Positions 1 to 64,000 of a stretch of 64,000 nt of DNA are shown in pieces. This DNA is from a virus: positions 284,583 to 348,582 of IMG/VR virus record IMGVR_UViG_3300027770_000025; one strand, written 5' to 3'. The translations under genes were made by a program, and so were the position numbers. The stretch's first letter is position 1; each line of letters starts with the position of its first letter. The notes beneath the pieces were generated by a model. That model was not told the origin of the DNA and searched no databases. It saw only the letters and a list, made by a program, of their open reading frames with translations.

Positions 1-955
1 CACTCTGATTTACATTATTACCTGCCCTAGAGGTTAAGGTATATCCATTTATAAAATAAGGCACTAAGCCAAATCCTACCCTATTAGTTATAACCAAAGG
101 TACAGTTTGAGCTGTTGGTGCGGTTCCCTCCGGAAGAGCAGCATCTATTTTATTACCCGCCGAGGTATATCCAGGTAAAATCCTAGCCTCTGCTTTAGGA
201 TCTTTATCAAATGCAAATTGAGATCCAAGGTTAACAAAATTAAGATTATAATAAGGATCTATCCAGCAATCATAAAAGCTAGTATCGTCGTCTTTATAAG
301 ATCTAAGTGAAACCTCCTGTATGAAATCATAATAAGAATAATTTGGACATATCCAAGTCATTTTATCCGCTAGCGATTTATCATTAGAAGAAAATCCCAG
401 ATTCAAATCTTGCGAGACCTCAAGCAGAGTATCGTGTGAATTTAAACTACTGAATGATTTTATTCGGTTTGTGTAAATTCCGGGTATTCTGCATTCTGCA
501 ACTATATTAAATCTTAAATTAATACCCTTCCCCTCAGGATCACTTCCAGATTCAGAGTATTTACTCGATACATCACTAGCAACATTTAGTATATTAAAAT
601 CCATTCTTATTGGCTTATAGTAATCACCAGGTGCTCTCATGTAGAGAGAAACTATGTCTCCATCTTTAGGGTAATTCACTGATATAAATATGCTTTCAGC
701 TGCAATAAAAGAAAATCTGATGACTGGCATAAACCCACCAAGATCCATGTCAAATTTAGTAAGATATAGCGAAATATTATAACCATTAATCGAAATAAAC
801 GGCACATTTAATCCCGTAGATTTTTCTGCAGTTTCCCCTGAACTTCTTAATGAATTAACATCACTAGCTCCGTTAGCAAGGTCAGTCTGAACTAGCTCGT
901 CCAGCTTCATGTTGTTTAGTGCTGAACTAGATATAATTATAGAATCTCTTTCCAT
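1..955 (-). CDS. Baseplate hub-like protein (gp27/VgrG/gpD-type), 3' end outside window
   Basis: This frame is open from the ATG at 955 to the window edge, so only the N-terminal 318 residues are visible. The pattern resembles the gp27/VgrG/phage late-control-D hub fold. A beta-rich first part carries a phrase like GDIVSLYMRAPGDYYKP. A middle part follows the hub style of TLLEVSQDLNLGF, then DKMTWICPNYSYYDFIQEVS and a DDTSFYDCWIDPYYNLNFVN segment. Such proteins form the trimeric ring that joins tail tube and spike. The next gene upstream is wedge-like (962-1552), which fits a baseplate operon. The family call rests on pattern memory, so the exact family is uncertain. Confidence 0.55.
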   Translation of the reverse strand, partial: MERDSIIISSSALNNMKLDELVQTDLANGASDVNSLRSSGETAEKSTGLNVPFISINGYNISLYLTKFDMDLGGFMPVIRFSFIAAESIFISVNYPKDGDIVSLYMRAPGDYYKPIRMDFNILNVASDVSSKYSESGSDPEGKGINLRFNIVAECRIPGIYTNRIKSFSSLNSHDTLLEVSQDLNLGFSSNDKSLADKMTWICPNYSYYDFIQEVSLRSYKDDDTSFYDCWIDPYYNLNFVNLGSQFAFDKDPKAEARILPGYTSAGNKIDAALPEGTAPTAQTVPLVITNRVGFGLVPYFINGYTLTSRAGNNVNQS

Positions 956-961
956 TTATCT

Positions 962-1552
962 TTAGCTTGTCTGCGGTGTATTGAATCCTCCTCCGCCAGC
1001 ATTCGGAGCGAATACAAAGAATCCTTTTTTCTTTAATATTGTCTTTTCCCCTGGTTGTAATACATTAGGTGGAAGATTAAGCTCGGGCTTATTTTTTATT
1101 TTATCCTGTAAAAATTTCTTTCTGCCGTCACTCACTTTAAATTTTTTCTGCTCCTGATTTTTCTTGAATACGTTATTAGGATTTGTATTTGTATTAGAAG
1201 TAACCTGCTGATTCTGTATTTTCTTAACCCTAAAAGTTTCCTTTACCGTACTGGCATCAGGGATTGCTAAAGCCATACCCTCCTTTAAAGCAAAGGGATT
1301 ACCTATTGCATTAAACTTTAATAGCGACCCAACCATACCGGGATCTCCCAGTTTAATAGCTGCTATTAGATCTGGTCTCATTTGATAATACTCGGTAACA
1401 ATAAAGAAAGAAGCTATCGATACAGGTAAGTTTTTATATGTTATAGAAGCTTTAGTTAAATCCCATATACCATAGGTTCCCGTTGTATTCAAATCAGTTT
1501 GAGGATTGAATACTGATTTATTCTGGGTGATGGTGTCTATTATTAATGCCAT
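962..1552 (-). CDS. Baseplate wedge protein, gp53/LysM-like
   Basis: The protein has 196 residues. Residues about 50-105 follow the pattern of gp53-type wedge proteins: a tyrosine-rich helix (TEYYQMRPDLIAAIKLGDPG), then a leucine-lysine-phenylalanine turn, NPFALKEGMALAIP and a basic tail. The NPF..K.G..L.IP phrase is the typical LysM-like ending of wedge proteins that attach to the central hub. The C-terminal third is rich in Asn, Gln and Lys and ends in a Gly-rich stretch. It lies 6 bases upstream of the hub-like gene and 10 bases after the large gene 1563-3434, so it is probably co-transcribed. A generic LysM adaptor is the main alternative. Confidence 0.5.
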   Translation of the reverse strand: MALIIDTITQNKSVFNPQTDLNTTGTYGIWDLTKASITYKNLPVSIASFFIVTEYYQMRPDLIAAIKLGDPGMVGSLLKFNAIGNPFALKEGMALAIPDASTVKETFRVKKIQNQQVTSNTNTNPNNVFKKNQEQKKFKVSDGRKKFLQDKIKNKPELNLPPNVLQPGEKTILKKKGFFVFAPNAGGGGFNTPQTS

Positions 1553-1562
1553 TTTATATTAA

Positions 1563-3434
1563 TTAATTTCCTTCCGGACCTAAAGTATCAGGTAAATCGT
1601 CAATCTGGCTATTCCATAAGCCGGTCGATAATGCTTGATCCGGGGTATCCTCGCTAAGTACGTTTCCTGCTACATCAGCAAATGCACCAAAGCTTTGTAA
1701 GTTAGCAGATGTTTTTTGAGTGCTATGATAAAGTCTTCCGTCCCCTCTATTGAATATGCTTTCAATCTCACCCCTTTCCCTGCTTCTTGCGTGTTTGAGT
1801 GTGAATGTTGCTTTCATAGTAGTTGGAAAATCATCAGGTCCTAGCGTGTCACCAAATCCAATAGTAACACCATCACATATTAAATTTCCAATCATTGCAA
1901 TAGGATTACATGGATTGCCTATAACTACATGCCATTCTCCTATTGGTGCTCCTGTTAAAAAGCTTAAAGGTGCTTGGTACTTCTCTATAAATTCACCAGT
2001 CATAGCTGTTTTCAAGAATCTAGAAGCATCGTCGCCTAAAGCATTTGTTATTTCTGCTAGTGTATCTGATATATTATTTCCTGAATTTTTACCCAATCTT
2101 GTATAGATCTCCTTTATCTTAGCAATCGATGCCTCGTCGGTTCCCCCCTGGTCTCCACCTACAGTTTCTGGTGTCTCCGATGAATCGCTACCCCCTGTGA
2201 CGTTAGCTATCTTGGATCCATAGGTAAGTAACCATCCCATAGGATCTTTATAGTATTCTTGAAGCCCCTCATCTCCACCAGGAAATCCTATGGCAGGAAA
2301 GTTGCTGTTATATCTAATATCCGGAGTTAAAAAATTACCATAATTTGTACCGATCGATAAAAGATTACCCATTAAATCCAAAAAAGCAGCTTTACTATTA
2401 ACCTCACCAACTGAGCTTAATTCATATTCAAATATTAGACTTAATCCCTCCCATGTAAAACTAAGACCTGTACCTCTGGTATATCCATCGGTAACAACAT
2501 CAACAGGGGTCCAGATATATTCCCCCATTATACCAGCTCTTTCCTTAGCAAGATCTCTTAGCCCCTTAGCTCTTATACCCTTAGATATTGTTTCATCCTC
2601 GTCAGTTGCAATCATGATTCCTTCAGAAAGAGCTGCAGTCGCATCAAAAGCATTACCCATGTCTTCAGATATTTTCTGCATAGCGCCGCCAAAAAATTTA
2701 ATTGGGCCATCCTGGAAAAATCCCTTAGAAAAAGCTTCCTGTACTAAAGTAGCTCCCTGAGAACTTGTGCTCCATACTATGCCTGTACTAAATGTAATAA
2801 GCTCGGTTAGAGCATTTCCCGTATTACCTCCAAACCAGGTAACTGCCTGTGCAACAGGTCTTCCTGCTCCCCCTGCATGATATGATTCGCTGCTTTTAAT
2901 ACTATTCTTTTCGCCAGGTACAGAAAGATTATCCAAAACTGGTGTGGGAAATCTTCTCAGGGTTATCATATAGTTATTCGGGATAGTACCATAGTATTTA
3001 CAGTACAAGAAGTCTTTCCAGTAGTAAGGTGCAGAAAGTCCGCCTATTATTGATCCCTCAACGCTACCAAGAAGACCACTTAATATTCCAGTGTTCACGT
3101 CGGCTACTGATTCGAATGTTGCAGTTTCTCTAACAAGAAAACCCGCTGTTGGATTTTTAGATTGTATTGAAGATACCCTAGTGTTATAGTCGGAAGATTC
3201 TGATCTGTAATAAGCATCAATGAAATCGTTTCCCCCGCTTCCTAGCGAATAAAAAAGATATTGCCCATATTTTCCAGGATTCCTCTTAGAAGCCTCGTAG
3301 AATAAACTCCTGGCAGTTGGACCCTTATATGGATTATTAGAACCTAGATTGCTTGCTTCCGATATAATATCATTAGCAGTACCCTGAAGCGTTGCTTCAT
3401 AGAGTAAACCAATCTTTTGCTTATCTGCTGGCAT
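1563..3434 (-). CDS. Large virion structural protein of the baseplate region, unknown fold
   Basis: I do not recognise this 623-residue protein by name. It has no signal peptide or transmembrane helix. Around residues 142-180 it has an aromatic stretch (YYWKDFLYCKYYG) followed by MITLRRFPTPVLDNL. Near the C-terminus it has GEWHVVIGNPCNPIAMIGNL, then DDFPTTMKATFTLKHARSR and a FNRGDGRLY ending. That layout (framework strand, DDFPT, arginine-rich strand, then G.GRLY) is what I would expect of a tail-tube-junction or baseplate protein, the place of gp48/gp54 in T4. Its position before the gp53-like and hub-like genes supports this. The role is inferred from context. Confidence 0.45.
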   Translation of the reverse strand: MPADKQKIGLLYEATLQGTANDIISEASNLGSNNPYKGPTARSLFYEASKRNPGKYGQYLFYSLGSGGNDFIDAYYRSESSDYNTRVSSIQSKNPTAGFLVRETATFESVADVNTGILSGLLGSVEGSIIGGLSAPYYWKDFLYCKYYGTIPNNYMITLRRFPTPVLDNLSVPGEKNSIKSSESYHAGGAGRPVAQAVTWFGGNTGNALTELITFSTGIVWSTSSQGATLVQEAFSKGFFQDGPIKFFGGAMQKISEDMGNAFDATAALSEGIMIATDEDETISKGIRAKGLRDLAKERAGIMGEYIWTPVDVVTDGYTRGTGLSFTWEGLSLIFEYELSSVGEVNSKAAFLDLMGNLLSIGTNYGNFLTPDIRYNSNFPAIGFPGGDEGLQEYYKDPMGWLLTYGSKIANVTGGSDSSETPETVGGDQGGTDEASIAKIKEIYTRLGKNSGNNISDTLAEITNALGDDASRFLKTAMTGEFIEKYQAPLSFLTGAPIGEWHVVIGNPCNPIAMIGNLICDGVTIGFGDTLGPDDFPTTMKATFTLKHARSRERGEIESIFNRGDGRLYHSTQKTSANLQSFGAFADVAGNVLSEDTPDQALSTGLWNSQIDDLPDTLGPEGN

Positions 3435-3454
3435 TTTTAGCTATCACTATTTTT

Positions 3455-3784
3455 TTACAAATTGTGGATAGCATAATCTATTGTTTCTGGGAATTCCTCA
3501 AGAAACTCCTCCAAATTTGATTTAAAGTCAGGAGGCATGTTTCTATAGCAAACAAGTATACTATCACACTTGTTACTATATATTCCTTGAGTTATTTTAT
3601 TACGAATTGAATGATTTAGTATAAATTCTGATTCTGGATTTAGATTAATCGTCTCATACCCAAGATCCCTTATTATTTTGGTTATGTCTATAACATAGAA
3701 ATCGCAAGAAAAATTTGATCTTTTCCTTGCTTCTTTTGGAGAGTTCTTGGAGATATAAAAATTAACATTAGTTCCTTTATCCAT
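3455..3784 (-). CDS. Hypothetical protein, 109 aa
   Basis: This is a small soluble protein of unknown function. It opens with MDKGTNVNFYISKNSPKEA, has mixed charge and two isolated cysteines in the middle (NKCDSILVCYRN), and ends in an acidic helix (NLEEFLEEFPETIDYAI). No family motif is visible. It sits 20 bases before the large structural gene at 1563-3434 and 2 bases after the gene at 3787-4065, so all three probably share a message. A tail assembly or chaperone role is possible but is not shown by the sequence. Confidence 0.5.
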   Translation of the reverse strand: MDKGTNVNFYISKNSPKEARKRSNFSCDFYVIDITKIIRDLGYETINLNPESEFILNHSIRNKITQGIYSNKCDSILVCYRNMPPDFKSNLEEFLEEFPETIDYAIHNL

Positions 3785-3786
3785 TA

Positions 3787-4065
3787 TTAACTATTTTCTA
3801 TTTTGTCCCAATCTTTGCTTAATAGCATCGAATGAAAGCTATCATATTCGTTGGATTCGTTTCGGTAGGTAAATATTTCGTTATCTACAATGCTATTAGG
3901 TGTTTCTTTCTTCTGATTGATTATCTGTTGATTCTTCATATCCTGTAAATTTTGTCTATGAATCTCGTTTCCTGCCTCTATGCTGGAAAAATGTGAAAAT
4001 TGTTTATTTGGCTTAAGTAAACCAAACTGTCTGAGTAGCTTTCTTCTCTCTCTTCTATTTTCCAT
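3787..4065 (-). CDS. Hypothetical protein, 92 aa, basic N-terminus
   Basis: This small protein starts with a strongly basic segment (MENRRERRKLLRQFGLL) followed by a Gln/Asn-rich middle and an acidic end. The first 20 residues could bind nucleic acid or an acidic partner, but there is no known motif. It lies between the Nudix gene and the 109-residue gene with very short gaps, as expected for one baseplate-region operon. The function is unknown. Confidence 0.5.
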   Translation of the reverse strand: MENRRERRKLLRQFGLLKPNKQFSHFSSIEAGNEIHRQNLQDMKNQQIINQKKETPNSIVDNEIFTYRNESNEYDSFHSMLLSKDWDKIENS

Positions 4066-4081
4066 TTATAATTTATTTATT

Positions 4082-4669
4082 TTAGATATCTACGCTAAAT
4101 CCTTTTGATTTACCAAAAGTTGAATCGTCTCTATTATAAAGATCCATGCCAACTACAAACTTAAAAAGTTTTAAAAATATTGCAGGGACAAATACGTCTT
4201 TTGCTTTAACCACGTCGTTAGCAGGAATGAAAATGAACTCTGATAATCTTTCCGATTCTGTCCCATCTGTCGTAGGAGTACCCCTTTCTATTCCAGTGAC
4301 ATCAACACCAAAGCAAGGATGCTCCGCATCCACCATTTTAGAGGCCGTTACCGTGCCTAAAAAGTGCCACTTAGTGTTATCATCAATATCAAATCCTGAC
4401 TCTTCTTTTAGCTCTCTTTTAGCTGTTTCTAGGAAGTCCGGATCTTCGTCTTCTGCGGTACCTGATATTAGGCTAATCGAATATCCACCTTCCCTAAAAG
4501 GATTTTTTTCTTTAAGAACTCCTAGCATTAAGGGTAGTCCTTGATCGTCAGTAATAAAAGGTAAAATCACTACAGATTCTACTGTTGATCTTATTCCTAT
4601 TTTACCGTCTATCTCAACAACATCGAATCTTGGGGTTGTTAAAAGTATTTTTTCCTCAGGGTTATTCAT
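4082..4669 (-). CDS. Nudix hydrolase
   Basis: This is a 195-residue Nudix-family protein. The Nudix box runs from about G70 to F93. It begins GTAEDEDPDF and ends with a classical AKRELKEESGF, in which the REL.EE.G residues bind the catalytic Mg2+. The spacing between the opening glycine and REL is one residue longer than the textbook pattern. The family cleaves nucleoside diphosphates linked to another group. ADP-ribose, NAD or capped RNA are plausible substrates, and T4 carries the Nudix enzyme NudE. The last 8 bases of the upstream gene (4662-5330) overlap its start, so translation is probably coupled. It lies among structural genes, which is odd for a metabolic enzyme. Confidence 0.85.
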   Translation of the reverse strand: MNNPEEKILLTTPRFDVVEIDGKIGIRSTVESVVILPFITDDQGLPLMLGVLKEKNPFREGGYSISLISGTAEDEDPDFLETAKRELKEESGFDIDDNTKWHFLGTVTASKMVDAEHPCFGVDVTGIERGTPTTDGTESERLSEFIFIPANDVVKAKDVFVPAIFLKLFKFVVGMDLYNRDDSTFGKSKGFSVDI

Positions 4670-5330
4670 TGTCAGTTTCTTTATTATTTGTTACTAATGT
4701 TCTTTTATCTGATGCTCCAGGAGAAGGAGATTTAGATTTTTCCACCTTTTCGTAATAAGACTTTTTAATAGAATCAGCCAGAGAAGCTTTAATATCCTCT
4801 ATATCTACTCCATCTAAAACAAAGTCTATAATTTCTCTTTCCGCATCTTCAAAAGAACCTGATAAAACTGTATAAAGATCCTTAGGAGGAAGATTCAATT
4901 TTATTTTAATTGAAACATCAACCATGTTCTTTTTCTGTTTCTTCAGTAGCTTATATATCGGAGAATCGTTTTGTGAGATTTTAGAATCTTCGTATATGAT
5001 GGATGTAACCGTTGTCTGCTCATTCGGTCTCGTATGAATCTGCTGATTATTAACGGGAATGACCTGTGCAAGTTGTGCGGGTAGCATAATCACATACTCA
5101 TTAAGAAGCTCTGAATTTATTCTTTTCCCGCTCTGAAATTCTATAAATGAAATATCTCCATTTAATACGATGTCCTTGTATTTTTCATCGATTCCAATGT
5201 CATCCCCTTTGATCCACTGGTAATCAAATGAGCTATAATGTGAGCGAGCATCATTTATTGTTTGTTCACTTATTTCCATTTTTTTCTTTTTTTTATTCCC
5301 CTTATTAAATAATGAAGATAATATCCCCAT
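4662..5330 (-). CDS. Hypothetical protein, 222 aa, polylysine N-terminus
   Basis: I do not recognise this protein. The N-terminus (MGILSSLFNKGNKKKKK) is an amphipathic start followed by a run of lysines. The middle is mixed alpha/beta, with one acidic amphipathic segment near residues 160-185 (DAEREIIDFVLDGVDIEDIK). The tail is Ser/Lys-rich and disordered. Its stop overlaps the Nudix start by 8 bases, and the next upstream gene (5335-5604) ends 4 bases away, so these are translated from one message. Function is unknown. Confidence 0.5.
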   Translation of the reverse strand: MGILSSLFNKGNKKKKKMEISEQTINDARSHYSSFDYQWIKGDDIGIDEKYKDIVLNGDISFIEFQSGKRINSELLNEYVIMLPAQLAQVIPVNNQQIHTRPNEQTTVTSIIYEDSKISQNDSPIYKLLKKQKKNMVDVSIKIKLNLPPKDLYTVLSGSFEDAEREIIDFVLDGVDIEDIKASLADSIKKSYYEKVEKSKSPSPGASDKRTLVTNNKETDNE

Positions 5331-5334
5331 AGCT

Positions 5335-5604
5335 TTACTTTTTATCAGATTTTTTAGTAATTGTTTCTAAAGTACTTTGGTTATATAATTCACCGAGGGA
5401 TCTTATGTTGCTATAAAGATCTCCGGTGGTTATCCAGGAGGACTCACCTTTTTTACTTTTTCTCTTATCATATTTCCAGACCTCTATTATATTATCTAGA
5501 TCCTTATCTGGATGCCGGGAATACTCTACCGCAGAATACCCTGGAATCTTACTTAAAGTAAGTCTTTCCCCATAGGGTAAAACAAAATTCTCATCTATCT
5601 CCAT
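5335..5604 (-). CDS. Hypothetical protein, 89 aa
   Basis: This is a short soluble protein with an acidic start (MEIDENFVLPYGERLTLSK), a central WKYDKRKSKKGESSWITTGD segment and a lysine-rich end. No motif is recognised. It is packed tightly (4-base gap) against the 222-residue gene downstream. A 45-base gap separates it from 5650-6567 upstream. Nothing points to a specific role. Confidence 0.45.
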   Translation of the reverse strand: MEIDENFVLPYGERLTLSKIPGYSAVEYSRHPDKDLDNIIEVWKYDKRKSKKGESSWITTGDLYSNIRSLGELYNQSTLETITKKSDKK

Positions 5605-5649
5605 ACCTAATTGTAGAAATCAGAAGAGCCTTTGTTTCGGTTTACGTAT

Positions 5650-6567
5650 TTATTCTTCTGGCATTTTTGCAGAGATCTCTTCAACTTTTCTTTTGTCGAT
5701 GAATTCGGAAAGTAATGAAGCTATATTTTTTAGCATCTCTCTGTCTTGAGATCCTGAATCTACGGATCTTTTATAGTGGTTAAGTAAAGACTCCTCATCA
5801 GAATTGCTCTGTATATCCATTGCTCTCCTAGTTAAATATTTAATATAAGGATCTGGATTTTTTACATCGCTAAAACCACAGGGAACTGTAATTATACCCA
5901 TATCTTGAATTTTAAAAGAGGTTTTTTTATTTAGAGAATCGTTGTTTATATAAACACAAGGATGATGATCGCTAGAATTTAGATATATTTTAAATTCAGA
6001 TAAAAGATCATCTTTAGATCTCTTTGATATCTCGATAAGCATTCCATTATCTAGTGTAGCATCCCAAATATAATCACCGCAGGATTCAAATGATTCTATG
6101 GAACCAGGTATACCTATCAGATCCATAAGCAATTCTACATCGTCTTGTGCATTTTGTTTTATTCTATCTTGTCCTGTGGTTTTTGAATATTCTAAGTGAT
6201 TTGCAAATTCCTCGATAAAGTCATCCATTCTTGATTTGTTATCTTCTTTTGATATCCACTTCTTATTCGGATCTAAGTCTAATTCTATTATAGCGCCATC
6301 AGCATCTTTTTTAAATGAAATTGCGTCATTGGGTATCCAAACGTGATCAGATTCTTTGCCATCTGAATCGACATAGCATATAGCTATAGATGTTCCATTT
6401 TTCTTAGGAATTATTATTTTATCTGAGGGTACTTCCTTTTCTCCAGCTGTTAAATCAATTGCGGATATAATATAACCACCGTCCCACGAATCTTTAATCC
6501 CGGGGATCTGGTAAGATTGACTCTCGTTAATTTTATTCTTCTGAAAATCTTTAAATCCTAATACCAT
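5650..6567 (-). CDS. Hypothetical protein with capsid-targeting-like N-terminus
   Basis: I chose the ATG at 6567 because it leaves a 4-base gap to the gene upstream. The longer form from 6591 would overlap that gene by 20 bases. With this start the N-terminus reads MVLGFKDFQKNKINESQ. This is a short aromatic targeting helix followed by INE, a possible site for the T4-type prohead protease, which cuts after (L/I)xE. The rest (about 290 residues) is acidic and of unknown fold, with a HHPCVYINN segment near residue 200. By analogy to T4 internal proteins it could be packaged in the head, but that is inference. Confidence 0.45.
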   Translation of the reverse strand: MVLGFKDFQKNKINESQSYQIPGIKDSWDGGYIISAIDLTAGEKEVPSDKIIIPKKNGTSIAICYVDSDGKESDHVWIPNDAISFKKDADGAIIELDLDPNKKWISKEDNKSRMDDFIEEFANHLEYSKTTGQDRIKQNAQDDVELLMDLIGIPGSIESFESCGDYIWDATLDNGMLIEISKRSKDDLLSEFKIYLNSSDHHPCVYINNDSLNKKTSFKIQDMGIITVPCGFSDVKNPDPYIKYLTRRAMDIQSNSDEESLLNHYKRSVDSGSQDREMLKNIASLLSEFIDKRKVEEISAKMPEE

Positions 6568-6571
6568 ATTA

Positions 6572-7012
6572 TTATACGTTATCGTTTCCAAAAGAAACCG
6601 TGATTTTAAAATTCTTTGGATCCGTAGATTTATTCATATCAATGGATAAATTACTGGGATAAGTAGGCATTACACTAGCAAGCTTTTCCACATTAAGTTG
6701 GCTATAATCTATTGTTTTGCCCGGTATCAAATCTATATCAAATTGTTTATGCTCGTTCGGATAATCATCCACGCTAAACTCTAGCTCTATTAGATCGATA
6801 TTAAATACGAAATCATCAATACCTGATTTTTTAATTATCAGATCAATGCTATATTCAATAAAAGCTTTAGAATCGTCAATGTCGCTATATTCCTCTGGTC
6901 TGTTAAAAAGATCGATTTCAATATATTTTAGTTCCGTGCCAAATGAGTAATCACCTCTAGAACTACCCTTCTTAGAAGAGCTAAATGCAGAATAGTCGTA
7001 AATTCTTCCCAC
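6572..7012 (-). CDS. Hypothetical protein, 146 aa, acidic
   Basis: This is an acidic soluble protein with no recognised motif. It starts MGRIYDYSAFSSSKKGSSRG, and the middle alternates short strands rich in Asp and Ile. A late-type promoter box lies at 7032-7039, 20 bases before the ATG, so this gene probably opens a leftward late transcript running into the baseplate region. Function is unknown. Confidence 0.5.
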   Translation of the reverse strand: MGRIYDYSAFSSSKKGSSRGDYSFGTELKYIEIDLFNRPEEYSDIDDSKAFIEYSIDLIIKKSGIDDFVFNIDLIELEFSVDDYPNEHKQFDIDLIPGKTIDYSQLNVEKLASVMPTYPSNLSIDMNKSTDPKNFKITVSFGNDNV

Positions 7013-7031
7013 TTTTGTTAGATTTTTCTTC

Positions 7032-7039
7032 TATATATC
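7032..7039 (-). promoter_or_regulatory. Late-type promoter box GATATATA
   Basis: On the minus strand the sequence reads TTGGATATATAGAAG, 20 bases before the ATG at 7012. It belongs to a family of at least nine identical boxes at 20-30 bases before structural genes. By position it is the counterpart of the T4 late promoter TATAAATA. Confidence 0.6.
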
Positions 7040-7063
7040 CAATTTACTATTTTTAATAGCAGG

Positions 7064-7071
7064 AATATATA
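7064..7071 (+). promoter_or_regulatory. Possible late-type promoter for the rightward gene (AATATATA variant)
   Basis: The plus strand reads GGAATATATAATTAAG and the box ends 30 bases before the ATG at 7101. It differs by one base from the GATATATA family. Two divergent boxes would thus sit within the 88-base gap. Confidence 0.35.
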
Positions 7072-7100
7072 ATTAAGTATACTAACTAAATAATAAGGGT

Positions 7101-7829
7101 ATGTCAAAGAGCATAAGTCCTATATGGTTCCTTAGAGAGCCTATAGATCCGGAGCACAAAGAGTATGTGCTATTAGATTACTTAAAAGAAACGAGTAAGG
7201 GGTTAAACAAGGAAAATTGTTACCCTATAATGAAAGAAATATCACGGATTGTAAAAATACTAAACGAATTTAGAAAGGATAAGATAATTAGTGAATCAGT
7301 CAAGAAGTCTCTAGGAAAAGAGGACAGAGAATATATCAATTCTTTTGTCCTTATTAATCTTCTACCAGAGCAAAGGGAAACACTAAATATTATAATAGAA
7401 GACTCACTGGATACATTATATGATTATTCGGAGATATGTCTGGACATTTTAAAAGAAGAAGAATCTAAAATAAAAATATTTAGAATTCAATCAAAATTTG
7501 ATGACGCGGATAATCTAGTAAATTCAGGGATAGTTATTATCAGAAATATGGTAACAGATAAACTACTTAATTATTTCTTTAAATCAAACGTTAGAATGGA
7601 AACGCCAGATGGAGAAAAGGAGGTTTCAATTTTAAAAAAAATACACCTAAAAAATTCATTCTTCTCATTGAACTATGAGTATATCTACCATGAGATACTA
7701 AATGAAATAAACACAGATAATAAATACTCGCCTAAATTCTATGTTGTTGAAATATACGAGAACTTTGAAGAAACATCAGAGATCTATAAGTTAGCTAAAG
7801 AGAAATTCATAGAACATATAGGGATATAA
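7101..7829 (+). CDS. Hypothetical protein, the only rightward gene
   Basis: This 242-residue protein has no recognised domain. It is rich in Lys, Glu and Ile and reads as mostly helical. It has no membrane segment or signal peptide and ends with an acidic helix and EHIGI. It is the only convincing plus-strand gene in the window, bounded by a divergent promoter region on the left and a bidirectional terminator at 7839-7862 on the right. Such isolated reversed genes in phages are often morons acting on the host, but nothing in the sequence tells which function it has. Confidence 0.7.
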   Translation: MSKSISPIWFLREPIDPEHKEYVLLDYLKETSKGLNKENCYPIMKEISRIVKILNEFRKDKIISESVKKSLGKEDREYINSFVLINLLPEQRETLNIIIEDSLDTLYDYSEICLDILKEEESKIKIFRIQSKFDDADNLVNSGIVIIRNMVTDKLLNYFFKSNVRMETPDGEKEVSILKKIHLKNSFFSLNYEYIYHEILNEINTDNKYSPKFYVVEIYENFEETSEIYKLAKEKFIEHIGI

Positions 7830-7838
7830 AGATCACAA

Positions 7839-7862
7839 AAAAAGAGCCTATTGGCTCTTTTT
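7839..7862. terminator. Bidirectional intrinsic terminator
   Basis: A 10-bp perfect stem (AAAAAGAGCC / GGCTCTTTTT) encloses a 4-base loop. It has A-runs on one side and T-runs on the other, so it can stop both the rightward gene ending at 7829 and the leftward genes ending at 7881. Confidence 0.85.
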
Positions 7863-7880
7863 ATTATAGAGTTATTCTTT

Positions 7881-8225
7881 TTAAAAATTATTTAGTCTTT
7901 TAATAAAAGAATTGTTATCTAAAGACTCATTAGTATCCATATTAGCAATATTACCAAATCCTGCTACATCCATCATACCGGGTTTCCCGTTGAGATCTAT
8001 TCTATAACCAGGTGAATCTATTTTAGATTGCTTAGCAAAAACTGCATCTGCATATCCTGCATAATCGTATGCTGGTTCTCTTTTTATTTCGGATTGTCCC
8101 GATTTTGAAGATATCTCTCCTGTCTGATTTTCACCAGAAAGAGGTTTGTATGTGTTATCATGCACTTTTGAAAGAAACTTCTTAAAATCTAAGATTTCCC
8201 TTTGTGTTACGTTTTGTATATTCAT
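7881..8225 (-). CDS. Hypothetical protein with capsid-targeting-like N-terminus, 114 aa
   Basis: This small hydrophilic protein begins MNIQNVTQREILDFKKFLSK, an N-terminal helix with the F..F pattern seen in several neighbours. A Ser/Gly/Glu-rich linker follows, with GENQTGEISS inside it. The C-terminal half contains a DYAGYADAVFAK segment. No enzyme motif is visible. It shares a transcript with 8243-8905 and ends just before the bidirectional terminator. It may be a small virion protein, inferred only from the N-terminal pattern and its place. Confidence 0.45.
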   Translation of the reverse strand: MNIQNVTQREILDFKKFLSKVHDNTYKPLSGENQTGEISSKSGQSEIKREPAYDYAGYADAVFAKQSKIDSPGYRIDLNGKPGMMDVAGFGNIANMDTNESLDNNSFIKRLNNF

Positions 8226-8242
8226 GTTTTTAGTTTTTAATA

Positions 8243-8905
8243 TTAAGCTTCTTTTTTTCCAGTCAAAGAATTCCAGAAAGTTGAAAGATAATCCATTGCT
8301 CCTTTATCAGAATTCGATTGTGATGCAGAGCTAGGGTTTCCGTAGAATTGTGATGCCTTATCTCTTGCAATACTAGAAAGCTGATTTTTGTCGGTATCAC
8401 TTAGTGATGCTAAAGCATCTCTTCCGACAGATCCTTTTGCTCCTGGTCCTCCGAATGCTTCTATTAATGCGTTCTCAATTATAGCTTTTCCTTTTTCTGA
8501 TTGTAATCCTTCTCTCAATGTTGAGTAAAGCCATCCGGTAGGTTTTATACCCATTTGGGTAGCTAAACTATCCAAACCTTTTCTTTGTATAAACTCTTGT
8601 AAAGCTTTTGCCATTAGCGGAGCAAGATAATCAACGTTAGCTTTTTCCCCTGTTAATAATTCAGGGTAATCCTCAATCGGAATCTGATCTACAACTTCCT
8701 GTACTATAACGGACATATTGGAGTTTTCTTCAACACCAATCTGTTCCATTAACTTAGCAGCAACCTTTTGCTTTATAGTTTTTCTTAGACCCTCTCCGGC
8801 AAATCCAAGTAAGCCATTAAAGAATCCGCCTAAATCGCTAAACTGGAATGATTCGTTTGTTTCTCCATCCGAAAATGAATCAAAATTTTTAATAATTCTA
8901 GACAT
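8243..8905 (-). CDS. Hypothetical probable virion protein, 220 aa
   Basis: The start MSRIIKNFDSFSDGETNESF shows the same aromatic helix followed by an NE dipeptide as other putative head proteins here. The next segment (SDLGGFFNGLLGFAGEGL) is glycine and phenylalanine rich. The rest is helical with Ala/Gln-rich parts and a GGPGAKGSVG linker. A GATATATA box lies 21 bases upstream of the ATG, which marks it as late-expressed. I do not recognise the family. Confidence 0.5.
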   Translation of the reverse strand: MSRIIKNFDSFSDGETNESFQFSDLGGFFNGLLGFAGEGLRKTIKQKVAAKLMEQIGVEENSNMSVIVQEVVDQIPIEDYPELLTGEKANVDYLAPLMAKALQEFIQRKGLDSLATQMGIKPTGWLYSTLREGLQSEKGKAIIENALIEAFGGPGAKGSVGRDALASLSDTDKNQLSSIARDKASQFYGNPSSASQSNSDKGAMDYLSTFWNSLTGKKEA

Positions 8906-8925
8906 CTATATTCTTTTATTTTATC

Positions 8926-8933
8926 TATATATC
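8926..8933 (-). promoter_or_regulatory. Late-type promoter box GATATATA
   Basis: The minus strand reads TGTGGATATATAGATAA, with the box 21 bases before the ATG at 8905. It also shares the TGG prefix with the boxes at 38784 and 57175. Confidence 0.65.
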
Positions 8934-8963
8934 CACAGAAGAATTATTAATCCAAGGGGTATG

Positions 8964-10370
8964 CTATATGTTGTCCAGAAAAAGATCCACAGCTTTTTGT
9001 CTGTATTTAAGCTTATCCTCCTTGATCTCTGGATTTTTTAATGCCTCTTTCTTCCTATTGACAACAGAGTCGGGAAGCATTGGTCCGAATGTGTCTTTTA
9101 GAATCTTTTTATCAGTTCTCCATTCGAGCGGAAGATGTAAAGCAAATCTAACTATATCAAGGTTTAAGAAGGGGCTTCTTAGCTCTAGAGTATGAGCCAT
9201 AGACATCTTATCCAATCTAGGTAAATGATAATAAGACAGTTCATCAAATACATCAGATTGCTGGGAGTCATATTCATGTATTCTTGAATATCCTCCAAAT
9301 AGCTCATCAGATCCATCACCACTTAAAACTATTCTATAACCAGATTCTTTCTTAACTGCCTCAAATAAATGATACTGCGGGATCACTGATCCTAAATCCA
9401 CCGGTGTTTCATTCCATAGCGTGTATATAAGAGCATTCTTACTTGAATCCATACTATAGTCTAGAAAATTGACAGAAGTGCTTAAATGTGCGCTTAAATC
9501 GTTTACAAACGGTGTTTCCCCATTCTCTATAGTAAACCACGTAACCTTGGCATTCATTTCTTTTAGTACCCCTGCTATAATCGAAGAATCAAGACCCCCT
9601 GATACCAAAAGTGATATTGGGTAGTTCTTAGAGACAAGTCTATTTTTTACGCTCTCAAACATCTTATCCCACAGCCAACTCATGTGTGTCTCGTAATCTG
9701 CACCTTCTAGTTCGGATATTGGTGATTCCCATGTTCTGTAATAAGGACCATATGTTTGTTCAAATAGAGGAGACGCTATATTATAAAAATAAAACGTATT
9801 AGGTAGAATCCTTTTAATCGATTTAATCGGTGTTCTGTTGTCCTTATTGTAACCCCATTTTCTGATAGCACTTATATAGGTTTCGTCTAGCTCATCCAAT
9901 ACAGTGGTAAGACCCTTGATCTCCGAACAAATCTCACCAAGATCATTCTTATAAAGGCATTTCTTTCCCAATGGATCAGTAAATGCGATTACACTTCCTT
10001 TATTAGAATCGTATATTACTACCGCCCAAAATCCATCCCATGTTTGTATATGGGGTAAATATGCAGCAGCAAAGAATTCTAGATTTCCCCCTTTATATCC
10101 GCTGAATAAACTGCATAAATATTCCGTATCAGAAGAAAATGTATTCCTGTCATAATTAAATATTTCCCCATTGAACATCAAATACACCCCGGGAGAAACT
10201 TCTCTTGGCTGATTCCATTCGTCACCATCGGATGTTTGTATAGGCAATCTATGATGACATAATGTAATCTTATCAAGTTCCTCTACAGATCTTTCAATTC
10301 CCCTATGTTTTATCGTATCTAAAATTTCAGGATGTTTATCCGCTCTAGTTGTTAATAATATTCCGCACAT
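8964..10370 (-). CDS. asnB: Asparagine synthetase (glutamine-hydrolysing)
   Basis: The protein has 468 residues, somewhat shorter than bacterial AsnB (about 550). The N-terminus MCGILL places the nucleophilic Cys at position 2, as in class II glutamine amidotransferases. It is followed by HHRLPIQ (about 39-45) and LMFNGEIFNY (about 64-73). The synthetase half has the ATP pyrophosphatase loop SGGLDSS at about 257-263 and VLSGDGSDELFGGY further on. Both half-sites look intact, so it should make asparagine from aspartate, glutamine and ATP. It could instead amidate another carboxylate, since such paralogues occur in glycan pathways. It is followed upstream by a kinase gene 6 bases away and is probably expressed with it from the promoter at 10980. 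Confidence 0.9.
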   Translation of the reverse strand: MCGILLTTRADKHPEILDTIKHRGIERSVEELDKITLCHHRLPIQTSDGDEWNQPREVSPGVYLMFNGEIFNYDRNTFSSDTEYLCSLFSGYKGGNLEFFAAAYLPHIQTWDGFWAVVIYDSNKGSVIAFTDPLGKKCLYKNDLGEICSEIKGLTTVLDELDETYISAIRKWGYNKDNRTPIKSIKRILPNTFYFYNIASPLFEQTYGPYYRTWESPISELEGADYETHMSWLWDKMFESVKNRLVSKNYPISLLVSGGLDSSIIAGVLKEMNAKVTWFTIENGETPFVNDLSAHLSTSVNFLDYSMDSSKNALIYTLWNETPVDLGSVIPQYHLFEAVKKESGYRIVLSGDGSDELFGGYSRIHEYDSQQSDVFDELSYYHLPRLDKMSMAHTLELRSPFLNLDIVRFALHLPLEWRTDKKILKDTFGPMLPDSVVNRKKEALKNPEIKEDKLKYRQKAVDLFLDNI

Positions 10371-10376
10371 GTTTTT

Positions 10377-10937
10377 TTAATTAAAAAGTATATCCTCAAA
10401 CATTGAACTAATATTGCTCACTGATTGATCGTCAAATTTATTTGTAATTGTCCATATTTTATGAAGTCCAGCTTCCTGAAACATAGATATTACTTTCTCA
10501 TAAGTGTCTCTTTCTCTTGTATCTCCATCAATGTGATCCCACTGATCTTTGCTTCTATCGGACTTATCCGGATTTTCACCATTTATATAGATTATAGTTA
10601 TCTCGTCAAGAAGTGAGTATTTCTTAACTATCCCTATTTGATCCCTAGCTTCGTCTTCTGTTATTCTACCCTCAAGCAATCCCCACACTAAGACAGTTAA
10701 TATTCCTCTATCATGTATGAATGATTCCCCGGGGATGTCCTTTGCTAACTGCATAAGCATAAACTCTTTACCTAATGAAAATGCATGTGCTTCTTTGCTA
10801 TCCTCACTTTTTAGATTTAAGTCGGCAAAGAAATTGGCAAACTTAAACTGAAATCTTGGGATGCTAAAAGATTCTGAGATATATTCAGATAAAAATGTCT
10901 TGCCTGAATTTCTTGGGCCTTCGAATACGTATACCAT
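10377..10937 (-). CDS. P-loop nucleotide kinase
   Basis: I place the start at the ATG at 10937 (MVYVFEGPRNSGKTF). The frame is open further up, but there it runs through a perfect hairpin (10952-10976) and a promoter box, so the longer forms are unlikely. Walker A is GPRNSGKT near the N-terminus and a DRG appears at the usual second-motif position (SFIHDRG). The rest has the charged lid (SDRSKDQW) and the size of a deoxynucleotide or polynucleotide kinase. The family is the thymidylate-kinase-like P-loop group, and the substrate is unknown. It heads a short early operon with the asparagine synthetase. Confidence 0.7.
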   Translation of the reverse strand: MVYVFEGPRNSGKTFLSEYISESFSIPRFQFKFANFFADLNLKSEDSKEAHAFSLGKEFMLMQLAKDIPGESFIHDRGILTVLVWGLLEGRITEDEARDQIGIVKKYSLLDEITIIYINGENPDKSDRSKDQWDHIDGDTRERDTYEKVISMFQEAGLHKIWTITNKFDDQSVSNISSMFEDILFN

Positions 10938-10951
10938 ATATTTCTTTTTAT

Positions 10952-10976
10952 GGTGGAACATCGCACATGTTCCACC
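10952..10976 (-). promoter_or_regulatory. 5'-leader hairpin of the kinase/asnB transcript
   Basis: A 10-bp perfect inverted repeat (GGTGGAACAT / ATGTTCCACC) encloses a 5-base loop. The TAnnTTTG box is only 3 bases away, so transcription would start at or inside the hairpin and the RNA would begin with it. The likely ATG lies about 14 bases after the stem. There is no T-run, so it is not a terminator. It may protect the 5' end or act as a protein-binding operator. Confidence 0.6.
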
Positions 10977-10979
10977 TAG

Positions 10980-10987
10980 CAAATATA
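10980..10987 (-). promoter_or_regulatory. Early promoter, Bacteroidota type (TATATTTG)
   Basis: The minus strand shows CCCCGTACTAATTTATTATA followed by TTTG. TATATTTG matches the TAnnTTTG -7 box. A CCGT lies 18 bases before the TTTG, shared with the promoters at 24779, 31262 and (as TCGT) 44221. Confidence 0.7.
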
Positions 10988-11012
10988 ATAAATTAGTACG
11001 GGGAAAGCACGA

Positions 11013-11044
11013 AAAACCCCGATCTTTATTAAAATCGGGGTTTT
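11013..11044 (-). terminator. Intrinsic terminator after the 825-residue gene
   Basis: An 11-bp stem (AAAACCCCGAT / ATCGGGGTTTT) with a 10-base loop stands just after the stop at 11047. On the minus strand it ends in a T-run, isolating the head block from the kinase/asnB promoter. Confidence 0.85.
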
Positions 11045-11046
11045 AT

Positions 11047-13524
11047 TTATTTTGCGTCAATGTTGACGCATTTAAAAGGTGATTGCTGGGGTATCTCATC
11101 GAATGAAGTTGAATTCATTCTTTTAACGTGTGTTGCTATGCTAGGATAAATGTCAGCAGCTATATAATAGCAGTTATTACCTAGGATGTTTTTTATTCCA
11201 CTATCAGACCCTTTCATGTTACTCAATGTACCAATTCCCTCAAGTGCAGATGACACCTGTCTTTTTGAAGTTGTTTTCCTTTTCTTAATATCATCATACT
11301 CACCTACAATGATTTTAGATCCTTCATAAGTTAATAAAGGTCCGCTGTCCGAGTCATCTTCAGTTAGACCAAATATACTATCCTTAGATATTCTTTTAGC
11401 TGTAGAAGATCCTAAAACATTATCATTAATCCATTTTATACAGCTTACAAATTTGCTTCCATCGAAGGTAACACAGTTAGCTATCATTACGAGGAAGTTG
11501 TTGATAGCAACAAATTCTTCCTTACCTAAATCTGGGCTTCTGTCACTTTTTTGTAAAGCAATATTGAAAGCTCTAGATATATCGCTCTTAAGATTATCAT
11601 AATCAATAAAAGGAATTTCTTTATTCTTGATAGACGATTCCATCATTTCAAAAGGTCCGGAAAGATCTAGATCATCATTATCTGAATTTTTATTAATTAA
11701 TTGTTTTATACCATCATATCTAAACTGGGGTCTAATCATACCAAATGTTGTCCAGCCTTTAAGATAATTTCTAAGAAATTCCGTTGCGTCTTCGTTACCT
11801 AGTGTTTTAATCTGTCTAGTCTCTGCCCATTTATTCCAGTTGCATGGGGTTTTTAATGACGATGACCCTAGGTTGATATTATAAACTGCACCTTTAGCAA
11901 AAAAGTATGAAAATTCTTCCGCTGGTTTAGCTTTATCTAAAGCTAAATTCCAATCTTTTATAAATTCTGTGCTGTAGGATGATTTAAGAGATCCGTCCTG
12001 CTTAACAAAATCCTCAGACTCCACTTTTATATTATACTCAGATCTAAGCTTTTTAGCTAATCCCCGTACTCCTGACGCTGATTTTGCATCAGATGATCCA
12101 GATGATTTTTCTGGAGATGCTATTGCTCCTTGAGCTTTGTATTGAACAGCTAGCTCCTTTTCGAAGTCAGAATTGTTGATAATAATTTTACCCTCATTAA
12201 CACTAGAGAATAATTCAGAAATACTTTTAACATATCCTGAATTAGATGTGCTCTCATGCATTTTTGTTCCTATCATGTGCAAAGCTGCATTAATGGCTTT
12301 CCTATTCTTAGCTGAAACCCAATCAGAAGCAATTATATCAGTTAACAATGCTTGGTCTATCTGACCACTTGCATTTTTATTACCTGATAATTTTTGGATA
12401 GTTGAGATAACAGAAGTTGTAGCTGGGCCATATTTTCCATTAGGACCTCCTTTAGATTTTATCAGCTTACCTGCAGAAGTTATACCGTCACAAAGTGCAG
12501 TTTGAATAGCAAAGATTAATCCGCTTCCTTTTATCTTCTTATCAGAATCTGAATCCCCTCTTTTTAAAGGAAAAATAGCTTTAGCAGTTTCTACTTCTTT
12601 AACCTCATTTTCATCCTTGATAACCCTAACCGCTATTCCATACTGTGTCTTTGCTCTAGTCATAAGATCTAGTGCTTGACTAACTAAATTAGTAACATCA
12701 GAATATGTTGTATAAACTTCTTCATCATCCTCTAATTTTTGTAAAGACCTATTTGCTGTTTGGATCATAGTGTTGTTAAATTCTTCTTGAAATTTATCAA
12801 CTTGCTTTTCTAATTCTTCAAGCATTTTTCTATCCTTGTCGCCACCATCTGTATTATCTAAAGTCTTTCTCTTCTCGTCAAGATCTAAAAATGTTCTTTT
12901 CCAATCCCTTCCGTATCCTGATTTTTGATCTTTACCCTCAGAAGAACTTATTAAATTAGTAAGTAATTTTTTTAGATTATCAACTCTTCTTTTATACCCA
13001 GTGAAAATAGATTCATTTAGTATATCATCAAATTCAAATCCTTCGCTGTCATTTAGCTTTTCAGCTTCTTCTTCTGCTTGTTTAGCTATATTGTCTATCG
13101 AATTCTGAAGTTTAGTTGTAGCCATCTTAAACTGCTTAAATATAACATCATCTTTAGATTTAGAAATTTCCGAAGTCCTATCAAGTGCTTCAGCAAATTT
13201 ATATAAGCTCTCTAGATACAGTCTTTTAGCTTCAGCATATTTAGAATTTGCTAGATCATTATCGTCTGCGTAGTCGATCAATTTAGCGGTTAAAGATTTT
13301 ACAGTTTTAGAACTTGCAACATCAGAAAGCTTAAGTCTAATAACATCGGGATTTCTATCTCTCTTAGGAGCTAGGTCAAAGGTTAATATCTTGAAAGCAT
13401 TCAAAGCATTATCGCAAACCTTAACAAGCAAAGAATCTACTTGTTCATTTTCTAATAGCTTACTATAATACCCTTCTAATAGCTGTTTAGCTACCTGATT
13501 GTGAATATATGGATTATTGTTCAT
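11047..13524 (-). CDS. Large virion-type protein with possible peptidoglycan-binding-like domain
   Basis: This 825-residue protein is not recognised by name. The first 300 residues are helical and charged, with coiled-coil character. At about residues 165-175 it has FDDILNESIFTGYK, where LNE followed by S-I-F repeats the cleavage-like LNE/GIF pattern of the two genes upstream. The middle contains KYGPATTSVISTIQKLSG (about residues 366-383), which resembles a peptidoglycan-binding type 1 repeat. The C-terminal half looks globular. It is the last gene of a four-gene late operon behind the capsid gene and is closed by a strong terminator. An internal-head or ejected protein is a reasonable guess. 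Confidence 0.5.
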   Translation of the reverse strand: MNNNPYIHNQVAKQLLEGYYSKLLENEQVDSLLVKVCDNALNAFKILTFDLAPKRDRNPDVIRLKLSDVASSKTVKSLTAKLIDYADDNDLANSKYAEAKRLYLESLYKFAEALDRTSEISKSKDDVIFKQFKMATTKLQNSIDNIAKQAEEEAEKLNDSEGFEFDDILNESIFTGYKRRVDNLKKLLTNLISSSEGKDQKSGYGRDWKRTFLDLDEKRKTLDNTDGGDKDRKMLEELEKQVDKFQEEFNNTMIQTANRSLQKLEDDEEVYTTYSDVTNLVSQALDLMTRAKTQYGIAVRVIKDENEVKEVETAKAIFPLKRGDSDSDKKIKGSGLIFAIQTALCDGITSAGKLIKSKGGPNGKYGPATTSVISTIQKLSGNKNASGQIDQALLTDIIASDWVSAKNRKAINAALHMIGTKMHESTSNSGYVKSISELFSSVNEGKIIINNSDFEKELAVQYKAQGAIASPEKSSGSSDAKSASGVRGLAKKLRSEYNIKVESEDFVKQDGSLKSSYSTEFIKDWNLALDKAKPAEEFSYFFAKGAVYNINLGSSSLKTPCNWNKWAETRQIKTLGNEDATEFLRNYLKGWTTFGMIRPQFRYDGIKQLINKNSDNDDLDLSGPFEMMESSIKNKEIPFIDYDNLKSDISRAFNIALQKSDRSPDLGKEEFVAINNFLVMIANCVTFDGSKFVSCIKWINDNVLGSSTAKRISKDSIFGLTEDDSDSGPLLTYEGSKIIVGEYDDIKKRKTTSKRQVSSALEGIGTLSNMKGSDSGIKNILGNNCYYIAADIYPSIATHVKRMNSTSFDEIPQQSPFKCVNIDAK

Positions 13525-13538
13525 AATTTATTAATCTT

Positions 13539-13811
13539 TTAGTATATATTTTCTTTAGGCCCAGCAGCATCCTTACCCGTATTGTTCTTTTGTATTTCAG
13601 CTGAAAGCGTTTTCATCAAAACCGATATTTCCTGATATATTCCAGCCTGTTGGTTTATACTTGCTATCTCTGAAGCAGTATCTCCAGGTTTTTTAGAATT
13701 CTTAGCATTTTTAATTGCATCAAATTTTTGGGAAAGAGTTGTTTTTATTCCCTGTATTTTGGTCTCCCCGCTGTCTTCCTCGTTAATAACGAATTCTCTA
13801 TATTTAAGCAT
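13539..13811 (-). CDS. Small head-region protein, 90 aa, capsid-targeting-like start
   Basis: The ATG at 13811 is preferred because it overlaps the stop of the upstream gene in the compact form ATGCTTAA. The longer reading from 13823 would overlap by 20 bases. The protein starts MLKYREFVINEEDSG, very like the T4 capsid targeting sequence MKTYQEFIAEA, which ends at the gp21 cut site. Here INE is the possible cut. The rest is a short helical segment rich in Lys and Gln. By analogy it may be a small internal or core protein processed in the prohead. This is inferred from similarity of pattern only. Confidence 0.55.
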   Translation of the reverse strand: MLKYREFVINEEDSGETKIQGIKTTLSQKFDAIKNAKNSKKPGDTASEIASINQQAGIYQEISVLMKTLSAEIQKNNTGKDAAGPKENIY

Positions 13812-14739
13812 ACTTTCTAGCAATTGTTATTTTAGATCTTAGATCTCTTATCTCATCCATATACTTCTCTCTAATCTCCTTTATTCTTTTAGAAGCTAGT
13901 TCTCTTGCTCGATCCGGACTGGCTGAATTTTCAACTTCTTTATTTAGGATGTCCCTTTCCATATCCATAGCAACATATCTGTCGTTCCTCTCTTTTAAAA
14001 GGAAAGAAACAAGTTTTTTTCCTTGAGCTGGAACGTATTCTTTTATAGCATTTGTAAATTCGACTAAAGGAAGTTTAGCTACGAATTCAAACGAGGCATC
14101 GCTTTCATTCCCTGATTTAGTATAATTATCTGGACCTGATGTTGATTTAGTTGATCCTGATTTATCCTTAAATCTCTCCCCTGCTTCAATGTCTTTAGTC
14201 ATCAGGTTTCCGTACTTATTTCTGAAGTCAATATCTTTCTGCTTAGCTTTTAATAATGCTGCTTTATATTTAGAGTATAATGATCCAGAAAGCGAAGAAT
14301 CTGCTAGGTTTTTAGCTCTCTTATACATCTCCTCAGCTATATCAGCATCAACTTTTGTTTTAAGCTTTTCCCAATATATTCTAACTCTTTTATTATCGCT
14401 TATGACATCTCTAACCTTAGTGAATATGCTTTCCGTCTTCTTCTCGTGAGATCTAGACTGAGCATCCATTAACTCATTATTTCTTTGAATCAAACGATCG
14501 ATTCTTTTTATCTCTGCAGGATCGCTTTTGGTTTGGGATCTTTCTAGATCTAACTTATCGATCTCAACATTAATATCTTCCCATTTTTCAACATATTCAA
14601 GCTCTGCTGATCTGTACTCATTAGCTAATTTATCTAGTGATTCTATACTGCCACCAAAAGTTCCACTTAGCCAGTTTTTTATAGTGTCGAATATGCCAGC
14701 TTCATTTAAGCTGTCCCATTCTTTAAATTTTAAAGTCAT
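13804..14739 (-). CDS. Coiled-coil head-region protein, paralogue of 14742-15890
   Basis: This 311-residue protein starts MTLKFKEWDSLNEAGIFDTI. The LNE-A junction is a good match to the gp21 cleavage rule ((L/I)xE then a small residue). The mature part would begin AGIFDTIKNWLSG, then continues as a long charged coiled coil with repeated E/K/L segments. It shares this layout (cut site, GIF, hydrophobic helix, about 120-residue coiled coil, then a RIYWEK-type turn) with the next gene, so the two are probably ancient duplicates. They follow the capsid gene in a late operon and are candidates for the prohead core or internal proteins. Confidence 0.55.
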   Translation of the reverse strand: MTLKFKEWDSLNEAGIFDTIKNWLSGTFGGSIESLDKLANEYRSAELEYVEKWEDINVEIDKLDLERSQTKSDPAEIKRIDRLIQRNNELMDAQSRSHEKKTESIFTKVRDVISDNKRVRIYWEKLKTKVDADIAEEMYKRAKNLADSSLSGSLYSKYKAALLKAKQKDIDFRNKYGNLMTKDIEAGERFKDKSGSTKSTSGPDNYTKSGNESDASFEFVAKLPLVEFTNAIKEYVPAQGKKLVSFLLKERNDRYVAMDMERDILNKEVENSASPDRARELASKRIKEIREKYMDEIRDLRSKITIARKYA

Positions 14740-14741
14740 AC

Positions 14742-15890
14742 CTAGTTGTTTAGTTTATCTTTTGCAGTTCTTAATTTACTGGCGTCAATATTACCTGAAG
14801 GAGTAACGAATACATCAGAAATTATTTTCTTAGTTCCTGAGTTTGCATCTTCACCATCAGCTATTCCTTGATTTATCATATTAGTTAACTTTGTGAACTC
14901 TTGCTCCTTGCTTAATGTCTTATCTATATCAGATTCAGTTTTGCCTAGATTCCTGAATAATTTTAATAGATTTTTCTTAGAATCCAAAGCTGAGCTAAGT
15001 TCAAGTAATTCAATCTTAGATTTTTCTATGTAAGATTTGCTAACCTTATCTGGATTAGCACCTATTCTTTTCTCCAATACTGTTAACTTTCTCTCGATAT
15101 TTGCTCTTAAATCAGCAATATCTTTTTCAAGTTCCTTTTTTCTCTCGATGATATCTTTTCCTCTTCTCCCCGCAACCTTTTTCTTTTCCTTTTCCGAATC
15201 TAAGGAAAGGTCCTCCGTATCGGGTCCATTATCCTTCTTTTCTTCTTCCGATTTTTTATCCATTTGATCTTTCAGATTCTGAGCTTTCTCTTCTGCTTCT
15301 TTCTTTTTAGCATTAATCTTATCCTGAAACTTCTTGATGTCTACGTCGTCAGCTTTATCCCTAGCCAATTTATATTCAAGTTCAGCTAATGCAATTTCAT
15401 CGTCTGCTCTTCCTGCCTCGTAATACTCTCTTCTTCTAGTGTTATTATCAATAACCTTAGAGACGAAATCTTTTGCTTTTTTTATCTTAAGTGAATGCGA
15501 CTTAATGAAAGTTTCAAACTCTTTCGTTTTAACGTCTCTTTCTCTTTCAACAGAGCTTATTTTTCCCTTGTCGTTTATTGAACTTAAACCATCTATTTCA
15601 GATTCCAGTTTTTCGATATTTTCTTCGAAATTTGCTCTTTTCTCGATAGCATCAATTTCTAAATCTACAAGAAGCTTTCTTGCCTTATCGATCATTCCTA
15701 CCCTAGATAAAGAGCCTAAGAAAAACTTAGAAAGTGAATTTTTAAGGTAGTCACCAAAGATGCCTTCGTTTACTGTGTGATTGGGTTCTGATCTCTCTAG
15801 GGAAGCAAACTCCTCACTAAGTTCACGGTCTACAGTTTCTATCAGAGACTCGTATTTTTTAAAATCATTAAAAGATGGTAGATTCTTCAT
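14742..15890 (-). CDS. Coiled-coil head-region protein, paralogue of 13804-14739
   Basis: This 382-residue protein begins MKNLPSFNDFKKYESLIE, an aromatic targeting-type helix. A second region about 40 residues in has HTVNEGIFGDYLKNSL. VNE-G followed by GIF aligns with the cut-site region of the neighbour. The middle and C-terminal parts are a long coiled coil with KKE and EEK runs and a disordered acidic linker (DNGPDTEDLSLDSEKEKK). A GATATATA box lies 27 bases before the ATG, making it the first gene of the late operon 15890-11047. Core or internal head protein is the likely role. Confidence 0.55.
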   Translation of the reverse strand: MKNLPSFNDFKKYESLIETVDRELSEEFASLERSEPNHTVNEGIFGDYLKNSLSKFFLGSLSRVGMIDKARKLLVDLEIDAIEKRANFEENIEKLESEIDGLSSINDKGKISSVERERDVKTKEFETFIKSHSLKIKKAKDFVSKVIDNNTRRREYYEAGRADDEIALAELEYKLARDKADDVDIKKFQDKINAKKKEAEEKAQNLKDQMDKKSEEEKKDNGPDTEDLSLDSEKEKKKVAGRRGKDIIERKKELEKDIADLRANIERKLTVLEKRIGANPDKVSKSYIEKSKIELLELSSALDSKKNLLKLFRNLGKTESDIDKTLSKEQEFTKLTNMINQGIADGEDANSGTKKIISDVFVTPSGNIDASKLRTAKDKLNN

Positions 15891-15916
15891 TACAAAACAA
15901 TACTTTTTTTATATTG

Positions 15917-15924
15917 TATATATC
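15917..15924 (-). promoter_or_regulatory. Late-type promoter box GATATATA
   Basis: The minus strand reads AATTGGATATATACAATA, 27 bases before the ATG at 15890. It lies directly after the capsid terminator and so restarts late transcription for the internal-protein operon. Confidence 0.65.
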
Positions 15925-15960
15925 CAATTGGAATTTTTATTCTTAACCAGGAAGCACAAA

Positions 15961-15988
15961 AAAACCCTAGGATAAATCCTAGGGTTTT
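15961..15988 (-). terminator. Intrinsic terminator of the major capsid gene
   Basis: A 12-bp perfect stem (AAAACCCTAGGA / TCCTAGGGTTTT) encloses a 4-base loop and is followed by T-rich sequence on the minus strand, 18 bases after the capsid stop. Confidence 0.9.
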
Positions 15989-16006
15989 AATTATGCGTGA
16001 GTTAGA

Positions 16007-17737
16007 TTATGCTAAACCACCAGCAGGTACGTTAACAAAGAATGTTAAGTACATAGTTTCTGGTAAGAAACCAGCTTCTACTAATGCGTATCTAGATTTA
16101 ACTGCGATCTTAGGTGACATTGTTCCTTCAGAGATAGTCTGAATAGACTCTGCCATCATGTAAGGCATAAATTTGATACCTGGTTCATCGTCTCCACCTT
16201 TTCTTCCAACTAATACTCTTGTATCACCGTAGCTCATGTTTTGATCAACATATACAGTCATACCAGCAAGCGAACCTACAGGGTATAAAGTACCATTGTT
16301 TTGAGTTAAAGTGTTAGAGAATGGTGCGAAAGTGAATTGAGAGATATCTTGAAGTGCACTTGCAACTGCAGCGTTTGTAACGATGAAGTTAGCAGGACCT
16401 CTTCTACCTCTGTTAGCTACCACGTTACCAGCTGCAAGAATTCTTGAGAATAATCTTCTTTGTAAAGTTGATAAGTTCTCATATCCTCCTGATGAAGGAC
16501 CTGCAGGGATTACCATTGTAGATGTAGTGTCGTCTTTCTTAACATAAGCAGATGTAGTTGAAACACTACCGTTAATAATTAAGTTTAAGTTAAGGTTTTG
16601 GCTTTCTACGTTTAAGAATTGTACGTGGTTAGACCATCCTAAAGCAAATGCTCTTGAAAGGATGTGTTTGTTGATTGCTTGAGAAACCTCATTAACCAAT
16701 GCGTTCTCGATCATTGAAATAACATCGATACCGAATTGTTTGTTAAGATCCTGAATTTGCTCAGTTGTAACTGAAGCAGCAACTTGGAAAGTTTCAGCTT
16801 CTACGAACTTAGTGAAAGTCGAAAGACCCATTGAGTTGTAGTAAGTAGATTCTCCAACACCTCTTAACATTGGGTTGTAAGTTTTAGTACCATCAACGTA
16901 AGGACCTTGGTAAGCTTGGTCGTTGTTGAAACCAGCACCAGAATAACCTTGGATGTGATCTTCTAAAGCTTTAACTAATTGTGCAGTTCCAGCTGAGTTT
17001 TGAGTGTAGAATCCTGATCCACCAGCTCCAGTAACTACTTGATAAGGAGTACCGTTGAAATAAGTAGCAACGGGAGTACCTGATGCAATACCTGTGATTT
17101 GGAAGATAGGGAAACCATCAATTCTTGATAGACCTACGAAAGTTAAAAGTAAAGTGGTGTTTATAGAAGCTGTAGCACCTACTGTGAAAGTTGTAGCATT
17201 AGCACCAGTAGCACCAGTAGCACCAGGGATACCTGAAGCAATTTGGTAAACTGGGAATTTAATCATTGAAGGAGCAGTAGCTAACTGATCAGCAGCTGAA
17301 CTAGCAGCAGCAGCACCTACTTTACCACCTGCGTATACGTAGTCTAAGTAAGACAGAATACCAGTTGGACCTGACATAGGGATAACAGGAACGATATCAA
17401 AACCTACAGTCTTCGCAGCTACCTGAATAGCTAATGGAAGTAATGAAGGGAATTTATCGCCTGAACCTTGCCAAGTGTTGTTATAAAAACCAGCGTTTGC
17501 GCCAGTTGTTAAAGCAGCAGCACCACCAAATGATGCTCCTGGGAATGCTGGAGGAGCAACAGTACCCATACCGTTTACTACGCCTAGTGAGTTGTATGCA
17601 CCAGCAGATTCATTTAATGAATGGTAATGACAATATTTAGTCAACCACCCTTTTTTGTTCTCGTCTGTGATACCAGCCTTGCTCTCAATAAGAGGTGACC
17701 AGGTTTCATAGATTTCTTGTTCGTTTATCAATTTCAT
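16007..17737 (-). CDS. 23: Major capsid protein, T4 gp23-like
   Basis: The start is set at the ATG at 17737 (MKLINEQEIYETWSPLIESK), which matches the gp23 opening (helix, W.PL.E). A longer frame to 17800 would overlap the protease gene. The mature form of 576 residues is close to gp23. Residues about 25-45 lead to YHSLNESAGAYNS, where LNE-S is a textbook gp21 cut site. Further on, AKTVGFDIVPVIPMSGPTG matches the gp23 F.I..V.PM..PTG block. The region IEAKS-like to AINKHI and the C-terminal GIKFMPYMMAES to KSRYAL also match the fold. An extra Gly-rich stretch (GIPGATGATGANATTF) resembles a collagen-like loop. Confidence 0.95.
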   Translation of the reverse strand: MKLINEQEIYETWSPLIESKAGITDENKKGWLTKYCHYHSLNESAGAYNSLGVVNGMGTVAPPAFPGASFGGAAALTTGANAGFYNNTWQGSGDKFPSLLPLAIQVAAKTVGFDIVPVIPMSGPTGILSYLDYVYAGGKVGAAAASSAADQLATAPSMIKFPVYQIASGIPGATGATGANATTFTVGATASINTTLLLTFVGLSRIDGFPIFQITGIASGTPVATYFNGTPYQVVTGAGGSGFYTQNSAGTAQLVKALEDHIQGYSGAGFNNDQAYQGPYVDGTKTYNPMLRGVGESTYYNSMGLSTFTKFVEAETFQVAASVTTEQIQDLNKQFGIDVISMIENALVNEVSQAINKHILSRAFALGWSNHVQFLNVESQNLNLNLIINGSVSTTSAYVKKDDTTSTMVIPAGPSSGGYENLSTLQRRLFSRILAAGNVVANRGRRGPANFIVTNAAVASALQDISQFTFAPFSNTLTQNNGTLYPVGSLAGMTVYVDQNMSYGDTRVLVGRKGGDDEPGIKFMPYMMAESIQTISEGTMSPKIAVKSRYALVEAGFLPETMYLTFFVNVPAGGLA

Positions 17738-17762
17738 GATTTTAGTTGTTTTTTTTTGTTTT

Positions 17763-19727
17763 TTATCTTTTTGGAAATTTTTGCTCAAGTGCAGAAGCAA
17801 TATAATTCATATAATCTGAAGAATATCCTTGTGGTTTTGCAGTCTCGGCTACATTTTCACTCTCGTCAAGTTTTTGTACTCCAACTGTTTTAGCTCCAAG
17901 CTGACGTGTTGACCAGAAATTTTTGATCTGATAAGGTGTATCTAAATTATAGAAGTTTGACTGAGCAACAATTGATTGCTGATGTCCTTCAGATAAAGAT
18001 TCCCATACCGGAGCATATTCTGCTGGCATTTGGTCAATAAACTTAAGACCTGTTTTAGAGGTGTCTTCTGACTCGTTAAGAGTTGTTTCGTTAGCCTTTT
18101 GTGTTTCGGCTGATGTTCTTACTGCTTTAGCAGCTTCGTTGATATTTGAAGCGGTTTTTTGTGTCTTAACCGATTCTATTAATGAATCAATCTGTGAAGT
18201 TAGGTTCTCGTAGTTTCCAGCAAAGCCAGATTCGTTAAGACCTGCTTCTGCAGATAGATTTACATTTTCTATTAATGATTGCGTAGATCCTATAGGCAAT
18301 TTGTTAGCAACTGATTCTGCAATATACTCACTGTAAGCAATACCTTTGTTTAATTTCTCCGCAATGTATTCTGAATAATCTAATCCTTTATTAACATTCT
18401 CTGCTAAATAATCAGAATACTCAATGTTTTTGTTTAGATTCTCTGCAATGTATTCAGTGTATTCGATTCCGTTGTTTAATTTTTCTGCAACGTACTCAGT
18501 GTAAGCAATACCTTTATCTAAGCTTTCGCCAAGATATTCTGAATAAGCAATACCTTTATCTACGTTTTCTGCTAGATACTCAGAATATTGAACGCTTTGA
18601 TCTAATTTTTCTGCTAGGTATTTAGAATACTCGATGTTCTTATCTACGCTCTCAGCTACATACTCTGAATAAGAAATAGATTTGTCAACATTCTCAGCTA
18701 GATATTTAGCATAAGAAATATTTTTGTCTAGATTTTCAGCTAAATATTTACTGTAGCTAATATTGCTATCTAAGTTTTCTGCAAGATATTCGCCATACTT
18801 AATAGAATCTTCTAAATTCTCAGCTAAATATTCTGCATATTTTTCAAGCTTAGCAACTCTTTCCTCAAGAGCATCATTAGCTTTACTTAAATCTTCGGAT
18901 TCGCTTAGCGATGTTTTTTGGGTTTTAGCCTCTGCGATAGCTGCTTTCATCGAATCCATTTCTTTTTTCAAGAATACTGAATACTGATTAAGCTCCTCCG
19001 CAGTAACAAATTCATTGTTCTCCATAAGGACTGATTTATTTTTATTGTCTGATTTATTCACGATTTTGTTGAATTCTTCGTTATTTTCAACTTTATATAT
19101 CTTCAGTGAAGATTCTTTTTCGATACCTAAAGATTCATTTAAGCATTCTAATGAATTTAATATGCTATTATTTTTCATTGCTTGAAAATATTGAGATGTA
19201 AACCCTTCACTCTCATATACTCTTTCAAGCTGAGCATCCTTAAATCCAGGATCTGCTACTAGATCATAGGTAAAAATTTTCTTAATCGCCACCTTCTTAT
19301 CGTTGCCAACGGATCCAGCTGCTCTTGAAGAAATAGAAAGAGGAACACCAGCATCTACTAGATTCTTAGCTATTCTACCCGCTGGGGTATCAAGAAGCTT
19401 AACCTTAATTTTAAGATCCCTATTGCTTTTGTCGTAGTTAAGATCTGTCACCATATGTGAGATATTCTTAAGTGATACGTCAAATTTCTCCGGGTGATCT
19501 AATTCTCCAACTAGTCTATTCTGAGATATCTTATCTTTTAAATAATCTAGGTGAGGTAGATATTCGCTCTCTTCGTAAATTCTATTGTTGTTGTTCTCTT
19601 TACCGAAAACAGCAGCAATACCTTCCAGAACGTAATCATCTTTATCAGACTTTTTAGCTTCTAGAACGGAATTCTGTCTTTCGAGGATGAATACCATGTT
19701 TTCGTTTATTGATTGCAGTTGTGGCAT
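17763..19727 (-). CDS. 21: Prohead protease fused to a 13-unit repeat (gp21 + scaffold-like)
   Basis: The first 200 residues are a T4 gp21-type (family U9) serine protease. LVGELDHPEKFDVSLKNISH (about residues 72-91) carries the catalytic-type His78, and PLSISSRAAGS (about 129-139) the Ser. The gene then continues for 450 residues beyond the usual 212 of gp21. Residues 297-478 are thirteen exact-length repeats of 14 residues of the form Y-(S/T)-(E/K/D)-Y-(L/V/I)-A-E-x-(L/V)-D-K-x-I-x. This is a strongly amphipathic helix register. Since the T4 scaffold gp22 is not seen next to it, the tail is likely the scaffold in cis. The capsid gene follows immediately. Confidence 0.9.
   Translation of the reverse strand: MPQLQSINENMVFILERQNSVLEAKKSDKDDYVLEGIAAVFGKENNNNRIYEESEYLPHLDYLKDKISQNRLVGELDHPEKFDVSLKNISHMVTDLNYDKSNRDLKIKVKLLDTPAGRIAKNLVDAGVPLSISSRAAGSVGNDKKVAIKKIFTYDLVADPGFKDAQLERVYESEGFTSQYFQAMKNNSILNSLECLNESLGIEKESSLKIYKVENNEEFNKIVNKSDNKNKSVLMENNEFVTAEELNQYSVFLKKEMDSMKAAIAEAKTQKTSLSESEDLSKANDALEERVAKLEKYAEYLAENLEDSIKYGEYLAENLDSNISYSKYLAENLDKNISYAKYLAENVDKSISYSEYVAESVDKNIEYSKYLAEKLDQSVQYSEYLAENVDKGIAYSEYLGESLDKGIAYTEYVAEKLNNGIEYTEYIAENLNKNIEYSDYLAENVNKGLDYSEYIAEKLNKGIAYSEYIAESVANKLPIGSTQSLIENVNLSAEAGLNESGFAGNYENLTSQIDSLIESVKTQKTASNINEAAKAVRTSAETQKANETTLNESEDTSKTGLKFIDQMPAEYAPVWESLSEGHQQSIVAQSNFYNLDTPYQIKNFWSTRQLGAKTVGVQKLDESENVAETAKPQGYSSDYMNYIASALEQKFPKR
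18294..18839 (-). repeat. 13 tandem 42-bp repeats in the protease gene
   Basis: Thirteen in-frame units of 42 bp (14 codons) encode the YxxYxAExxDKxIx motif. Units have diverged at the DNA level but keep exact length, so the length rather than the base sequence is conserved. Confidence 0.9.
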
Positions 19728-19754
19728 GTTTTTATACTACTTTTTTATGTTTAT

Positions 19755-19762
19755 TATATATC
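19755..19762 (-). promoter_or_regulatory. Late-type promoter box GATATATA
   Basis: The minus strand reads TGTCGATATATAATAAAC, 28 bases before the protease start at 19727. It should drive the protease and capsid genes up to the terminator at 15961. Confidence 0.65.
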
Positions 19763-19785
19763 GACAGAAAAAATTATTTTTTTGC

Positions 19786-22410
19786 TTATTCATATTTTAT
19801 TCTATCCTTTGTCTGCTCAACAAATCTTTTAGCAAGTTCAAAGGCTTCACCATCTGTCACCCTATATTTTCTTGTTTTATCTCCAAAAGCAGCATATCTG
19901 TTTTTAAACTTAACCTCTGTAGTATCCCCCTTATCATCAAAAAATTCTTTTGCAAAAGTTATTGTTTTCCAATTTTCTATCTTAAGTGCCTCCTTATCCC
20001 TTGTGGTTAATATGGTATCGAAGAGATTGACACCTCCAGGCAATTGTGTGTCTTTTATAACTGTAGAATTTTTTCTATCCTTAATATCAACGTCTTTGGC
20101 ATTAGTTTTTATATAATAATCATCCGCCTTGATATCTACATCTTTTTCCTTATCCTTATCCTTATCCTTATCATTATTAGAGTCATCAGCATCTTGAACC
20201 TCATCTTTGACAACTGGTTTAATCTCTTCTTTCTTTTCTACGTAATTATAAAGTCCTCTTTTAGTTTCTTCCAGCATCTCATCGGTATTAGGTTCAATCT
20301 CAATTGAATCACCATTTCTAGCCTCCCAGTCGATAGGATCTAATAAGAAGTTGGTAAAATCACCAGTCTCATATTTTCCTCTAAGCTTAGGATCTGCATA
20401 ATCCCTCTCTACAACAATATAGATTGCTATTTCTGCAGGTCCGCTTTTTTGTTCAGAAGTTAGATCTATCATTTGTGATCCTTTAGAATCCATATCATCC
20501 TTTCCTTCTACCGAATTTCCACTTACTGTTTTAGTCTGAACGTTTTCGTCTTCTAATACAGGATACCCCTGTTTCTTAAAGTCAGAGAATTTAGTTATTA
20601 CCTGAGACGATGTATTTAAGTTATCGTTAACCTCTACCTCTACCTTCTCTTCATCCTCAACAGGTTTTTGTTCAGCAGTTTCTATTTTATTTTCAGTCTC
20701 TCTTGATAAGGTAACCCCAAAAATCCTATCAAGATCAGCAGAAGAATATTTAGATAATTCCTCAGTGGTTACTTTTTTACCAACAACATTTATTATATTA
20801 TCCTCAGAGTCACTGAAATGAAACTCATACGATTCTGGTGCATCCGGATCAGATATCAATAATGTTCCAGACGAATTATCAAACTCGGACTCAAATAATT
20901 CCCAATCACATGAACCTTGGTAATTAAACAGAGCATTAAGATCATTCTCGATAGATAACATTTTAAAATCAAGATCTTCATTATCGAAATAGCCTCTTTC
21001 TACCACATCACTATTATCAAATGAGATTAAAGTTAGATCATACTTTGATATTTGCTTCTGTACTTCTTTCGAGTTGATCTGGCTTAATATGAATACTGAT
21101 TCGGATCCTGTATCTGCAACCTTTACTATCTCCATCGTTGTTCTAGTCTCATTGCTGAATAAGAATGAAACAGCCATTCCCCATCCTCCAGCAGGTTGTG
21201 ACCAACATACGGTGATAGGCACACCAATCTTTATTGATTTTGGATCGAATGATTCTTTAGCAAAATCATCAACGTTTCCTAATCTAGGAGCTTGATTTCC
21301 ACTATACCAATTCCAAGTTGATCCGACAGCATTAATAGCTAAAAGTGCCCAACCTATCGGATTTGTCCATTCTGCTGCTTTAACAATACTGCCTGCGGCT
21401 TTAGCTCCAGTAACAAATCCTTTGACCATACCTAAAGATTTTGCTGCTATACCTGCATTCTGCATTCTGCCCAATGATCTCTGGAGTTTAGCTCCTTCTA
21501 CCCCGGCCTTTCCTATCTTACTCCAGAATGAAACTGCTTTCATTGGATTTACTGCGCTCCAAATTCCCTTTATACCTTTACTGGCTTTAGTAAGCAGGCT
21601 AGCTGATTTTACTGCAGTCTTTCCTGTTCTTAGAAACTTTATTGCTTTCCAACCTCTTCTTAGAACAATTGCACCACCTAAATATTTAAGGCTAGCAAAT
21701 ATTGCGGTTCCTGCTACAGCATAAGTAGCTACTTTAATACCAGTATTAAGTGCGTCCTTTGCTAAACCAGGTCCAGTAGAATCTTCATCTACTTTTCCAG
21801 CTAGTTTTCTGTCACTGATGTCAAATAACATAAACTTAGAGTTTTTGTTATTTGTCTCTAGAGGCATCATCTTATAGGCATCCAATGTCTCAATTAGATT
21901 AGCCCCAGACTCCTGATCTTCCAGACAAAGAAAAACAGCTTTTGGATTTCCTGGTGTCTGGCTCTTAACAATAAATTCATTATCCAATTTTCCGTCCGCC
22001 TCTAATTTATTATAGGCAAAGTGGAATTTTACAACCTTTTCCTCTTCTGACTTAGTATTGGCAGCATCTTCAAATACTGAATTGGAAATGAAATCACCAA
22101 ATTTAGATACCCTTCCTTCTGGCTGAAATTCATTAGATTCCCTTAATGCTTTTTGCATAGAGTAACCGCTGCCTCCTAAAGATTCCCTAATTATCTCAGA
22201 AATATCCCCGTAGTTTGGTATTTCTTCGGAATCAGCAACCCATTCGCTAGGGTTTTTATCCAACCAATTTTTAAAGTCTGATGAGTATGCCCACCACTGA
22301 AAGTCTTCGAGTGATTGACTTGTTGCTCCCTCCATTTTAATAGGTATAGTAAACATGGGGAAATCGTTTCCCCTAGCATATTTACCGTCTGTTGCTAATA
22401 ATATTATCAT
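19786..22410 (-). CDS. 874-aa virion-type protein with Ala/Gly-rich hydrophobic core
   Basis: I do not recognise this protein. Residues about 230-370 form a long Ala/Gly/Lys-rich stretch with a hydrophobic segment (VATYAVAGTAIFASLKYLGG), several short amphipathic helices and NPIGWALLAINAVGSTWNWY. That composition resembles ejected or membrane-active virion proteins and tape-measure cores. Soluble alpha/beta domains flank it. The region around residues 590-790 is acidic and disordered, with a run of DKDKDKEKD and charged stretches. The C-terminal 80 residues look globular. Gene order (just before the protease) suggests a head or vertex protein. It could also be the tape measure, although a better candidate lies at 44269. 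Confidence 0.4.
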   Translation of the reverse strand: MIILLATDGKYARGNDFPMFTIPIKMEGATSQSLEDFQWWAYSSDFKNWLDKNPSEWVADSEEIPNYGDISEIIRESLGGSGYSMQKALRESNEFQPEGRVSKFGDFISNSVFEDAANTKSEEEKVVKFHFAYNKLEADGKLDNEFIVKSQTPGNPKAVFLCLEDQESGANLIETLDAYKMMPLETNNKNSKFMLFDISDRKLAGKVDEDSTGPGLAKDALNTGIKVATYAVAGTAIFASLKYLGGAIVLRRGWKAIKFLRTGKTAVKSASLLTKASKGIKGIWSAVNPMKAVSFWSKIGKAGVEGAKLQRSLGRMQNAGIAAKSLGMVKGFVTGAKAAGSIVKAAEWTNPIGWALLAINAVGSTWNWYSGNQAPRLGNVDDFAKESFDPKSIKIGVPITVCWSQPAGGWGMAVSFLFSNETRTTMEIVKVADTGSESVFILSQINSKEVQKQISKYDLTLISFDNSDVVERGYFDNEDLDFKMLSIENDLNALFNYQGSCDWELFESEFDNSSGTLLISDPDAPESYEFHFSDSEDNIINVVGKKVTTEELSKYSSADLDRIFGVTLSRETENKIETAEQKPVEDEEKVEVEVNDNLNTSSQVITKFSDFKKQGYPVLEDENVQTKTVSGNSVEGKDDMDSKGSQMIDLTSEQKSGPAEIAIYIVVERDYADPKLRGKYETGDFTNFLLDPIDWEARNGDSIEIEPNTDEMLEETKRGLYNYVEKKEEIKPVVKDEVQDADDSNNDKDKDKDKEKDVDIKADDYYIKTNAKDVDIKDRKNSTVIKDTQLPGGVNLFDTILTTRDKEALKIENWKTITFAKEFFDDKGDTTEVKFKNRYAAFGDKTRKYRVTDGEAFELAKRFVEQTKDRIKYE

Positions 22411-22417
22411 TGTATTT

Positions 22418-23227
22418 TTATTTTTCTGTGTATATTTTATCGTAAGACTCGGAATTTACATCTATTAACTTTTCTATATATCCCTCGTTTCTAAGCTTCT
22501 TAAATGTTAAATTCCCTATAGAGAACTCACCATCTTTACTTAATCCCTCTTTTCTCATCTTCATAATTTTCTCTTTCAGCTTAGTACTTCTCTTATAAAG
22601 CTCTTTTGCATTGTGTGGTAGAACTGAAGAAGCTACTAGTCTAGTGTGAAGCTGCTCAATCTCGTATGCCATAGCCTCGAATTTTTTATTCACATCCTTC
22701 TCGTCTATCTCTGGCGGATCAAATACTGGGTTCTTTATCCATTCGTTATTCAGTAGAGAAAATAATCCAGATGAGTTATGGGGGAATTTAGCATCCTGTA
22801 TATAAAGCTCGACGTCATATCCTCGAATAGCTACATTATGTCTTAGATTCCATATGAATCTAATACCATCTAAAGCTGATTTAAGTATCTGAGGATTTTC
22901 ATCATCAATCCCCTCAAGATTAACTATAACATGAACGTCAAGATCTGATAGATTTGTGTAATTGAAATTGGCTAGTGATCCGGTTAATTGGATATCGACT
23001 ATATCTTTCTCTTTAAGTATTTCGCCGAACTTTTTAAAAAAATCACCTGCTATCCTAAGAAGTTTTTTTCTAACCCTCTGGTCTAATGTCCATTCAATAT
23101 CATCTCCCTTGGTTTTCTTAGTCCAAAAAATAGGGTTTAGCTCATCGTGATAGAATGGATTTACCTGTCTCTCTAGTATAGGAGAAGATAAGTTAATGTA
23201 ATTTTTATAAGATAATACTGAACCCAC
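22418..23227 (-). CDS. Nucleotidyltransferase (Pol-beta-like), N-terminus altered by duplication
   Basis: The pattern VDIQLTGSLANFNYTNLSDL followed by DVHVIVN is the Pol-beta nucleotidyltransferase signature (hG[GS]...D-h-D-h) with catalytic Asp residues. Such enzymes transfer nucleotides to RNA, protein or small molecules, and the target is unknown. There is no ATG near the start. The frame is open to TTG at 23254, which lies in the 92-bp repeat. GTG at 23227 is the better choice because the duplicated GATATATA box at 23245-23252 would produce a leader that includes it but not the TTG. The N-terminus was probably replaced when the repeat was created. A hairpin at 23232-23265 also lies over this junction. 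Confidence 0.65.
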   Translation of the reverse strand: MGSVLSYKNYINLSSPILERQVNPFYHDELNPIFWTKKTKGDDIEWTLDQRVRKKLLRIAGDFFKKFGEILKEKDIVDIQLTGSLANFNYTNLSDLDVHVIVNLEGIDDENPQILKSALDGIRFIWNLRHNVAIRGYDVELYIQDAKFPHNSSGLFSLLNNEWIKNPVFDPPEIDEKDVNKKFEAMAYEIEQLHTRLVASSVLPHNAKELYKRSTKLKEKIMKMRKEGLSKDGEFSIGNLTFKKLRNEGYIEKLIDVNSESYDKIYTEK

Positions 23228-23231
23228 AAAA

Positions 23232-23265
23232 AAAGCTTTTCTTGTATATATCAAAGAAAAGCTTT
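23232..23265 (-). terminator. Possible intrinsic terminator overlapping the duplicated promoter
   Basis: A 12-bp perfect inverted repeat (AAAGCTTTTCTT / AAGAAAAGCTTT) has the GATATATA box in its loop and a T-run following on the minus strand. It can stop transcripts coming from upstream while the promoter in the loop restarts. It exists only at the left copy of the repeat. Confidence 0.5.
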
Positions 23266-23336
23266 AGATGTTATTATAAACTGAATATTTAGCTAGGGAA
23301 GCATACCTTTAGCATAACTTCCATTACTGTACTAAC
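23245..23336 (-). repeat. 92-bp direct repeat, left copy (duplicated exonuclease 3' end plus late promoter)
   Basis: This is identical over 92 bp to 24013-24104. It carries the last codons and stop of the exonuclease gene and the late box TTTGATATATA (23245-23252). The match ends abruptly on both sides. The block is an orphan copy here, with no exonuclease gene attached. Confidence 0.95.
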
Positions 23337-23403
23337 TCGAGAAGATAGTAGGGAAAGAGCTGTTAACTAATTCTCTTGCTTGGTCTAATGTGCGTTTTTC
23401 CAT
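23332..23403 (-). pseudogene. Truncated small ORF fused to the repeat (23 aa)
   Basis: An ATG at 23403 opens MEKRTLDQARELVNSSFPT, which then runs into the repeat and stops within five codons (final Ser and TAG come from repeat sequence). The N-terminus looks like that of a real small phage protein whose body has been lost where the repeat was joined. It may be translated but is most likely a remnant. Upstream of the ATG the minus strand reads ACTATATACAAA, a possible weak promoter. Confidence 0.5.
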
Positions 23404-23477
23404 TTTGTATATAGTTTTAATTGGTTATGAAGTAAATGTACAAATCCCCTACGTAGGAAAAAACCCTAGGCACAAAA

Positions 23478-23505
23478 AAAATCCCTGGGGGTTACCAGGG
23501 ATTTT
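23478..23505 (-). terminator. Intrinsic terminator of the 156-aa gene
   Basis: An 11-bp stem (AAAATCCCTGG / CCAGGGATTTT) encloses a 6-base loop just after the stop at 23523. On the minus strand it continues into Ts. Confidence 0.85.
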
Positions 23506-23522
23506 AATTTAATTTATTGGAA

Positions 23523-23993
23523 TTATCTCCCGAAATAATCTTTAACCTCTTTTGCGGTAAGAAGTTCATATTCAGCATAACCATTCGTTAAAACTAGAAA
23601 TTTTCCGTTTGGTATGGTGAAGACAAAACTATCGTCCAGTACTTTAAAATTATCACCTATTTTATAAAGATCGAAAACCCCCTCGCTAAAGCAAGCGAAT
23701 TCAAAAGTATCCCCCAAAGATGGAAATACCTGTATACTTATTTGACTGGCGTAATCGGCTCCATATACATCGTCTTTCGATACAAATTGTTCTAACTCTC
23801 GTAGGTAAGCTGCCTCTGATAGGCTATTTATGGTACCAACTGCTAATCCGCCACCGCCCATATCGGCTATACAAATTACCCCGTTCCTGTAATCATTAGA
23901 ACCTTCTCTAAAACCTGCATTAGGGTTAGGTGTTCCAATTCTTGGATCTTCTCTGAAAGATTCAAATTGTGCAATGTGTTTTGTTCTGTTCAT
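23523..23993 (-). CDS. Hypothetical protein, 156 aa, between the direct repeats
   Basis: No family is recognised. The N-terminus MNRTKHIAQFESFREDPRIG has the aromatic targeting-like helix seen in putative head proteins here. It continues with a glycine run (DMGGGGLAVG) and a beta-rich C-terminal half. Its promoter is the GATATATA box at 24013-24020, 20 bases before the ATG, inside the right repeat. It has its own terminator. It thus forms a complete, self-contained late transcription unit lodged between two copies of a 92-bp repeat, as if inserted or duplicated as a cassette. Confidence 0.55.
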   Translation of the reverse strand: MNRTKHIAQFESFREDPRIGTPNPNAGFREGSNDYRNGVICIADMGGGGLAVGTINSLSEAAYLRELEQFVSKDDVYGADYASQISIQVFPSLGDTFEFACFSEGVFDLYKIGDNFKVLDDSFVFTIPNGKFLVLTNGYAEYELLTAKEVKDYFGR

Positions 23994-24012
23994 TTTTAGT
24001 TATTATTTTACC

Positions 24013-24104
24013 TATATATCAAAGAAAAGCTTTAGATGTTATTATAAACTGAATATTTAGCTAGGGAAGCATACCTTTAGCATAACTTCCATTACTGTAC
24101 TAAC
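24013..24104 (-). repeat. 92-bp direct repeat, right copy (functional exonuclease 3' end plus late promoter)
   Basis: This copy contains the true 3' end of the exonuclease gene (stop at 24057) and the late box at 24013-24020 used by the 156-residue gene. It is identical to 23245-23336, 768 bases away. After a 1-base difference the two copies share five more bases. Confidence 0.95.
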
Positions 24105-24764
24105 ATCGAGTTCACAGTACGTTTTAATGTTTTCATAGTCTTTATCAATCCAGAATGAATCATTTACTTTGGATCCGTCCATTATTCCCTTAGGCGATTC
24201 TATACCAAGAGAACAAGAAAGAAGATCCAGGCTTAAGTATTTTTGATGTGTCCAGCTACCGAAAGCAAACACGTCTGATGTATCAACATACGGAATCTCC
24301 CATGGCTTCTTGTCCCAGATTCTAATATTTGCTGGCGGATTGATTCCATTATAGACCATTCTTTTACCTAAGCAGGGAACGTCAAATCCTTTTATATTAT
24401 GACCGCACAACTTCCAATTTTTTGAAGCTGCATTATTAAGCACCTTAGCTGTTTTAGTTAGAATGTCATGCTCATCGTCCCCGTAGAAAGATGCGAATCT
24501 CACCTCTCCTATATCAGTAAATGATCCAAAAGAAACACACACAACTCTGGAAAATTCAGGCTCTAATCCAGCCTTTTGTTTATAAATAGTTTCAGGATCT
24601 TCAGCAGATAATGACGGATATGCTCCAAGATAATATGCTTCCCTCTTTTTCCATAGCTGCCATAAACGGGGATTAGCATCATGTAATGTTTCGAGATCCT
24701 TATAAAGAGCTGCGGTCTCAACATCAAAATAAAGATATTTATAAATGTCTTCTTTTTTAAACAT
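24057..24764 (-). CDS. 3'-5' exonuclease, RNase H fold (PolB exo2-like)
   Basis: The 235-residue protein has the three exonuclease motifs: YFDVETAAL (Exo I, D..E near residue 14), LCGHNIKGFDVPCLG (Exo II type, N...FD) near residue 120, and YCELDVSTVMEV (Exo III region) at the C-terminus. It has no polymerase domain, so it is a free-standing exonuclease related to the PolB-exonuclease family. It may proofread or trim ends during replication or repair. It is transcribed from the TAnnTTTG promoter at 24779-24786 and its 3' end is duplicated downstream. Confidence 0.8.
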   Translation of the reverse strand: MFKKEDIYKYLYFDVETAALYKDLETLHDANPRLWQLWKKREAYYLGAYPSLSAEDPETIYKQKAGLEPEFSRVVCVSFGSFTDIGEVRFASFYGDDEHDILTKTAKVLNNAASKNWKLCGHNIKGFDVPCLGKRMVYNGINPPANIRIWDKKPWEIPYVDTSDVFAFGSWTHQKYLSLDLLSCSLGIESPKGIMDGSKVNDSFWIDKDYENIKTYCELDVSTVMEVMLKVCFPS

Positions 24765-24778
24765 AATTTGGTTTTTTA

Positions 24779-24786
24779 CAAAGATA
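24779..24786 (-). promoter_or_regulatory. Early promoter, Bacteroidota type (TATCTTTG)
   Basis: The minus strand reads ATTCCCGCGATATTCTATTATCTTTG (in two parts), with TATCTTTG 15 bases before the ATG at 24764. CCG lies 18 bases before the TTTG, as in the other early promoters. Confidence 0.65.
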
Positions 24787-24809
24787 ATAGAATATCGCGG
24801 GAATAAAAA

Positions 24810-25709
24810 TTATTTCTTCGAATTTTTATTTATTACTATAGGGGGAAGAGATTTATGATCCATTCTGTATTTTAAGCATGCATCTTCTCTTGCTGGGGAT
24901 TCTATGATTACGTCTATATCCAAGCCGAATGTTGGTATCCTTCTTTTGAGGTATTCTGATTGCTTTGGTATAGATGGTATTCCATAAGCATCACATTCTT
25001 GTGACTCTGAATGTATAAATACAGGTTTTTGCCCAGCCTTCCAGGTTGAGCAGGAAAGAAAAAGGGCTTCTCTTATACTAAGTCCACCATCATTAAACTG
25101 ATGTGGCAATAGCCTAAAACATATTGGAATATTAGATCTGTAGTAAATACCAGATAGAAGATCAGTAACTGAGAAAAGACTGGGTTTGTCATCATTAACA
25201 ACACAAAGTTTAGAAACGACTGTACTGTCCATCTCCGATAATCTCTCACAAAAGAGATCCATAGTATTTCTTCTATTTCCATAAGCTGATCCAACTCTAA
25301 CCATTATAGACGGGTAGTTAATCCCAATTAAATCCAGAATGCTAGATAGTCTGGATAGTAACGATATTGTAGAGCTCTTAATATTATCCAATTGCGTACC
25401 TAAGAAATATTCCCTGTTTATACATAGAAATATTCTGAGATCATTTTTAGTTATTGCCGAATTTATCTCATCGATTATATTCGATACAGGGGATTCTTCC
25501 TCTATTACCTCATTAAAGAAATTTGGTGAAAATTTAAAATTACATACATCTATACATGTGATCTCTATATCGAGCTCAAGATTTAATTTTATATTATCTC
25601 TAATTACACAGAGAAACTCCTCATATGAATTTATCGGGTAGTTTATATCATATGATTCAGAGTGTGGACCTATATAAGATAATTTCGGTGGCGTTTGTCC
25701 TAATATCAT
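24810..25709 (-). CDS. UvdE-like TIM-barrel protein, metal ligands altered
   Basis: The order of blocks matches UV damage endonucleases: LLSRLSSILDLIGINYPS, then VRVGSAYG (about residues 137-144), VVNDDKPSLFSVTDLL (about 170-185), IPICFRLLPHQF (about 194-205) and KPVFIHSES (about 228-236). UvdE cleaves 5' of UV lesions. Compared with the family as I remember it, three metal-binding positions are changed: R138 where His is usual, V171 where Glu is usual, R199 where Asp is usual. The terminal His-x-Ser is kept. The fold is likely, but the catalysis may be lost or changed. It lies at the end of the ligase/clamp-loader operon. Confidence 0.65.
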   Translation of the reverse strand: MILGQTPPKLSYIGPHSESYDINYPINSYEEFLCVIRDNIKLNLELDIEITCIDVCNFKFSPNFFNEVIEEESPVSNIIDEINSAITKNDLRIFLCINREYFLGTQLDNIKSSTISLLSRLSSILDLIGINYPSIMVRVGSAYGNRRNTMDLFCERLSEMDSTVVSKLCVVNDDKPSLFSVTDLLSGIYYRSNIPICFRLLPHQFNDGGLSIREALFLSCSTWKAGQKPVFIHSESQECDAYGIPSIPKQSEYLKRRIPTFGLDIDVIIESPAREDACLKYRMDHKSLPPIVINKNSKK

Positions 25710-25759
25710 TTAATCTTTTTAAGATTGTACTGATAAAAGTATTTTTAGTTTCTGTTAAA

Positions 25760-26248
25760 TTAGCCCCCTGTTGTTTCCAGTCCTAACTCGGACGAATTAT
25801 AAACAGTTTTAGAATTATATCCTTTATCAACGATTTCGCTGTTTTTGTATTTGGTTTTTGTGGAAATGTTACCGTGTTCACCACCTTCTGCAAACTTAAC
25901 GGTATTACCCTTAATCTCTATAACTCTTTCAGTCTTTTTACCTTTATTATAAACTTGAATGAAATATCTATAGCCTATATTATTAGGATTTCTGAATGCT
26001 CTAACAATAACACCAGTTACTTTATCCTTTGAATCTAACGGTTCAGCTATTACCACATCACCTATCTTATATTCATCACCCTTTACATTGGTTGGCATAT
26101 TGGGATCAGTACCGACAGAAATTGATAAATCGCTAAAAGGTTTATAGTTTATTTTTAGGACGCCATTAGCTCCTCCATAACCATAGGTATCACCAAAAGC
26201 TCCGCTTTCTCCACCAAAGTCCTCGTTTATTGATTTAATATACTTCAT
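25760..26248 (-). CDS. Hypothetical protein with INE cut-like N-terminus, 162 aa
   Basis: I chose the ATG at 26248 (MKYIKSINEDFGG) because it leaves 4 bases to the upstream stop. The longer reading overlaps that gene. The opening resembles the capsid targeting peptides of other genes here, with INE-D as possible cut site. The next 30 residues are Gly/Tyr-rich. The middle, about residues 55-105, contains a KOW/SH3-like beta stretch (YKIGDVVIAEPLDSKDKVTG). Despite this it lies inside the replication operon, so its role is open. Confidence 0.45.
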   Translation of the reverse strand: MKYIKSINEDFGGESGAFGDTYGYGGANGVLKINYKPFSDLSISVGTDPNMPTNVKGDEYKIGDVVIAEPLDSKDKVTGVIVRAFRNPNNIGYRYFIQVYNKGKKTERVIEIKGNTVKFAEGGEHGNISTKTKYKNSEIVDKGYNSKTVYNSSELGLETTGG

Positions 26249-26252
26249 TATG

Positions 26253-26810
26253 CTATTTATCTTCGGAGGCCTCACCATTCTGAAGCGCTAGTAGATCTTT
26301 TATTTTTGTAGCTAATTCAAAATTCTCTGTATCGATTGCTTTTTTAAGCATTGCTTCCAGTCTGATAATATCGGATTCATCCTTTGCTATATCATTTTTT
26401 TCTGTATTGCCTATTACATGAATTCTTTGTGGCGAATAAATAACTTCCAAGCTAGAATCAAATCTTATATTTAATCCCGCTTTTATATCACCTCTAGAAG
26501 GTTCATCGTCTTCATCATCATAGTCGTCATCACTTAATTCTACCCATTCCCCATTAACCCAGAATATCATCCAAGGTCCATAGAAAAGCTCGGCCACATC
26601 ATTATCGATAGCATAGTTAAGCAACATCTTCAGCTCAGATTTAATGTCATTTTTATTTAAAGTATCTGAAAATACCTTTCTCTTAATACCAGGGATTACT
26701 GATGTTCCCTCGCCTACCCCTATCTTAAAGCATTTATTAACCCCGATAATAGAGTCCCAATCCAAGCTGGAAATAACCTTGTCAATTAGTTTGTTATTCG
26801 GTTTCTTCAT
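26253..26810 (-). CDS. Hypothetical protein with C-terminal UVR-type motif
   Basis: The protein has 185 residues. The N-terminal 110 are acidic and include a run of Asp/Glu around DDDYDDEDDE. Residues about 145-175 (RLEAMLKKAIDTENFELATK) match the UVR motif of UvrB, UvrC and McsA, a small helical hairpin used for protein contact. It sits two genes from the UvdE-like protein, and the pairing of a UVR motif with a repair-type gene is suggestive. No catalytic motif is seen. A weak AATATATA box at 26815-26822 stands before it, within the end of the previous gene. Confidence 0.5.
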   Translation of the reverse strand: MKKPNNKLIDKVISSLDWDSIIGVNKCFKIGVGEGTSVIPGIKRKVFSDTLNKNDIKSELKMLLNYAIDNDVAELFYGPWMIFWVNGEWVELSDDDYDDEDDEPSRGDIKAGLNIRFDSSLEVIYSPQRIHVIGNTEKNDIAKDESDIIRLEAMLKKAIDTENFELATKIKDLLALQNGEASEDK

Positions 26811-26823
26811 TTCTTATATATTT

Positions 26824-27243
26824 CTATTTTTGAAGCCCTGCCTGGTCTGATATATCAGATACCCAAGAAGCATATTTAGCTGGATAAAAATTCTTAATAG
26901 TTTCTATGTCTCTTTTGGATACCCTATATTTATCTCTTATGAAAGATTCTATTAATTCTGACGCTTTAACCTCCTCTATCTTAATTCCTTCAGATTTCTT
27001 AGTCTTTGTATATAACCAAACTGGGGGTTTGGAAAACCTTGCTGAAAGAGTTCCGTGCCACCAATCTACCACCGGTGCGGGTACGATTTTCATCTTATTG
27101 AACTGATTTGCTTGAACGGGGAATTGTATAGACATTATCCTGTTGATCATAAAAAAGTTTCTGGACTTATCTATTTTACCAACAGCTTTCCATTCGTTTG
27201 CTTTGTTATTAAAAATAAGTTTTATAATATCAAATAATTGCAT
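26824..27243 (-). CDS. Conserved T4-like phage protein of the replication operon, 139 aa
   Basis: The protein contains FFMINRIMSIQFPVQANQFN, then VVDWWHGTLSARFSKPPVWL and a basic tail with YRVSKRDIETIKNFYP. This type of layout (FFMINR, then W and PPVWLYTK) recurs in T4-like marine phages next to clamp-loader genes. A distant relation to the small clamp-loader subunit gp62 is possible, but I cannot establish it. It lies 6 bases after RNase H, in one operon with ligase and clamp loader. Confidence 0.45.
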   Translation of the reverse strand: MQLFDIIKLIFNNKANEWKAVGKIDKSRNFFMINRIMSIQFPVQANQFNKMKIVPAPVVDWWHGTLSARFSKPPVWLYTKTKKSEGIKIEEVKASELIESFIRDKYRVSKRDIETIKNFYPAKYASWVSDISDQAGLQK

Positions 27244-27249
27244 AGTGTA

Positions 27250-28398
27250 TTATTTTAAGAAATTTTCAAATGGATCAAATCCTTTAGGCTGGACTGGGGT
27301 AACTATCCATTCTGTTCCGTCTAATATTTTTATTCTATCCAGGGTTACTGATTTTTTTTCTAGCTTAATCCCTCTTGTTGTTTCCATTTTACATGAGAAA
27401 GAAACATTCTCCGGTATCACAATGTTATCTAACCACATAAGTTTGGTATTTCTTAAAAAATTATTCTTTACCTTTATCCTATTTTCTGTGCTATCAACTC
27501 CCTTGCATATCTTTAGAATTAATGGGGATATCCAATTTAAAAAATCATCATCACCAACTAATGATTTTATCGATAAATTTTTCCATTCCGATTCGATTAG
27601 TAAATCATAGATTTTCTCTGCACTCTTTGGAGTAAACCTAGTAATCTTTCCTGCGTTTTCAAATTCCCATACGCTGGGTACAGAATCACCCTTGTCACCT
27701 ATTAATATCTTATTGAATATAAACGGAAAGCTGTCTATCTCTTCTATATCAACTTTCTTTAAGAAATCTTTGAGTCTTTCTTTCTCGGGAGAAATAGTAG
27801 ATCCCATATTAAATATGCTTACCTCACTTTTTGTTTCGTCTAGCCAATTTTTCTTCCATCCTTTAGGTACCGAAAGTACATTATTTTTAGAATTATTGTT
27901 CCAGGTTGCTGTCCAGATATCAGGCCCTTTCATTCTAGCAAGCTGATGTAAATCTTTATCACCACTTATTATAATACAGCTTTCCCCTATATCGTTGAAT
28001 TTTTCTGACCAATATAAAAGAAGATCATCGCCTTCTGCTCCCTCCACTTTAGAAAAAATAAATCCCATTTTTTCTAGGTGAGTTCCAAACGCCTGCATGA
28101 GATCAAAGAAAATTGACCAGTCTACATTTTCATCCTTTACCCTTCCCGATTTATATCCGCCATCTTCAATTTCTACGTCCTTTCTCCAACTTCTACTATC
28201 TGATGCAAAAACTAATCTTCCCCCTATAGGTAGCATCTTCAGTGATGAGCATAAATCAGTAGCAATTTTTCTAATAAACATGGATTGATCTGATTTGCTT
28301 TTCAGTACTTTCCCTGGATCTACGTTAGATCCATATCCTGCAAATACCCCAAATGTTTTATGGAATATGTAGTTGCCATCTATCAGTATATTAATCAT
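27250..28398 (-). CDS. rnh: RNase H / 5'-3' exonuclease, T4 Rnh-like
   Basis: The 382-residue protein opens with ILIDGNYIFHK (first metal-binding Asp), then VFASDSRSWRKDVE followed by YKSGR. Near residue 125 it has EGAEGDDLLLYW and near 145 ISGDKDLHQLA. These are the FEN/5'-nuclease motifs that bind two metals. In T4 this enzyme removes RNA primers on the lagging strand and works with the ligase. The start overlaps the guanylate kinase stop by 8 bases. The C-terminal third has no known motif. Confidence 0.88.
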   Translation of the reverse strand: MINILIDGNYIFHKTFGVFAGYGSNVDPGKVLKSKSDQSMFIRKIATDLCSSLKMLPIGGRLVFASDSRSWRKDVEIEDGGYKSGRVKDENVDWSIFFDLMQAFGTHLEKMGFIFSKVEGAEGDDLLLYWSEKFNDIGESCIIISGDKDLHQLARMKGPDIWTATWNNNSKNNVLSVPKGWKKNWLDETKSEVSIFNMGSTISPEKERLKDFLKKVDIEEIDSFPFIFNKILIGDKGDSVPSVWEFENAGKITRFTPKSAEKIYDLLIESEWKNLSIKSLVGDDDFLNWISPLILKICKGVDSTENRIKVKNNFLRNTKLMWLDNIVIPENVSFSCKMETTRGIKLEKKSVTLDRIKILDGTEWIVTPVQPKGFDPFENFLK

Positions 28399-28918
28399 TT
28401 CCTCCTCCTATTTTTTCTAATACCTCATCTATTGTGAAGTTTGGGTTTGTTATTATACAGTCAAAATCAGAAAAGTTTTTAAAATCTTCCCTGTCTGCTT
28501 GAATTCTTCTCTCCGATTTATCTGCGTCGTTTCTTCCTGCTAGTCTTTCCCTTAATGTATGTTCGTCAATATCGATGAACATTATAAGTGACTCTTTTCT
28601 ATCTTCAGGTTTAAGTTTTTCTATTCCAGAAGGGGTCATTATAAAAAGATTAGCTCTATAGAATTCATCAAGAGACGTTCCATAGAACCAGCTATTAAAT
28701 TCGACCCATTCATAAAATTCGCCCTTCCCAATCATTTCCGTAGCCTTATCGTAAGTAATAAAGTAATAATCTACACCATTGAATTCACCCTCTCTTGGAG
28801 GTCTAGATGTATGCGAAACTGAATATATTAGATCTTTCCCCTTTAGAAGTTTAACTAAATGATCCTTCCCAGATCCTCCTTTTCCTGCTATTATTATTCT
28901 TCTCCAACTATCTTTCAT
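28391..28918 (-). CDS. Guanylate kinase-like protein
   Basis: The protein has 175 residues. Walker A is AGKGGSGKDHL near the start. The GMP-binding region SHTSRPPREGEFNGVDYYF (about residues 35-53) is diagnostic for guanylate kinases, and the lid RERLAGRNDAD is present. It phosphorylates GMP or dGMP and supports nucleotide supply. It is placed between clamp loader and RNase H, with 1-base and overlapping junctions. The P-loop has an extra Lys-Gly compared with cellular enzymes. Confidence 0.88.
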   Translation of the reverse strand: MKDSWRRIIIAGKGGSGKDHLVKLLKGKDLIYSVSHTSRPPREGEFNGVDYYFITYDKATEMIGKGEFYEWVEFNSWFYGTSLDEFYRANLFIMTPSGIEKLKPEDRKESLIMFIDIDEHTLRERLAGRNDADKSERRIQADREDFKNFSDFDCIITNPNFTIDEVLEKIGGGND

Positions 28919-28919
28919 A

Positions 28920-29864
28920 TCAATCGGTTAGTTTCTGTATTTGAAACACGAGTGATAATAAAGAAACAATAGGGTCTATAACTTGAGTCCTTTGAGCTTG
29001 ATGTTCTGCAACCAATACGATGACAGCAGGAATTATCTTCTTTAATTCAGGTTTATTATTGATTATCCAATTTATAAACTCCTCGCCAAGTGCAGACATT
29101 ACCTCATCAACCTTTCCGTGATATTCACCTACTATATTTTGATAATTTTTAACAGGATCTTTCGATGTTGTTATGAGGGTATATAAATCCTCGTATGACC
29201 AGCCAAGCTCATTTATTTTTGCAGAATCTACTTTCTTTATACCTTCGATCATCCATGTTTGAACCTTGTTAAGAGCTGATCTAAAATCAGGATAATAATT
29301 CTTCTGAAACTCAACAAGAGATTCGGAATCTATTTCAATCCCAATTTTTCCAAGAATCAACCCTATTCTTTTATTCCATTCTGCTTTTAATTCCTCCTCC
29401 TCGTTACTATTTACAGGGTTGAAATCAATAAGTTCAAAACGGCTTTGGATTGCATCAGGAACCTTATTGATATAGTTACACGTAGCAATGAATCTAGCAT
29501 TGCCAGCGAACTTTTCGACTGTTCCCCTTAGTGCTTTATAGAATTGGTCGGAAGCTCCGTCAAACTCATCTAAAATAACTATTTTTTTAGATGATTTTCC
29601 ATCCATTACAGAAATGGTAGAACAGAAGTCATTTATTTTTACTCTGATAGTTTCTACCGAGCTCTCGTCGGAGACATTTATAAATATACTAGGATAGCCG
29701 TTAGCTAAGATTTTGGCAAGAGTTGTTTTGCCACATCCAGGAGGTCCGCTTAAAAGTACGTTATGACCTAGGCCATTCGTAAAAAGATTCGATATCCTAT
29801 GAGGGAGAATCATATGCTTAAGCTCCTTTGGTCTAAGCTTTTCTGTTAAAAGTTCCTGTATCAT
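28920..29864 (-). CDS. 44: Sliding-clamp loader ATPase, T4 gp44-like
   Basis: This 314-residue AAA+ ATPase has Walker A LLSGPPGCGKTTLAK (G40-T47) and Walker B VILDEFDGAS (about 97-105). It also carries the sensor 1 region FIATCNYINKVPDAIQSRFE, where SRF supplies the arginine finger. The RFC small-subunit architecture matches gp44 (319 residues), including the C-terminal helical collar. With its partner it loads the sliding clamp on DNA. It is the second gene of the early ligase operon. Confidence 0.93.
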   Translation of the reverse strand: MIQELLTEKLRPKELKHMILPHRISNLFTNGLGHNVLLSGPPGCGKTTLAKILANGYPSIFINVSDESSVETIRVKINDFCSTISVMDGKSSKKIVILDEFDGASDQFYKALRGTVEKFAGNARFIATCNYINKVPDAIQSRFELIDFNPVNSNEEEELKAEWNKRIGLILGKIGIEIDSESLVEFQKNYYPDFRSALNKVQTWMIEGIKKVDSAKINELGWSYEDLYTLITTSKDPVKNYQNIVGEYHGKVDEVMSALGEEFINWIINNKPELKKIIPAVIVLVAEHQAQRTQVIDPIVSLLSLVFQIQKLTD

Positions 29865-29897
29865 ATTGTTTCTATAGTTAAAAAATGAAGTTGTTTC

Positions 29898-31244
29898 TTA
29901 AAATTTCGAAGAAAGATCGTCTGAAGAATCTTTGTCCTGTCTAATGTCTACAAAACGTGGTAAGAAAAGGGATCTATTCTCGTGCTTATCTGTAATAGTG
30001 ACGTTATATAAAACTGCTGCGATTTTTCCAATGTGTGAATCGGGATCTTTACTTAAAGATTGTAAATCAAGATCTGTGAATCCGGATCCAACTTTAACAT
30101 TAAGTGTCTTCGAAGCATCAGTCATAATAAACCCACCGATATAGCCTTCCCTTTTACCTTCACCTGGATACCATCCGGTAATTTCAAGGTCACATTCATT
30201 AACCTCTTTGAACTTGACCCATGATTTAGATCTTTTGCATTCATAAGCACCGTTGTCTTTACAGATTACACCCTCTCCACCAATATCTACAATTTTTTTA
30301 TAAATTGCAGGGACTTCACCAGGATCAGAAAGCTCCCACATCTGGGCAAGCTTAACTGGTGATTCATCGGATAATCCATTGGTAATTTTTTCTAAAGTGT
30401 GTCTCCTATCAATATACTCTAAAACACCAACTCCTTTATCTAAGGTTACAAGTTCATCGAAATCAAAAACATTAAATAAAAATCCACTCTCTATATCAAT
30501 ACTGGCTGTTCCCTTTAGTATTTGTGTTACCTTACCGCTAACTGACTTTCTATTTAAGTCAGTTAATTCGCCGTCAAAAAACCAATTACCAGATAAACCT
30601 GAGTTTATCATACAAAGTTTTAAATCGAAAGTTATCTTAGGGAAGCAAGAGGCATTAAGCTCATTGAATGCCCGGGTAAAATATGTTATCTCACCATTTT
30701 TATATACTGCAATCACACGGACGCCATCATATTTTTCCTCACAATAGATTTTGTCCCATTTATCGATTGTTGAATGATCGTCGGTAGCTAGCATTAAGGA
30801 AGGATCTGGGATTAGCTCTCTAGAAAGTGCCTTATTAATTAGCTTTGCTCCAATCCCTATGTTCATTCTCTTGGTTAATATCTTCATAAGAGTCTTGCGG
30901 AGTTCTTCGTCTTCGCTTTCAACCTCTGATAATTTAGAGGATAATAATGTTTCCGCTCTAGATCTTAGCGAATCGTTTGCAGCGGGTGCTTTCTTTAAAT
31001 CTTCAACCAAATCTTTAAACTCCTCCCATAAATTAGGATTATGCTCTTTACACTGGGGTGGGAAATTTAGCTTATGCAGCTTAGTAGTAACAAAAGGATT
31101 AAAGCATGTATCCAGGATATACTCCATTTGAGGATTTATTGACTCCTTAATTAATACCTGTTTTGCTTTTTGCGAGCCATCACCTGTTAGAGATTCTACT
31201 ACCTTTAGAATCTTAATACTGTTTACCATTTCATCAAATTTCAT
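29898..31244 (-). CDS. 30: ATP-dependent DNA ligase, T4 gp30-like
   Basis: The 448-residue protein has the adenylylation motif EKYDGVRVIAVY with Lys171, then FDGELTDL (motif III type), VFDFDELV, and EGVICKDNGAYECKRSKSWVK (motifs IV-V) in two pieces. This gives an ATP-dependent ligase with an N-terminal helical domain like T4 gp30 (487 residues). It seals nicks after RNase H and polymerase. It opens the early operon from the promoter at 31262-31269. Confidence 0.94.
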   Translation of the reverse strand: MKFDEMVNSIKILKVVESLTGDGSQKAKQVLIKESINPQMEYILDTCFNPFVTTKLHKLNFPPQCKEHNPNLWEEFKDLVEDLKKAPAANDSLRSRAETLLSSKLSEVESEDEELRKTLMKILTKRMNIGIGAKLINKALSRELIPDPSLMLATDDHSTIDKWDKIYCEEKYDGVRVIAVYKNGEITYFTRAFNELNASCFPKITFDLKLCMINSGLSGNWFFDGELTDLNRKSVSGKVTQILKGTASIDIESGFLFNVFDFDELVTLDKGVGVLEYIDRRHTLEKITNGLSDESPVKLAQMWELSDPGEVPAIYKKIVDIGGEGVICKDNGAYECKRSKSWVKFKEVNECDLEITGWYPGEGKREGYIGGFIMTDASKTLNVKVGSGFTDLDLQSLSKDPDSHIGKIAAVLYNVTITDKHENRSLFLPRFVDIRQDKDSSDDLSSKF

Positions 31245-31261
31245 ATATTGTATATTTTCTA

Positions 31262-31269
31262 CAAATATA
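31262..31269 (-). promoter_or_regulatory. Early promoter, Bacteroidota type (TATATTTG)
   Basis: The minus strand reads AACCGTTATCATTCGTTATA then TTTG, 18 bases before the ligase ATG. CCGT is 18 bases before TTTG and an 8-base T-run lies just before it. The 31270-31465 remainder of this gap holds no gene. It has one 7-bp hairpin (31430-31449) without a T-run. Confidence 0.7.
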
Positions 31270-31465
31270 ACGAATGATAACGGTTAAAAAAAATTATTCC
31301 TGATAATTTCGGAAAGAAAATTAGCACAATGGCGAAGGGTATTTAATATCTTCTATTTCACATTTTAACCATACTGTATTGAGTCATACGGTATATTGAA
31401 GGTGTTATGCTGATATAATGAGTAGAGTCGCTTATAACTGACTATAAGCTGTATTAAGAAAATAT

Positions 31466-33079
31466 TTATAGAGTTACTTCCGGTGCTTCTTCTTCCGCAC
31501 CTTCAGCTGGAGCAGCTTCTCCTTCAGCGGCTTCAGCTTTAGGAGCTTCTTTTGCCTCTTTTTTCTTGTAAGATTCGTTAGCTGCTAATTGATCTGGTGT
31601 TAATCCAAGGAATCTTTGAATAAGATAATCATTATCAAAATATGCTTTTTCCTCTTCCCCTGCTTTAACCTTAAGTTCTCCTAGGCCTTTGATGAATTCA
31701 CTTCTTTTAGAAAAATTGGTTAATTGAACCATTTCTTCAAATTCACTTTCCCTATGAAAATCTAATCCAAGATTTGTTTTAAAGCTTCTATCCCTAGATA
31801 GTTCGGGAAAATCTAAACACATCTGAATGTATAAAGGTTTTACTAATATCTCTTGAAATATCGATCTTAATCTCCTTAGAAATTTCTCAAATCTTATCTC
31901 ATCTCTTTCCAATTGATCTATTCCTGTCTGATAGTTAACTGGACCAGAAGCTCTGGATGCAAACCTAGCATAAGGTATCTTTGAATCCATTTTAAGCTTG
32001 TTATAGAAATAAAGAACATTATCCATAACGTTGAAATCAGGTCCGCTTGGATTAAGTGACTCAATTTGAGGTGATTGTCCATTCTGTTCCGGGAATAGAT
32101 AGTTTTTATAAAACTGAACCTTAGGTCTTCCATTAACTGTTAATTCCCCTGATGCGTCATTAATTGAGATATCTTCCTTATAGTTTGACATTAGCTGTCC
32201 TAAAGTTTGCATCGCTTTTTGAGGTGATTGGCTTCCGGTAGGTATAATAAATTTAAGTCTATAAGAAGCATTCATAACATTCCAGATTATTCTGGAATTT
32301 TCCATGATCCTAAGAATGTTATATGATCTAACTAATCTCTCGATATAGCTAACCCTAGATACGCTGTTTCCTTTAGCATAAGAGATATAGACAATCTGCT
32401 CGTTTGTAAGCTTCCGAGTCATTTGCGGATTCTTGGGATACTGAATCCAAAATTGCTGATATTCATTCTCACCAATTTTTTCAACCGCTGGCTGAAGTGA
32501 AGAAGCATCCAATTCTTTGAATCCTATTATCTCCTTACCCTTATTATCATAGATAATCTCGAAAGCAAGAAATCCATCTATTAGGAATTGTTTAAAATAC
32601 TGCCATCCTAGTATAGAATTCTGAAATCCAAAAACGTTATAAATCCTGTTATAGTGATCGGCTATTTTATCCTTTACCTTTTCCTTAATATCTAGATTAA
32701 CGAAAGAAGGATTAGCAAAATAATTTCTATCGTCGTATGTGATAGATTCGTCTGTAATAGTATCAAGTATAAATTCAATTTCTCCATTTAGTGAAAATTT
32801 TCTTAAAAAGTTTCTTTTTTCTATATAATCCTTATCGAAATAAGCAATATATTTTCTTACCTTGGTATCCTGATAGGAAGCTGTCCAATAGAAAGCATCA
32901 TCCTGGGTAAATCCAGTCCCCTGCTGAGAGAAAGCTCCTTCTGTTTTACCTATGGCCTGAGAGTTTCTAACGACCATATCATCATACTGCATACCAAACT
33001 TGGAAACCTTTCCTAGGTTCCTTATTATGTTGCCTAGAGCTGACTCGTTAGGTCTTAAAAAATCTAAAAATCCTGCCAT
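31466..33079 (-). CDS. 20: Portal protein, gp20-like, second copy
   Basis: This 537-residue protein aligns along its whole length with the upstream gene 33089-34699. Shared blocks are FGM.YDDMV.RNSQA, YFDKDY..KR.(F/Y)LRKFSLN, GWQYF.QFL.DGFL.FEIIYD, VYISYAKGNS.SRVSYIER, SPQK.MQTLG.LMS.YKEDI and RLRS(I/V)FQEILVKPL. Length and these blocks match T4 gp20 (about 520 residues), the dodecameric DNA gate. The C-terminal tail is Ala/Glu-rich in this copy and ends in the same VTL. The spacing to the first copy is 9 bases. Divergence is uniform, so both copies look under selection. Confidence 0.88.
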   Translation of the reverse strand: MAGFLDFLRPNESALGNIIRNLGKVSKFGMQYDDMVVRNSQAIGKTEGAFSQQGTGFTQDDAFYWTASYQDTKVRKYIAYFDKDYIEKRNFLRKFSLNGEIEFILDTITDESITYDDRNYFANPSFVNLDIKEKVKDKIADHYNRIYNVFGFQNSILGWQYFKQFLIDGFLAFEIIYDNKGKEIIGFKELDASSLQPAVEKIGENEYQQFWIQYPKNPQMTRKLTNEQIVYISYAKGNSVSRVSYIERLVRSYNILRIMENSRIIWNVMNASYRLKFIIPTGSQSPQKAMQTLGQLMSNYKEDISINDASGELTVNGRPKVQFYKNYLFPEQNGQSPQIESLNPSGPDFNVMDNVLYFYNKLKMDSKIPYARFASRASGPVNYQTGIDQLERDEIRFEKFLRRLRSIFQEILVKPLYIQMCLDFPELSRDRSFKTNLGLDFHRESEFEEMVQLTNFSKRSEFIKGLGELKVKAGEEEKAYFDNDYLIQRFLGLTPDQLAANESYKKKEAKEAPKAEAAEGEAAPAEGAEEEAPEVTL

Positions 33080-33088
33080 TTCTTATTT

Positions 33089-34699
33089 TTATAATGTTAC
33101 TTGGGTTGATTTTTCTTCTCCCTCTTCACCATTCTCTCCGCCTTCTTTATCCTCTGACTTTTTCTTTTCCTTCGCTTTTCTATCCATAACCTCTCTATTT
33201 GCAATGATATCTTGTCTAGACATACCAAGGAATGTTTCGATAAGAAATGCAGTAGAGAAATAAGGCTTTTCCTCATCACCAACTAATCCGGACATAGCAG
33301 TAACAGATTCTTTTCTTTTGTTGATCACGTCCATTTCCTGATTAATCTTAAATGGATTATCAGAAAAGTAGTCAAGTCCCATTTGACTTTTAAACATGAA
33401 ATCTTTTTCTAAATGTGTATATTTCTTAGCCATCTGAATCCAGAGTGGTTTGACTAATATCTCTTGGAATACAGATCTTAATCTTTCGATAAATTTGGCA
33501 AACCTTATCTCCTCCTTGTCCAATCCTTCTGCACCGTTAGAGTAGGGAGAAGTATTACCCCCGTCGGGTGTATGAAATCTAGAGGGTGGAACTTTCGATT
33601 CCTGGACAAACTTATCAAAGAAATATGATAAAGGTGCGGGATCATTAAGATTTGGTCCTTCTGTATTAACTGGCTCGATAGTAGGTGTACCGTTAACCCC
33701 AGAAGGCATCAGATAGTTCTTATAGAACTGTATCTTAGGTTTACCGTCTACCAGTAATTCTCCGCTATCATCATTTAGCTGAATGTCTTCCTTATAAATA
33801 CTCATAAGTTCTCCTAAAGTCTGCATACCTTTTTGAGGAGATTTAGTACCAATGGGAACTGTCATCTTTAGTCTGAATGAAGAATTCATTACTGACCATA
33901 TAATTCTGGTATATTCTATAATCCTTAGAATATTATAGGGCCTAATTAATCTCTCGATGTAACTTACTCTAGATATAGAGTTTCCCTTAGCGTATGAAAT
34001 GTAAATTATTTGTGGATCGTAAAGTACTCTTCTCCTTTTTGGGTCCTGAGGAAATTGTGTCCAGGTATTAATAAAGGTACCGTCTATTTGTTTTTCAACC
34101 GATGGTACAATAGTAACCGAATCTAATTCTTTGAATCCTACGATATATTTACCGTCATCATCATATATGATCTCAAAGCATAAAAATCCATCAACTAAAA
34201 ACTGTCTGAAGTATTGCCATCCTGTTATATCATCACTGAATCCCCATATATCATAAAGCTTCTTGTAATTCTCATATAACTCATCTTTAAGTTTCTCATT
34301 GATATTAGTTATATCGATAAAATCAGGGTATGCAAAAAAGTTAGCTGGATCATAAGATATAGCCTCATCGCATATAGTATCTAGTACCCATTCTATTTCG
34401 GGATTAAGCGAGAATTTTCTTAAATAATCTCTTTTACCCTTATAATCTTTATCGAAATATGAAATGAATTGTCTTGTAGTAATATCCTGCTTCGCTAATG
34501 TCCAAAGCATGCTTTCATCTTCTACATTAGCCTTATTCTTGTTTAAGAATGCAGCTTCAGTTACACCAACTGCTTGTGAATTTCTGATGACCATGTCATC
34601 ATATTTCATACCAAAAGTGCTTAGCTTTCTCACCGATTCCCTAATCCTCTGTATAACAGGAGATTGGGATGGATCATTATTATCTACAAAACCGGCCAT
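33089..34699 (-). CDS. 20: Portal protein, gp20-like, first copy
   Basis: This 536-residue gp20-type portal has FGMKYDDMVIRNSQAVG near residue 30 and GWQYFRQFLVDGFLCFEI near residue 160. RVSYIERLIRPYNILRI marks the clip/stem region, and FQEILVKPLWIQM lies near residue 425. Its C-terminus is Lys/Glu-rich with GGENGEEGEEK before VTL. It is the first of two tandem copies. Which one forms the ring, or whether both do, cannot be read from sequence. The genes just upstream are 34733-35338 and the gp4-like gene. Confidence 0.88.
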   Translation of the reverse strand: MAGFVDNNDPSQSPVIQRIRESVRKLSTFGMKYDDMVIRNSQAVGVTEAAFLNKNKANVEDESMLWTLAKQDITTRQFISYFDKDYKGKRDYLRKFSLNPEIEWVLDTICDEAISYDPANFFAYPDFIDITNINEKLKDELYENYKKLYDIWGFSDDITGWQYFRQFLVDGFLCFEIIYDDDGKYIVGFKELDSVTIVPSVEKQIDGTFINTWTQFPQDPKRRRVLYDPQIIYISYAKGNSISRVSYIERLIRPYNILRIIEYTRIIWSVMNSSFRLKMTVPIGTKSPQKGMQTLGELMSIYKEDIQLNDDSGELLVDGKPKIQFYKNYLMPSGVNGTPTIEPVNTEGPNLNDPAPLSYFFDKFVQESKVPPSRFHTPDGGNTSPYSNGAEGLDKEEIRFAKFIERLRSVFQEILVKPLWIQMAKKYTHLEKDFMFKSQMGLDYFSDNPFKINQEMDVINKRKESVTAMSGLVGDEEKPYFSTAFLIETFLGMSRQDIIANREVMDRKAKEKKKSEDKEGGENGEEGEEKSTQVTL

Positions 34700-34732
34700 T
34701 TAGTATATTTTTAGTTATTCTAGTTACGAAAC

Positions 34733-35338
34733 TCAAATTAATTTCGATTGGTATTCCTTATATATCCCTGCTATATCTAAGCCCTCTACTTGAGATTTTC
34801 TAAGATATGGTATTTTATACCAGTCATCTAGATCTAAAATGCTGATCTCCCTTATGAATGTTGTCTTAAATCCGAAGACTGAATACTCATATCCCGTACC
34901 CAAAAGAATTTTTTTAAGATTTATATTTGTTAAAGGCAGTGGGGTTATTGCTCCACCTTTTGTGTAATGATTTTGGTTTTTCTCTATGATGCTAGTAAAG
35001 TTATCATAGATCTTACCCAATATTTTCACTCTATATTCGGGAGGGGTTACTATTAAATCTATACCAGAGAGTATAATCCCATTTTCTTTTGTCTGGTAAG
35101 AATCAGTACATAGCACTATGGGATTTCTGTCTATAAACTTTCTTTTCTCTGTTACCTCGCTGTCTGTAGGATAGGGAAAGGAGTATATCTCGCCAGGGAT
35201 AAACGGGGGTGAGAATTTCTTCTCCGATTTCCCGCCTTGGAAATACTTTTCTGTAAATATATCATCGGTATTCCTTACAAGATCTGCAATACTGGGAAAT
35301 TCTTTTTTATATTCTAATACTAATTCTGAATAGGTCAT
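34733..35338 (-). CDS. Conserved phage protein of the head-completion region, 201 aa
   Basis: No T4 name can be given. Residues about 45-115 carry the pattern PGEIYSFPYPTDSEV, then KFIDRNPIVLCTD, then a GIDLIVTPPEYRVKIL stretch. Proteins with this G-x-Y-x-F, DRxPhV, GhxhxhhPP order are common in T4-like and other phages near neck and head genes. The start overlaps the gp4-like stop by 4 bases, so translation is coupled. A role in the virion or in head completion is likely. Confidence 0.5.
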   Translation of the reverse strand: MTYSELVLEYKKEFPSIADLVRNTDDIFTEKYFQGGKSEKKFSPPFIPGEIYSFPYPTDSEVTEKRKFIDRNPIVLCTDSYQTKENGIILSGIDLIVTPPEYRVKILGKIYDNFTSIIEKNQNHYTKGGAITPLPLTNINLKKILLGTGYEYSVFGFKTTFIREISILDLDDWYKIPYLRKSQVEGLDIAGIYKEYQSKLI

Positions 35339-35820
35339 CTACTTTTAAATAGAAATTTTTCATCGACCACACCGAATCTAAACCCTCTTTTTTCTGCCCA
35401 TTCCTTTGCTGCTTTGAATTTTGCCTGATTTGTTATCCATACCTGCATACTGTGATTATATGACTTTAACTTAGCAAGAGTCATAGCTCCTTCGTAGATG
35501 GGCTTTTGTGTTTGTCTTTCTGGTTTTATTTCGATAATCCACTCTTGCTCTTCTTCAGATTCTTTGAGTACCTTTATATAGAAATCCACATTATAATCAT
35601 GTTCTTTCTTATCCAGTGGATTGAAATACTTAATTGCTATAGGTTCGGAACTCCATTTTAATATAGAATCATTTGTATCGCAATAAACACAAAAACGATA
35701 TTCCCAGGAAGACCTGTATATTATATTATGGATGTCACCAATATACTTTTCTGGCTTAGATGGTTCAAATTTTCCAGATTTATAATCACCATTAGGCTTT
35801 ACCTTCTTTATATCGGTCAT
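35335..35820 (-). CDS. 4: Head completion nuclease, T4 gp4-like
   Basis: The 161-residue protein follows gp4 (150 residues) closely: YKSGKFEPSKPEKYIGD, IIYRSSWEYRFCVYCD, IAIKYFNPLDKKEHDYNVDF, WIIEIKPERQTQKP and WAEKRGFRFGVVDEKF. The D...EhK motif (VDF, then EIK) is of the PD-(D/E)XK nuclease type. In T4, gp4 is needed to finish the head after DNA packaging. It is part of the cluster with the sigma and portal genes. Confidence 0.9.
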   Translation of the reverse strand: MTDIKKVKPNGDYKSGKFEPSKPEKYIGDIHNIIYRSSWEYRFCVYCDTNDSILKWSSEPIAIKYFNPLDKKEHDYNVDFYIKVLKESEEEQEWIIEIKPERQTQKPIYEGAMTLAKLKSYNHSMQVWITNQAKFKAAKEWAEKRGFRFGVVDEKFLFKSR

Positions 35821-35831
35821 TCGAATTAAGA

Positions 35832-36191
35832 TTAAACGTTATAAGTGTTATCATCACCAGTTATATAACTGAATGGTATCATCTTAGGACTTTTCGGAGG
35901 ATGCAGTTTCTTCCATCCTTTTGCAAATCCATTCTTAGCTATTTGAGTAAAATAAGCAAATGGATTGTTAGATTTTTCCGGATTGAATCTGTCCCAATAT
36001 TTACAAAGATCCTCCATAGCAAATGCCATGCAATCCTCTTTGTCTTCCGGATCCTTATAAGCCATTTTTTTAGATATACCTTGTATCATAAGGTTAAACA
36101 TTCTTATGGTCTCGGGGGTAAGTTTACCCAATTTTTTTGATTCTATAACAGCGACAATAAGTTCACTATTTCTAACATATTCTTTTGCCAT
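35832..36191 (-). CDS. 55: Late sigma factor, T4 gp55-like, short
   Basis: The protein has 119 residues against 185 in T4. It begins YVRNSELIVAVIESK, like gp55 YVNNKELLQAIIDWK. Its core AMEDLCKYWDRFNPEKSNNP then FAYFTQIAKNGFAK corresponds to sigma region 2 (the NPHAYITQACFNAF part of gp55), which binds the polymerase clamp and the -10 late box. The C-terminal portion that in gp55 carries the sliding-clamp contact is missing; the protein ends ITGDDNTYNV. The likely target is the GATATATA box. It is a candidate regulator of the late genes in this window. Confidence 0.85.
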   Translation of the reverse strand: MAKEYVRNSELIVAVIESKKLGKLTPETIRMFNLMIQGISKKMAYKDPEDKEDCMAFAMEDLCKYWDRFNPEKSNNPFAYFTQIAKNGFAKGWKKLHPPKSPKMIPFSYITGDDNTYNV

Positions 36192-36262
36192 TAATTTTTT
36201 ATATTTTTTAAGGTTGGTATTACTCTTTCTAGTAGAAAAAAGGTAAATTATTTCAAAAAAAA

Positions 36263-36286
36263 GAACGTAGCCTATTGTCTACGTTC
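36263..36286 (-). terminator. Intrinsic terminator after the frameshift extension
   Basis: An 8-bp stem (GAACGTAG / CTACGTTC) encloses an 8-base loop and is followed on the minus strand by T-rich sequence. It stands 18 bases after the stop at 36304, and thus marks the end of the extended reading frame rather than of the zero-frame ORF at 36459. Confidence 0.75.
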
Positions 36287-36303
36287 CCTGATTGTTTTTA
36301 ATA

Positions 36304-36462
36304 CTATTTGGAGTCTTCTTTTGTATCTTCTTCCTCTTCTTGTTCTTCTTGTTCTTTCCCTGTTGGGGCTTTACTTAATTTTCCTGCGGAAGAATCTACG
36401 AATTTTTTTCCCGGTGCGTTCTGATTTTCTGCCTTAGGAGCAAAATAGAAGTTGCGGCTTAG
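36304..36462 (-). CDS. -1 frame extension of the 766-aa gene
   Basis: This frame has no ATG, GTG or TTG and can be reached only from the upstream gene. At the end of that gene the minus strand reads A AAA AAC TAA, a standard -1 slippery heptamer directly before the stop. A -1 slip continues 52 codons as LSRNFYFAPKAENQNAPGKK and on to an acidic tail (EEQEEEEDTKEDSK), then TAG. The terminator follows 18 bases later. The product would be 818 residues. The alternative is a length error or natural change in the run of nine A. Confidence 0.6.
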   Translation of the reverse strand, partial: LSRNFYFAPKAENQNAPGKKFVDSSAGKLSKAPTGKEQEEQEEEEDTKEDSK

Positions 36463-38759
36463 TTTTTTTTTAAATCGTCTGCTTCGTCTAGGTTGTATCC
36501 AATTTCGTCATTTACTTCGAAATCGATATCACCTTCTGTTCCAGGAGCTTCAGCTAGATTCATAAATTTATCCAGAGAAGTTAAGTGTTTTTTTTCTTTC
36601 GTAGATTTTCCAGATTCGTTTACTGTTAGGTTGTAACCGTGCATATGATCTAATTTCATTCCGATCTCGTCGTCTTCGCCTTTAGGTGCTTTAGTAAATC
36701 CGTGTCCGTCTGCAAATGTTTTCAATAAAGCTTTTTGTTCTTCCTCGCTTAATGCAGATTTATTTAGATTTCTTGAAATCTCATCTGATTCTTTAACTTC
36801 ACCGCCTTCTTCTTCACCTTTAGAATCGTCATTTTTTTCTGCTGCTTGACTTAAAGCCTCTTCTAAATCAGAAATCTCGTTAACTAAAAAGTCTGAAGTT
36901 TTACCAGTATCTAAAAGAATAGTGAATCTACCCGAAGATCCATCTACGGATATGATCTTCCCCGTTTCTCCTGATTCTTTAACCTTGATGTAATCCCCAA
37001 TGTTGAATTTCTCATCTTCAGATAGGGTTTCGATCTCAGGAGTGATTTCAGCTTTATCTAATTCAATATTGATTTGATTCCATTTTTCTCTTAGTACTGA
37101 AAGTTCGCTATTAAGTAAAGAATGTGCGGTCTTCATTTCTTTTGAAGCAGCATATAATGGATTGTTTTCCATTAAGCTCTCAATTTTATTGATTTGATCT
37201 TCCACACTAGAAATATTTTCTAATACTTTAGTTCTGTCATTAATCATAATAGACTTAAGTTTTTGCTCTCCGTCTAAGAATTCTGTTAATCCTTCAGCGA
37301 TATCATATCTTAAGTAATCCTTAACCATTTTAACTGCCTGAGATCCATTTACTTTGTAAATTGAATTCTCTCTCATTCCCTCGTTAATTCTCTGAAGATA
37401 AATCTCGTTATTCCATTTAATAAGGTTGATTGCTACTCCTTCGTAAATATTGGAAGTTATATTTTTAGCAAAATCTAATTCAACGATATTAGAGAAGTTT
37501 ACATAAAGATTAAGGATATCATTAACTACCTGAGATTCATTAACAGCAAAGTGAGATGCTGATTCTAATCCTAATACTTTACCTAATTCTCCAACGCTTC
37601 TAAAGTTTAATTTTGATTTACCTAGGTAAACAGATACACTTTCATTTTCTTCTACTAAGCTAACATATTTCTTACCTAATTGAATTAGGATACCATTTTC
37701 GTTAATTCTAACATAAGATCTAACCGATGCGTTTACCAATCCGATATAATCAGATGGAACTGAACCAATTTCTTTTGTACTTAATTTTCTAAAAGATTCA
37801 CCTTGAGCTTCAAATAAGCTGTTACCTATTGCAAAGATAGTCTTATCCCCTTCAATTAAGATCGGTGAGTAAATTCTGCCTACTTTTGATTCACCTTGAG
37901 CATTAACAGGGATTTCTAATTTTCTAGTATCAGCTGCTTCATTAACATTTAAGTAATTGATTAAATTTCTAACAACCGGATTGAAAGACCATTTAGTAAT
38001 TTCTTTAGATAATAAACCAGAAGATTTACCTTCTGAAATTAACCAGTTGTTTAATGACTCGCTAAGCTCAGAATAAAAGCTATTATTTCCACTTTGCTTA
38101 ATAGATTCTAAAACTTTAGAAACCTCTATCTCTCTAGCGAATTTAGTAGATTTCTCTTTTAATCCCTCAATCAAAGGTAAAACTGTAACGTCCCATTTGA
38201 ATGATTCTAATTCAGCAATAAAGTTATCAATTACTGCAAATTCAGGTACGTTTTTATTTACGATGATATTTGCATATTGTTCACAAACAATTTTAACTTT
38301 AGGGTATTCGTATATAGAAAGACCTCTTAGATCGTTAATTGATTCTAAAACTCCTAGATTTTTTAATCCCTGAGCATCAACAAAAGATTTAGCGCTATCA
38401 TCATTCGAAGCTAAATTATTTAAGCTTTCTAATAATGAATTGCTAGTATCCTCTTTCTTTTCGTTATCTAAATATGAACCAGCATTATTTAAAGATGGAT
38501 TAGCTTTTAGTCCTCCCCATGATTCCATTAAAGATGATGCTGCTTTTTTAGAAGCCCCCATCTGTTCGCTCTTTATTGATTCCCAGTGATTTTTTAATTC
38601 TGGTGTTGCTTCTATATCTGAAGCTTGCTCGTTAAGAGCAGCAAGAACTTGGCTTTCGCTCATTTCAGATGATCCGTTAAGATAGCTTTCGCATATCTGT
38701 CTAACCTCTGGCGATTTTGTTAGTTCTTTTAGTTTTTTAACTTGGTTTATAAAATCCAT
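36459..38759 (-). CDS. Large acidic virion-type protein, 766 aa, with -1 frameshift site at its end
   Basis: I do not recognise the family. The first 250 residues are Ser/Asn/Glu-rich helices. The central part is mixed and includes GRIYSPILIEGDKTIFAIGN. Residues about 590-640 (FNIGDYIKVKESGETGKIIS) look like a KOW/SH3 barrel. The last 120 residues are acidic and disordered with repeated NLNE/NES segments. A GATATATA box lies 25 bases before the ATG, so it is a late gene. Several NxNE/VNE sites could be cut by the prohead protease, so a prohead core or internal protein is possible. The end of the frame carries the slippery heptamer described at 36304-36462. Confidence 0.5.
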   Translation of the reverse strand: MDFINQVKKLKELTKSPEVRQICESYLNGSSEMSESQVLAALNEQASDIEATPELKNHWESIKSEQMGASKKAASSLMESWGGLKANPSLNNAGSYLDNEKKEDTSNSLLESLNNLASNDDSAKSFVDAQGLKNLGVLESINDLRGLSIYEYPKVKIVCEQYANIIVNKNVPEFAVIDNFIAELESFKWDVTVLPLIEGLKEKSTKFAREIEVSKVLESIKQSGNNSFYSELSESLNNWLISEGKSSGLLSKEITKWSFNPVVRNLINYLNVNEAADTRKLEIPVNAQGESKVGRIYSPILIEGDKTIFAIGNSLFEAQGESFRKLSTKEIGSVPSDYIGLVNASVRSYVRINENGILIQLGKKYVSLVEENESVSVYLGKSKLNFRSVGELGKVLGLESASHFAVNESQVVNDILNLYVNFSNIVELDFAKNITSNIYEGVAINLIKWNNEIYLQRINEGMRENSIYKVNGSQAVKMVKDYLRYDIAEGLTEFLDGEQKLKSIMINDRTKVLENISSVEDQINKIESLMENNPLYAASKEMKTAHSLLNSELSVLREKWNQINIELDKAEITPEIETLSEDEKFNIGDYIKVKESGETGKIISVDGSSGRFTILLDTGKTSDFLVNEISDLEEALSQAAEKNDDSKGEEEGGEVKESDEISRNLNKSALSEEEQKALLKTFADGHGFTKAPKGEDDEIGMKLDHMHGYNLTVNESGKSTKEKKHLTSLDKFMNLAEAPGTEGDIDFEVNDEIGYNLDEADDLKKN

Positions 38760-38783
38760 GGTCTTTTGTTTTTTTAATCTTTT

Positions 38784-38791
38784 TATATATC
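38784..38791 (-). promoter_or_regulatory. Late-type promoter box GATATATA
   Basis: The minus strand reads ACGTGGATATATAAAAAG, 25 bases before the ATG at 38759, with the same GTGG prefix as the boxes at 8926 and 57175. Confidence 0.65.
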
Positions 38792-38843
38792 CACGTTATG
38801 GATAGAAACTTTTTACTATATATTTAAACTGTGTCGAATTTTA

Positions 38844-39329
38844 TCACTTACACACTAAGATTTCTAATTTAATATCTATGTCAGAATGTGTATTACAGAA
38901 AACTATGCCTCCTAGGTCTGAATATACCCCAGGTTTAGATAGAAGCCATCCCTCGTAAATTGAATCAGTAGCTGATATTCTTTTTCCCGAAAGCACCATT
39001 AATTCACCCATATAATATGTATTTCCCAGATAAGTCCATTCGAGATATTTTCTTGACTCCACTGTAGTTGACGGAAATATAGCTTTTACTCCTAAGAACG
39101 AAACATATCCAAGATCGTCTCCTATATCTGTTTGCTGAAGAAGAAAACATTTTCCTGCTTTTAATGTAACCCTACTTTTACTAAAAGATACGGTTTCTTC
39201 TAGGAGATCCCTCATATCTAGGTAAATTGGTAGCTTCATGCTATTACCCTCATCTAATACAAGGCTGCCTCTATAGAATCTGAATCCCGTTCCTTCGTCA
39301 TATGGGCATATTATTGGTTTAGTTGCCAT
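38844..39329 (-). CDS. Virion-type protein, paralogue of 39334-40008
   Basis: This 161-residue protein ends with TYYMGELMVLSGKRISATDS, then IYEGWLLSKPG and a beta-rich close (GGIVFCNTHSDIDIKLEI). The same order occurs in the next gene (IMGKFMVLTG, W.GW.L.P, GGLSFSNP, VKLTI). The pattern is of a small beta-sandwich such as a decoration or fibre-like protein. It is co-transcribed with its paralogue; the gap is 4 bases. No name can be given. Confidence 0.5.
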   Translation of the reverse strand: MATKPIICPYDEGTGFRFYRGSLVLDEGNSMKLPIYLDMRDLLEETVSFSKSRVTLKAGKCFLLQQTDIGDDLGYVSFLGVKAIFPSTTVESRKYLEWTYLGNTYYMGELMVLSGKRISATDSIYEGWLLSKPGVYSDLGGIVFCNTHSDIDIKLEILVCK

Positions 39330-39333
39330 TTTA

Positions 39334-40008
39334 TTAGTTAGCTGTTATTATAGTCAATTTAACCGTCTTCGACGTTGGGTTACTAAAGGATAGCCCACCA
39401 TTTCCGATATTGGCTGGACCTGTGTGTCCGTATGTAGAGAACGGATCTAAATCCCATCCTTTCCAATGAAGATCTTTTTTTATGGCTCCGGTTAGAACCA
39501 TAAATTTACCCATTATATTTCTGGAGTTTCCTTTATAGTCCCAAAATAGGATTCTCTCATCGGCTTTAGATTCTGGTAGATAATATGCTCTTGCTACTAT
39601 CATTGATGCTTCTCCTAAAGTTCCTTCAAAAGAACCTGGGTCTATGTTAACAGAGTTTAAAGGTCCTATTGTAAAAGTTTGTTTTTGAAAATCAGAAAAA
39701 TCTTGAAGTGGATGGAAAAAGGATGCAATGTCAAGATAATCTAAAGTATCAGCTTTTTGTGTAACCACCAATGATTCTTTTACAAATCTAAGCTCTGGTT
39801 TTTCGTTAAATTCTCTAAATGTAGCTTCTATTCTAAGTAAAGAATCCCTATTAATCGCTAGATTAGTATAGAGAGTATCGAATCCCCCTGTTGTTCCTGA
39901 CATGGGGTTCAGCGGATATCCTGCAGATCCACCTGCTATTTGATTCCCGCCGTCGCTAAAAGCAGATCCCCCGTCAAAGTTATATGATGCTATGTCTTGA
40001 TCTGCCAC
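39334..40008 (-). CDS. Virion-type protein, 224 aa, paralogue of 38844-39329
   Basis: The N-terminus is Gly/Ser-rich (GGSAFSDGGNQIAGGSAGYP). The rest is beta-rich with the C-terminal block NIMGKFMVLTGAIKKDLHWK, a DPFSTYGHTGPANIG linker and SFSNPTSKTVKLTI at the end. It is longer than its neighbour by an N-terminal extension of about 50 residues. A head decoration or tail-surface role is a guess from layout and neighbours. Confidence 0.5.
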   Translation of the reverse strand: MADQDIASYNFDGGSAFSDGGNQIAGGSAGYPLNPMSGTTGGFDTLYTNLAINRDSLLRIEATFREFNEKPELRFVKESLVVTQKADTLDYLDIASFFHPLQDFSDFQKQTFTIGPLNSVNIDPGSFEGTLGEASMIVARAYYLPESKADERILFWDYKGNSRNIMGKFMVLTGAIKKDLHWKGWDLDPFSTYGHTGPANIGNGGLSFSNPTSKTVKLTIITAN

Positions 40009-40015
40009 CTTTAAA

Positions 40016-40696
40016 TTAATTTATTTTTGTCGGATCCATTTCAACCGCTGTGTTATATCTTCCTGCATTTAATGATTCTACAATTTCGCCAACTGGTTCC
40101 TCTGACTCGTTTGAATCACCCCCATCGACAACTTCACCTATTTTTTCTTCCAGTTCCTCGATTTTTTCCTCTAGCTCTTCGACTTTATTATCTAGTGCCT
40201 CCTCTATTTTTTCTTCGAGTATAGCTTCTATTTTATCTTCAGTTTCAGACTGGACTGCTTCATCAGTGGGCTTTATGTAATCAACCAAAGATTTAATAAA
40301 CCCCAGAGCAACAATAGGTAGAATTGCTCCACTAACTATCGAGAGGACCCTTTTTTGATATATGAGATCCTCTTCAGTTAGACCAAATAATTCTATCCAA
40401 CCCTGAAAATTAGCCAGGTGCGTGTATGCGTAATATGTGTTACCCATAGCTTGCATAAGGGTCAATAATATAAAAAGACCCCAAACTATACCCTTATTCA
40501 TCTTTTCGAGTGTAATTATCGAAGCAAGTGAAGCTGCAGCACCAATCTCGAAAGCCACTGCTAAACTTACAGCTAACCAATCTGGATTGGATAGCTTAAA
40601 GAAGTCTATTACGTGTATTGTCGAGATTACTGAAACAAGTAAGTACAGTGTAACAAATGTACCTATTATAAAATAGCCCGTTGTTTTCTTTCCCAT
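40016..40696 (-). CDS. Membrane protein with four helices and a coiled-coil tail
   Basis: Four hydrophobic segments are visible at about residues 6-28 (FIIGTFVTLYLLVSVISTI), 42-63, 70-92 and 118-140. They are followed by an acidic coiled coil with repeated EEKIEEL (about 155-190) and a Gly/Asp/Ser-rich end. It is an inner-membrane protein with a cytoplasmic coiled coil. The gene ahead of it (40696-40995) overlaps by one base and also has a membrane segment plus coiled coil, so the two may interact. Lysis, exclusion or membrane organisation are possible roles; none is shown. Confidence 0.5.
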   Translation of the reverse strand: MGKKTTGYFIIGTFVTLYLLVSVISTIHVIDFFKLSNPDWLAVSLAVAFEIGAAASLASIITLEKMNKGIVWGLFILLTLMQAMGNTYYAYTHLANFQGWIELFGLTEEDLIYQKRVLSIVSGAILPIVALGFIKSLVDYIKPTDEAVQSETEDKIEAILEEKIEEALDNKVEELEEKIEELEEKIGEVVDGGDSNESEEPVGEIVESLNAGRYNTAVEMDPTKIN

Positions 40697-40995
40697 TATT
40701 TAGAATTTTCAAGTTTTTTAATTTCAAGATCTATTTCAGATTGGCGATTAACATCCATGATTTTTCTGTCCGTAGATTGAATCATTCTTTTTTCTGCTTT
40801 TAGACCTTCGATCTCAATAATCTTATTTAGCTCGTTTTTAGTGCAAAGAGAATCCATATAAGAGCTTTGGATTTTAGAATTTTTCTCTAGTCTATCTAGG
40901 TCTCTGTTTACTCCGCATTGTCTCAATAGGATGATAAGGGTTAAAAATAGGGTGATAGCCCAAGAATAACTTTTAATTTTTTCTATCGTTTTCAT
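40696..40995 (-). CDS. Small membrane protein with coiled coil, 99 aa
   Basis: The protein starts MKTIEKIKSYSWAITLFLTL followed by IILLRQCG, a single membrane helix with positive residues on the cytoplasmic side. The remaining 70 residues are a charged coiled coil. This topology is that of an inner-membrane spanin-like or tether protein, although the partner is not seen. It is expressed with the four-helix membrane gene from the GATATATA box 22 bases before its ATG. Confidence 0.5.
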   Translation of the reverse strand: MKTIEKIKSYSWAITLFLTLIILLRQCGVNRDLDRLEKNSKIQSSYMDSLCTKNELNKIIEIEGLKAEKRMIQSTDRKIMDVNRQSEIDLEIKKLENSK

Positions 40996-41016
40996 ATAGC
41001 TGTTTTTATTTCTTTA

Positions 41017-41024
41017 TATATATC
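41017..41024 (-). promoter_or_regulatory. Late-type promoter box GATATATA
   Basis: The minus strand reads ATAGATATATATAAAGAAA, 22 bases before the ATG at 40995, and sits just after the terminator of the gene to the right. Confidence 0.6.
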
Positions 41025-41041
41025 TATAGTAAAATGCAACA

Positions 41042-41072
41042 AAAAACCGATCCTTAAAAAGAACCGGTTTTT
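41042..41072 (-). terminator. Intrinsic terminator of 41097-41627
   Basis: The minus strand has AAAAACCG and CGGTTTTTT around an imperfect inner stem, followed by Ts, 25 bases after the stop at 41097. The stem has mismatches, so it is weaker than the others here. Confidence 0.55.
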
Positions 41073-41096
41073 ATATGATTTTTTTTGTTTATTAAA

Positions 41097-41627
41097 TTAT
41101 CCTAAAGAAACCCCTTGCATAGCAGCACCTAATTGCTGTTCGAGGTCTTTAATCTCAGAAACATCTTTCTTAGCATCATTTAAAGCCTGATCGAATGGTT
41201 TATATAATTCAATAAAGGTTTCAGCGCTTTTAAGTCCTTTACCTCTACCTTTAGAGATAAAATAATGACTTGCTTCTAGGGGTAAAGCAGACATATAAAT
41301 AACCTGATTCTTTACTCCCTCTTTTTTAATTTTCTGAATTTGCTTACTTACTTCTCTAACCCCTAGAGCTTCAGTAGAATTCCATTCAGCCTCATTAGTC
41401 ATGTAATCCTCATATTTAGCTAAAAGCTCTTGACTAAATGTTATTGCATAAACTTTAGTTTTAATTTCTTCCTTTCTAGATTTGATTTGGGATTCTAAAG
41501 ACTCAACGAGATCCTTATCGATAGAAAAACCGCTCTCTTGGTTTATAGTATCGAAGTCAATTGAAGCAGATGCTCCGGGTCCGTTTTGAAGTTCTAATGT
41601 AGTTTCTTCTAATTTTTGCTTTGCCAT
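41097..41627 (-). CDS. Hypothetical protein, 176 aa, helical
   Basis: A charged, helical protein with no known motif. The N-terminus MAKQKLEETTLELQNGPGAS is followed by long E/K helices and a patch YFISKGRGKGLKSAETFIEL. It has its own terminator. It lies between the early nuclease operon and the membrane genes. It could be a virion or an assembly protein. Confidence 0.45.
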   Translation of the reverse strand: MAKQKLEETTLELQNGPGASASIDFDTINQESGFSIDKDLVESLESQIKSRKEEIKTKVYAITFSQELLAKYEDYMTNEAEWNSTEALGVREVSKQIQKIKKEGVKNQVIYMSALPLEASHYFISKGRGKGLKSAETFIELYKPFDQALNDAKKDVSEIKDLEQQLGAAMQGVSLG

Positions 41628-41676
41628 ATTATTTTTTTGTATTTATTTATTTTAGTTGTTTTTGTGTGATTGTTTC

Positions 41677-42486
41677 CTAATCAATAGAAAAAATATCAAA
41701 ATCTACCCTATTGTCATTAAGATATGCTCTAAGAGGCTCCCTCAAATCTTTTGTCTTATATACTTTCGCAGGACCTTCTGGCCCAATATGGCAAAGAAAT
41801 CCGTCCTGGGTCTCTATATTTGCTTCCTCCTCTAATATCAATCTATATAGACTAATCTGAATGGAATATTCATTATGATTGTTTTCATATAGATGAGAAA
41901 AAGGTCTAAGTAATTTTTTATATCTACCCTTGGGATGCTCGTCATGTTTAAAATCCCCGTTCGTTTTCCAATCTCCAATCAGTAAAAATGGCTTATCGTG
42001 TTCTTCCGACCAAAAAAGAAATGGCTGATCTATAGTTCCAGCTAATCTCCATCTTCTAGAAAATATTTTTAGCTCCGATTTAAGTGGCAATAAAACGCTT
42101 AGTCTTTTATCGTGGATCTCCATGAACTTTTCAATTCTTTCCCTTAATATCTCATCATCAGGAATAATTGGGGCTTTACCGCTCCAAAAGTCTTCTATCC
42201 ATTTATGAACTCTAGTGCCCAAGCTATTAGCTACGTCCGCCTTACCCTGCCATTCATTAAGAACTACTGAAACATCAACACCTCTTTCGTCTGCCTTTCT
42301 TTTAGACCAATATTCCCTGTCAAAAGGAACTTTAAATGTTTTAAGAAATGTTGTTACTGAATCAAACTTTGAAGAGTTATATCTGTATACGTGTGATGGT
42401 TCATCGAAAGTAAACCCACGATCATCGAATATCTCTAGCTTTATCTCTATCTCTTTTTTAGCGCTTATTAGTCTAGAATCCATCAA
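41677..42486 (-). CDS. RecB-type PD-(D/E)XK nuclease
   Basis: The 269-residue protein has the full set of RecB/Cas4-like motifs: GTRVHKWIEDFW (motif I, about 89-100), LAGTIDQPFLF (motif II, Asp), LIGDWKTNGD (motif III, D.K) and YSIQISLYRLILEE (Q...Y). It is an exonuclease-like fold acting on DNA ends. T4 itself uses gp46/47 instead. It is the last gene of the operon dCMP deaminase, ECF sigma, membrane protein, nuclease, and overlaps the membrane gene by 4 bases. Confidence 0.8.
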   Translation of the reverse strand: MMDSRLISAKKEIEIKLEIFDDRGFTFDEPSHVYRYNSSKFDSVTTFLKTFKVPFDREYWSKRKADERGVDVSVVLNEWQGKADVANSLGTRVHKWIEDFWSGKAPIIPDDEILRERIEKFMEIHDKRLSVLLPLKSELKIFSRRWRLAGTIDQPFLFWSEEHDKPFLLIGDWKTNGDFKHDEHPKGRYKKLLRPFSHLYENNHNEYSIQISLYRLILEEEANIETQDGFLCHIGPEGPAKVYKTKDLREPLRAYLNDNRVDFDIFSID

Positions 42487-42929
42487 AACAAATTAATTAG
42501 GTAACTTGCATTTGCTATAGTAAATACAAGTAAGAAAATTTCTAGTATAAATCTAAATATCCATATCCAGCTCAATTCTCTAAAAACGTATTGGTAAACT
42601 ACCAGGTAGGACTCCTCGTCGGTTCCTTTAATTGGTTCTATCCATAGAGTTATTAGTTCCTCTATGTTAATAGCCTTGAAGTATTGATTTATGGGCTTTA
42701 TCTCGTTCATAACAAAAGAAGGTCTTGCTTCTTTTGGTAGATCTGCAGAAAATAGAACCTCTGGGGGTAGATTTACCACAGTATAGATTCGGCCAAACCA
42801 ATCTATTCTCATTCCCTTCCTTGTCCAGATTGGGGACTTTCCCAACTCTTCTTTTATAATCTTAAGATAATCCCTATATAATTTGATATCTTTATAAACT
42901 TTAAAAAATTTTAATATAGCTAGCCACAT
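42483..42929 (-). CDS. Membrane protein, 148 aa, C-terminal helix
   Basis: The protein has a basic start (MWLAILKFFKVYKDIKLYRD), a soluble middle with RIYTVVNLPPEVLF, and one or two hydrophobic segments at the end (SWIWIFRFILEIFLLVFTI). It is likely inner-membrane. Its place between an ECF-type sigma and a nuclease in an early operon suggests an early host-directed function, but no motif shows one. Confidence 0.5.
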   Translation of the reverse strand: MWLAILKFFKVYKDIKLYRDYLKIIKEELGKSPIWTRKGMRIDWFGRIYTVVNLPPEVLFSADLPKEARPSFVMNEIKPINQYFKAINIEELITLWIEPIKGTDEESYLVVYQYVFRELSWIWIFRFILEIFLLVFTIANASYLINLF

Positions 42930-42963
42930 ATTTTTGCTTTATGTTTTATATGAGAATTACACA

Positions 42964-43596
42964 TTAATGTTTCCCCTCCATCTTTTTTTTGATCCTACCC
43001 CTTGCTCTTCTTATTCGAGTAGCGATAGATCTTTTCTTAATGCCATACTTTTCTGCTATGTCCTTGTATTTCATACCATTAATCTCTCTGTCAATCATAA
43101 TATCTCTATAGGTATCAGGTAAAGATCTTATTTCATCTAAAACGGACTCATAAACAGAGTCAATGGTATTTTCCTCGCTAAAGAATCCATATGCTGGATC
43201 ATCCTCAATAGTATAAAATCCACCTATTTCTCCTATTGTGTTTTTAGAAGAAAGGTACTCTAAATCACCATCCTCATGAGCTATTAATCTCTTTCTAGAT
43301 TTCAGAAGTAATAGCGATTCATTTCTTGCTATGTTATAACACCATGTGGAAAAATTACCTCTCTCCATATCATATTGATCTATCTTTAGCCATATCTTGG
43401 ACATGGTATTAAGAAAAGAATCCTCTGCTAATTCCATATTTTTTAGAATCAAAAAACAATGGTTGGATACACCAGGTTTAAGTCTGTTAAATAAATCACT
43501 GAATGACTTGTCTGTTTTATTTAGAATGAAATCCTCTGCTAATGTCTGAATGTTTGTCTCTTTAATCTCCTTTACTTCTCTGTGTTCTTTTTGCAT
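42964..43596 (-). CDS. ECF-type RNA polymerase sigma factor
   Basis: The protein has 210 residues. Region 2 is visible as MSKIWLKIDQYDMERGNFST then WCYNIARNE (about 65-95). Region 4 is the helix-turn-helix part SLPDTYRDIMIDREINGMKY followed by IAEKYGIKKRSIATRIRRAR. A loop of about 40 residues lies between, and the tail is basic. It is a group 4 sigma, distinct from the gp55-type factor at 35832. It belongs to an early operon driven by the promoter at 44221 and may serve the middle or late gene set. Phages with two sigma factors are rare. Confidence 0.85.
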   Translation of the reverse strand: MQKEHREVKEIKETNIQTLAEDFILNKTDKSFSDLFNRLKPGVSNHCFLILKNMELAEDSFLNTMSKIWLKIDQYDMERGNFSTWCYNIARNESLLLLKSRKRLIAHEDGDLEYLSSKNTIGEIGGFYTIEDDPAYGFFSEENTIDSVYESVLDEIRSLPDTYRDIMIDREINGMKYKDIAEKYGIKKRSIATRIRRARGRIKKKMEGKH

Positions 43597-43598
43597 AT

Positions 43599-44204
43599 TT
43601 AGATTTGGTCAAATTGGTTAATTTTATATAATTCTATTCCAGCCTCTATTAGAAATGGAAGTGAATCTGGTTTTCTATAAACTTCTGAAAAAACTACTCT
43701 TTTTATTCCCGATTGTATTATCAATTTAGAACATTCAAAGCAGGGGGAAAGAGTTACATATATTGTAGATCCATCGGAACTTTGGGTACTCTTTGCAAGT
43801 TTTGTTATCGCGTTTGCTTCCGCATGAAGGACGTAGGGTAATGTAGCCATATTCTCATCCTCACAGATATTAGGAAATCCAGTTGGTGATCCATTATAGC
43901 CATCAGAAATTATTGATTTATCCTTTACCATTAAGCATCCCACCTGCATTCTTTTACAGTGAGAATTTTTTCCCCATGTATTAGCCATTTGTAAATAGAT
44001 AAGATCGTTTTTCATTGCCTTTGAATTTTCCCCATATAATGGGCTTTTTTGAATGGCATCGGAATGATCCCAGGAAATGTCAAAAGTTTTTCCTATTTTT
44101 TTGACGCTCCAATTATTTATGCTAAGGAAATCTGGATTGGAGAAATCAAAATCTTCTGAAACTATTTCTCGTCCTGAATAATGTGATAGTATAGATAACT
44201 CCAT
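43599..44204 (-). CDS. cd: dCMP deaminase
   Basis: The protein has the zinc cytidine-deaminase signature: YVLHAEANAI (His127 and catalytic Glu129) and LSPCFECSKLI (Cys155, Cys158). The N-terminal part (DLIYLQMANTWGKNSHCKR, about 67-85) matches the T4 Cd family, including the extra Cys/His zinc site. It converts dCMP to dUMP for thymidylate synthesis. It heads the early operon; the sigma factor follows 2 bases later. An N-terminal extension of about 60 residues is unusual. Confidence 0.9.
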   Translation of the reverse strand: MELSILSHYSGREIVSEDFDFSNPDFLSINNWSVKKIGKTFDISWDHSDAIQKSPLYGENSKAMKNDLIYLQMANTWGKNSHCKRMQVGCLMVKDKSIISDGYNGSPTGFPNICEDENMATLPYVLHAEANAITKLAKSTQSSDGSTIYVTLSPCFECSKLIIQSGIKRVVFSEVYRKPDSLPFLIEAGIELYKINQFDQI

Positions 44205-44220
44205 TAGTTTATAATTTCTG

Positions 44221-44228
44221 CAAACATA
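44221..44228 (-). promoter_or_regulatory. Early promoter, Bacteroidota type (TATGTTTG)
   Basis: The minus strand reads CCTCGTACAATTTTATTATG then TTTG, 17 bases before the dCMP deaminase ATG. A T-run lies just before the CTCG element, as in the ligase promoter. Confidence 0.7.
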
Positions 44229-44268
44229 ATAAAATTGTACGAGGAAAAAAAATATTTTACGATATTTT

Positions 44269-46023
44269 TTAGATCCTTCTAGAATCTGGTCTAAATGGTT
44301 GATCTATTGCTGAAACTGTTAACGGTCCTTCAAGAAGTCCTGCTATTCTGGTAAGTGCATTTTTTATATCCTGCATATCACTATTACTTTCTAATCCATT
44401 ATTACCAGATGCTGGTGTTTCTGATTTTTTATCGGTTCCAGATTTATCTGCAGCTGATTTCATTAAATCTGCGGATGGCTTTGTTTCTGCTGCCTTTGTT
44501 TCCTCTGGTGCTTCCTTATCTTTAGCTGCTTCTTTCTTTGCTAAAGGGTTAAGCTTTTTAACGTTATTTACTAAAGAAGGTGTTTCACCTATTTTAGATG
44601 CTGCCGAGGTTTCAGTAATCTTTTTACCGAGATCAGTTTTAGTTTCTTCCTTCTTTGAAAAGACCCCCTTTAATCCACCTTTCTTATCTATAACCCCTTT
44701 AAGAGCTCCGAGACCTTTTTTAGCAAATGGACTTGCAGCGCCAAGACTTTCCGTTGCTTTATCTGCAGCGGAAAATAAAGCATCCTCTGCGCCTCCTCCT
44801 ATTTTAGAAAGTAACGAAGATACTTTAGTCTCTTTCTTAACATCCTCTGCGCCTCCTCCTATTTTAGAAAGTAGCGAAGATCCTTTAGTCTCTTTCTTAG
44901 GACCCTCCTCAGCACTCTTTTCTTTTTTCCTCTTCTTAGGATTTACTACTTCTTCAGATTTTTTAAGTTCATCGGGTTTCTCTTTAGTTCCAGAGTCTAG
45001 AGTATCCGGTAGATTTTCTAATTTAGAATCGCTCTTATCCGATTTACCTAAGACTTGCTCTGCTGATTTATCCTCCGATTTTTCCTTGCTAATAAGTGAT
45101 TGCGTAGCTAGAAGTTTAGCTTTAGCTACCGCTAGCGAATTATAATAATCTTTATCCTTAGATAAATTCTTTAATATAGCTACCCATGTATTACTCCTAT
45201 TATTTAGATCCTCCCCACTCAATTTATTTTTTATCTCGAGATCTAAAGCCTCTTTCTCAATCTTAGTAATCTCACCATCTATTCCATCCTTTCCTTTACC
45301 GATTAACGAATATAGGGTTTCTACGATCTCACCTGTAGATTTTCTTGAATTATCGTCTTTAGCATTATCCTGAGCTTCTTCATACTTCTCAAGCAATCCA
45401 CTTAAATTCATATTTATGCCCTCGGAATCTATTAATCCCGGATCACTTGGATTACCAAAAAAGTTTAGACTACCTTCTTTGCTATTCTTTAAAAGAGAAC
45501 TAAACTCGGGAACGTTTTTTAATCCTTCCATTAGATCCTTAACGTTAATTGGGATAACACCAGCACCCTTTGGTAACTTAACTACCTCCGGACCATTTTC
45601 ACCAACCAAATATTTGCCTTCTTTCTTAGCAACCCCACCTTCCTGAAATGCTTTAATTATTCCCTTTAATCCCCCCGCGATATTACTGAAATCCTTATTT
45701 GGCCCTTCTCCGCCTTTAGAAACAGATCCTTTTGCCATTTCTGCTATTTTTCCCATAAGTGGGCCTTTCTCGCCAAGTAGTCCACTGATAGCTTTGGTAA
45801 GATCCTTTATTGCTCCTTCACCCTTCTCACTTTCTTTAGGATTAGCCGTAGAAGCCTTATTAGAGGTCGTAGCTGACTCCTTTTCGCTTTTTGTAGATTT
45901 ATCCGTTGATGATATAAGGGACTCTGTAGCGGAAGTATTTTTCTTAATAGACTCAGCTAGAGAATTTATATTCCTGCCAAGGTCGGCTATTTGGGAAAAT
46001 AATTTTTGATTAGGATCTGCCAT
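44269..46023 (-). CDS. Tape measure candidate, 584 aa
   Basis: Residues about 129-158 read GGVAKKEGKYLVGENGPEVV followed by KLPKGAGVIP, a motif common in tail tape-measure proteins. The length (584) is close to T4 gp29 (590), whose length sets tail length. The rest is Ser/Lys/Glu/Ala-rich with low complexity and a 20-residue tandem repeat (KKETKxSSLLSKIGGGAED). Position supports the call: tail tubes, then a gp26-like gene with a probable frameshift extension, then this gene. It lacks the hydrophobic segments often found in tape measures, and its motif lies nearer the N-terminus than usual, so the call is moderate. Confidence 0.5.
   Translation of the reverse strand: MADPNQKLFSQIADLGRNINSLAESIKKNTSATESLISSTDKSTKSEKESATTSNKASTANPKESEKGEGAIKDLTKAISGLLGEKGPLMGKIAEMAKGSVSKGGEGPNKDFSNIAGGLKGIIKAFQEGGVAKKEGKYLVGENGPEVVKLPKGAGVIPINVKDLMEGLKNVPEFSSLLKNSKEGSLNFFGNPSDPGLIDSEGINMNLSGLLEKYEEAQDNAKDDNSRKSTGEIVETLYSLIGKGKDGIDGEITKIEKEALDLEIKNKLSGEDLNNRSNTWVAILKNLSKDKDYYNSLAVAKAKLLATQSLISKEKSEDKSAEQVLGKSDKSDSKLENLPDTLDSGTKEKPDELKKSEEVVNPKKRKKEKSAEEGPKKETKGSSLLSKIGGGAEDVKKETKVSSLLSKIGGGAEDALFSAADKATESLGAASPFAKKGLGALKGVIDKKGGLKGVFSKKEETKTDLGKKITETSAASKIGETPSLVNNVKKLNPLAKKEAAKDKEAPEETKAAETKPSADLMKSAADKSGTDKKSETPASGNNGLESNSDMQDIKNALTRIAGLLEGPLTVSAIDQPFRPDSRRI
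44781..44900 (-). repeat. Two tandem 60-bp units in the tape measure candidate
   Basis: 44781-44840 and 44841-44900 are almost identical and encode two copies of a 20-residue unit ending SSLLSKIGGGAED. Because the unit is in frame, slippage would change protein length without loss of the frame. Confidence 0.85.
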
Positions 46024-46042
46024 TTAATTTGGTTATTATCTC

Positions 46043-46050
46043 TATATATT
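46043..46050 (-). promoter_or_regulatory. Late-type promoter variant AATATATA
   Basis: The minus strand reads AAGAAATATATAGAGATAA, 20 bases before the ATG at 46023. It differs from the main box by one base and lies between the frameshift extension and the tape measure candidate. Confidence 0.45.
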
Positions 46051-46061
46051 TCTTAATAAGA

Positions 46062-46235
46062 TTACTTACCAAAACTAAACAACTCTTTGACCCCGCTTTT
46101 AGCTTTCGCCTCTGCATTTTCAACTTCTATGGCATCATTGAGCTTATCTATCCATATCTGATATTCGTAGAAAGGTATGCTTTCTATCCAATCAGGATCC
46201 AGACTATGCTCCTTCCATAATCTAAACTTGATATC
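46062..46235 (-). CDS. +1 frame extension of the gp26-like gene (tail chaperone-type)
   Basis: This 57-codon frame (DIKFRLWKEHSLDPDWIESI, then PFYEYQIWIDKLN and a basic end) has no start codon. The zero-frame gene ends in CTT TGA. Skipping one T after CTT gives exactly this frame. CUU UGA is the known +1 site of bacterial prfB. The extension ends 38 bases before the tape measure gene. This is the place where tail assembly chaperone frameshifts (lambda G/GT) occur in many phages, and P-x-W, YEY and IWIxxLN look like a conserved short domain. The joint product would be 422 residues. Confidence 0.65.
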   Translation of the reverse strand, partial: DIKFRLWKEHSLDPDWIESIPFYEYQIWIDKLNDAIEVENAEAKAKSGVKELFSFGK

Positions 46236-47331
46236 AAAGAAGTTCTCTAAAGATATCTGAAATAACGAAAAGAGATCTGATCCCGTAGGGAAAGTTTATT
46301 CTAGCGGTGACCTCCATATCACCGCATACTGGGCACTTTTGTTTTACCTCTAGCTTCGTTCCCACTTTGATTTTCTGAGCAAGCTCAAAATACAAGCTAA
46401 ATTCTTCTTTGGTCCAATAATCGCTTTCTCTCATTCTGGAAAGGATCCTTTGGAAATTTAGATCCCTCCATTCGCTAAACATGAAAGGCGCTATATCAAG
46501 AAATCCATCATCAATATCAATATTTTTCTTAGCACATTCTGTTATGAATGAAGTTATTTCCTGGGTTACCCCTATACTAGGAATGTATAGTTCAACAGTC
46601 TTATCAAGTTTTTTAATGGTAAAAACAAAACCTCTGGTCTCTTCACTATAATACTTAGCAATATTTTCGTCAAGTTCATAAGAACTTAGTACGCCAGTTC
46701 TGAGTTCTATACCTTCATTGAAGGGACATTCTGGTGTTTGGTTGCATGATTTTTGCGGCTTAAGGATAATAGAGTTCTCGCCTTTAACGAACGTAAGATC
46801 TCTAATAGCCATGATTATAAAGAATCTATCTTCTTGCTTAAGATCTTTATAAGAAACCACCCCTTCTCCCGAAAATTCCATCCGAGAGCATCGATCTATT
46901 ATGTGAGTTAATTTTTCCTCTATGTCCAATTGATCATCTTCATCGATTGTGGAGAAATGTCTTATCTCTCTAACCTCAGCAGCTCTAATAGCAATTTTAG
47001 TTCCGTCCGGATAATATTTACCTTCCGATGGTAATATCCCAACCGGTATATTTTTCCAACCCATCTCTAATGATATAGGTTTATTTACACTTTGAGCTTT
47101 ACCTAAGGAAGCTAATTGTTGATCATATTGTATCTGATCGATCTTTGGTTGAACCGGTTGGGGAATAGCCTGCTGAACTTGTTGTTGAATTTGTTCAGTT
47201 CTAGCGGATAGCTCCTGTACCTGCGACACCACATTGGTTTCCTTTGCAATAGGCTGGGGATCATCATATTCTATACCCCCCGCAATTTCCTTTCTCTTAA
47301 GAATCTCTTCTGGTGAAATATTATTATCCAT
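46234..47331 (-). CDS. 26: T4 gp26-type baseplate/tail protein, with +1 frameshift site at its stop
   Basis: The 365-residue protein has a Gln/Pro-rich first 100 residues, then the T4-baseplate (gp26) block: LPSEGKYYPDGTKIAIRAAE, EVREIRHFSTIDEDD and an ITECAKKNIDIDD region. A zinc-type set of cysteines is visible (CNQTPEC near residue 200 and CPVCG near the end). It is longer than gp26 (208 residues). It lies between the tubes and the tape measure candidate and ends in CTTCTTTGA, where a +1 slip opens a further 57 codons. Confidence 0.7.
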   Translation of the reverse strand: MDNNISPEEILKRKEIAGGIEYDDPQPIAKETNVVSQVQELSARTEQIQQQVQQAIPQPVQPKIDQIQYDQQLASLGKAQSVNKPISLEMGWKNIPVGILPSEGKYYPDGTKIAIRAAEVREIRHFSTIDEDDQLDIEEKLTHIIDRCSRMEFSGEGVVSYKDLKQEDRFFIIMAIRDLTFVKGENSIILKPQKSCNQTPECPFNEGIELRTGVLSSYELDENIAKYYSEETRGFVFTIKKLDKTVELYIPSIGVTQEITSFITECAKKNIDIDDGFLDIAPFMFSEWRDLNFQRILSRMRESDYWTKEEFSLYFELAQKIKVGTKLEVKQKCPVCGDMEVTARINFPYGIRSLFVISDIFRELL

Positions 47332-47368
47332 TATTTAATCGTTTTTCTTATTATATAACAAAAAACAA

Positions 47369-47397
47369 AAAAGGAGACAAATTAATCGTCTCCTTTT
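47369..47397 (-). terminator. Intrinsic terminator after the tail tube pair
   Basis: A 10-bp stem (AAAAGGAGAC / GTCTCCTTTT) with a 9-base loop and a T-rich end on the minus strand follows the stop at 47420. It separates the tubes from the gp26-like gene. Confidence 0.85.
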
Positions 47398-47419
47398 GCA
47401 TTTAATTTAAAATATATTA

Positions 47420-47995
47420 TTACATAAACAAATCTTCCCAGTAATCACATATCCATGATGTGGTTACAGTGTAGATAGCTGGATTTTCGTAATCTAACTG
47501 CATATCATTAATGGCAGTACTGATAAAGCAAGAAGGTATTCTAATTCTTCTAAAAACATCCCCTCTTTTATTAAATATCGAGATAACCATAGAACCAACA
47601 TAATCGCTTTTAATACCCATCGCACCTGTTAGTGGATTGTATATTAAGTCGCTCCATTGTCTAAGTATCTTATAAACACTCATTGAATTTACGTCATTTA
47701 AGTTAACCTCAAATTCCATACTTAATGTCATATCACTAGTAGTAGGCTCACCTGCAGCATATCTTCTTTGAGCAAACTTATAAGTTTGTTCAATGTTCCC
47801 GTTTGCTAAAATATCTACGGCCAAACCAGTTATAGATTTAACCTGCTGAGCTAAAATTGATTCCCCTTTAAAAGTCGTGCTAGCATCTACTATTCCCGAC
47901 GGTGGCGTGATCAAAACCTCAAATTGGTTAAGATATACCGGTTCGTAGTTGTTTATCGCGGCTTTAGAGTTTGTATAATGTGGTAAACCTGCCAT
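47420..47995 (-). CDS. 19: Tail tube protein, gp19-like, second copy
   Basis: The 191-residue protein shares most blocks with its upstream paralogue: MAGLPHYTNSKAAINNYEPVY (in part), LNQFEV, KFA.R.YA, VNLND.NSM.V.K.LRQWSD, YNPLTGAMG, FNK.GDVFRRI and the ending DYWEDLF. The final DYWE is also the end of T4 gp19. It forms the inner tube of the contractile tail. A longer loop near residues 38-50 distinguishes it from the other copy. Confidence 0.9.
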   Translation of the reverse strand: MAGLPHYTNSKAAINNYEPVYLNQFEVLITPPSGIVDASTTFKGESILAQQVKSITGLAVDILANGNIEQTYKFAQRRYAAGEPTTSDMTLSMEFEVNLNDVNSMSVYKILRQWSDLIYNPLTGAMGIKSDYVGSMVISIFNKRGDVFRRIRIPSCFISTAINDMQLDYENPAIYTVTTSWICDYWEDLFM

Positions 47996-48012
47996 TTATT
48001 TTTTTTATTTTT

Positions 48013-48567
48013 TTATAAGAATAAATCCTCCCAGTAATCAACTGCCCAAGTCATATCATCTATTTTAAATATATCAGTTGAGGTGTAATTAAGATTCATT
48101 TCACTTATTGCCTTAGTGGGATAGCAGTCTCTGCATGTTATTCTTCTGAAAACGTCTCCTTGTTTATTAAAGATAGAAACTACGATAGTACCTGTATAGT
48201 CATTCTTAAGACCCATTGCTCCTGTTAATGGATTATAGATCAAATCACTCCATTGTCTCAATGTTTTAAAAACGTACATTGAGTTGTCATCATTTAAGTT
48301 TACTGTGAAGCTTAAACTTAAATCCAGATAGGTATTATCAGGTTTAGGTCCAGCATAATTTCTTTTAGCAAACTTATACTTTTGAGTAGTTAGTCCTGGG
48401 TTTTTATCTAAGGTAAGTCCACCAACCTTTGACACGTGCTGAAGAAGTATCTCTCCACCCGCAACAGCAGAAGGAGGTATAACAGTAACCTCAAACTGGT
48501 TCAGATAAACAGGTTCGTATTTGTTTATTGCTGATAATGAATTTTGATAATGTGATAGTCCTGCCAT
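48013..48567 (-). CDS. 19: Tail tube protein, gp19-like, first copy
   Basis: The 184-residue protein is a gp19-type tail tube paralogue of 47420-47995, with LNQFEVTVIPPSAVAGG at the start and VDYWEDLFL at the end. Spacing between the copies is 17 bases. The pair may build a mixed tube or one may form an end ring. It follows the sheath gene directly, in the T4 gene order. Confidence 0.9.
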   Translation of the reverse strand: MAGLSHYQNSLSAINKYEPVYLNQFEVTVIPPSAVAGGEILLQHVSKVGGLTLDKNPGLTTQKYKFAKRNYAGPKPDNTYLDLSLSFTVNLNDDNSMYVFKTLRQWSDLIYNPLTGAMGLKNDYTGTIVVSIFNKQGDVFRRITCRDCYPTKAISEMNLNYTSTDIFKIDDMTWAVDYWEDLFL

Positions 48568-48613
48568 ATTCAGTTTATATTTATCTTAGTTGCCTAAAAG
48601 GCTCCAATTCGCA

Positions 48614-51600
48614 TTATACGAATTGAATAAAGCCTCCCGCTGCTATACCACCTGTTCTGGTAACAGTAATTCTATTTATGAACTTCTGTATACCTCTAGC
48701 AGGTTCGATGATAACGTCTATGATTCCCATATTCATATCAATGATTGCTGGAGTGTTATTAGAAGCATCCATAACAGTTTGGTAGTTGTATATTCCACCG
48801 CCTGCTCTAACGCCATCTAGGTAGTTATCAACTAATGTTTTAATTTCAAGTCTAATTGAATCGTCATTAAAATCAAATAGGTAGTTAGAAAGAATTGACT
48901 GAACGTCTGTTTCGATACTTATTAAAAGGTCTCTTACGTGAACTAAGTTGAATGCAGAGTTAACTTGTTGATAAGCAGTTTGGTTACCAAAGATAACTAC
49001 CCCAATCCCTCTTCTCTTGATGATCGGGTTAATACCGAATGGTTCAAGATTTCCTCTGTCCTCATCGGTAAAGTCATATTCAACACCCACGATATTACCG
49101 CCTCCGCTTAGTATACCTCTTTTTTGACCTGCGATAATTGCATAAGGTTCTCCTGTAGCAAATTTTCTAACAAAGTTATTAGATACCATAGCAGCTGGTG
49201 GTACGTCTATATTTCTATTAGATTCCCTGATAGTAATATAAGGAGCGTAGAATGCAGCAAATTTAGATCCTTCTGCTTCACTAGGTAAACTGAAAGTATA
49301 AGAAGGATTTAGAGATAAGTTACCCCCGTCAACTATATAAGCAGTATTTAAACTTGGATAAGGATTAACAGCTGTAGGTGCGTTAGTAAATCTAGGATCT
49401 GTACTCTTTTGAAACTGAGCCATAGAAGGTGCGTTAATAAGAGCAAGCGATTGCTGTCTTATCATTGCCAATCTGCTTAACTGGTATTTAGAGTTAGGCA
49501 GAATTTGTCCAGAGAATGTATCTACTACGTATCTGAATGATATAACGTCCCTAGAAGCTAATGTCTGAGCAATATTTGTATCATACATAACATCTAGTAT
49601 GGTAGAAACTCTAGCATCAGTTCCGTTAGGTCTATGTGATTCTTTCATGGTAAATCCAGAGAGATAAGTGAAATCAAAAGATCTTGTAAATTGAGATATC
49701 GATGAGAATTTCTGAACTCTTGACATATTACCATTTCCTGAATAATAAAGAACTGGTCTAGCACATGTTGCTTTATAGGTTCCTGATGTAGTCGTAGAAG
49801 CAACTTTAGTGATCTTAGCTAATCTGCTTTGTTGATTGCCTGTTTCAGGTACGCAGATGTCAAGGTCAGTACATACTACCAAATCTCCAACCGACATAGG
49901 TACGTTTCCGTTTGCATCTTCTGTTATGTAGAATGATGTTGTGTCTATTCTAGTACAATCTACGAATTCATTAATCGATCCCTCTTGAGAAATTATATCG
50001 AATTTTTGCGATGATACCGCAGTACCGATATTATCAGAAGCATATGTTGCAGCGAATAATGCTATGTTATTTATAGTATTACCAGCTAAAGAAACGTTTG
50101 TGTGGGATCTTGTGTTAACGTAGTTGAATTGATCCCTATCTACTGTGTTTTCGAAAGTAAGGTAATTTACGCTTGTTCCCGCAGAGTTTAGCCAAATAAT
50201 ATCTCCGTCCATTATTTCGGTATATTTAACATTCTGGAATAATGTTGATGCGTTATAAGCTTGGAGAACTCTTGAGGTTCCAGTTGTAGCATTCGGACCG
50301 GTTACCCCATTAGGCGTAGGTACGTTGCTAACTAAATCTAGATAATCTGAATTACCGAATTGATAAGCGCTAGTGTAAAAAGGTTTAGCACTTCCTGAAG
50401 CTCCTGTATTATATGAGGTTACACTATAAACAGGAGATACCGTTATACCTTGAGATCTATAGTAAGATGTATCTAATGGATGGCTAAAGAATATTCTAAG
50501 CTCGTTATTGACGTCTTTAGTTCCGGTAACTTTAAGTTTAACCAAATCATGTAAAGAGAATTGGTTGATTAATGCTCCAGTTGCACCGGAGATACCTTCA
50601 ACTATACCCATTATGTATTTCTGGTCATCCGAAGAGTTAACAGTTAAGAAAGATTTTAGCTCATTCTTCTGTGTTGCATTTAATAAATAACCCGCAGTTC
50701 CACCTGTTCCTGATGTTTGGAGATAATGTAATCCCGCGTCATAAGCAGAAGAATCGTAAGGAGCAAAAGCTTGGTAAACAACTCCTGCTGTTGTACCTGC
50801 GTTGATTGCGAATAAAGTACCTGCTTTCATACCGGATGTGTATCCAGTAGCTCCTGTAGGACCCGCAAATCCACCAGCTCCAGTAACACCTATTACATTT
50901 TGTGTGTAAAGGTAATCTGCAACTAATGCCTGGTCATAACTTAGGAAGTTAATTGTAGGATTAGCTAAATCCCTGTCTCCCGATAATTCATCAATCAGGT
51001 GATTACCTACTAAATCTATTGTGTATGGATTAGTACAAATATTATCAAATGCTTCTTCGTCAATAGCACAGAATAAACCTGTTGCTGGCGAATTAGAATT
51101 TACTAAGGTTTGTATGTATTGATTAACACCATTAAGATCCACGAAGTCTGGAATTATACATCCTGTTACTGAGGTAACTATATTAACATCCTGTTGGCTA
51201 AGGAATGAATCAATTTGGCTTTTTATGAATCCGTTATTAGTAAAGTAGCTAGACCATTTTGGATCTAAAGCTAAAGCTGCATAATTTGTCCAATCCCCGG
51301 ATACTGCTATTACATCAATGAAATAATCCGAAATATAGTCGTAAGGGTGCATGAAAGTAGGAACGTTATTAGCTCCATACCAATCTAGTGCAAAAATATC
51401 AAAACCTTTTAAAGGTTTTGAAGAGTCAGTAGACTTTCTAGTAATCACACTGATAGGGGTTTTACCCAAGTTAGTTAAAGCAAATAGCTTTCCTGTGTCA
51501 GGTGTACTTAATGTAGCTAAGAAATATTTTGTATCTGCGTACCAGAATCTTTCTTTATTATAGTAAGATGAATATAACTCAGAAGTTACCACTCCGTTAT

Positions 51601-51964
51601 ATTGCTCGGTATCAAGAGAGTATGCTCTATATGTAACCTCATCTGCACTTCCAGTATCTGTGTCATTATTAAGCTTCAATAAATTTAAACCGAAAACCGG
51701 TCCAGTATTTAAACAGGTTAATATCGATCGGTGGAAGAAAGACCCCTTATTTTCTAAGGATCTATCAATGTCTCCAAACACAGAGATCATAGTAGTAGGA
51801 TCAGGAATGTATACAGGAGTATTGAAAGGTCCCTTATTAGAGAAACCCACAACCAATCTAATCGTTTGAGATGTTAGGATAACGCTTTGTGACGCGTCGA
51901 ATTCAAGAGTATAAACCCCTGAGGCTTTAAACTGTGAATAGTCTATTTTAACCTTATTTGCCAT
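48614..51964 (-). CDS. 18: Tail sheath protein, gp18-like, enlarged
   Basis: The 1116-residue protein is a tail sheath with the N-terminal part SQTIRLVVGFSNKGPFNTPV then YIPDPTTMISVFG and the C-terminal strand-swap region IIEPARGIQKFINRITVTRT. T4 gp18 has 659 residues, so about 450 are added in the middle as surface domains. These contain Gly-rich stretches (AGGFAGPTGATGYTSG near residue 366; NTGASGSAKP near 520) that resemble collagen-like loops. The GATATATA box 30 bases before the ATG marks it as late. Contraction of this sheath drives the tube through the envelope. Confidence 0.92.
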   Translation of the reverse strand: MANKVKIDYSQFKASGVYTLEFDASQSVILTSQTIRLVVGFSNKGPFNTPVYIPDPTTMISVFGDIDRSLENKGSFFHRSILTCLNTGPVFGLNLLKLNNDTDTGSADEVTYRAYSLDTEQYNGVVTSELYSSYYNKERFWYADTKYFLATLSTPDTGKLFALTNLGKTPISVITRKSTDSSKPLKGFDIFALDWYGANNVPTFMHPYDYISDYFIDVIAVSGDWTNYAALALDPKWSSYFTNNGFIKSQIDSFLSQQDVNIVTSVTGCIIPDFVDLNGVNQYIQTLVNSNSPATGLFCAIDEEAFDNICTNPYTIDLVGNHLIDELSGDRDLANPTINFLSYDQALVADYLYTQNVIGVTGAGGFAGPTGATGYTSGMKAGTLFAINAGTTAGVVYQAFAPYDSSAYDAGLHYLQTSGTGGTAGYLLNATQKNELKSFLTVNSSDDQKYIMGIVEGISGATGALINQFSLHDLVKLKVTGTKDVNNELRIFFSHPLDTSYYRSQGITVSPVYSVTSYNTGASGSAKPFYTSAYQFGNSDYLDLVSNVPTPNGVTGPNATTGTSRVLQAYNASTLFQNVKYTEIMDGDIIWLNSAGTSVNYLTFENTVDRDQFNYVNTRSHTNVSLAGNTINNIALFAATYASDNIGTAVSSQKFDIISQEGSINEFVDCTRIDTTSFYITEDANGNVPMSVGDLVVCTDLDICVPETGNQQSRLAKITKVASTTTSGTYKATCARPVLYYSGNGNMSRVQKFSSISQFTRSFDFTYLSGFTMKESHRPNGTDARVSTILDVMYDTNIAQTLASRDVISFRYVVDTFSGQILPNSKYQLSRLAMIRQQSLALINAPSMAQFQKSTDPRFTNAPTAVNPYPSLNTAYIVDGGNLSLNPSYTFSLPSEAEGSKFAAFYAPYITIRESNRNIDVPPAAMVSNNFVRKFATGEPYAIIAGQKRGILSGGGNIVGVEYDFTDEDRGNLEPFGINPIIKRRGIGVVIFGNQTAYQQVNSAFNLVHVRDLLISIETDVQSILSNYLFDFNDDSIRLEIKTLVDNYLDGVRAGGGIYNYQTVMDASNNTPAIIDMNMGIIDVIIEPARGIQKFINRITVTRTGGIAAGGFIQFV

Positions 51965-51993
51965 TATTTTTAAGATATTTTTTGCTTCTTTAC

Positions 51994-52001
51994 TATATAT
52001 C
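51994..52001 (-). promoter_or_regulatory. Late-type promoter box GATATATA
   Basis: The minus strand reads TTTCGATATATAGTAAAG, 30 bases before the sheath ATG at 51964. Confidence 0.6.
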
Positions 52002-52036
52002 GAAATAGAAAGTAGAATATTAGATCAATTGAATCT

Positions 52037-53878
52037 TCAGAGCAATTTATTGAAATCCCCATAGCTTCTTCCATCTTTAGTCAAAGGACCTTTGTTTCCG
52101 TATCCGTATTCATCATTTTCTGTTGCAATTCCAGCTTCGAGCTTTGCTGTTATTAGTTGTTTGTATTCATTGTCAAGTTCATCAAAGACATCACCGACCA
52201 TTTGGTTGAAATCATATCCATCAAAAAGACCCGGTAGATTCACTAAAGTCATTGCTACGTCATCATGCCCGGTCTGGCTAGAATATGTTCCCCTGTTATT
52301 AAGTCCAAATGTAAATAGTTCAGGGATTGTCCATTTCTTATCATTTACTAAGATTTTTCCCTCCCTTATTAAACTTCTAAGAAGTTCACAGTACTTCATC
52401 TTGTTTTTTTCATTGTATTTAATACCTGGTTTTAGAATCCGAGCAGACTCTGAGTGTTTTGTAAATAAAAACATCTCATCATAATAATCATCATCAGTCA
52501 TTAGTTTTTCATAAAGCAATTCACCCTTGAAATTCATCTCAATAGCTAATTTAGTTCTATCTATGCTTACAACTTTTACTAATCCTCTTAATAGCTTAAC
52601 CAGCTCTTCTAATTTTATCTCGTTATCTCTAAAAACCCCAACCTGTACAAGTCCGAAGAAATCTGACTCATCTTCAAATTCCTCTATTGCTTCTATTACT
52701 TTTTTAGGTAAGGGGGTAACCTTGAATATATTAACAACAGTAAAATCACCCTTTATACCTGCGCTTATATCAACAGAAAAGACGAACTTCTTACCTGGGG
52801 AGTTAGCATTATCTAGATTAAATTTAGGATGCCATAGGAGTTTTTCGTAATTAAGACTTTCCTCGTAATGTAAGCAATCTATCTCTCTCCATTCATATTC
52901 AACTTCATTAGACTTAATTTTTTTAAGCTCATTGGAGCCTAAAAGTAAAGATGAAGAGCTTAAGAATTGGTTACCGTATTCCTGATTGAAGAGTTCCTCG
53001 CTTCCAAGGTTACCTATTTCCAGTTGTTTCCATGCTTCGTCTCTTCCTGGAACTTGCCACCAATCAACCCTTATTGGATTAAAACTATTCTCTCCAGTGA
53101 GAGCACCCTGGTAAATCTCATAGAATTTATTCATTCCATTCGGAGTGGATGTTATGATTATTCTAGATACCTTTGATGATGATACAGTAGGATACGTAGA
53201 TCTAAAGAATGCTTCAATAAAGTTAGTATTAATATGAGCAAACTCATCCATATAAAGGAAGTGTATAGTAAAACCGATACCTGATGTTTTAGTTGTAGTT
53301 TTAGCTAGAATTCTACATCCGTTATCAAATCTCATTGACATCACATTATTAACTATCATTCCAGGTTTAAGAAAGAATGGCAGACCTTTTATAATCGCCT
53401 TGATCTTATCCATTAACTCTTCTGCAGTATCGCCAACATTGGCTAGAATCATCGCATTTTTATCATGATTGAATAAGAGATACCAAACAAGTATAATAGA
53501 TGAAGTTATGGATTTACCAACCTGTCTAGGGGCTAGGAATATATTAAATCTATTTGCCTGATATTCTCTAAGAACAGAGCTTTGATAATCCCTAAGCTTG
53601 ATGTAATTTAAACCCTCATCTGTCATTACCTGGCAGTATTTAGAGAAATATGTAACGTCTTCCGCACATTTTCTCATCTCGAGAATCTCCTCATTAGTAT
53701 ACTCCCAAAGTATATTTGGTTTTTTTAGATCAGGATTTCCGTCATGAAATGGGTTATCCACTTCTTTGTAATCTAATCCCTCTTCATCGATTTTTCTAAG
53801 AAGTTCATTTACTCTTTCTGTGCTCCAATAGCTACTTTCTGATTGGACTTCCTCTTTTTGTACTGCTTCTGAAAACAT
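52037..53878 (-). CDS. 17: Terminase large subunit, T4 gp17-like
   Basis: The 613-residue protein matches gp17 (610). Walker A is FLAPRQVGKSITSS (about 114-127), Walker B is FLYMDEFAHI (about 207-216; D211, E212), and the nuclease region starts FVFSVDISAGIKGDFTVVNI with a later GHDDVAMTLV. It is the ATP-driven motor and nuclease that packages the genome. It is the second gene of the small/large terminase pair, 2 bases after the small subunit. Confidence 0.96.
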   Translation of the reverse strand: MFSEAVQKEEVQSESSYWSTERVNELLRKIDEEGLDYKEVDNPFHDGNPDLKKPNILWEYTNEEILEMRKCAEDVTYFSKYCQVMTDEGLNYIKLRDYQSSVLREYQANRFNIFLAPRQVGKSITSSIILVWYLLFNHDKNAMILANVGDTAEELMDKIKAIIKGLPFFLKPGMIVNNVMSMRFDNGCRILAKTTTKTSGIGFTIHFLYMDEFAHINTNFIEAFFRSTYPTVSSSKVSRIIITSTPNGMNKFYEIYQGALTGENSFNPIRVDWWQVPGRDEAWKQLEIGNLGSEELFNQEYGNQFLSSSSLLLGSNELKKIKSNEVEYEWREIDCLHYEESLNYEKLLWHPKFNLDNANSPGKKFVFSVDISAGIKGDFTVVNIFKVTPLPKKVIEAIEEFEDESDFFGLVQVGVFRDNEIKLEELVKLLRGLVKVVSIDRTKLAIEMNFKGELLYEKLMTDDDYYDEMFLFTKHSESARILKPGIKYNEKNKMKYCELLRSLIREGKILVNDKKWTIPELFTFGLNNRGTYSSQTGHDDVAMTLVNLPGLFDGYDFNQMVGDVFDELDNEYKQLITAKLEAGIATENDEYGYGNKGPLTKDGRSYGDFNKLL

Positions 53879-53879
53879 A

Positions 53880-54659
53880 TTATTCTATTATATCGTCCTC
53901 GATAATGAAGTTGCTTTGATCTTCCTCATCGTCTTGCGGACGGAATTTATCATCAATCAATTTTTTTTCTCTCGCATTAACAACGGAGTTAGGATCAAGT
54001 TCTATAGGTTTAACATCAATAACCTCGTTTCCTAGTATATCCCTAAGACCCTCCATTATACCTCTTGTTCCCCTAGATCTTATACCAGCTCCATCCGTAT
54101 TAGAAGGATAGAAACTATTACCCTCGCCCGTCTGATTTTGATCCATAACTACTCCACCTGAATGTTTCTTTACTTCAAGTTCTGCATTTACCCTTTTATA
54201 GCTCTGCTCCATTTTTTCAAGGTAAGCCTGATAATCCTTGGGCATTTGCATTATTTGAGATTGAAGCTGAGCAAGCACCTCAAAAATTCTAGGATGCATG
54301 TTTCCTAAATCTATCTCTTCTAGTAATTTAGTGATCGCATGTTGAGCAGATTTCATCTGAAACATCATCGATGAAACGTTCATAGCATCAACTTTTTTCT
54401 TAACATCAAGAAATTCTACGTGCCCGTGAGCGTCAGGATCTACATAGAATTTTGCTACTGAATCCATTAAAAATCTGGCCTCTGTTAAAGCACTAAGCTT
54501 CTCGTCGGCAAAATTCATGAGTTCTGATGTTTTTAATCTCGGAAGGTCTCCAGAATCTAAAGAAATTGAATCCAGAGATTCTTCCATTATTATGGCATCT
54601 AGATTTTCTTTTATTTTCTCCTGTATTACCTTCTCTGGTTTAGGTTTTCTTCTTGGCAT
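53880..54659 (-). CDS. 16: Terminase small subunit, gp16-like
   Basis: The 259-residue protein precedes gp17 directly. The central part (LGNMHPRIFEVLAQLQSQIM) corresponds to the gp16 pattern H-PR-x-YEV followed by a long coiled coil (DYQAYLEKMEQSYKRVNAE). The N-terminus is basic, and the C-terminal 80 residues are acidic and disordered, including a GGVVMDQNQTGEGNS linker. It is larger than T4 gp16 (164). The role would be recognition of genomic DNA ends. Confidence 0.75.
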   Translation of the reverse strand: MPRRKPKPEKVIQEKIKENLDAIIMEESLDSISLDSGDLPRLKTSELMNFADEKLSALTEARFLMDSVAKFYVDPDAHGHVEFLDVKKKVDAMNVSSMMFQMKSAQHAITKLLEEIDLGNMHPRIFEVLAQLQSQIMQMPKDYQAYLEKMEQSYKRVNAELEVKKHSGGVVMDQNQTGEGNSFYPSNTDGAGIRSRGTRGIMEGLRDILGNEVIDVKPIELDPNSVVNAREKKLIDDKFRPQDDEEDQSNFIIEDDIIE

Positions 54660-54662
54660 ATT

Positions 54663-57152
54663 TTATCTGTTTCTAGCGAACTTAGGTATGTTCATCAATG
54701 GTTTAGCATTATCAATTATGTGTGCTAGTTGCGAATCCCTTACTATGTTTTGATTTAAAACAGTAGATTGGGTATCAACATCTATCATATTTTTAAATAG
54801 TCTTATATTACTTAGATATATCGGACCTGTGAATATTTTATAGGCATTTGTTTCTGTTCCATAGAATGGACTTGCTTTATCTGTGTTAATATTAGAAGGT
54901 GCGGCAAATAATATAGGCTCAGTAAACATTCTAACTTCCTCGTGTAGCTTTTTTAATTTACTAGATTGCTCGTTCGGATTAACAGGATCGTAGGTCATCC
55001 CCCATATGTTAGCTGCTATCTGTTTATATGTATTAGAAATATTAACAACTACGCCATACCATTCCCCGTATTCTGGTGTAAATTGTAAAGGAGAATTTAT
55101 GATCATACTATTAAGTCTTATAACCAAGCTCCCCTGGTCTAAGAAAGGATTAGTATTTTCGTCCATTACTCCTGAGTGTATTAGATCTACTCTCATACCC
55201 TTCATGTCAGAATTAGCGTCTAAATAAAGACCGCTTATTAAATTTCTACTTTGTGCTTTTTGTACTTTCCAAACTATAGTTCCTTGTGAGAAAGTGGTTG
55301 AGTTATTTTTGACAGTAAATCTATACTCGTCAATAACTGATAAAACCTCATATCCCCCAGAGTGTAGCTTATCAGCTCTTATTGCAACATAACCTTCAGG
55401 ATTTGTAGCATAGGTTTCCCATCTTTCTAATCTATGTCTATTGGGATAAGTACTTAAATATAAATAATCAGAATCAGAGTTCTCTAGGGTTGCATTTAAT
55501 ATCGGATAACCTCTTTTAGTCATCTTTGTGTTATCGTAGAAATCTCTTAAAGTGAACCAACAAGTGTATGCTAATTCCTCATTATCTCTTAATAAAGGAA
55601 GTGACTTATATCTAACAGCATTCTTATATCTGCTAGGATCGAATATAAATTCAGGCGTATCAGAAAAAGCTTCACTTAGATCATAATAGTTATTTAAAAC
55701 TATTGTCCAGTTATTATTAAGATCGTATTCGATTATCGGAAGATCATTATAAACATAAGATCTGATAGGATCCTGAGACATCTGTGTTATTGTGGTAGCG
55801 TACTGTTGTGGCTTAGAAGACTTTAGCTCCTCAGATTTAACTTCTTCTCCGAATAACTCCTGAGTAGTTACCGCTATTCCTTCTAGTTCCTCCTTGTATG
55901 CAGGATCTTGAAAATATGTATTACTTCTAGGACTGTATTTCTGTAGCTCTATTTTAAAATAAACCGGAGCATTCATGAAATCCCTGAATAAATAAGTTGA
56001 ATTTATTTCGTAAATTCTATTAGTTATAGGGAAGTAAAGAATATCTCTCTTTCTAGGTTGTGATCCTTTACCAAATATGCTTTCAAAATATTTTCTATCT
56101 ATTTGAATTTCAAAAGGATTTTCAAACTGAAGTCCAAAAGGATCATAATTTATTTTATTATCAGGGAATTGATTTTGGGGAACTAGTATTTTAACACATT
56201 TCTCATCAACAACATTGAAAAGAGTGTATTCTCTAAGAATAACATCTTTACCCCTTCCCTGAGGTTGTACAGAATAATAGTTTGCTTCTAATCCAAAAAC
56301 TTTATTAACCATCTGGCTTAAATCCTGATAAAGATTTAAAGCTTTATTTACTGCATAAGGATTGAATGTGAAATTACAATCACTAAATATAACGGGTCTA
56401 GTTGAAACCTCATTAGAACATATTAGTGCAGGTTTTGATATAACTTTCTCTGGTGTAGGAGCATATTCAAGATCAAGTTCAAATTGAACTATCACTATGC
56501 TAGGATCTATTGGTTCGTCTGTATTATAGATTAATGTGCCATCATCATTGACAAGGACAGAGGTAAATCTGAATTCGGGGTAGAACTTATTATTGGGATC
56601 TAAAGTTATTTCAAAAAGATCCGAGAATTCGTTTGTTAATCCTCCTAAAGCTGTTCCTACATTTGTCCAAAGAGACCATGTTTTTCCGTCTATGCTATAT
56701 CTGAAATCTATAGCGATATCATCAGCATCTAATATAGATCCCGAATTATTACTGTTTCCCGTATCAATTATCCATCCCTTAAATTTAGTGACGTATGTAA
56801 ATGGATTATCCCATGATAGAATTCTATAATTACCTATATACGTGAAGTTTAAGGCACTATCTAGCTGTTCTATTCTGGTATTATAGTAATCAATGCTATC
56901 GCAAGGCTTGTAGTAAGTTTTGCCCTCTATTACAACTGTGTGATATCCATCACATCCTATTTGTAATGCTCTAGCTTTTGCAGATTCTGGGGTAGCAAAA
57001 AGATTATCTACTGAAGATTTTTTAATCTTATCAGTATTCTGCAACCCGTCATGATATTTATATCTTATATCAGTAAGATCGTATTGCTCCCCGCTTCCGT
57101 TATAAACTGGGGTTCCTTTCTTAGGAAACTTGTCCTCTGGGTTAAAACTCAT
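54663..57152 (-). CDS. Large structural protein with GCxGYH...YxPC motif
   Basis: I do not recognise a named family. Residues about 60-85 show LQIGCDGYHTVVIEGKTYYKPC (in part), i.e. a pair of cysteines with His between, a motif seen in several large T4-like virion proteins. The rest is beta-rich, with a lectin/LamG-like feel around GLYLDANSDMKGMRV and GSLVIRLNSMIINSP. The C-terminal 60 residues are helical. A GATATATA box lies 23 bases before the ATG. It may be a neck or tail-fibre related protein. It precedes the terminase genes in the same transcript. Confidence 0.5.
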   Translation of the reverse strand: MSFNPEDKFPKKGTPVYNGSGEQYDLTDIRYKYHDGLQNTDKIKKSSVDNLFATPESAKARALQIGCDGYHTVVIEGKTYYKPCDSIDYYNTRIEQLDSALNFTYIGNYRILSWDNPFTYVTKFKGWIIDTGNSNNSGSILDADDIAIDFRYSIDGKTWSLWTNVGTALGGLTNEFSDLFEITLDPNNKFYPEFRFTSVLVNDDGTLIYNTDEPIDPSIVIVQFELDLEYAPTPEKVISKPALICSNEVSTRPVIFSDCNFTFNPYAVNKALNLYQDLSQMVNKVFGLEANYYSVQPQGRGKDVILREYTLFNVVDEKCVKILVPQNQFPDNKINYDPFGLQFENPFEIQIDRKYFESIFGKGSQPRKRDILYFPITNRIYEINSTYLFRDFMNAPVYFKIELQKYSPRSNTYFQDPAYKEELEGIAVTTQELFGEEVKSEELKSSKPQQYATTITQMSQDPIRSYVYNDLPIIEYDLNNNWTIVLNNYYDLSEAFSDTPEFIFDPSRYKNAVRYKSLPLLRDNEELAYTCWFTLRDFYDNTKMTKRGYPILNATLENSDSDYLYLSTYPNRHRLERWETYATNPEGYVAIRADKLHSGGYEVLSVIDEYRFTVKNNSTTFSQGTIVWKVQKAQSRNLISGLYLDANSDMKGMRVDLIHSGVMDENTNPFLDQGSLVIRLNSMIINSPLQFTPEYGEWYGVVVNISNTYKQIAANIWGMTYDPVNPNEQSSKLKKLHEEVRMFTEPILFAAPSNINTDKASPFYGTETNAYKIFTGPIYLSNIRLFKNMIDVDTQSTVLNQNIVRDSQLAHIIDNAKPLMNIPKFARNR

Positions 57153-57174
57153 TATTTAGTGGATATCTTTTCTT

Positions 57175-57182
57175 TATATATC
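57175..57182 (-). promoter_or_regulatory. Late-type promoter box GATATATA
   Basis: The minus strand reads AAGTGGATATATAAAGAAA, 23 bases before the ATG at 57152. It opens a late transcript including both terminase genes. Confidence 0.65.
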
Positions 57183-57204
57183 CACTTAAATAAATAAGAG
57201 AAGC

Positions 57205-58386
57205 TTAGACTTCTTCAGAAGTCCATTCGATAACGGATTGAAATACACGTTCTGGTGTTATTGATTTAGTACATTCAAAATGTCTATCTGTGTCCTTATG
57301 CTCAGGACACCACAACCAATCACCTTTATCGAACTTATGTTCAACTTTATTGAAGCATCCGTGGCAAACATCGGTGTTTATTATTCTGAGAGTTTTGTCA
57401 GAGAATTCACAAAATGGTTGGGTGAAACCTGAGATCACAACAACGGGAACGTCTAAGCCCCAGGCCAGCCACGAAAGACCTGAACTTACACCAACGAAGA
57501 ATTCACAATTAAGTATATCGCTTATTCTGTCCTCTATTGGTCTATCACCAGTTCTATCAATCACATTAGAAAAATGATTTCCCTGTTTATGAATTACAAC
57601 AACTTCATATCCTATACTTTTAAATAGATCAATAAGCTGCTGCCATCCTCCGGGATAATTCCAATGTTTTGCAGCAGCAGTAGATTCTGTTCCGATACAA
57701 ATGTATTTTTTATCCGAAGGGGTTTCATTTATTGCTTTCTTTAATCTTGGTCTGATCTCACCGATATATTCTAGTCCTAATATATCTGATGCAACTTTCT
57801 GCAGCGGACATAATCTAGGATCAACTTTATGATGATTAATATCGGTTTCTTGATACCATCCAATTCCAACTAAAACGTCAATATTATCCTCTCTATATCC
57901 TGGGTGTTTGAATTTAAGAACATCATATTGTCCTTCGAATAGGTGATTCCAGAAAGTAGTGATTGTTATATCCGAACAGTTATGAACCTCTGCGAATCTA
58001 TTAACATAAGGGACCCAAGCTAAAGTGTCACCAAGTGAACTGCTTTCTAAAGAAATTATCACTTTACCCGATCTTATCTTTTTAAAAAGGTTGAATTCAT
58101 GAACCTGCTCACCATTCTTGTCATAAACAAATATCGTTACATCATCAATCCATCTTCTGTATGCGTAGCAGAAATGACCTGTAATTATCTGGGAAGAGTA
58201 TATTACAGAACCCGATGCGTCTTTTATATGTACTGTATACGGTTCAACATTAAAATCTCCAAAGTCTATAGTTACTTTAGGCGATTGATCAAACTGGGCT
58301 CTTATCTTTACCTTATGTTTAAATATAGGGTAATCTGACTTTTTTACGTCATCATAGATAGCTATTGATTCCTTGTGTATCTGCAT
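57205..58386 (-). CDS. BAHT-type O-glycosyltransferase (autotransporter heptosyltransferase family)
   Basis: The 393-residue protein has the layout of bacterial autotransporter heptosyltransferases. It shows SLESSSLGDTLAWVPYVNRF (about 118-137), then GTESTAAAKHWNYPGGWQQL, FVGVSSGLSWLAWGLDVPVV and VISGFTQPFCEF. The C-terminal cysteine cluster C341-H-G-C344, WCP (C360) and FEC (C372) matches the iron-binding motif of TibC-type enzymes as I know it. Those enzymes form large rings and transfer heptose to serines of beta-helix proteins. It is the last of five genes behind a collagen-like fibre (three glycosyltransferases, one oxygenase). The likely target is a virion fibre. Confidence 0.8.
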   Translation of the reverse strand: MQIHKESIAIYDDVKKSDYPIFKHKVKIRAQFDQSPKVTIDFGDFNVEPYTVHIKDASGSVIYSSQIITGHFCYAYRRWIDDVTIFVYDKNGEQVHEFNLFKKIRSGKVIISLESSSLGDTLAWVPYVNRFAEVHNCSDITITTFWNHLFEGQYDVLKFKHPGYREDNIDVLVGIGWYQETDINHHKVDPRLCPLQKVASDILGLEYIGEIRPRLKKAINETPSDKKYICIGTESTAAAKHWNYPGGWQQLIDLFKSIGYEVVVIHKQGNHFSNVIDRTGDRPIEDRISDILNCEFFVGVSSGLSWLAWGLDVPVVVISGFTQPFCEFSDKTLRIINTDVCHGCFNKVEHKFDKGDWLWCPEHKDTDRHFECTKSITPERVFQSVIEWTSEEV

Positions 58387-58393
58387 TGATCAT

Positions 58394-59350
58394 TTATTTT
58401 TTAATAAACCCGAGTATTTCTAAAATCTGATAAATATTCTTCGAATCATCATCAGTCATATAATAAGCATCTTCGTTGTTATTATATGAGCCCGAATAGG
58501 TTGGTAAATCCCTAAATAGTACAGGGGTCTTCCAAGAAAGCGATTCCTTTATGCATAGAGGATTTAATTCTATAATTGAATTAAAAACAAATAAATCTGC
58601 AGCTTGATAGAATACATCAACATCATTTCTTTCCCCCCAAATAGTGCAATTTCCAGGTAATTCATCCATTAGGGGTTTCCAATAATCCTCAAAATTAGAA
58701 GCTTGGTTTCCTACGAAATGAAATTGTATAGGGAAATATTCAAGTAGTCTAGCGTACTTAATAAGCTCCCCCTGATTTTTACCAGGGGTAAATAATCCAA
58801 CATTTATAACATGTTTTTTAGAGTGATCTAGCCCTAGATATTCTATAGAATTATTTTTGTCTGGTTTTTTAATTTCAATCGGATACTCTAGTAGTTCGCT
58901 AGGGATTCCTAGGATTTTGAATTTTTCATCTATCCATTTAGAAACCATGACAAACTTATCTGGTTTATAAATTTTGATCGTGGGATCGAATTGTGAACTA
59001 TGACAGGTCTCACATATAACATAATCCCTTTCCGGCCGATAAATGTTCTTTAGAACTTCATTATCAACAAATGTTTCGGGTAACTCTTCGAAATGTACCA
59101 CATCAGGTCTTATCTGTTCTATTATTTCTATTAGCCTTTTCTTATCGTCACCAAGAGCTATAAACCTATCACCAAGAATTGATATAACTTTATTTCTCTG
59201 GACAACATAATGATCACCATAGAAACTGTATTCCACACAATATATCTCAGCAGAGTCGTTTAATGACTCTATCTTCTTTAGTAGATATTGGGGAAGTCCT
59301 CCGGTAGAAAAATGTGGGGAAATATAAAGTATTCTCCTTCTATTTTCCAT
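58394..59350 (-). CDS. Glycosyltransferase, GT4-type
   Basis: The 318-residue protein has an N-terminal Rossmann half starting ILYISPHFSTGGLPQYLLKK with the glycine loop, then VNVG-type GLFTPGKNQGELIKYARLL and the C-terminal donor half AADLFVFNSIIELNPLCIKE, in which ELNP-C-KE stands in for the E-x7-E motif of GT-B enzymes. It is somewhat short for GT4. It would transfer a sugar from a nucleotide donor; the acceptor is unknown. Confidence 0.75.
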   Translation of the reverse strand: MENRRRILYISPHFSTGGLPQYLLKKIESLNDSAEIYCVEYSFYGDHYVVQRNKVISILGDRFIALGDDKKRLIEIIEQIRPDVVHFEELPETFVDNEVLKNIYRPERDYVICETCHSSQFDPTIKIYKPDKFVMVSKWIDEKFKILGIPSELLEYPIEIKKPDKNNSIEYLGLDHSKKHVINVGLFTPGKNQGELIKYARLLEYFPIQFHFVGNQASNFEDYWKPLMDELPGNCTIWGERNDVDVFYQAADLFVFNSIIELNPLCIKESLSWKTPVLFRDLPTYSGSYNNNEDAYYMTDDDSKNIYQILEILGFIKK

Positions 59351-59358
59351 ATTGAGTA

Positions 59359-59634
59359 TTAACCTTCTTTTGTAAATATTCCGCTTTCGAAATCAAGTTT
59401 TCCGTTTCCGAATTGGTCAGTTACTTTTTTCTGTAAATCTGATTCCTTTAAAGAGATATCTTCTGCATAATCGTAAAGAGAATTAATCTCTGTCTCAATA
59501 ATTTCTAAATCTTTTCTATGAAAAGCTGCTTCGATGTTAAGTCTTCCTACTCTAACAACGTTTGCTGTTAATTCGTCTCTTAATTTCTGGATCTCCATTA
59601 AGAGTTCTTCTGGTAATTTAATTTGTTCTGACAT
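59359..59634 (-). CDS. Coiled-coil protein, 91 aa, between glycosyltransferases
   Basis: A short helical protein (MSEQIKLPEELLMEIQKLRD onwards) with leucine/isoleucine heptads and an end GKLDFESGIFTKEG. It has no catalytic motif. It sits between two glycosyltransferase genes with gaps of 8 and 15 bases. It may help the complex or be an unrelated small protein. Confidence 0.5.
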   Translation of the reverse strand: MSEQIKLPEELLMEIQKLRDELTANVVRVGRLNIEAAFHRKDLEIIETEINSLYDYAEDISLKESDLQKKVTDQFGNGKLDFESGIFTKEG

Positions 59635-59649
59635 ATCTTATTTTTTATT

Positions 59650-60855
59650 TTATAGTGATGGCCCTTTGACCGATTTTAATATTTTAGTCTCTATAGGGGC
59701 ATTTTGTTCTATATTTTCTCCTATTATTTTTGATTTTATTATTGCTCTCTCGTGGAGCTGTTTTACGTAATCGCCAGTGTCATAATATGCTGAATTTATT
59801 AAAAGGAAACATCTAAACGGGAATGGATTTTTTCTATTCTGATTTATGAGCCTTTCGGTGCAGGTCAACATAGAATTGTAATCTTCTACACATTCAAATG
59901 TTTCTGCCATCCACATAATATGTTCATTCCTTTCACAACAGAACTGCTCTGCATACCGATAGTGATCTATTGACAATTCGTAGTCGCCAATGAATCTATA
60001 AGCGTATCCCATCAAACAAAGTGCAAGATAAGCCATCTCATTAGGAAGATGCCCTATTTTTTTATCCGCCCATCCGTTGTTTATATTCAGGTACTGCTCG
60101 AAATAAAATATACACCTTCTTGCGTACTCGTCCGCGTGATCCTTTTTGAAAGGAAATTCTGAATAATTTCCATAACAATCGGAATAACTTTTACCTAAAT
60201 ACCAAAGGTGATACATGTCATTCAGAATCTTTCCGTTTGCAACTTGGTCTATTTCAAGTTCCAAAGCATCTCTCAGAAATTTCGTAGGGGAATTCCAGGT
60301 TTGGCCATCATTAGTTATAATGTGTCTAAAAGATCTAGGTAAATTTACCCTTTGAAATCCTTCGTTATCATCTCCATATCCAGGAAGCAGTATAACTTCA
60401 TGTCTTTTATCGTGCTTAAAAATCCAGGGTAATTTAGCATTCCATAGCCATGTTCTAAAATATATGCTACCTCCAGAATCCGCAGTTATATTAAAACTCT
60501 GAATGTTTGTATTTTCTAATAATTCCCAAGCAAAATCTGAATCGACAACCAGCTGTTCATCAGCATCCATTCTAAGAATCCAATCACATCCGTGATCTGA
60601 TGTTAAACATTTTTGTAGTGCATGGTCTCTGTTAAACCCAGGATATTCCCATTTGGTCTCGTATAAGAATCCAGGGATTTGTTTTTCCCTCATGAAGTTT
60701 CTTATCAGATCCTGTGTTCCGTCTACTGATCCATTATCTTGTATAACCCAATAATCAACATACACATAGCAGGATTCAAGCATTCTTAAAATGGTATTTG
60801 CTTCATTAGCAACCATAGCATTTAAGCATATTCTACTTCTTCTTTTCATGTACAT
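59650..60855 (-). CDS. Glycosyltransferase, GT2-type, with helical C-terminal repeats
   Basis: The 401-residue protein starts RICLNAMVANEANTILRMLE and has WVIQDNGSVDGTQDLI, then DWILRMDADEQLVV, the GT-A nucleotide-sugar and metal-binding motif (DAD). This type resembles the WaaE/KdtX group (GT2). The C-terminal half (about 200 residues) contains TPR-like helices (YLALCLMGYAYRFIGDYELS). The start may be at 60855 or at the Met two codons later. It overlaps the next gene by 23 bases. Confidence 0.75.
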   Translation of the reverse strand: MYMKRRSRICLNAMVANEANTILRMLESCYVYVDYWVIQDNGSVDGTQDLIRNFMREKQIPGFLYETKWEYPGFNRDHALQKCLTSDHGCDWILRMDADEQLVVDSDFAWELLENTNIQSFNITADSGGSIYFRTWLWNAKLPWIFKHDKRHEVILLPGYGDDNEGFQRVNLPRSFRHIITNDGQTWNSPTKFLRDALELEIDQVANGKILNDMYHLWYLGKSYSDCYGNYSEFPFKKDHADEYARRCIFYFEQYLNINNGWADKKIGHLPNEMAYLALCLMGYAYRFIGDYELSIDHYRYAEQFCCERNEHIMWMAETFECVEDYNSMLTCTERLINQNRKNPFPFRCFLLINSAYYDTGDYVKQLHERAIIKSKIIGENIEQNAPIETKILKSVKGPSL

Positions 60856-62095
60856 AGTTTAAATAACATTCATCCACACCGAATTTAAGTCTTTCTAACC
60901 CGGAATTCTGCAATCTCGGGCTAGTTCTGGTTTCATTATCCCAATCCCAATCAACTCCTCCTATATCTAATATTCTTTGATGGATCATTTCATTATAATG
61001 ATCACGAATTAATCTAGCTCTTCTATTTATATCAATCGAATTATTGCTTGTAGTGGTGTTTTTATCGCTGTACTGGAGATATAACATCTCTTTCACATGT
61101 ATCATTCGAGTATTGATAAAAGTCCTTATAATGAGCTCAAAATCGTCCGCTACGGGAAATTTAATATTATGCCCACCTATCTTCTGGTAAATGTCTCTAC
61201 GCCATATTCTAGCGTGATTAGGCATACCTATATTAAATCTTATTGTTCTTGGATTTATATCCGCCGTATGGTGTGCTAAATACTCCTTACCGTCAGCAAC
61301 CACCATTGTGTGCCCAGCATATCCCCAGCAATATGCGTTATCATGTCGTCCGTACCAATCGCCTGATCTACCGCTATCATAGCTTTTAAATTCACCGTCA
61401 TCATAAAGTTCGCAGCAATCTGTGTATATGAAACCAGCATCCTTATATGTAATTGAAGCTTCATAGCAAATCTCAAGACAGTTGCTTATTAAAGCATCAT
61501 CATGATCCAATTCAAGAAGCCACTCACCCTCGCATAGCATAGCTGCTCTGTGCTTTGCAAGCCCTATATTACCGTTACTTATAGGGAGTATTCTATGAAT
61601 TTTAATCCTAAAATCTTTCTGTGATAGCTCGTTTAGATATTTCCATGTCAGGTCCGCATTAGAATCATCTACTATAACCCATTCCCAATCTTGCATTGTT
61701 TGAGCTTTTAGACTATCGTACATGCGATCAATCTTAATAGTGCTGGTATTATATGTTGGGGTAAATATAGAGAATTTAGGCTTGGATAAAGAGCAATTTA
61801 TAAATGTTGATTGTACAACTATATCGTTTGCTAAAACGTTATCAGGAATCTGTGAATCCCTGGAAAACATTATCTCTTTAAGTCTAAAGTCATCGACGTT
61901 TATTTGATCACCGATCGATATTATAAGATCTGGCTTATATAATGAATAATCCTCTACGACTGTATTATTATAGATCAATGAGTGGACTATTACTTCATCA
62001 AAAAGTCCTTCCTCATAATAGATATCAGATTGGAGTTTTATAGTTCCTTTTACTGGCCAGCCATAAACAATTGCACTAGGTTTTGCTGTTTGCAT
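60833..62095 (-). CDS. Glycosyltransferase, GT2-type, with N-terminal extension
   Basis: After about 100 unfamiliar residues, a GT-A domain begins PKFSIFTPTYNTSTIKIDRM, with WEWVIVDDSNADLT, then EGEWLLELDHDDALI carrying the DxD motif (DHDD). It also has GRSGDWYGRHDNAYCWGYAG as an acceptor-side block. It is a family 2 glycosyltransferase with an additional domain. The stop overlaps the start of the next gene; the oxygenase gene upstream shares a base with it. Confidence 0.8.
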   Translation of the reverse strand: MQTAKPSAIVYGWPVKGTIKLQSDIYYEEGLFDEVIVHSLIYNNTVVEDYSLYKPDLIISIGDQINVDDFRLKEIMFSRDSQIPDNVLANDIVVQSTFINCSLSKPKFSIFTPTYNTSTIKIDRMYDSLKAQTMQDWEWVIVDDSNADLTWKYLNELSQKDFRIKIHRILPISNGNIGLAKHRAAMLCEGEWLLELDHDDALISNCLEICYEASITYKDAGFIYTDCCELYDDGEFKSYDSGRSGDWYGRHDNAYCWGYAGHTMVVADGKEYLAHHTADINPRTIRFNIGMPNHARIWRRDIYQKIGGHNIKFPVADDFELIIRTFINTRMIHVKEMLYLQYSDKNTTTSNNSIDINRRARLIRDHYNEMIHQRILDIGGVDWDWDNETRTSPRLQNSGLERLKFGVDECYLNYVHEKKK

Positions 62096-62673
62096 TATAT
62101 CTCGGTATTAAAAAAGAATAATTGAAATAATCTTCCGTTTTCTTTACTGTCACCAAAATAGTCTAAAGAGACATGAAATAGATCTCCCCTATAAAGGGCA
62201 AGTCTATTATACACATTCCCTATTTTATCGACCATCTCCCATTTAGTGTAGTCTTGTGAATATCTATTATGAATAGCATTTGCATTCTCCTCCTCCGTGT
62301 GCTCATAATTTTTCCAATTACGGAGGCCATTTTCTTTAAGTTTAAATAATCCAGTCCCTGATGAAATAGGTGCATCTGGGGTTAGATAAAGAACACCCGC
62401 CCAATTTGTTGTATAATCAGAATGTATCCATGATCTATCAGAGGCTAAGGTGTATTGAAAAGCTCCAGTTGAATCATCGCCCCACCAAGTAACGTTTCCG
62501 GCAAAAGGTCTGATTATATCCTGAATTAATCCCTTAGAACTATCAGTCATAAAAGATGCTGTTCTCTGTCCTGGGTAATTCCCAATTGAGCTAAATTCTT
62601 GGCTAAGAGCAAAAGCCCTAACCTCATCGGGATTATCATAAAAGTCATCAACTATTAAACTTTGTACTCTCAT
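62095..62673 (-). CDS. 2-oxoglutarate/Fe(II) oxygenase-like protein (DUF6445-type)
   Basis: The 192-residue protein has the HxD...H pattern of the double-stranded beta-helix oxygenases. It shows SWIHSDYTTNWAGVLYLTPD with H84 and D86, then GDLFHVSLDYFG with H167 and NGRLFQLFFFNT with R181 as the 2-oxoglutarate-binding residue. Family members hydroxylate proteins or small molecules. It stands directly downstream of the collagen-like fibre gene and upstream of four glycosyltransferases, so hydroxylation of the fibre is a natural hypothesis. Substrate and activity are not shown by sequence. Confidence 0.7.
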   Translation of the reverse strand: MRVQSLIVDDFYDNPDEVRAFALSQEFSSIGNYPGQRTASFMTDSSKGLIQDIIRPFAGNVTWWGDDSTGAFQYTLASDRSWIHSDYTTNWAGVLYLTPDAPISSGTGLFKLKENGLRNWKNYEHTEEENANAIHNRYSQDYTKWEMVDKIGNVYNRLALYRGDLFHVSLDYFGDSKENGRLFQLFFFNTEI

Positions 62674-62831
62674 AATTTACGATATAATTTATAGATTATA
62701 CTAAAAAATTTAGCTTAGGTTCCAGTAAAATTAATAAAAGATATGGATTTTATATCCAGTATACAGTTGAATGAGTTAGGTTAAATCAGAACCATATAAT
62801 ATCAAGAAATAAATAGCTGATCGAAAAAAAA

Positions 62832-64000
62832 TTACTTTTTCTTAAGTTCCCTGAGCTCTGCAGAAAGTTCTTTAATAGCTTCTATTAATAACGGAATGAT
62901 CTTTTCGTACTTAACCCCTTTAAATCCGCTAAGTCTCGTGGTGACAACTTCAGGTAAAACCGATTCTATCTCCTGCGCGATAACTCCAACATCATGACCT
63001 TCGAATCCATGCTGATACCTATGTTCTAGTTTCCAATCAAACTCATAACCTGAGATGGATTCCACTTTACTTAGTGCGTCCGAAATTTTAACGATGTTCT
63101 GTTTTAAATCCCTATCCGAAGTAGAGAAAGCAACAATATCAGCCTCAGCATCAATCCTACCAACGACATTAGCATATCCGATTTTTCCACTACCAATATT
63201 TGGCCCTACTGCCAGTGCAGTAGTTATGACTATACCACCATTTGCTGTAGTATTCTCTGACATACTAGCGTTACCTAAAGCAGATGCGCTGGTCCAATAG
63301 GCAATACTCGGTGCGATACCTCCTGTTAAACCACCACCACCCCCTGCTGCTCCTTGTGCTCCGTTGACTCCTGAAGTTCCTGCTGATCCTGTTTTACCAC
63401 TAGATCCTGATGATCCTGCTGCTCCTTGTGCTCCTTGTGCTCCTTGTGCTCCAACTGTTCCTTGTGCTCCTTGAGCACCTGTAATACTTATACCGGCTGG
63501 TCCAACTGTTCCTTGTGCTCCTTGTGCTCCATTGACTCCTGATGTACCACTAGATCCTGCTGATCCTGCTGCTCCTTGTGCTCCTTGTGCTCCTTGTGCT
63601 CCTTGTGCTCCAACTGTTCCTTGTGCTCCTTGTGCTCCTTGTGCTCCATTGACTCCTGATGTACCACTAGATCCTGCTGAACCATCTCCTCCGTTTCCCC
63701 CATTTTTTCCTGCTGCTCCTTGTGCTCCTTGTGCTCCATTTCCTGCTGGTCCAACTGTTCCTTGTGCTCCTTGTGCTCCATTGACTCCTGATGTACCACT
63801 AGATCCTGCTGATCCTGCTGCTCCTTGTGCTCCTTGTGCTCCTTGTGCTCCTTGTGCTCCTTGTGCTCCTTGTGCTCCATTTACTCCTGATGTACCACTA
63901 GATCCTGCTGATCCTGCTGCTCCTTGTGCTCCTTGTGCTCCTTGTGCTCCTTGTGCTCCTTGTGCTCCTTGTGCTCCTTGTGCTCCTGTTTTTCCACTAG
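62832..64000 (-). CDS. Collagen-like tail fibre with S74 chaperone domain, 5' end outside window
   Basis: The frame is open from the stop at 62832 to the window edge, with no stop, so at least 389 residues are present. From 63351 to 64000 it consists of Gly-x-y triplets (mostly [21 protein letters not shown]), with an interruption at [12 protein letters not shown] Gly-rich hinge and a linker [20 protein letters not shown] follow. The C-terminal 110 residues are an S74 intramolecular chaperone: [50 protein letters not shown] and a [16 protein letters not shown] helix. In S74 proteins the chain is cut before Ser of SDRDLK after trimer folding. Confidence 0.9.
63351..64000 (-). repeat. 9-bp tandem repeats coding for the collagen-like tract
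   Basis: Runs of the 9-bp unit (TGCTCCTTG on the plus strand, coding Gly-Ala-Gln) alternate with longer blocks ([12 protein letters not shown]). In-frame slippage would change fibre length without changing the frame. Confidence 0.85.

Follow-up and report, generated by a model that had tools for sequence, protein, structure and literature searches.

A T4-type tail assembly chaperone gene with a candidate programmed frameshift into the net +1 frame in a jumbo-phage lineage

The locus described here raises the question of how a phage translates an open frame that has no start codon of its own. It lies in the window, a stretch of 64,000 nucleotides at the end of a virus record 348,582 bases long, where a gp26-like open reading frame (ORF; 47331..46234, minus strand) ends in GAA CTT CTT TGA and the +1 frame, one base past that end, remains open for 57 codons up to a TAA at 46064-46062. 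At the window locus, no ATG, GTG or TTG precedes the conserved extension domain in the +1 frame, and 38 bases separate the end of the extension from the next ORF, which begins at 46023. These features had been described in an initial annotation of the DNA and were found correct on re-reading; its proposal that a gp26-like protein encoded at the tail-chaperone position carries a recoded, selected extension is likewise supported, by synonymous differences and by frame conservation. The reading preferred here, to which we assign a probability of roughly 0.78, is that of a T4-type tail assembly chaperone gene in which programmed frameshifting after a conserved Phe codon, TTC, gives a long form that carries the gp51 domain.

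The locus and its predicted products

The features of the locus are as follows.

47420..47995, minus strand: tail tube protein, the upstream neighbour (phrog_45 and phrog_3629)
46234..47331, minus strand: gp26-like zero-frame ORF, 365 aa, predicted short product and short form of the tail assembly chaperone (ORF, profile and fold matches)
46309..46314, minus strand: GAG GTC codons, 42 nt 5' of c1, Shine-Dalgarno (SD)-like, with near-invariant wobble bases, beyond the SD reach of the ribosome
46267..46275, minus strand: candidate shift site TCT CTT TTC, comprising codons c0 (46275-46273), c1 (46272-46270) and c2 (46269-46267); zero-frame constraint stops at c2
46237..46266, minus strand: two-frame overlap, VISDIFRELL in the zero frame and LFQISLENFF in the +1 frame, with constraint on the +1 frame (codon tables of 138 sequences, parsimony)
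46062..46265, minus strand: extension in the net +1 frame, TTA (Leu) through TAA, predicted gp51 C-terminal domain (phrog_634, profile-profile match, synonymous differences)
46234..46236, minus strand: zero-frame stop TGA, not conserved as CUU UGA
44269..46023, minus strand: downstream ORF of 584 aa, a tape-measure candidate by position only

Neither Pfam nor PHROG yields a match for the 584-aa ORF. The chaperone gene is preceded by two tail tube paralogues in tandem (47420-48567), the second of them at 48013..48567, and the tail block is followed directly by a sigma-70-like factor (42964-43596) and a dCMP deaminase (43599-44204).

The short form matches phrog_36717 at 1e-23 and, weakly, the baseplate hub family phrog_150; its sequence match to the gp26 family is weak, the window protein scoring 14.3 bits against PF12322 (T4_baseplate), for which the curated cut-off is 24.5, while its homologue PAU gp93 scores 33.9 bits, above the Pfam cut-off. 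The predicted fold (pLDDT 87) matches T4-like baseplate hub proteins with E about 1e-5 to 1e-10, and sequence and model together point to a gp26-like short product. The extension matches phrog_634 with E 2.2e-4 and, in a profile-profile comparison (hhalign), the gp51-like domain of T4-like phages at 96.9%, E = 1.5e-10, matches by which it is recognized as the C-terminal domain of T4 gp51. Modelled alone, it forms three helices at low confidence (pLDDT 69.5). At this locus, PDB searches by sequence and by fold gave nothing significant. In T4 itself, gp26 and gp51 are two paralogous genes on opposite strands whose products both match Pfam T4_baseplate and phrog_150, the additional domain being fused in frame in gp51. 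gp51 also matches phrog_634 at its C-terminus, and the short and long forms of T4 are therefore the products of two genes.

Conservation of the extension and position of the frame change

An IMG/VR scan found 131 relatives, of which 80 were kept, and a GenBank search yielded 29 phage records, including Lak, PAU, PTm1, MA9V and MaF61. The alignment consists of 138 distinct sequences in three clades (51 in the window clade, 53 in its sister clade A3 and 34 in the L085 clade) together with six GenBank relatives. All 138 distinct family sequences that could be aligned retain the extension frame, as do the GenBank phages PAU, PTm1, MA9V-2 and MaF61, and wherever a window-clade relative has sequence long enough, its +1 frame is open. 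Past the stop, of the codon differences that involve a single base, 70% leave the +1-frame amino acid unchanged, compared with 17% expected and with 11-15% in the other two frames. An open, startless +1 extension of this kind is far beyond chance, and the pattern of differences indicates that it is a recoded C-terminal extension under selection.

Several relatives carry the domain in other forms. The genes annotated as PAU gp94, PTm1 ORF-023, MA9V2_060 and MaF61 ORF156 (L090:2435-2572, L089:2399-2521, L088:2366-2542 and L092:2339-2509, respectively) have starts scattered within the conserved extension and appear to be truncated gene calls, that is, pieces of the extension. In one sequence (L279:2503-2860), the zero frame ends normally and the gp51-like domain follows as an independent ORF that begins with an ATG (MKAVAGISVDKKSILSMFKINLENFF...), so that a split gene takes the place of the frameshift there. 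In the Lak phages (L083, L086) a related domain, bearing an N-terminal insertion, is retained in the +1 frame; none of the slip models fits ATA TTC AAC, the sequence at their site, and their zero frame ends in UUU UAA.

The frame in which the gene is constrained changes well before the stop codon. Approximately ten codons upstream of TGA the constraint is already on the +1 frame, and the zero-frame replacements found there (R/G, D/N, V/L, E/K, S/P/Q) are silent in that frame. On the 138-taxon tree, the parsimony changes at the three zero-frame codon positions amount to 106/74/257 for c-12 to c1 and to 105/23/41 for c3 to c12, with 0/0/4 at c2 and 18/0/0 at c3; the wobble position thus switches (chi-square 80.6, p = 3e-18) exactly at the boundary between c2, the Phe codon TTC at 46269-46267, and c3. 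Because the counts switch at this point, constraint is assigned to the zero frame up to and including c2 and to the +1 frame from c3 onward, and all 138 sequences have a Leu codon, TTR, as their first +1 codon. The constraint switch, as read from these codon changes, maps to NNU NUU UUC, 33 nt upstream of CUU UGA.

Direction of the shift and competing explanations

The change of frame would be brought about by ribosomal slippage. The majority of ribosomes would continue to TGA and produce the 365-aa gp26-like short form, and a fraction would shift just past the Phe codon at 46269-46267 to produce the long form with the gp51 C-terminal domain. We lean slightly towards a -2 slip, in which both tRNAs would move backward, from CUU to CUC and from UUC to UUU, giving a long form of 423 aa (...GIRSLF-SLFQISLENFFDIKFRLW...) with the junction peptide SLFSLFQISLENFFDIK. 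By analogy with lambda G/GT, the two forms would serve as chaperones, the short form coating the tape measure and the long form recruiting tube subunits.

Re-pairing of both tRNAs after a -2 slip is clean at the window site, TCT CTT TTC, and re-pairing of at least one tRNA is available in 137 of 144 sequences (123 at the Phe codon and 14 with CUN after NCU), compared with 86 of 144 in which a +1 slip, from CUU or UUU to UUU, is possible. Seven of the 144 fit neither (GCT TTA, GCT ATG, AGT TTA or TCT TTC before TTY). A U stands immediately before c1 in 140 of 144 sequences, against 47% U-ending codons among the Ser, Ala and Gly codons of these genes, and it is kept even though the c0 codon itself varies (Ser, Ala, Gly, His, Tyr, Asn). 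This U counts in favour of -2 because a forward slip gives no reason for it. A fuller version of the -2 reading is offered tentatively and may well not hold as a whole: the shift would occur at NNU NUN UUY with only one of the two tRNAs re-pairing well, some members (GCT TTA, GCT ATG, AGT TTA) would shift without a known slippery sequence, the direction would have evolved from -1 to -2, and the tRNA-Phe-centred rule would be one undescribed for bacteria.

Two other candidates were rejected. U UUU C cannot be a slip site common to all, being absent in 21 of 53 A3-clade members, and a hop from UUY to a UUY 7 nt further on fails in PAU, PTm1, L037/38 and L074, in addition to which the intervening Leu codon is constrained as coding. 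No covariation was found that would point to an RNA stimulator, either for an upstream hairpin (GAGGTC/GATCTC) or for downstream folds; fold z-scores are near 0 for short upstream pieces, and the z of -2.9 for the fold of a 170-nt window is not shared by the consensus. An SD-like GGAGG 9 nt upstream is present in 23 of 51 window-clade members and absent from the window itself, and Rfam gave one sub-threshold match, to an archaeal snoRNA, which was taken as chance. The near-invariance of the GAG GTC wobble bases spans clades with about 30% protein identity and extends to PAU and LR756500.

Net +1 recoding at the same place could also proceed forward, with the P-site Leu tRNA passing from CUU to UUU or with one base skipped after UUC, which we consider unlikely. 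The +1 frame can be reached by a +1 or a -2 shift, and known access to it is mostly by +1 shifts, the commonest route (PMC5009743). The re-pairing of CUU to UUU is that of prfB, and it is possible in 51 of 51 window-clade sequences; however, it is impossible in 34 members with AUU and in those with CTC, CTG, CTA or TTA, the A-site codon UUC is neither slow nor a stop, and the selection on U before c1 is left without explanation. The two directions predict different proteins: a forward shift gives a long form one residue shorter (SLSLFQ or SLFLFQ) than the -2 product, which has an extra Phe (SLFSLFQ), and its junction peptides would be SLSLFQISLENFFDIK for +1 at CUU and SLFLFQISLENFFDIK for one base skipped after UUC. 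The +1 direction given in the initial annotation holds for the net frame, and as a forward slip it is probably wrong.

Production of the extension as a separate small protein from a near-cognate AUA/AUH start (AUG in the L085 clade) inside the gp26-like gene, without frameshifting, is improbable. In the +1 frame, the codon at c6 reads ATA in window-clade sequences, ATA, ATC or ATT in A3 and ATG in 34 of 34 L085-clade members, genuine ATG starts exist in L279 and in cyanophages, so that a separate small protein is workable in some lineages, and the T4 annotation includes a shorter internal product, 26'. Against this, +1-frame constraint is already evident at the Leu-Phe-Gln codons upstream of c6, the c6 position is CTT in PAU and GTC in MaF61, T4-like relatives have their -1 slippery site at the place of the constraint switch, and T4 gp51 is an in-frame fusion. 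In the L085 clade (L085, L087, L215-L278), the +1 ATG stands at a conserved-Ile position, and a stand-alone start is possible there besides the shift.

The +1 slip at CUU UGA at the ORF end proposed in the initial annotation (422 aa, ...SDIFRELLDIKFRLW..., junction ELLDIK) is very improbable, although the sequence is common: the last codon and stop of the 51 window-clade members are CTT TGA in 45, TTT TGA in 3, ATT TGA in 1, AAT TAA in 1 and CCT TAA in 1, and 42 of 53 A3 members have CTT TAA. The CUU-stop is missing in L030, L037-L040, L045 and L047 and in all 34 L085-clade members, which end in GAA TAA or AAA TAA. Since the last codon and stop vary while the extension frame stays, CUU UGA is not the shift site, and the last ten codons before the stop are already +1-constrained. 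Such conservation as the CUU-stop shows follows from the +1 codons at this place, TTC TTT GAT/AAA. That the site should vary while the frame is kept had been named in advance as contradicting the proposal, and the alignment gives exactly this, with the extension retained. The accompanying analogy with prfB extends to the presence of CUU UGA at the window ORF end, which is not the place of the shift; zero-frame coding is not kept to the stop, no SD sequence lies 3 nt upstream and CUU UGA is not conserved. A broken gene or assembly error, that is, a functionless frameshift mutation, can practically be dismissed, as nothing beyond the split ORF itself suggests it and the same arrangement occurs in 138 distinct sequences from many metagenomes under strong purifying selection.

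Relation to T4-like phages and other recoded genes

T4-like tail chaperone genes were reportedly described by Vladimirov, Gautam and Davidson in 2022. In P-SSM2, S-PM2, KVP40, HTVC008M, Cr30 and phiM12, the gene is homologous to that of the window, and a gp51-type domain follows gp26 in the -1 frame after an in-phase U UUU UUC or U UUU UUU; the shift falls at the corresponding pair of codons, ahead of a short overlap, but these phages have U UUU UUN and the domain in the -1 frame, whereas the window lineage has NNU NUN UUY and the domain in the net +1 frame. The window sequence, U CUU UUC with its extension in the +1 frame, does not conform to the -1 heptamer X XXY YYZ. The heptamer U UUU UUN is in phase in 160 of 160 T4-like loci, as U UUU UUC in 80 of 80 cyanophage loci and as U UUU UUC (58), U UUU UUU (16) or U UUU UUA (6) in 80 wider T4-like loci. 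The domain is without a start codon within 14 codons in 45 of the 74 wider loci examined. Cyanophages have an ATG after the heptamer, such that both a shift and a free start are possible there. In six T4-like loci (L372, L374, L375, L386, L397 and L414), U UUU UUA is followed one codon on by a TAG stop.

T4 stands as an exception to the tail-chaperone frameshift rule in a widely cited review (PMC5009743). Two papers citing Vladimirov and colleagues report a short gene alongside a fused long gene in some T4-like phages and poly-T slippery sites in others (PMC10885494, PMC12846349), and on these accounts the T4-like gp26/gp51 pair made via -1 slippage is already known. The suggestion in the initial annotation that such a site seemed not to be described therefore holds only in part, since those accounts mention T4-like phages with frameshifted gp26/gp51-type chaperones; what appears to be new is a large jumbo-phage lineage that reaches the extension in the net +1 frame.

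The closest comparison is with the T4 hub chaperones gp26 and gp51 (PF12322, phrog_150, phrog_634), in which the short form is likewise gp26 and the long form adds the gp51 C-terminal domain; T4 differs in using two paralogous genes, unlike the one gene with recoding proposed for the window. Lambda G/GT is similar in that a short and an extended form come from one gene beside the tail tube gene, and the window gene shares with genes of this type a conserved startless extension in another frame and an adjoining tail tube gene. The lambda shift is -1, unlike the net +1 of the window lineage, and lambda-type chaperones gave no sequence match or significant fold match to the window protein (HK97 chaperone 2OB9 at E 9.7). 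In arteriviruses, the slip occurs on a Phe codon, like that proposed for the window. Phage Mu and arterivirus nsp2TF also gain access to the +1 frame by -2 (PMC5009743), in unrelated genes, and differ from the window lineage, in which the P-site pairing varies.

For annotation, the extension corrects the gene calls PAU gp94, PTm1 ORF-023, MA9V2_060 and MaF61 ORF156. More broadly, a single gene in the T4 superfamily would yield both gp26-like and gp51-like forms, and this pair of proteins could be compared across three arrangements (-1 slip, net +1 slip, duplicated genes), which would make a change of frameshift direction in evolution directly testable.
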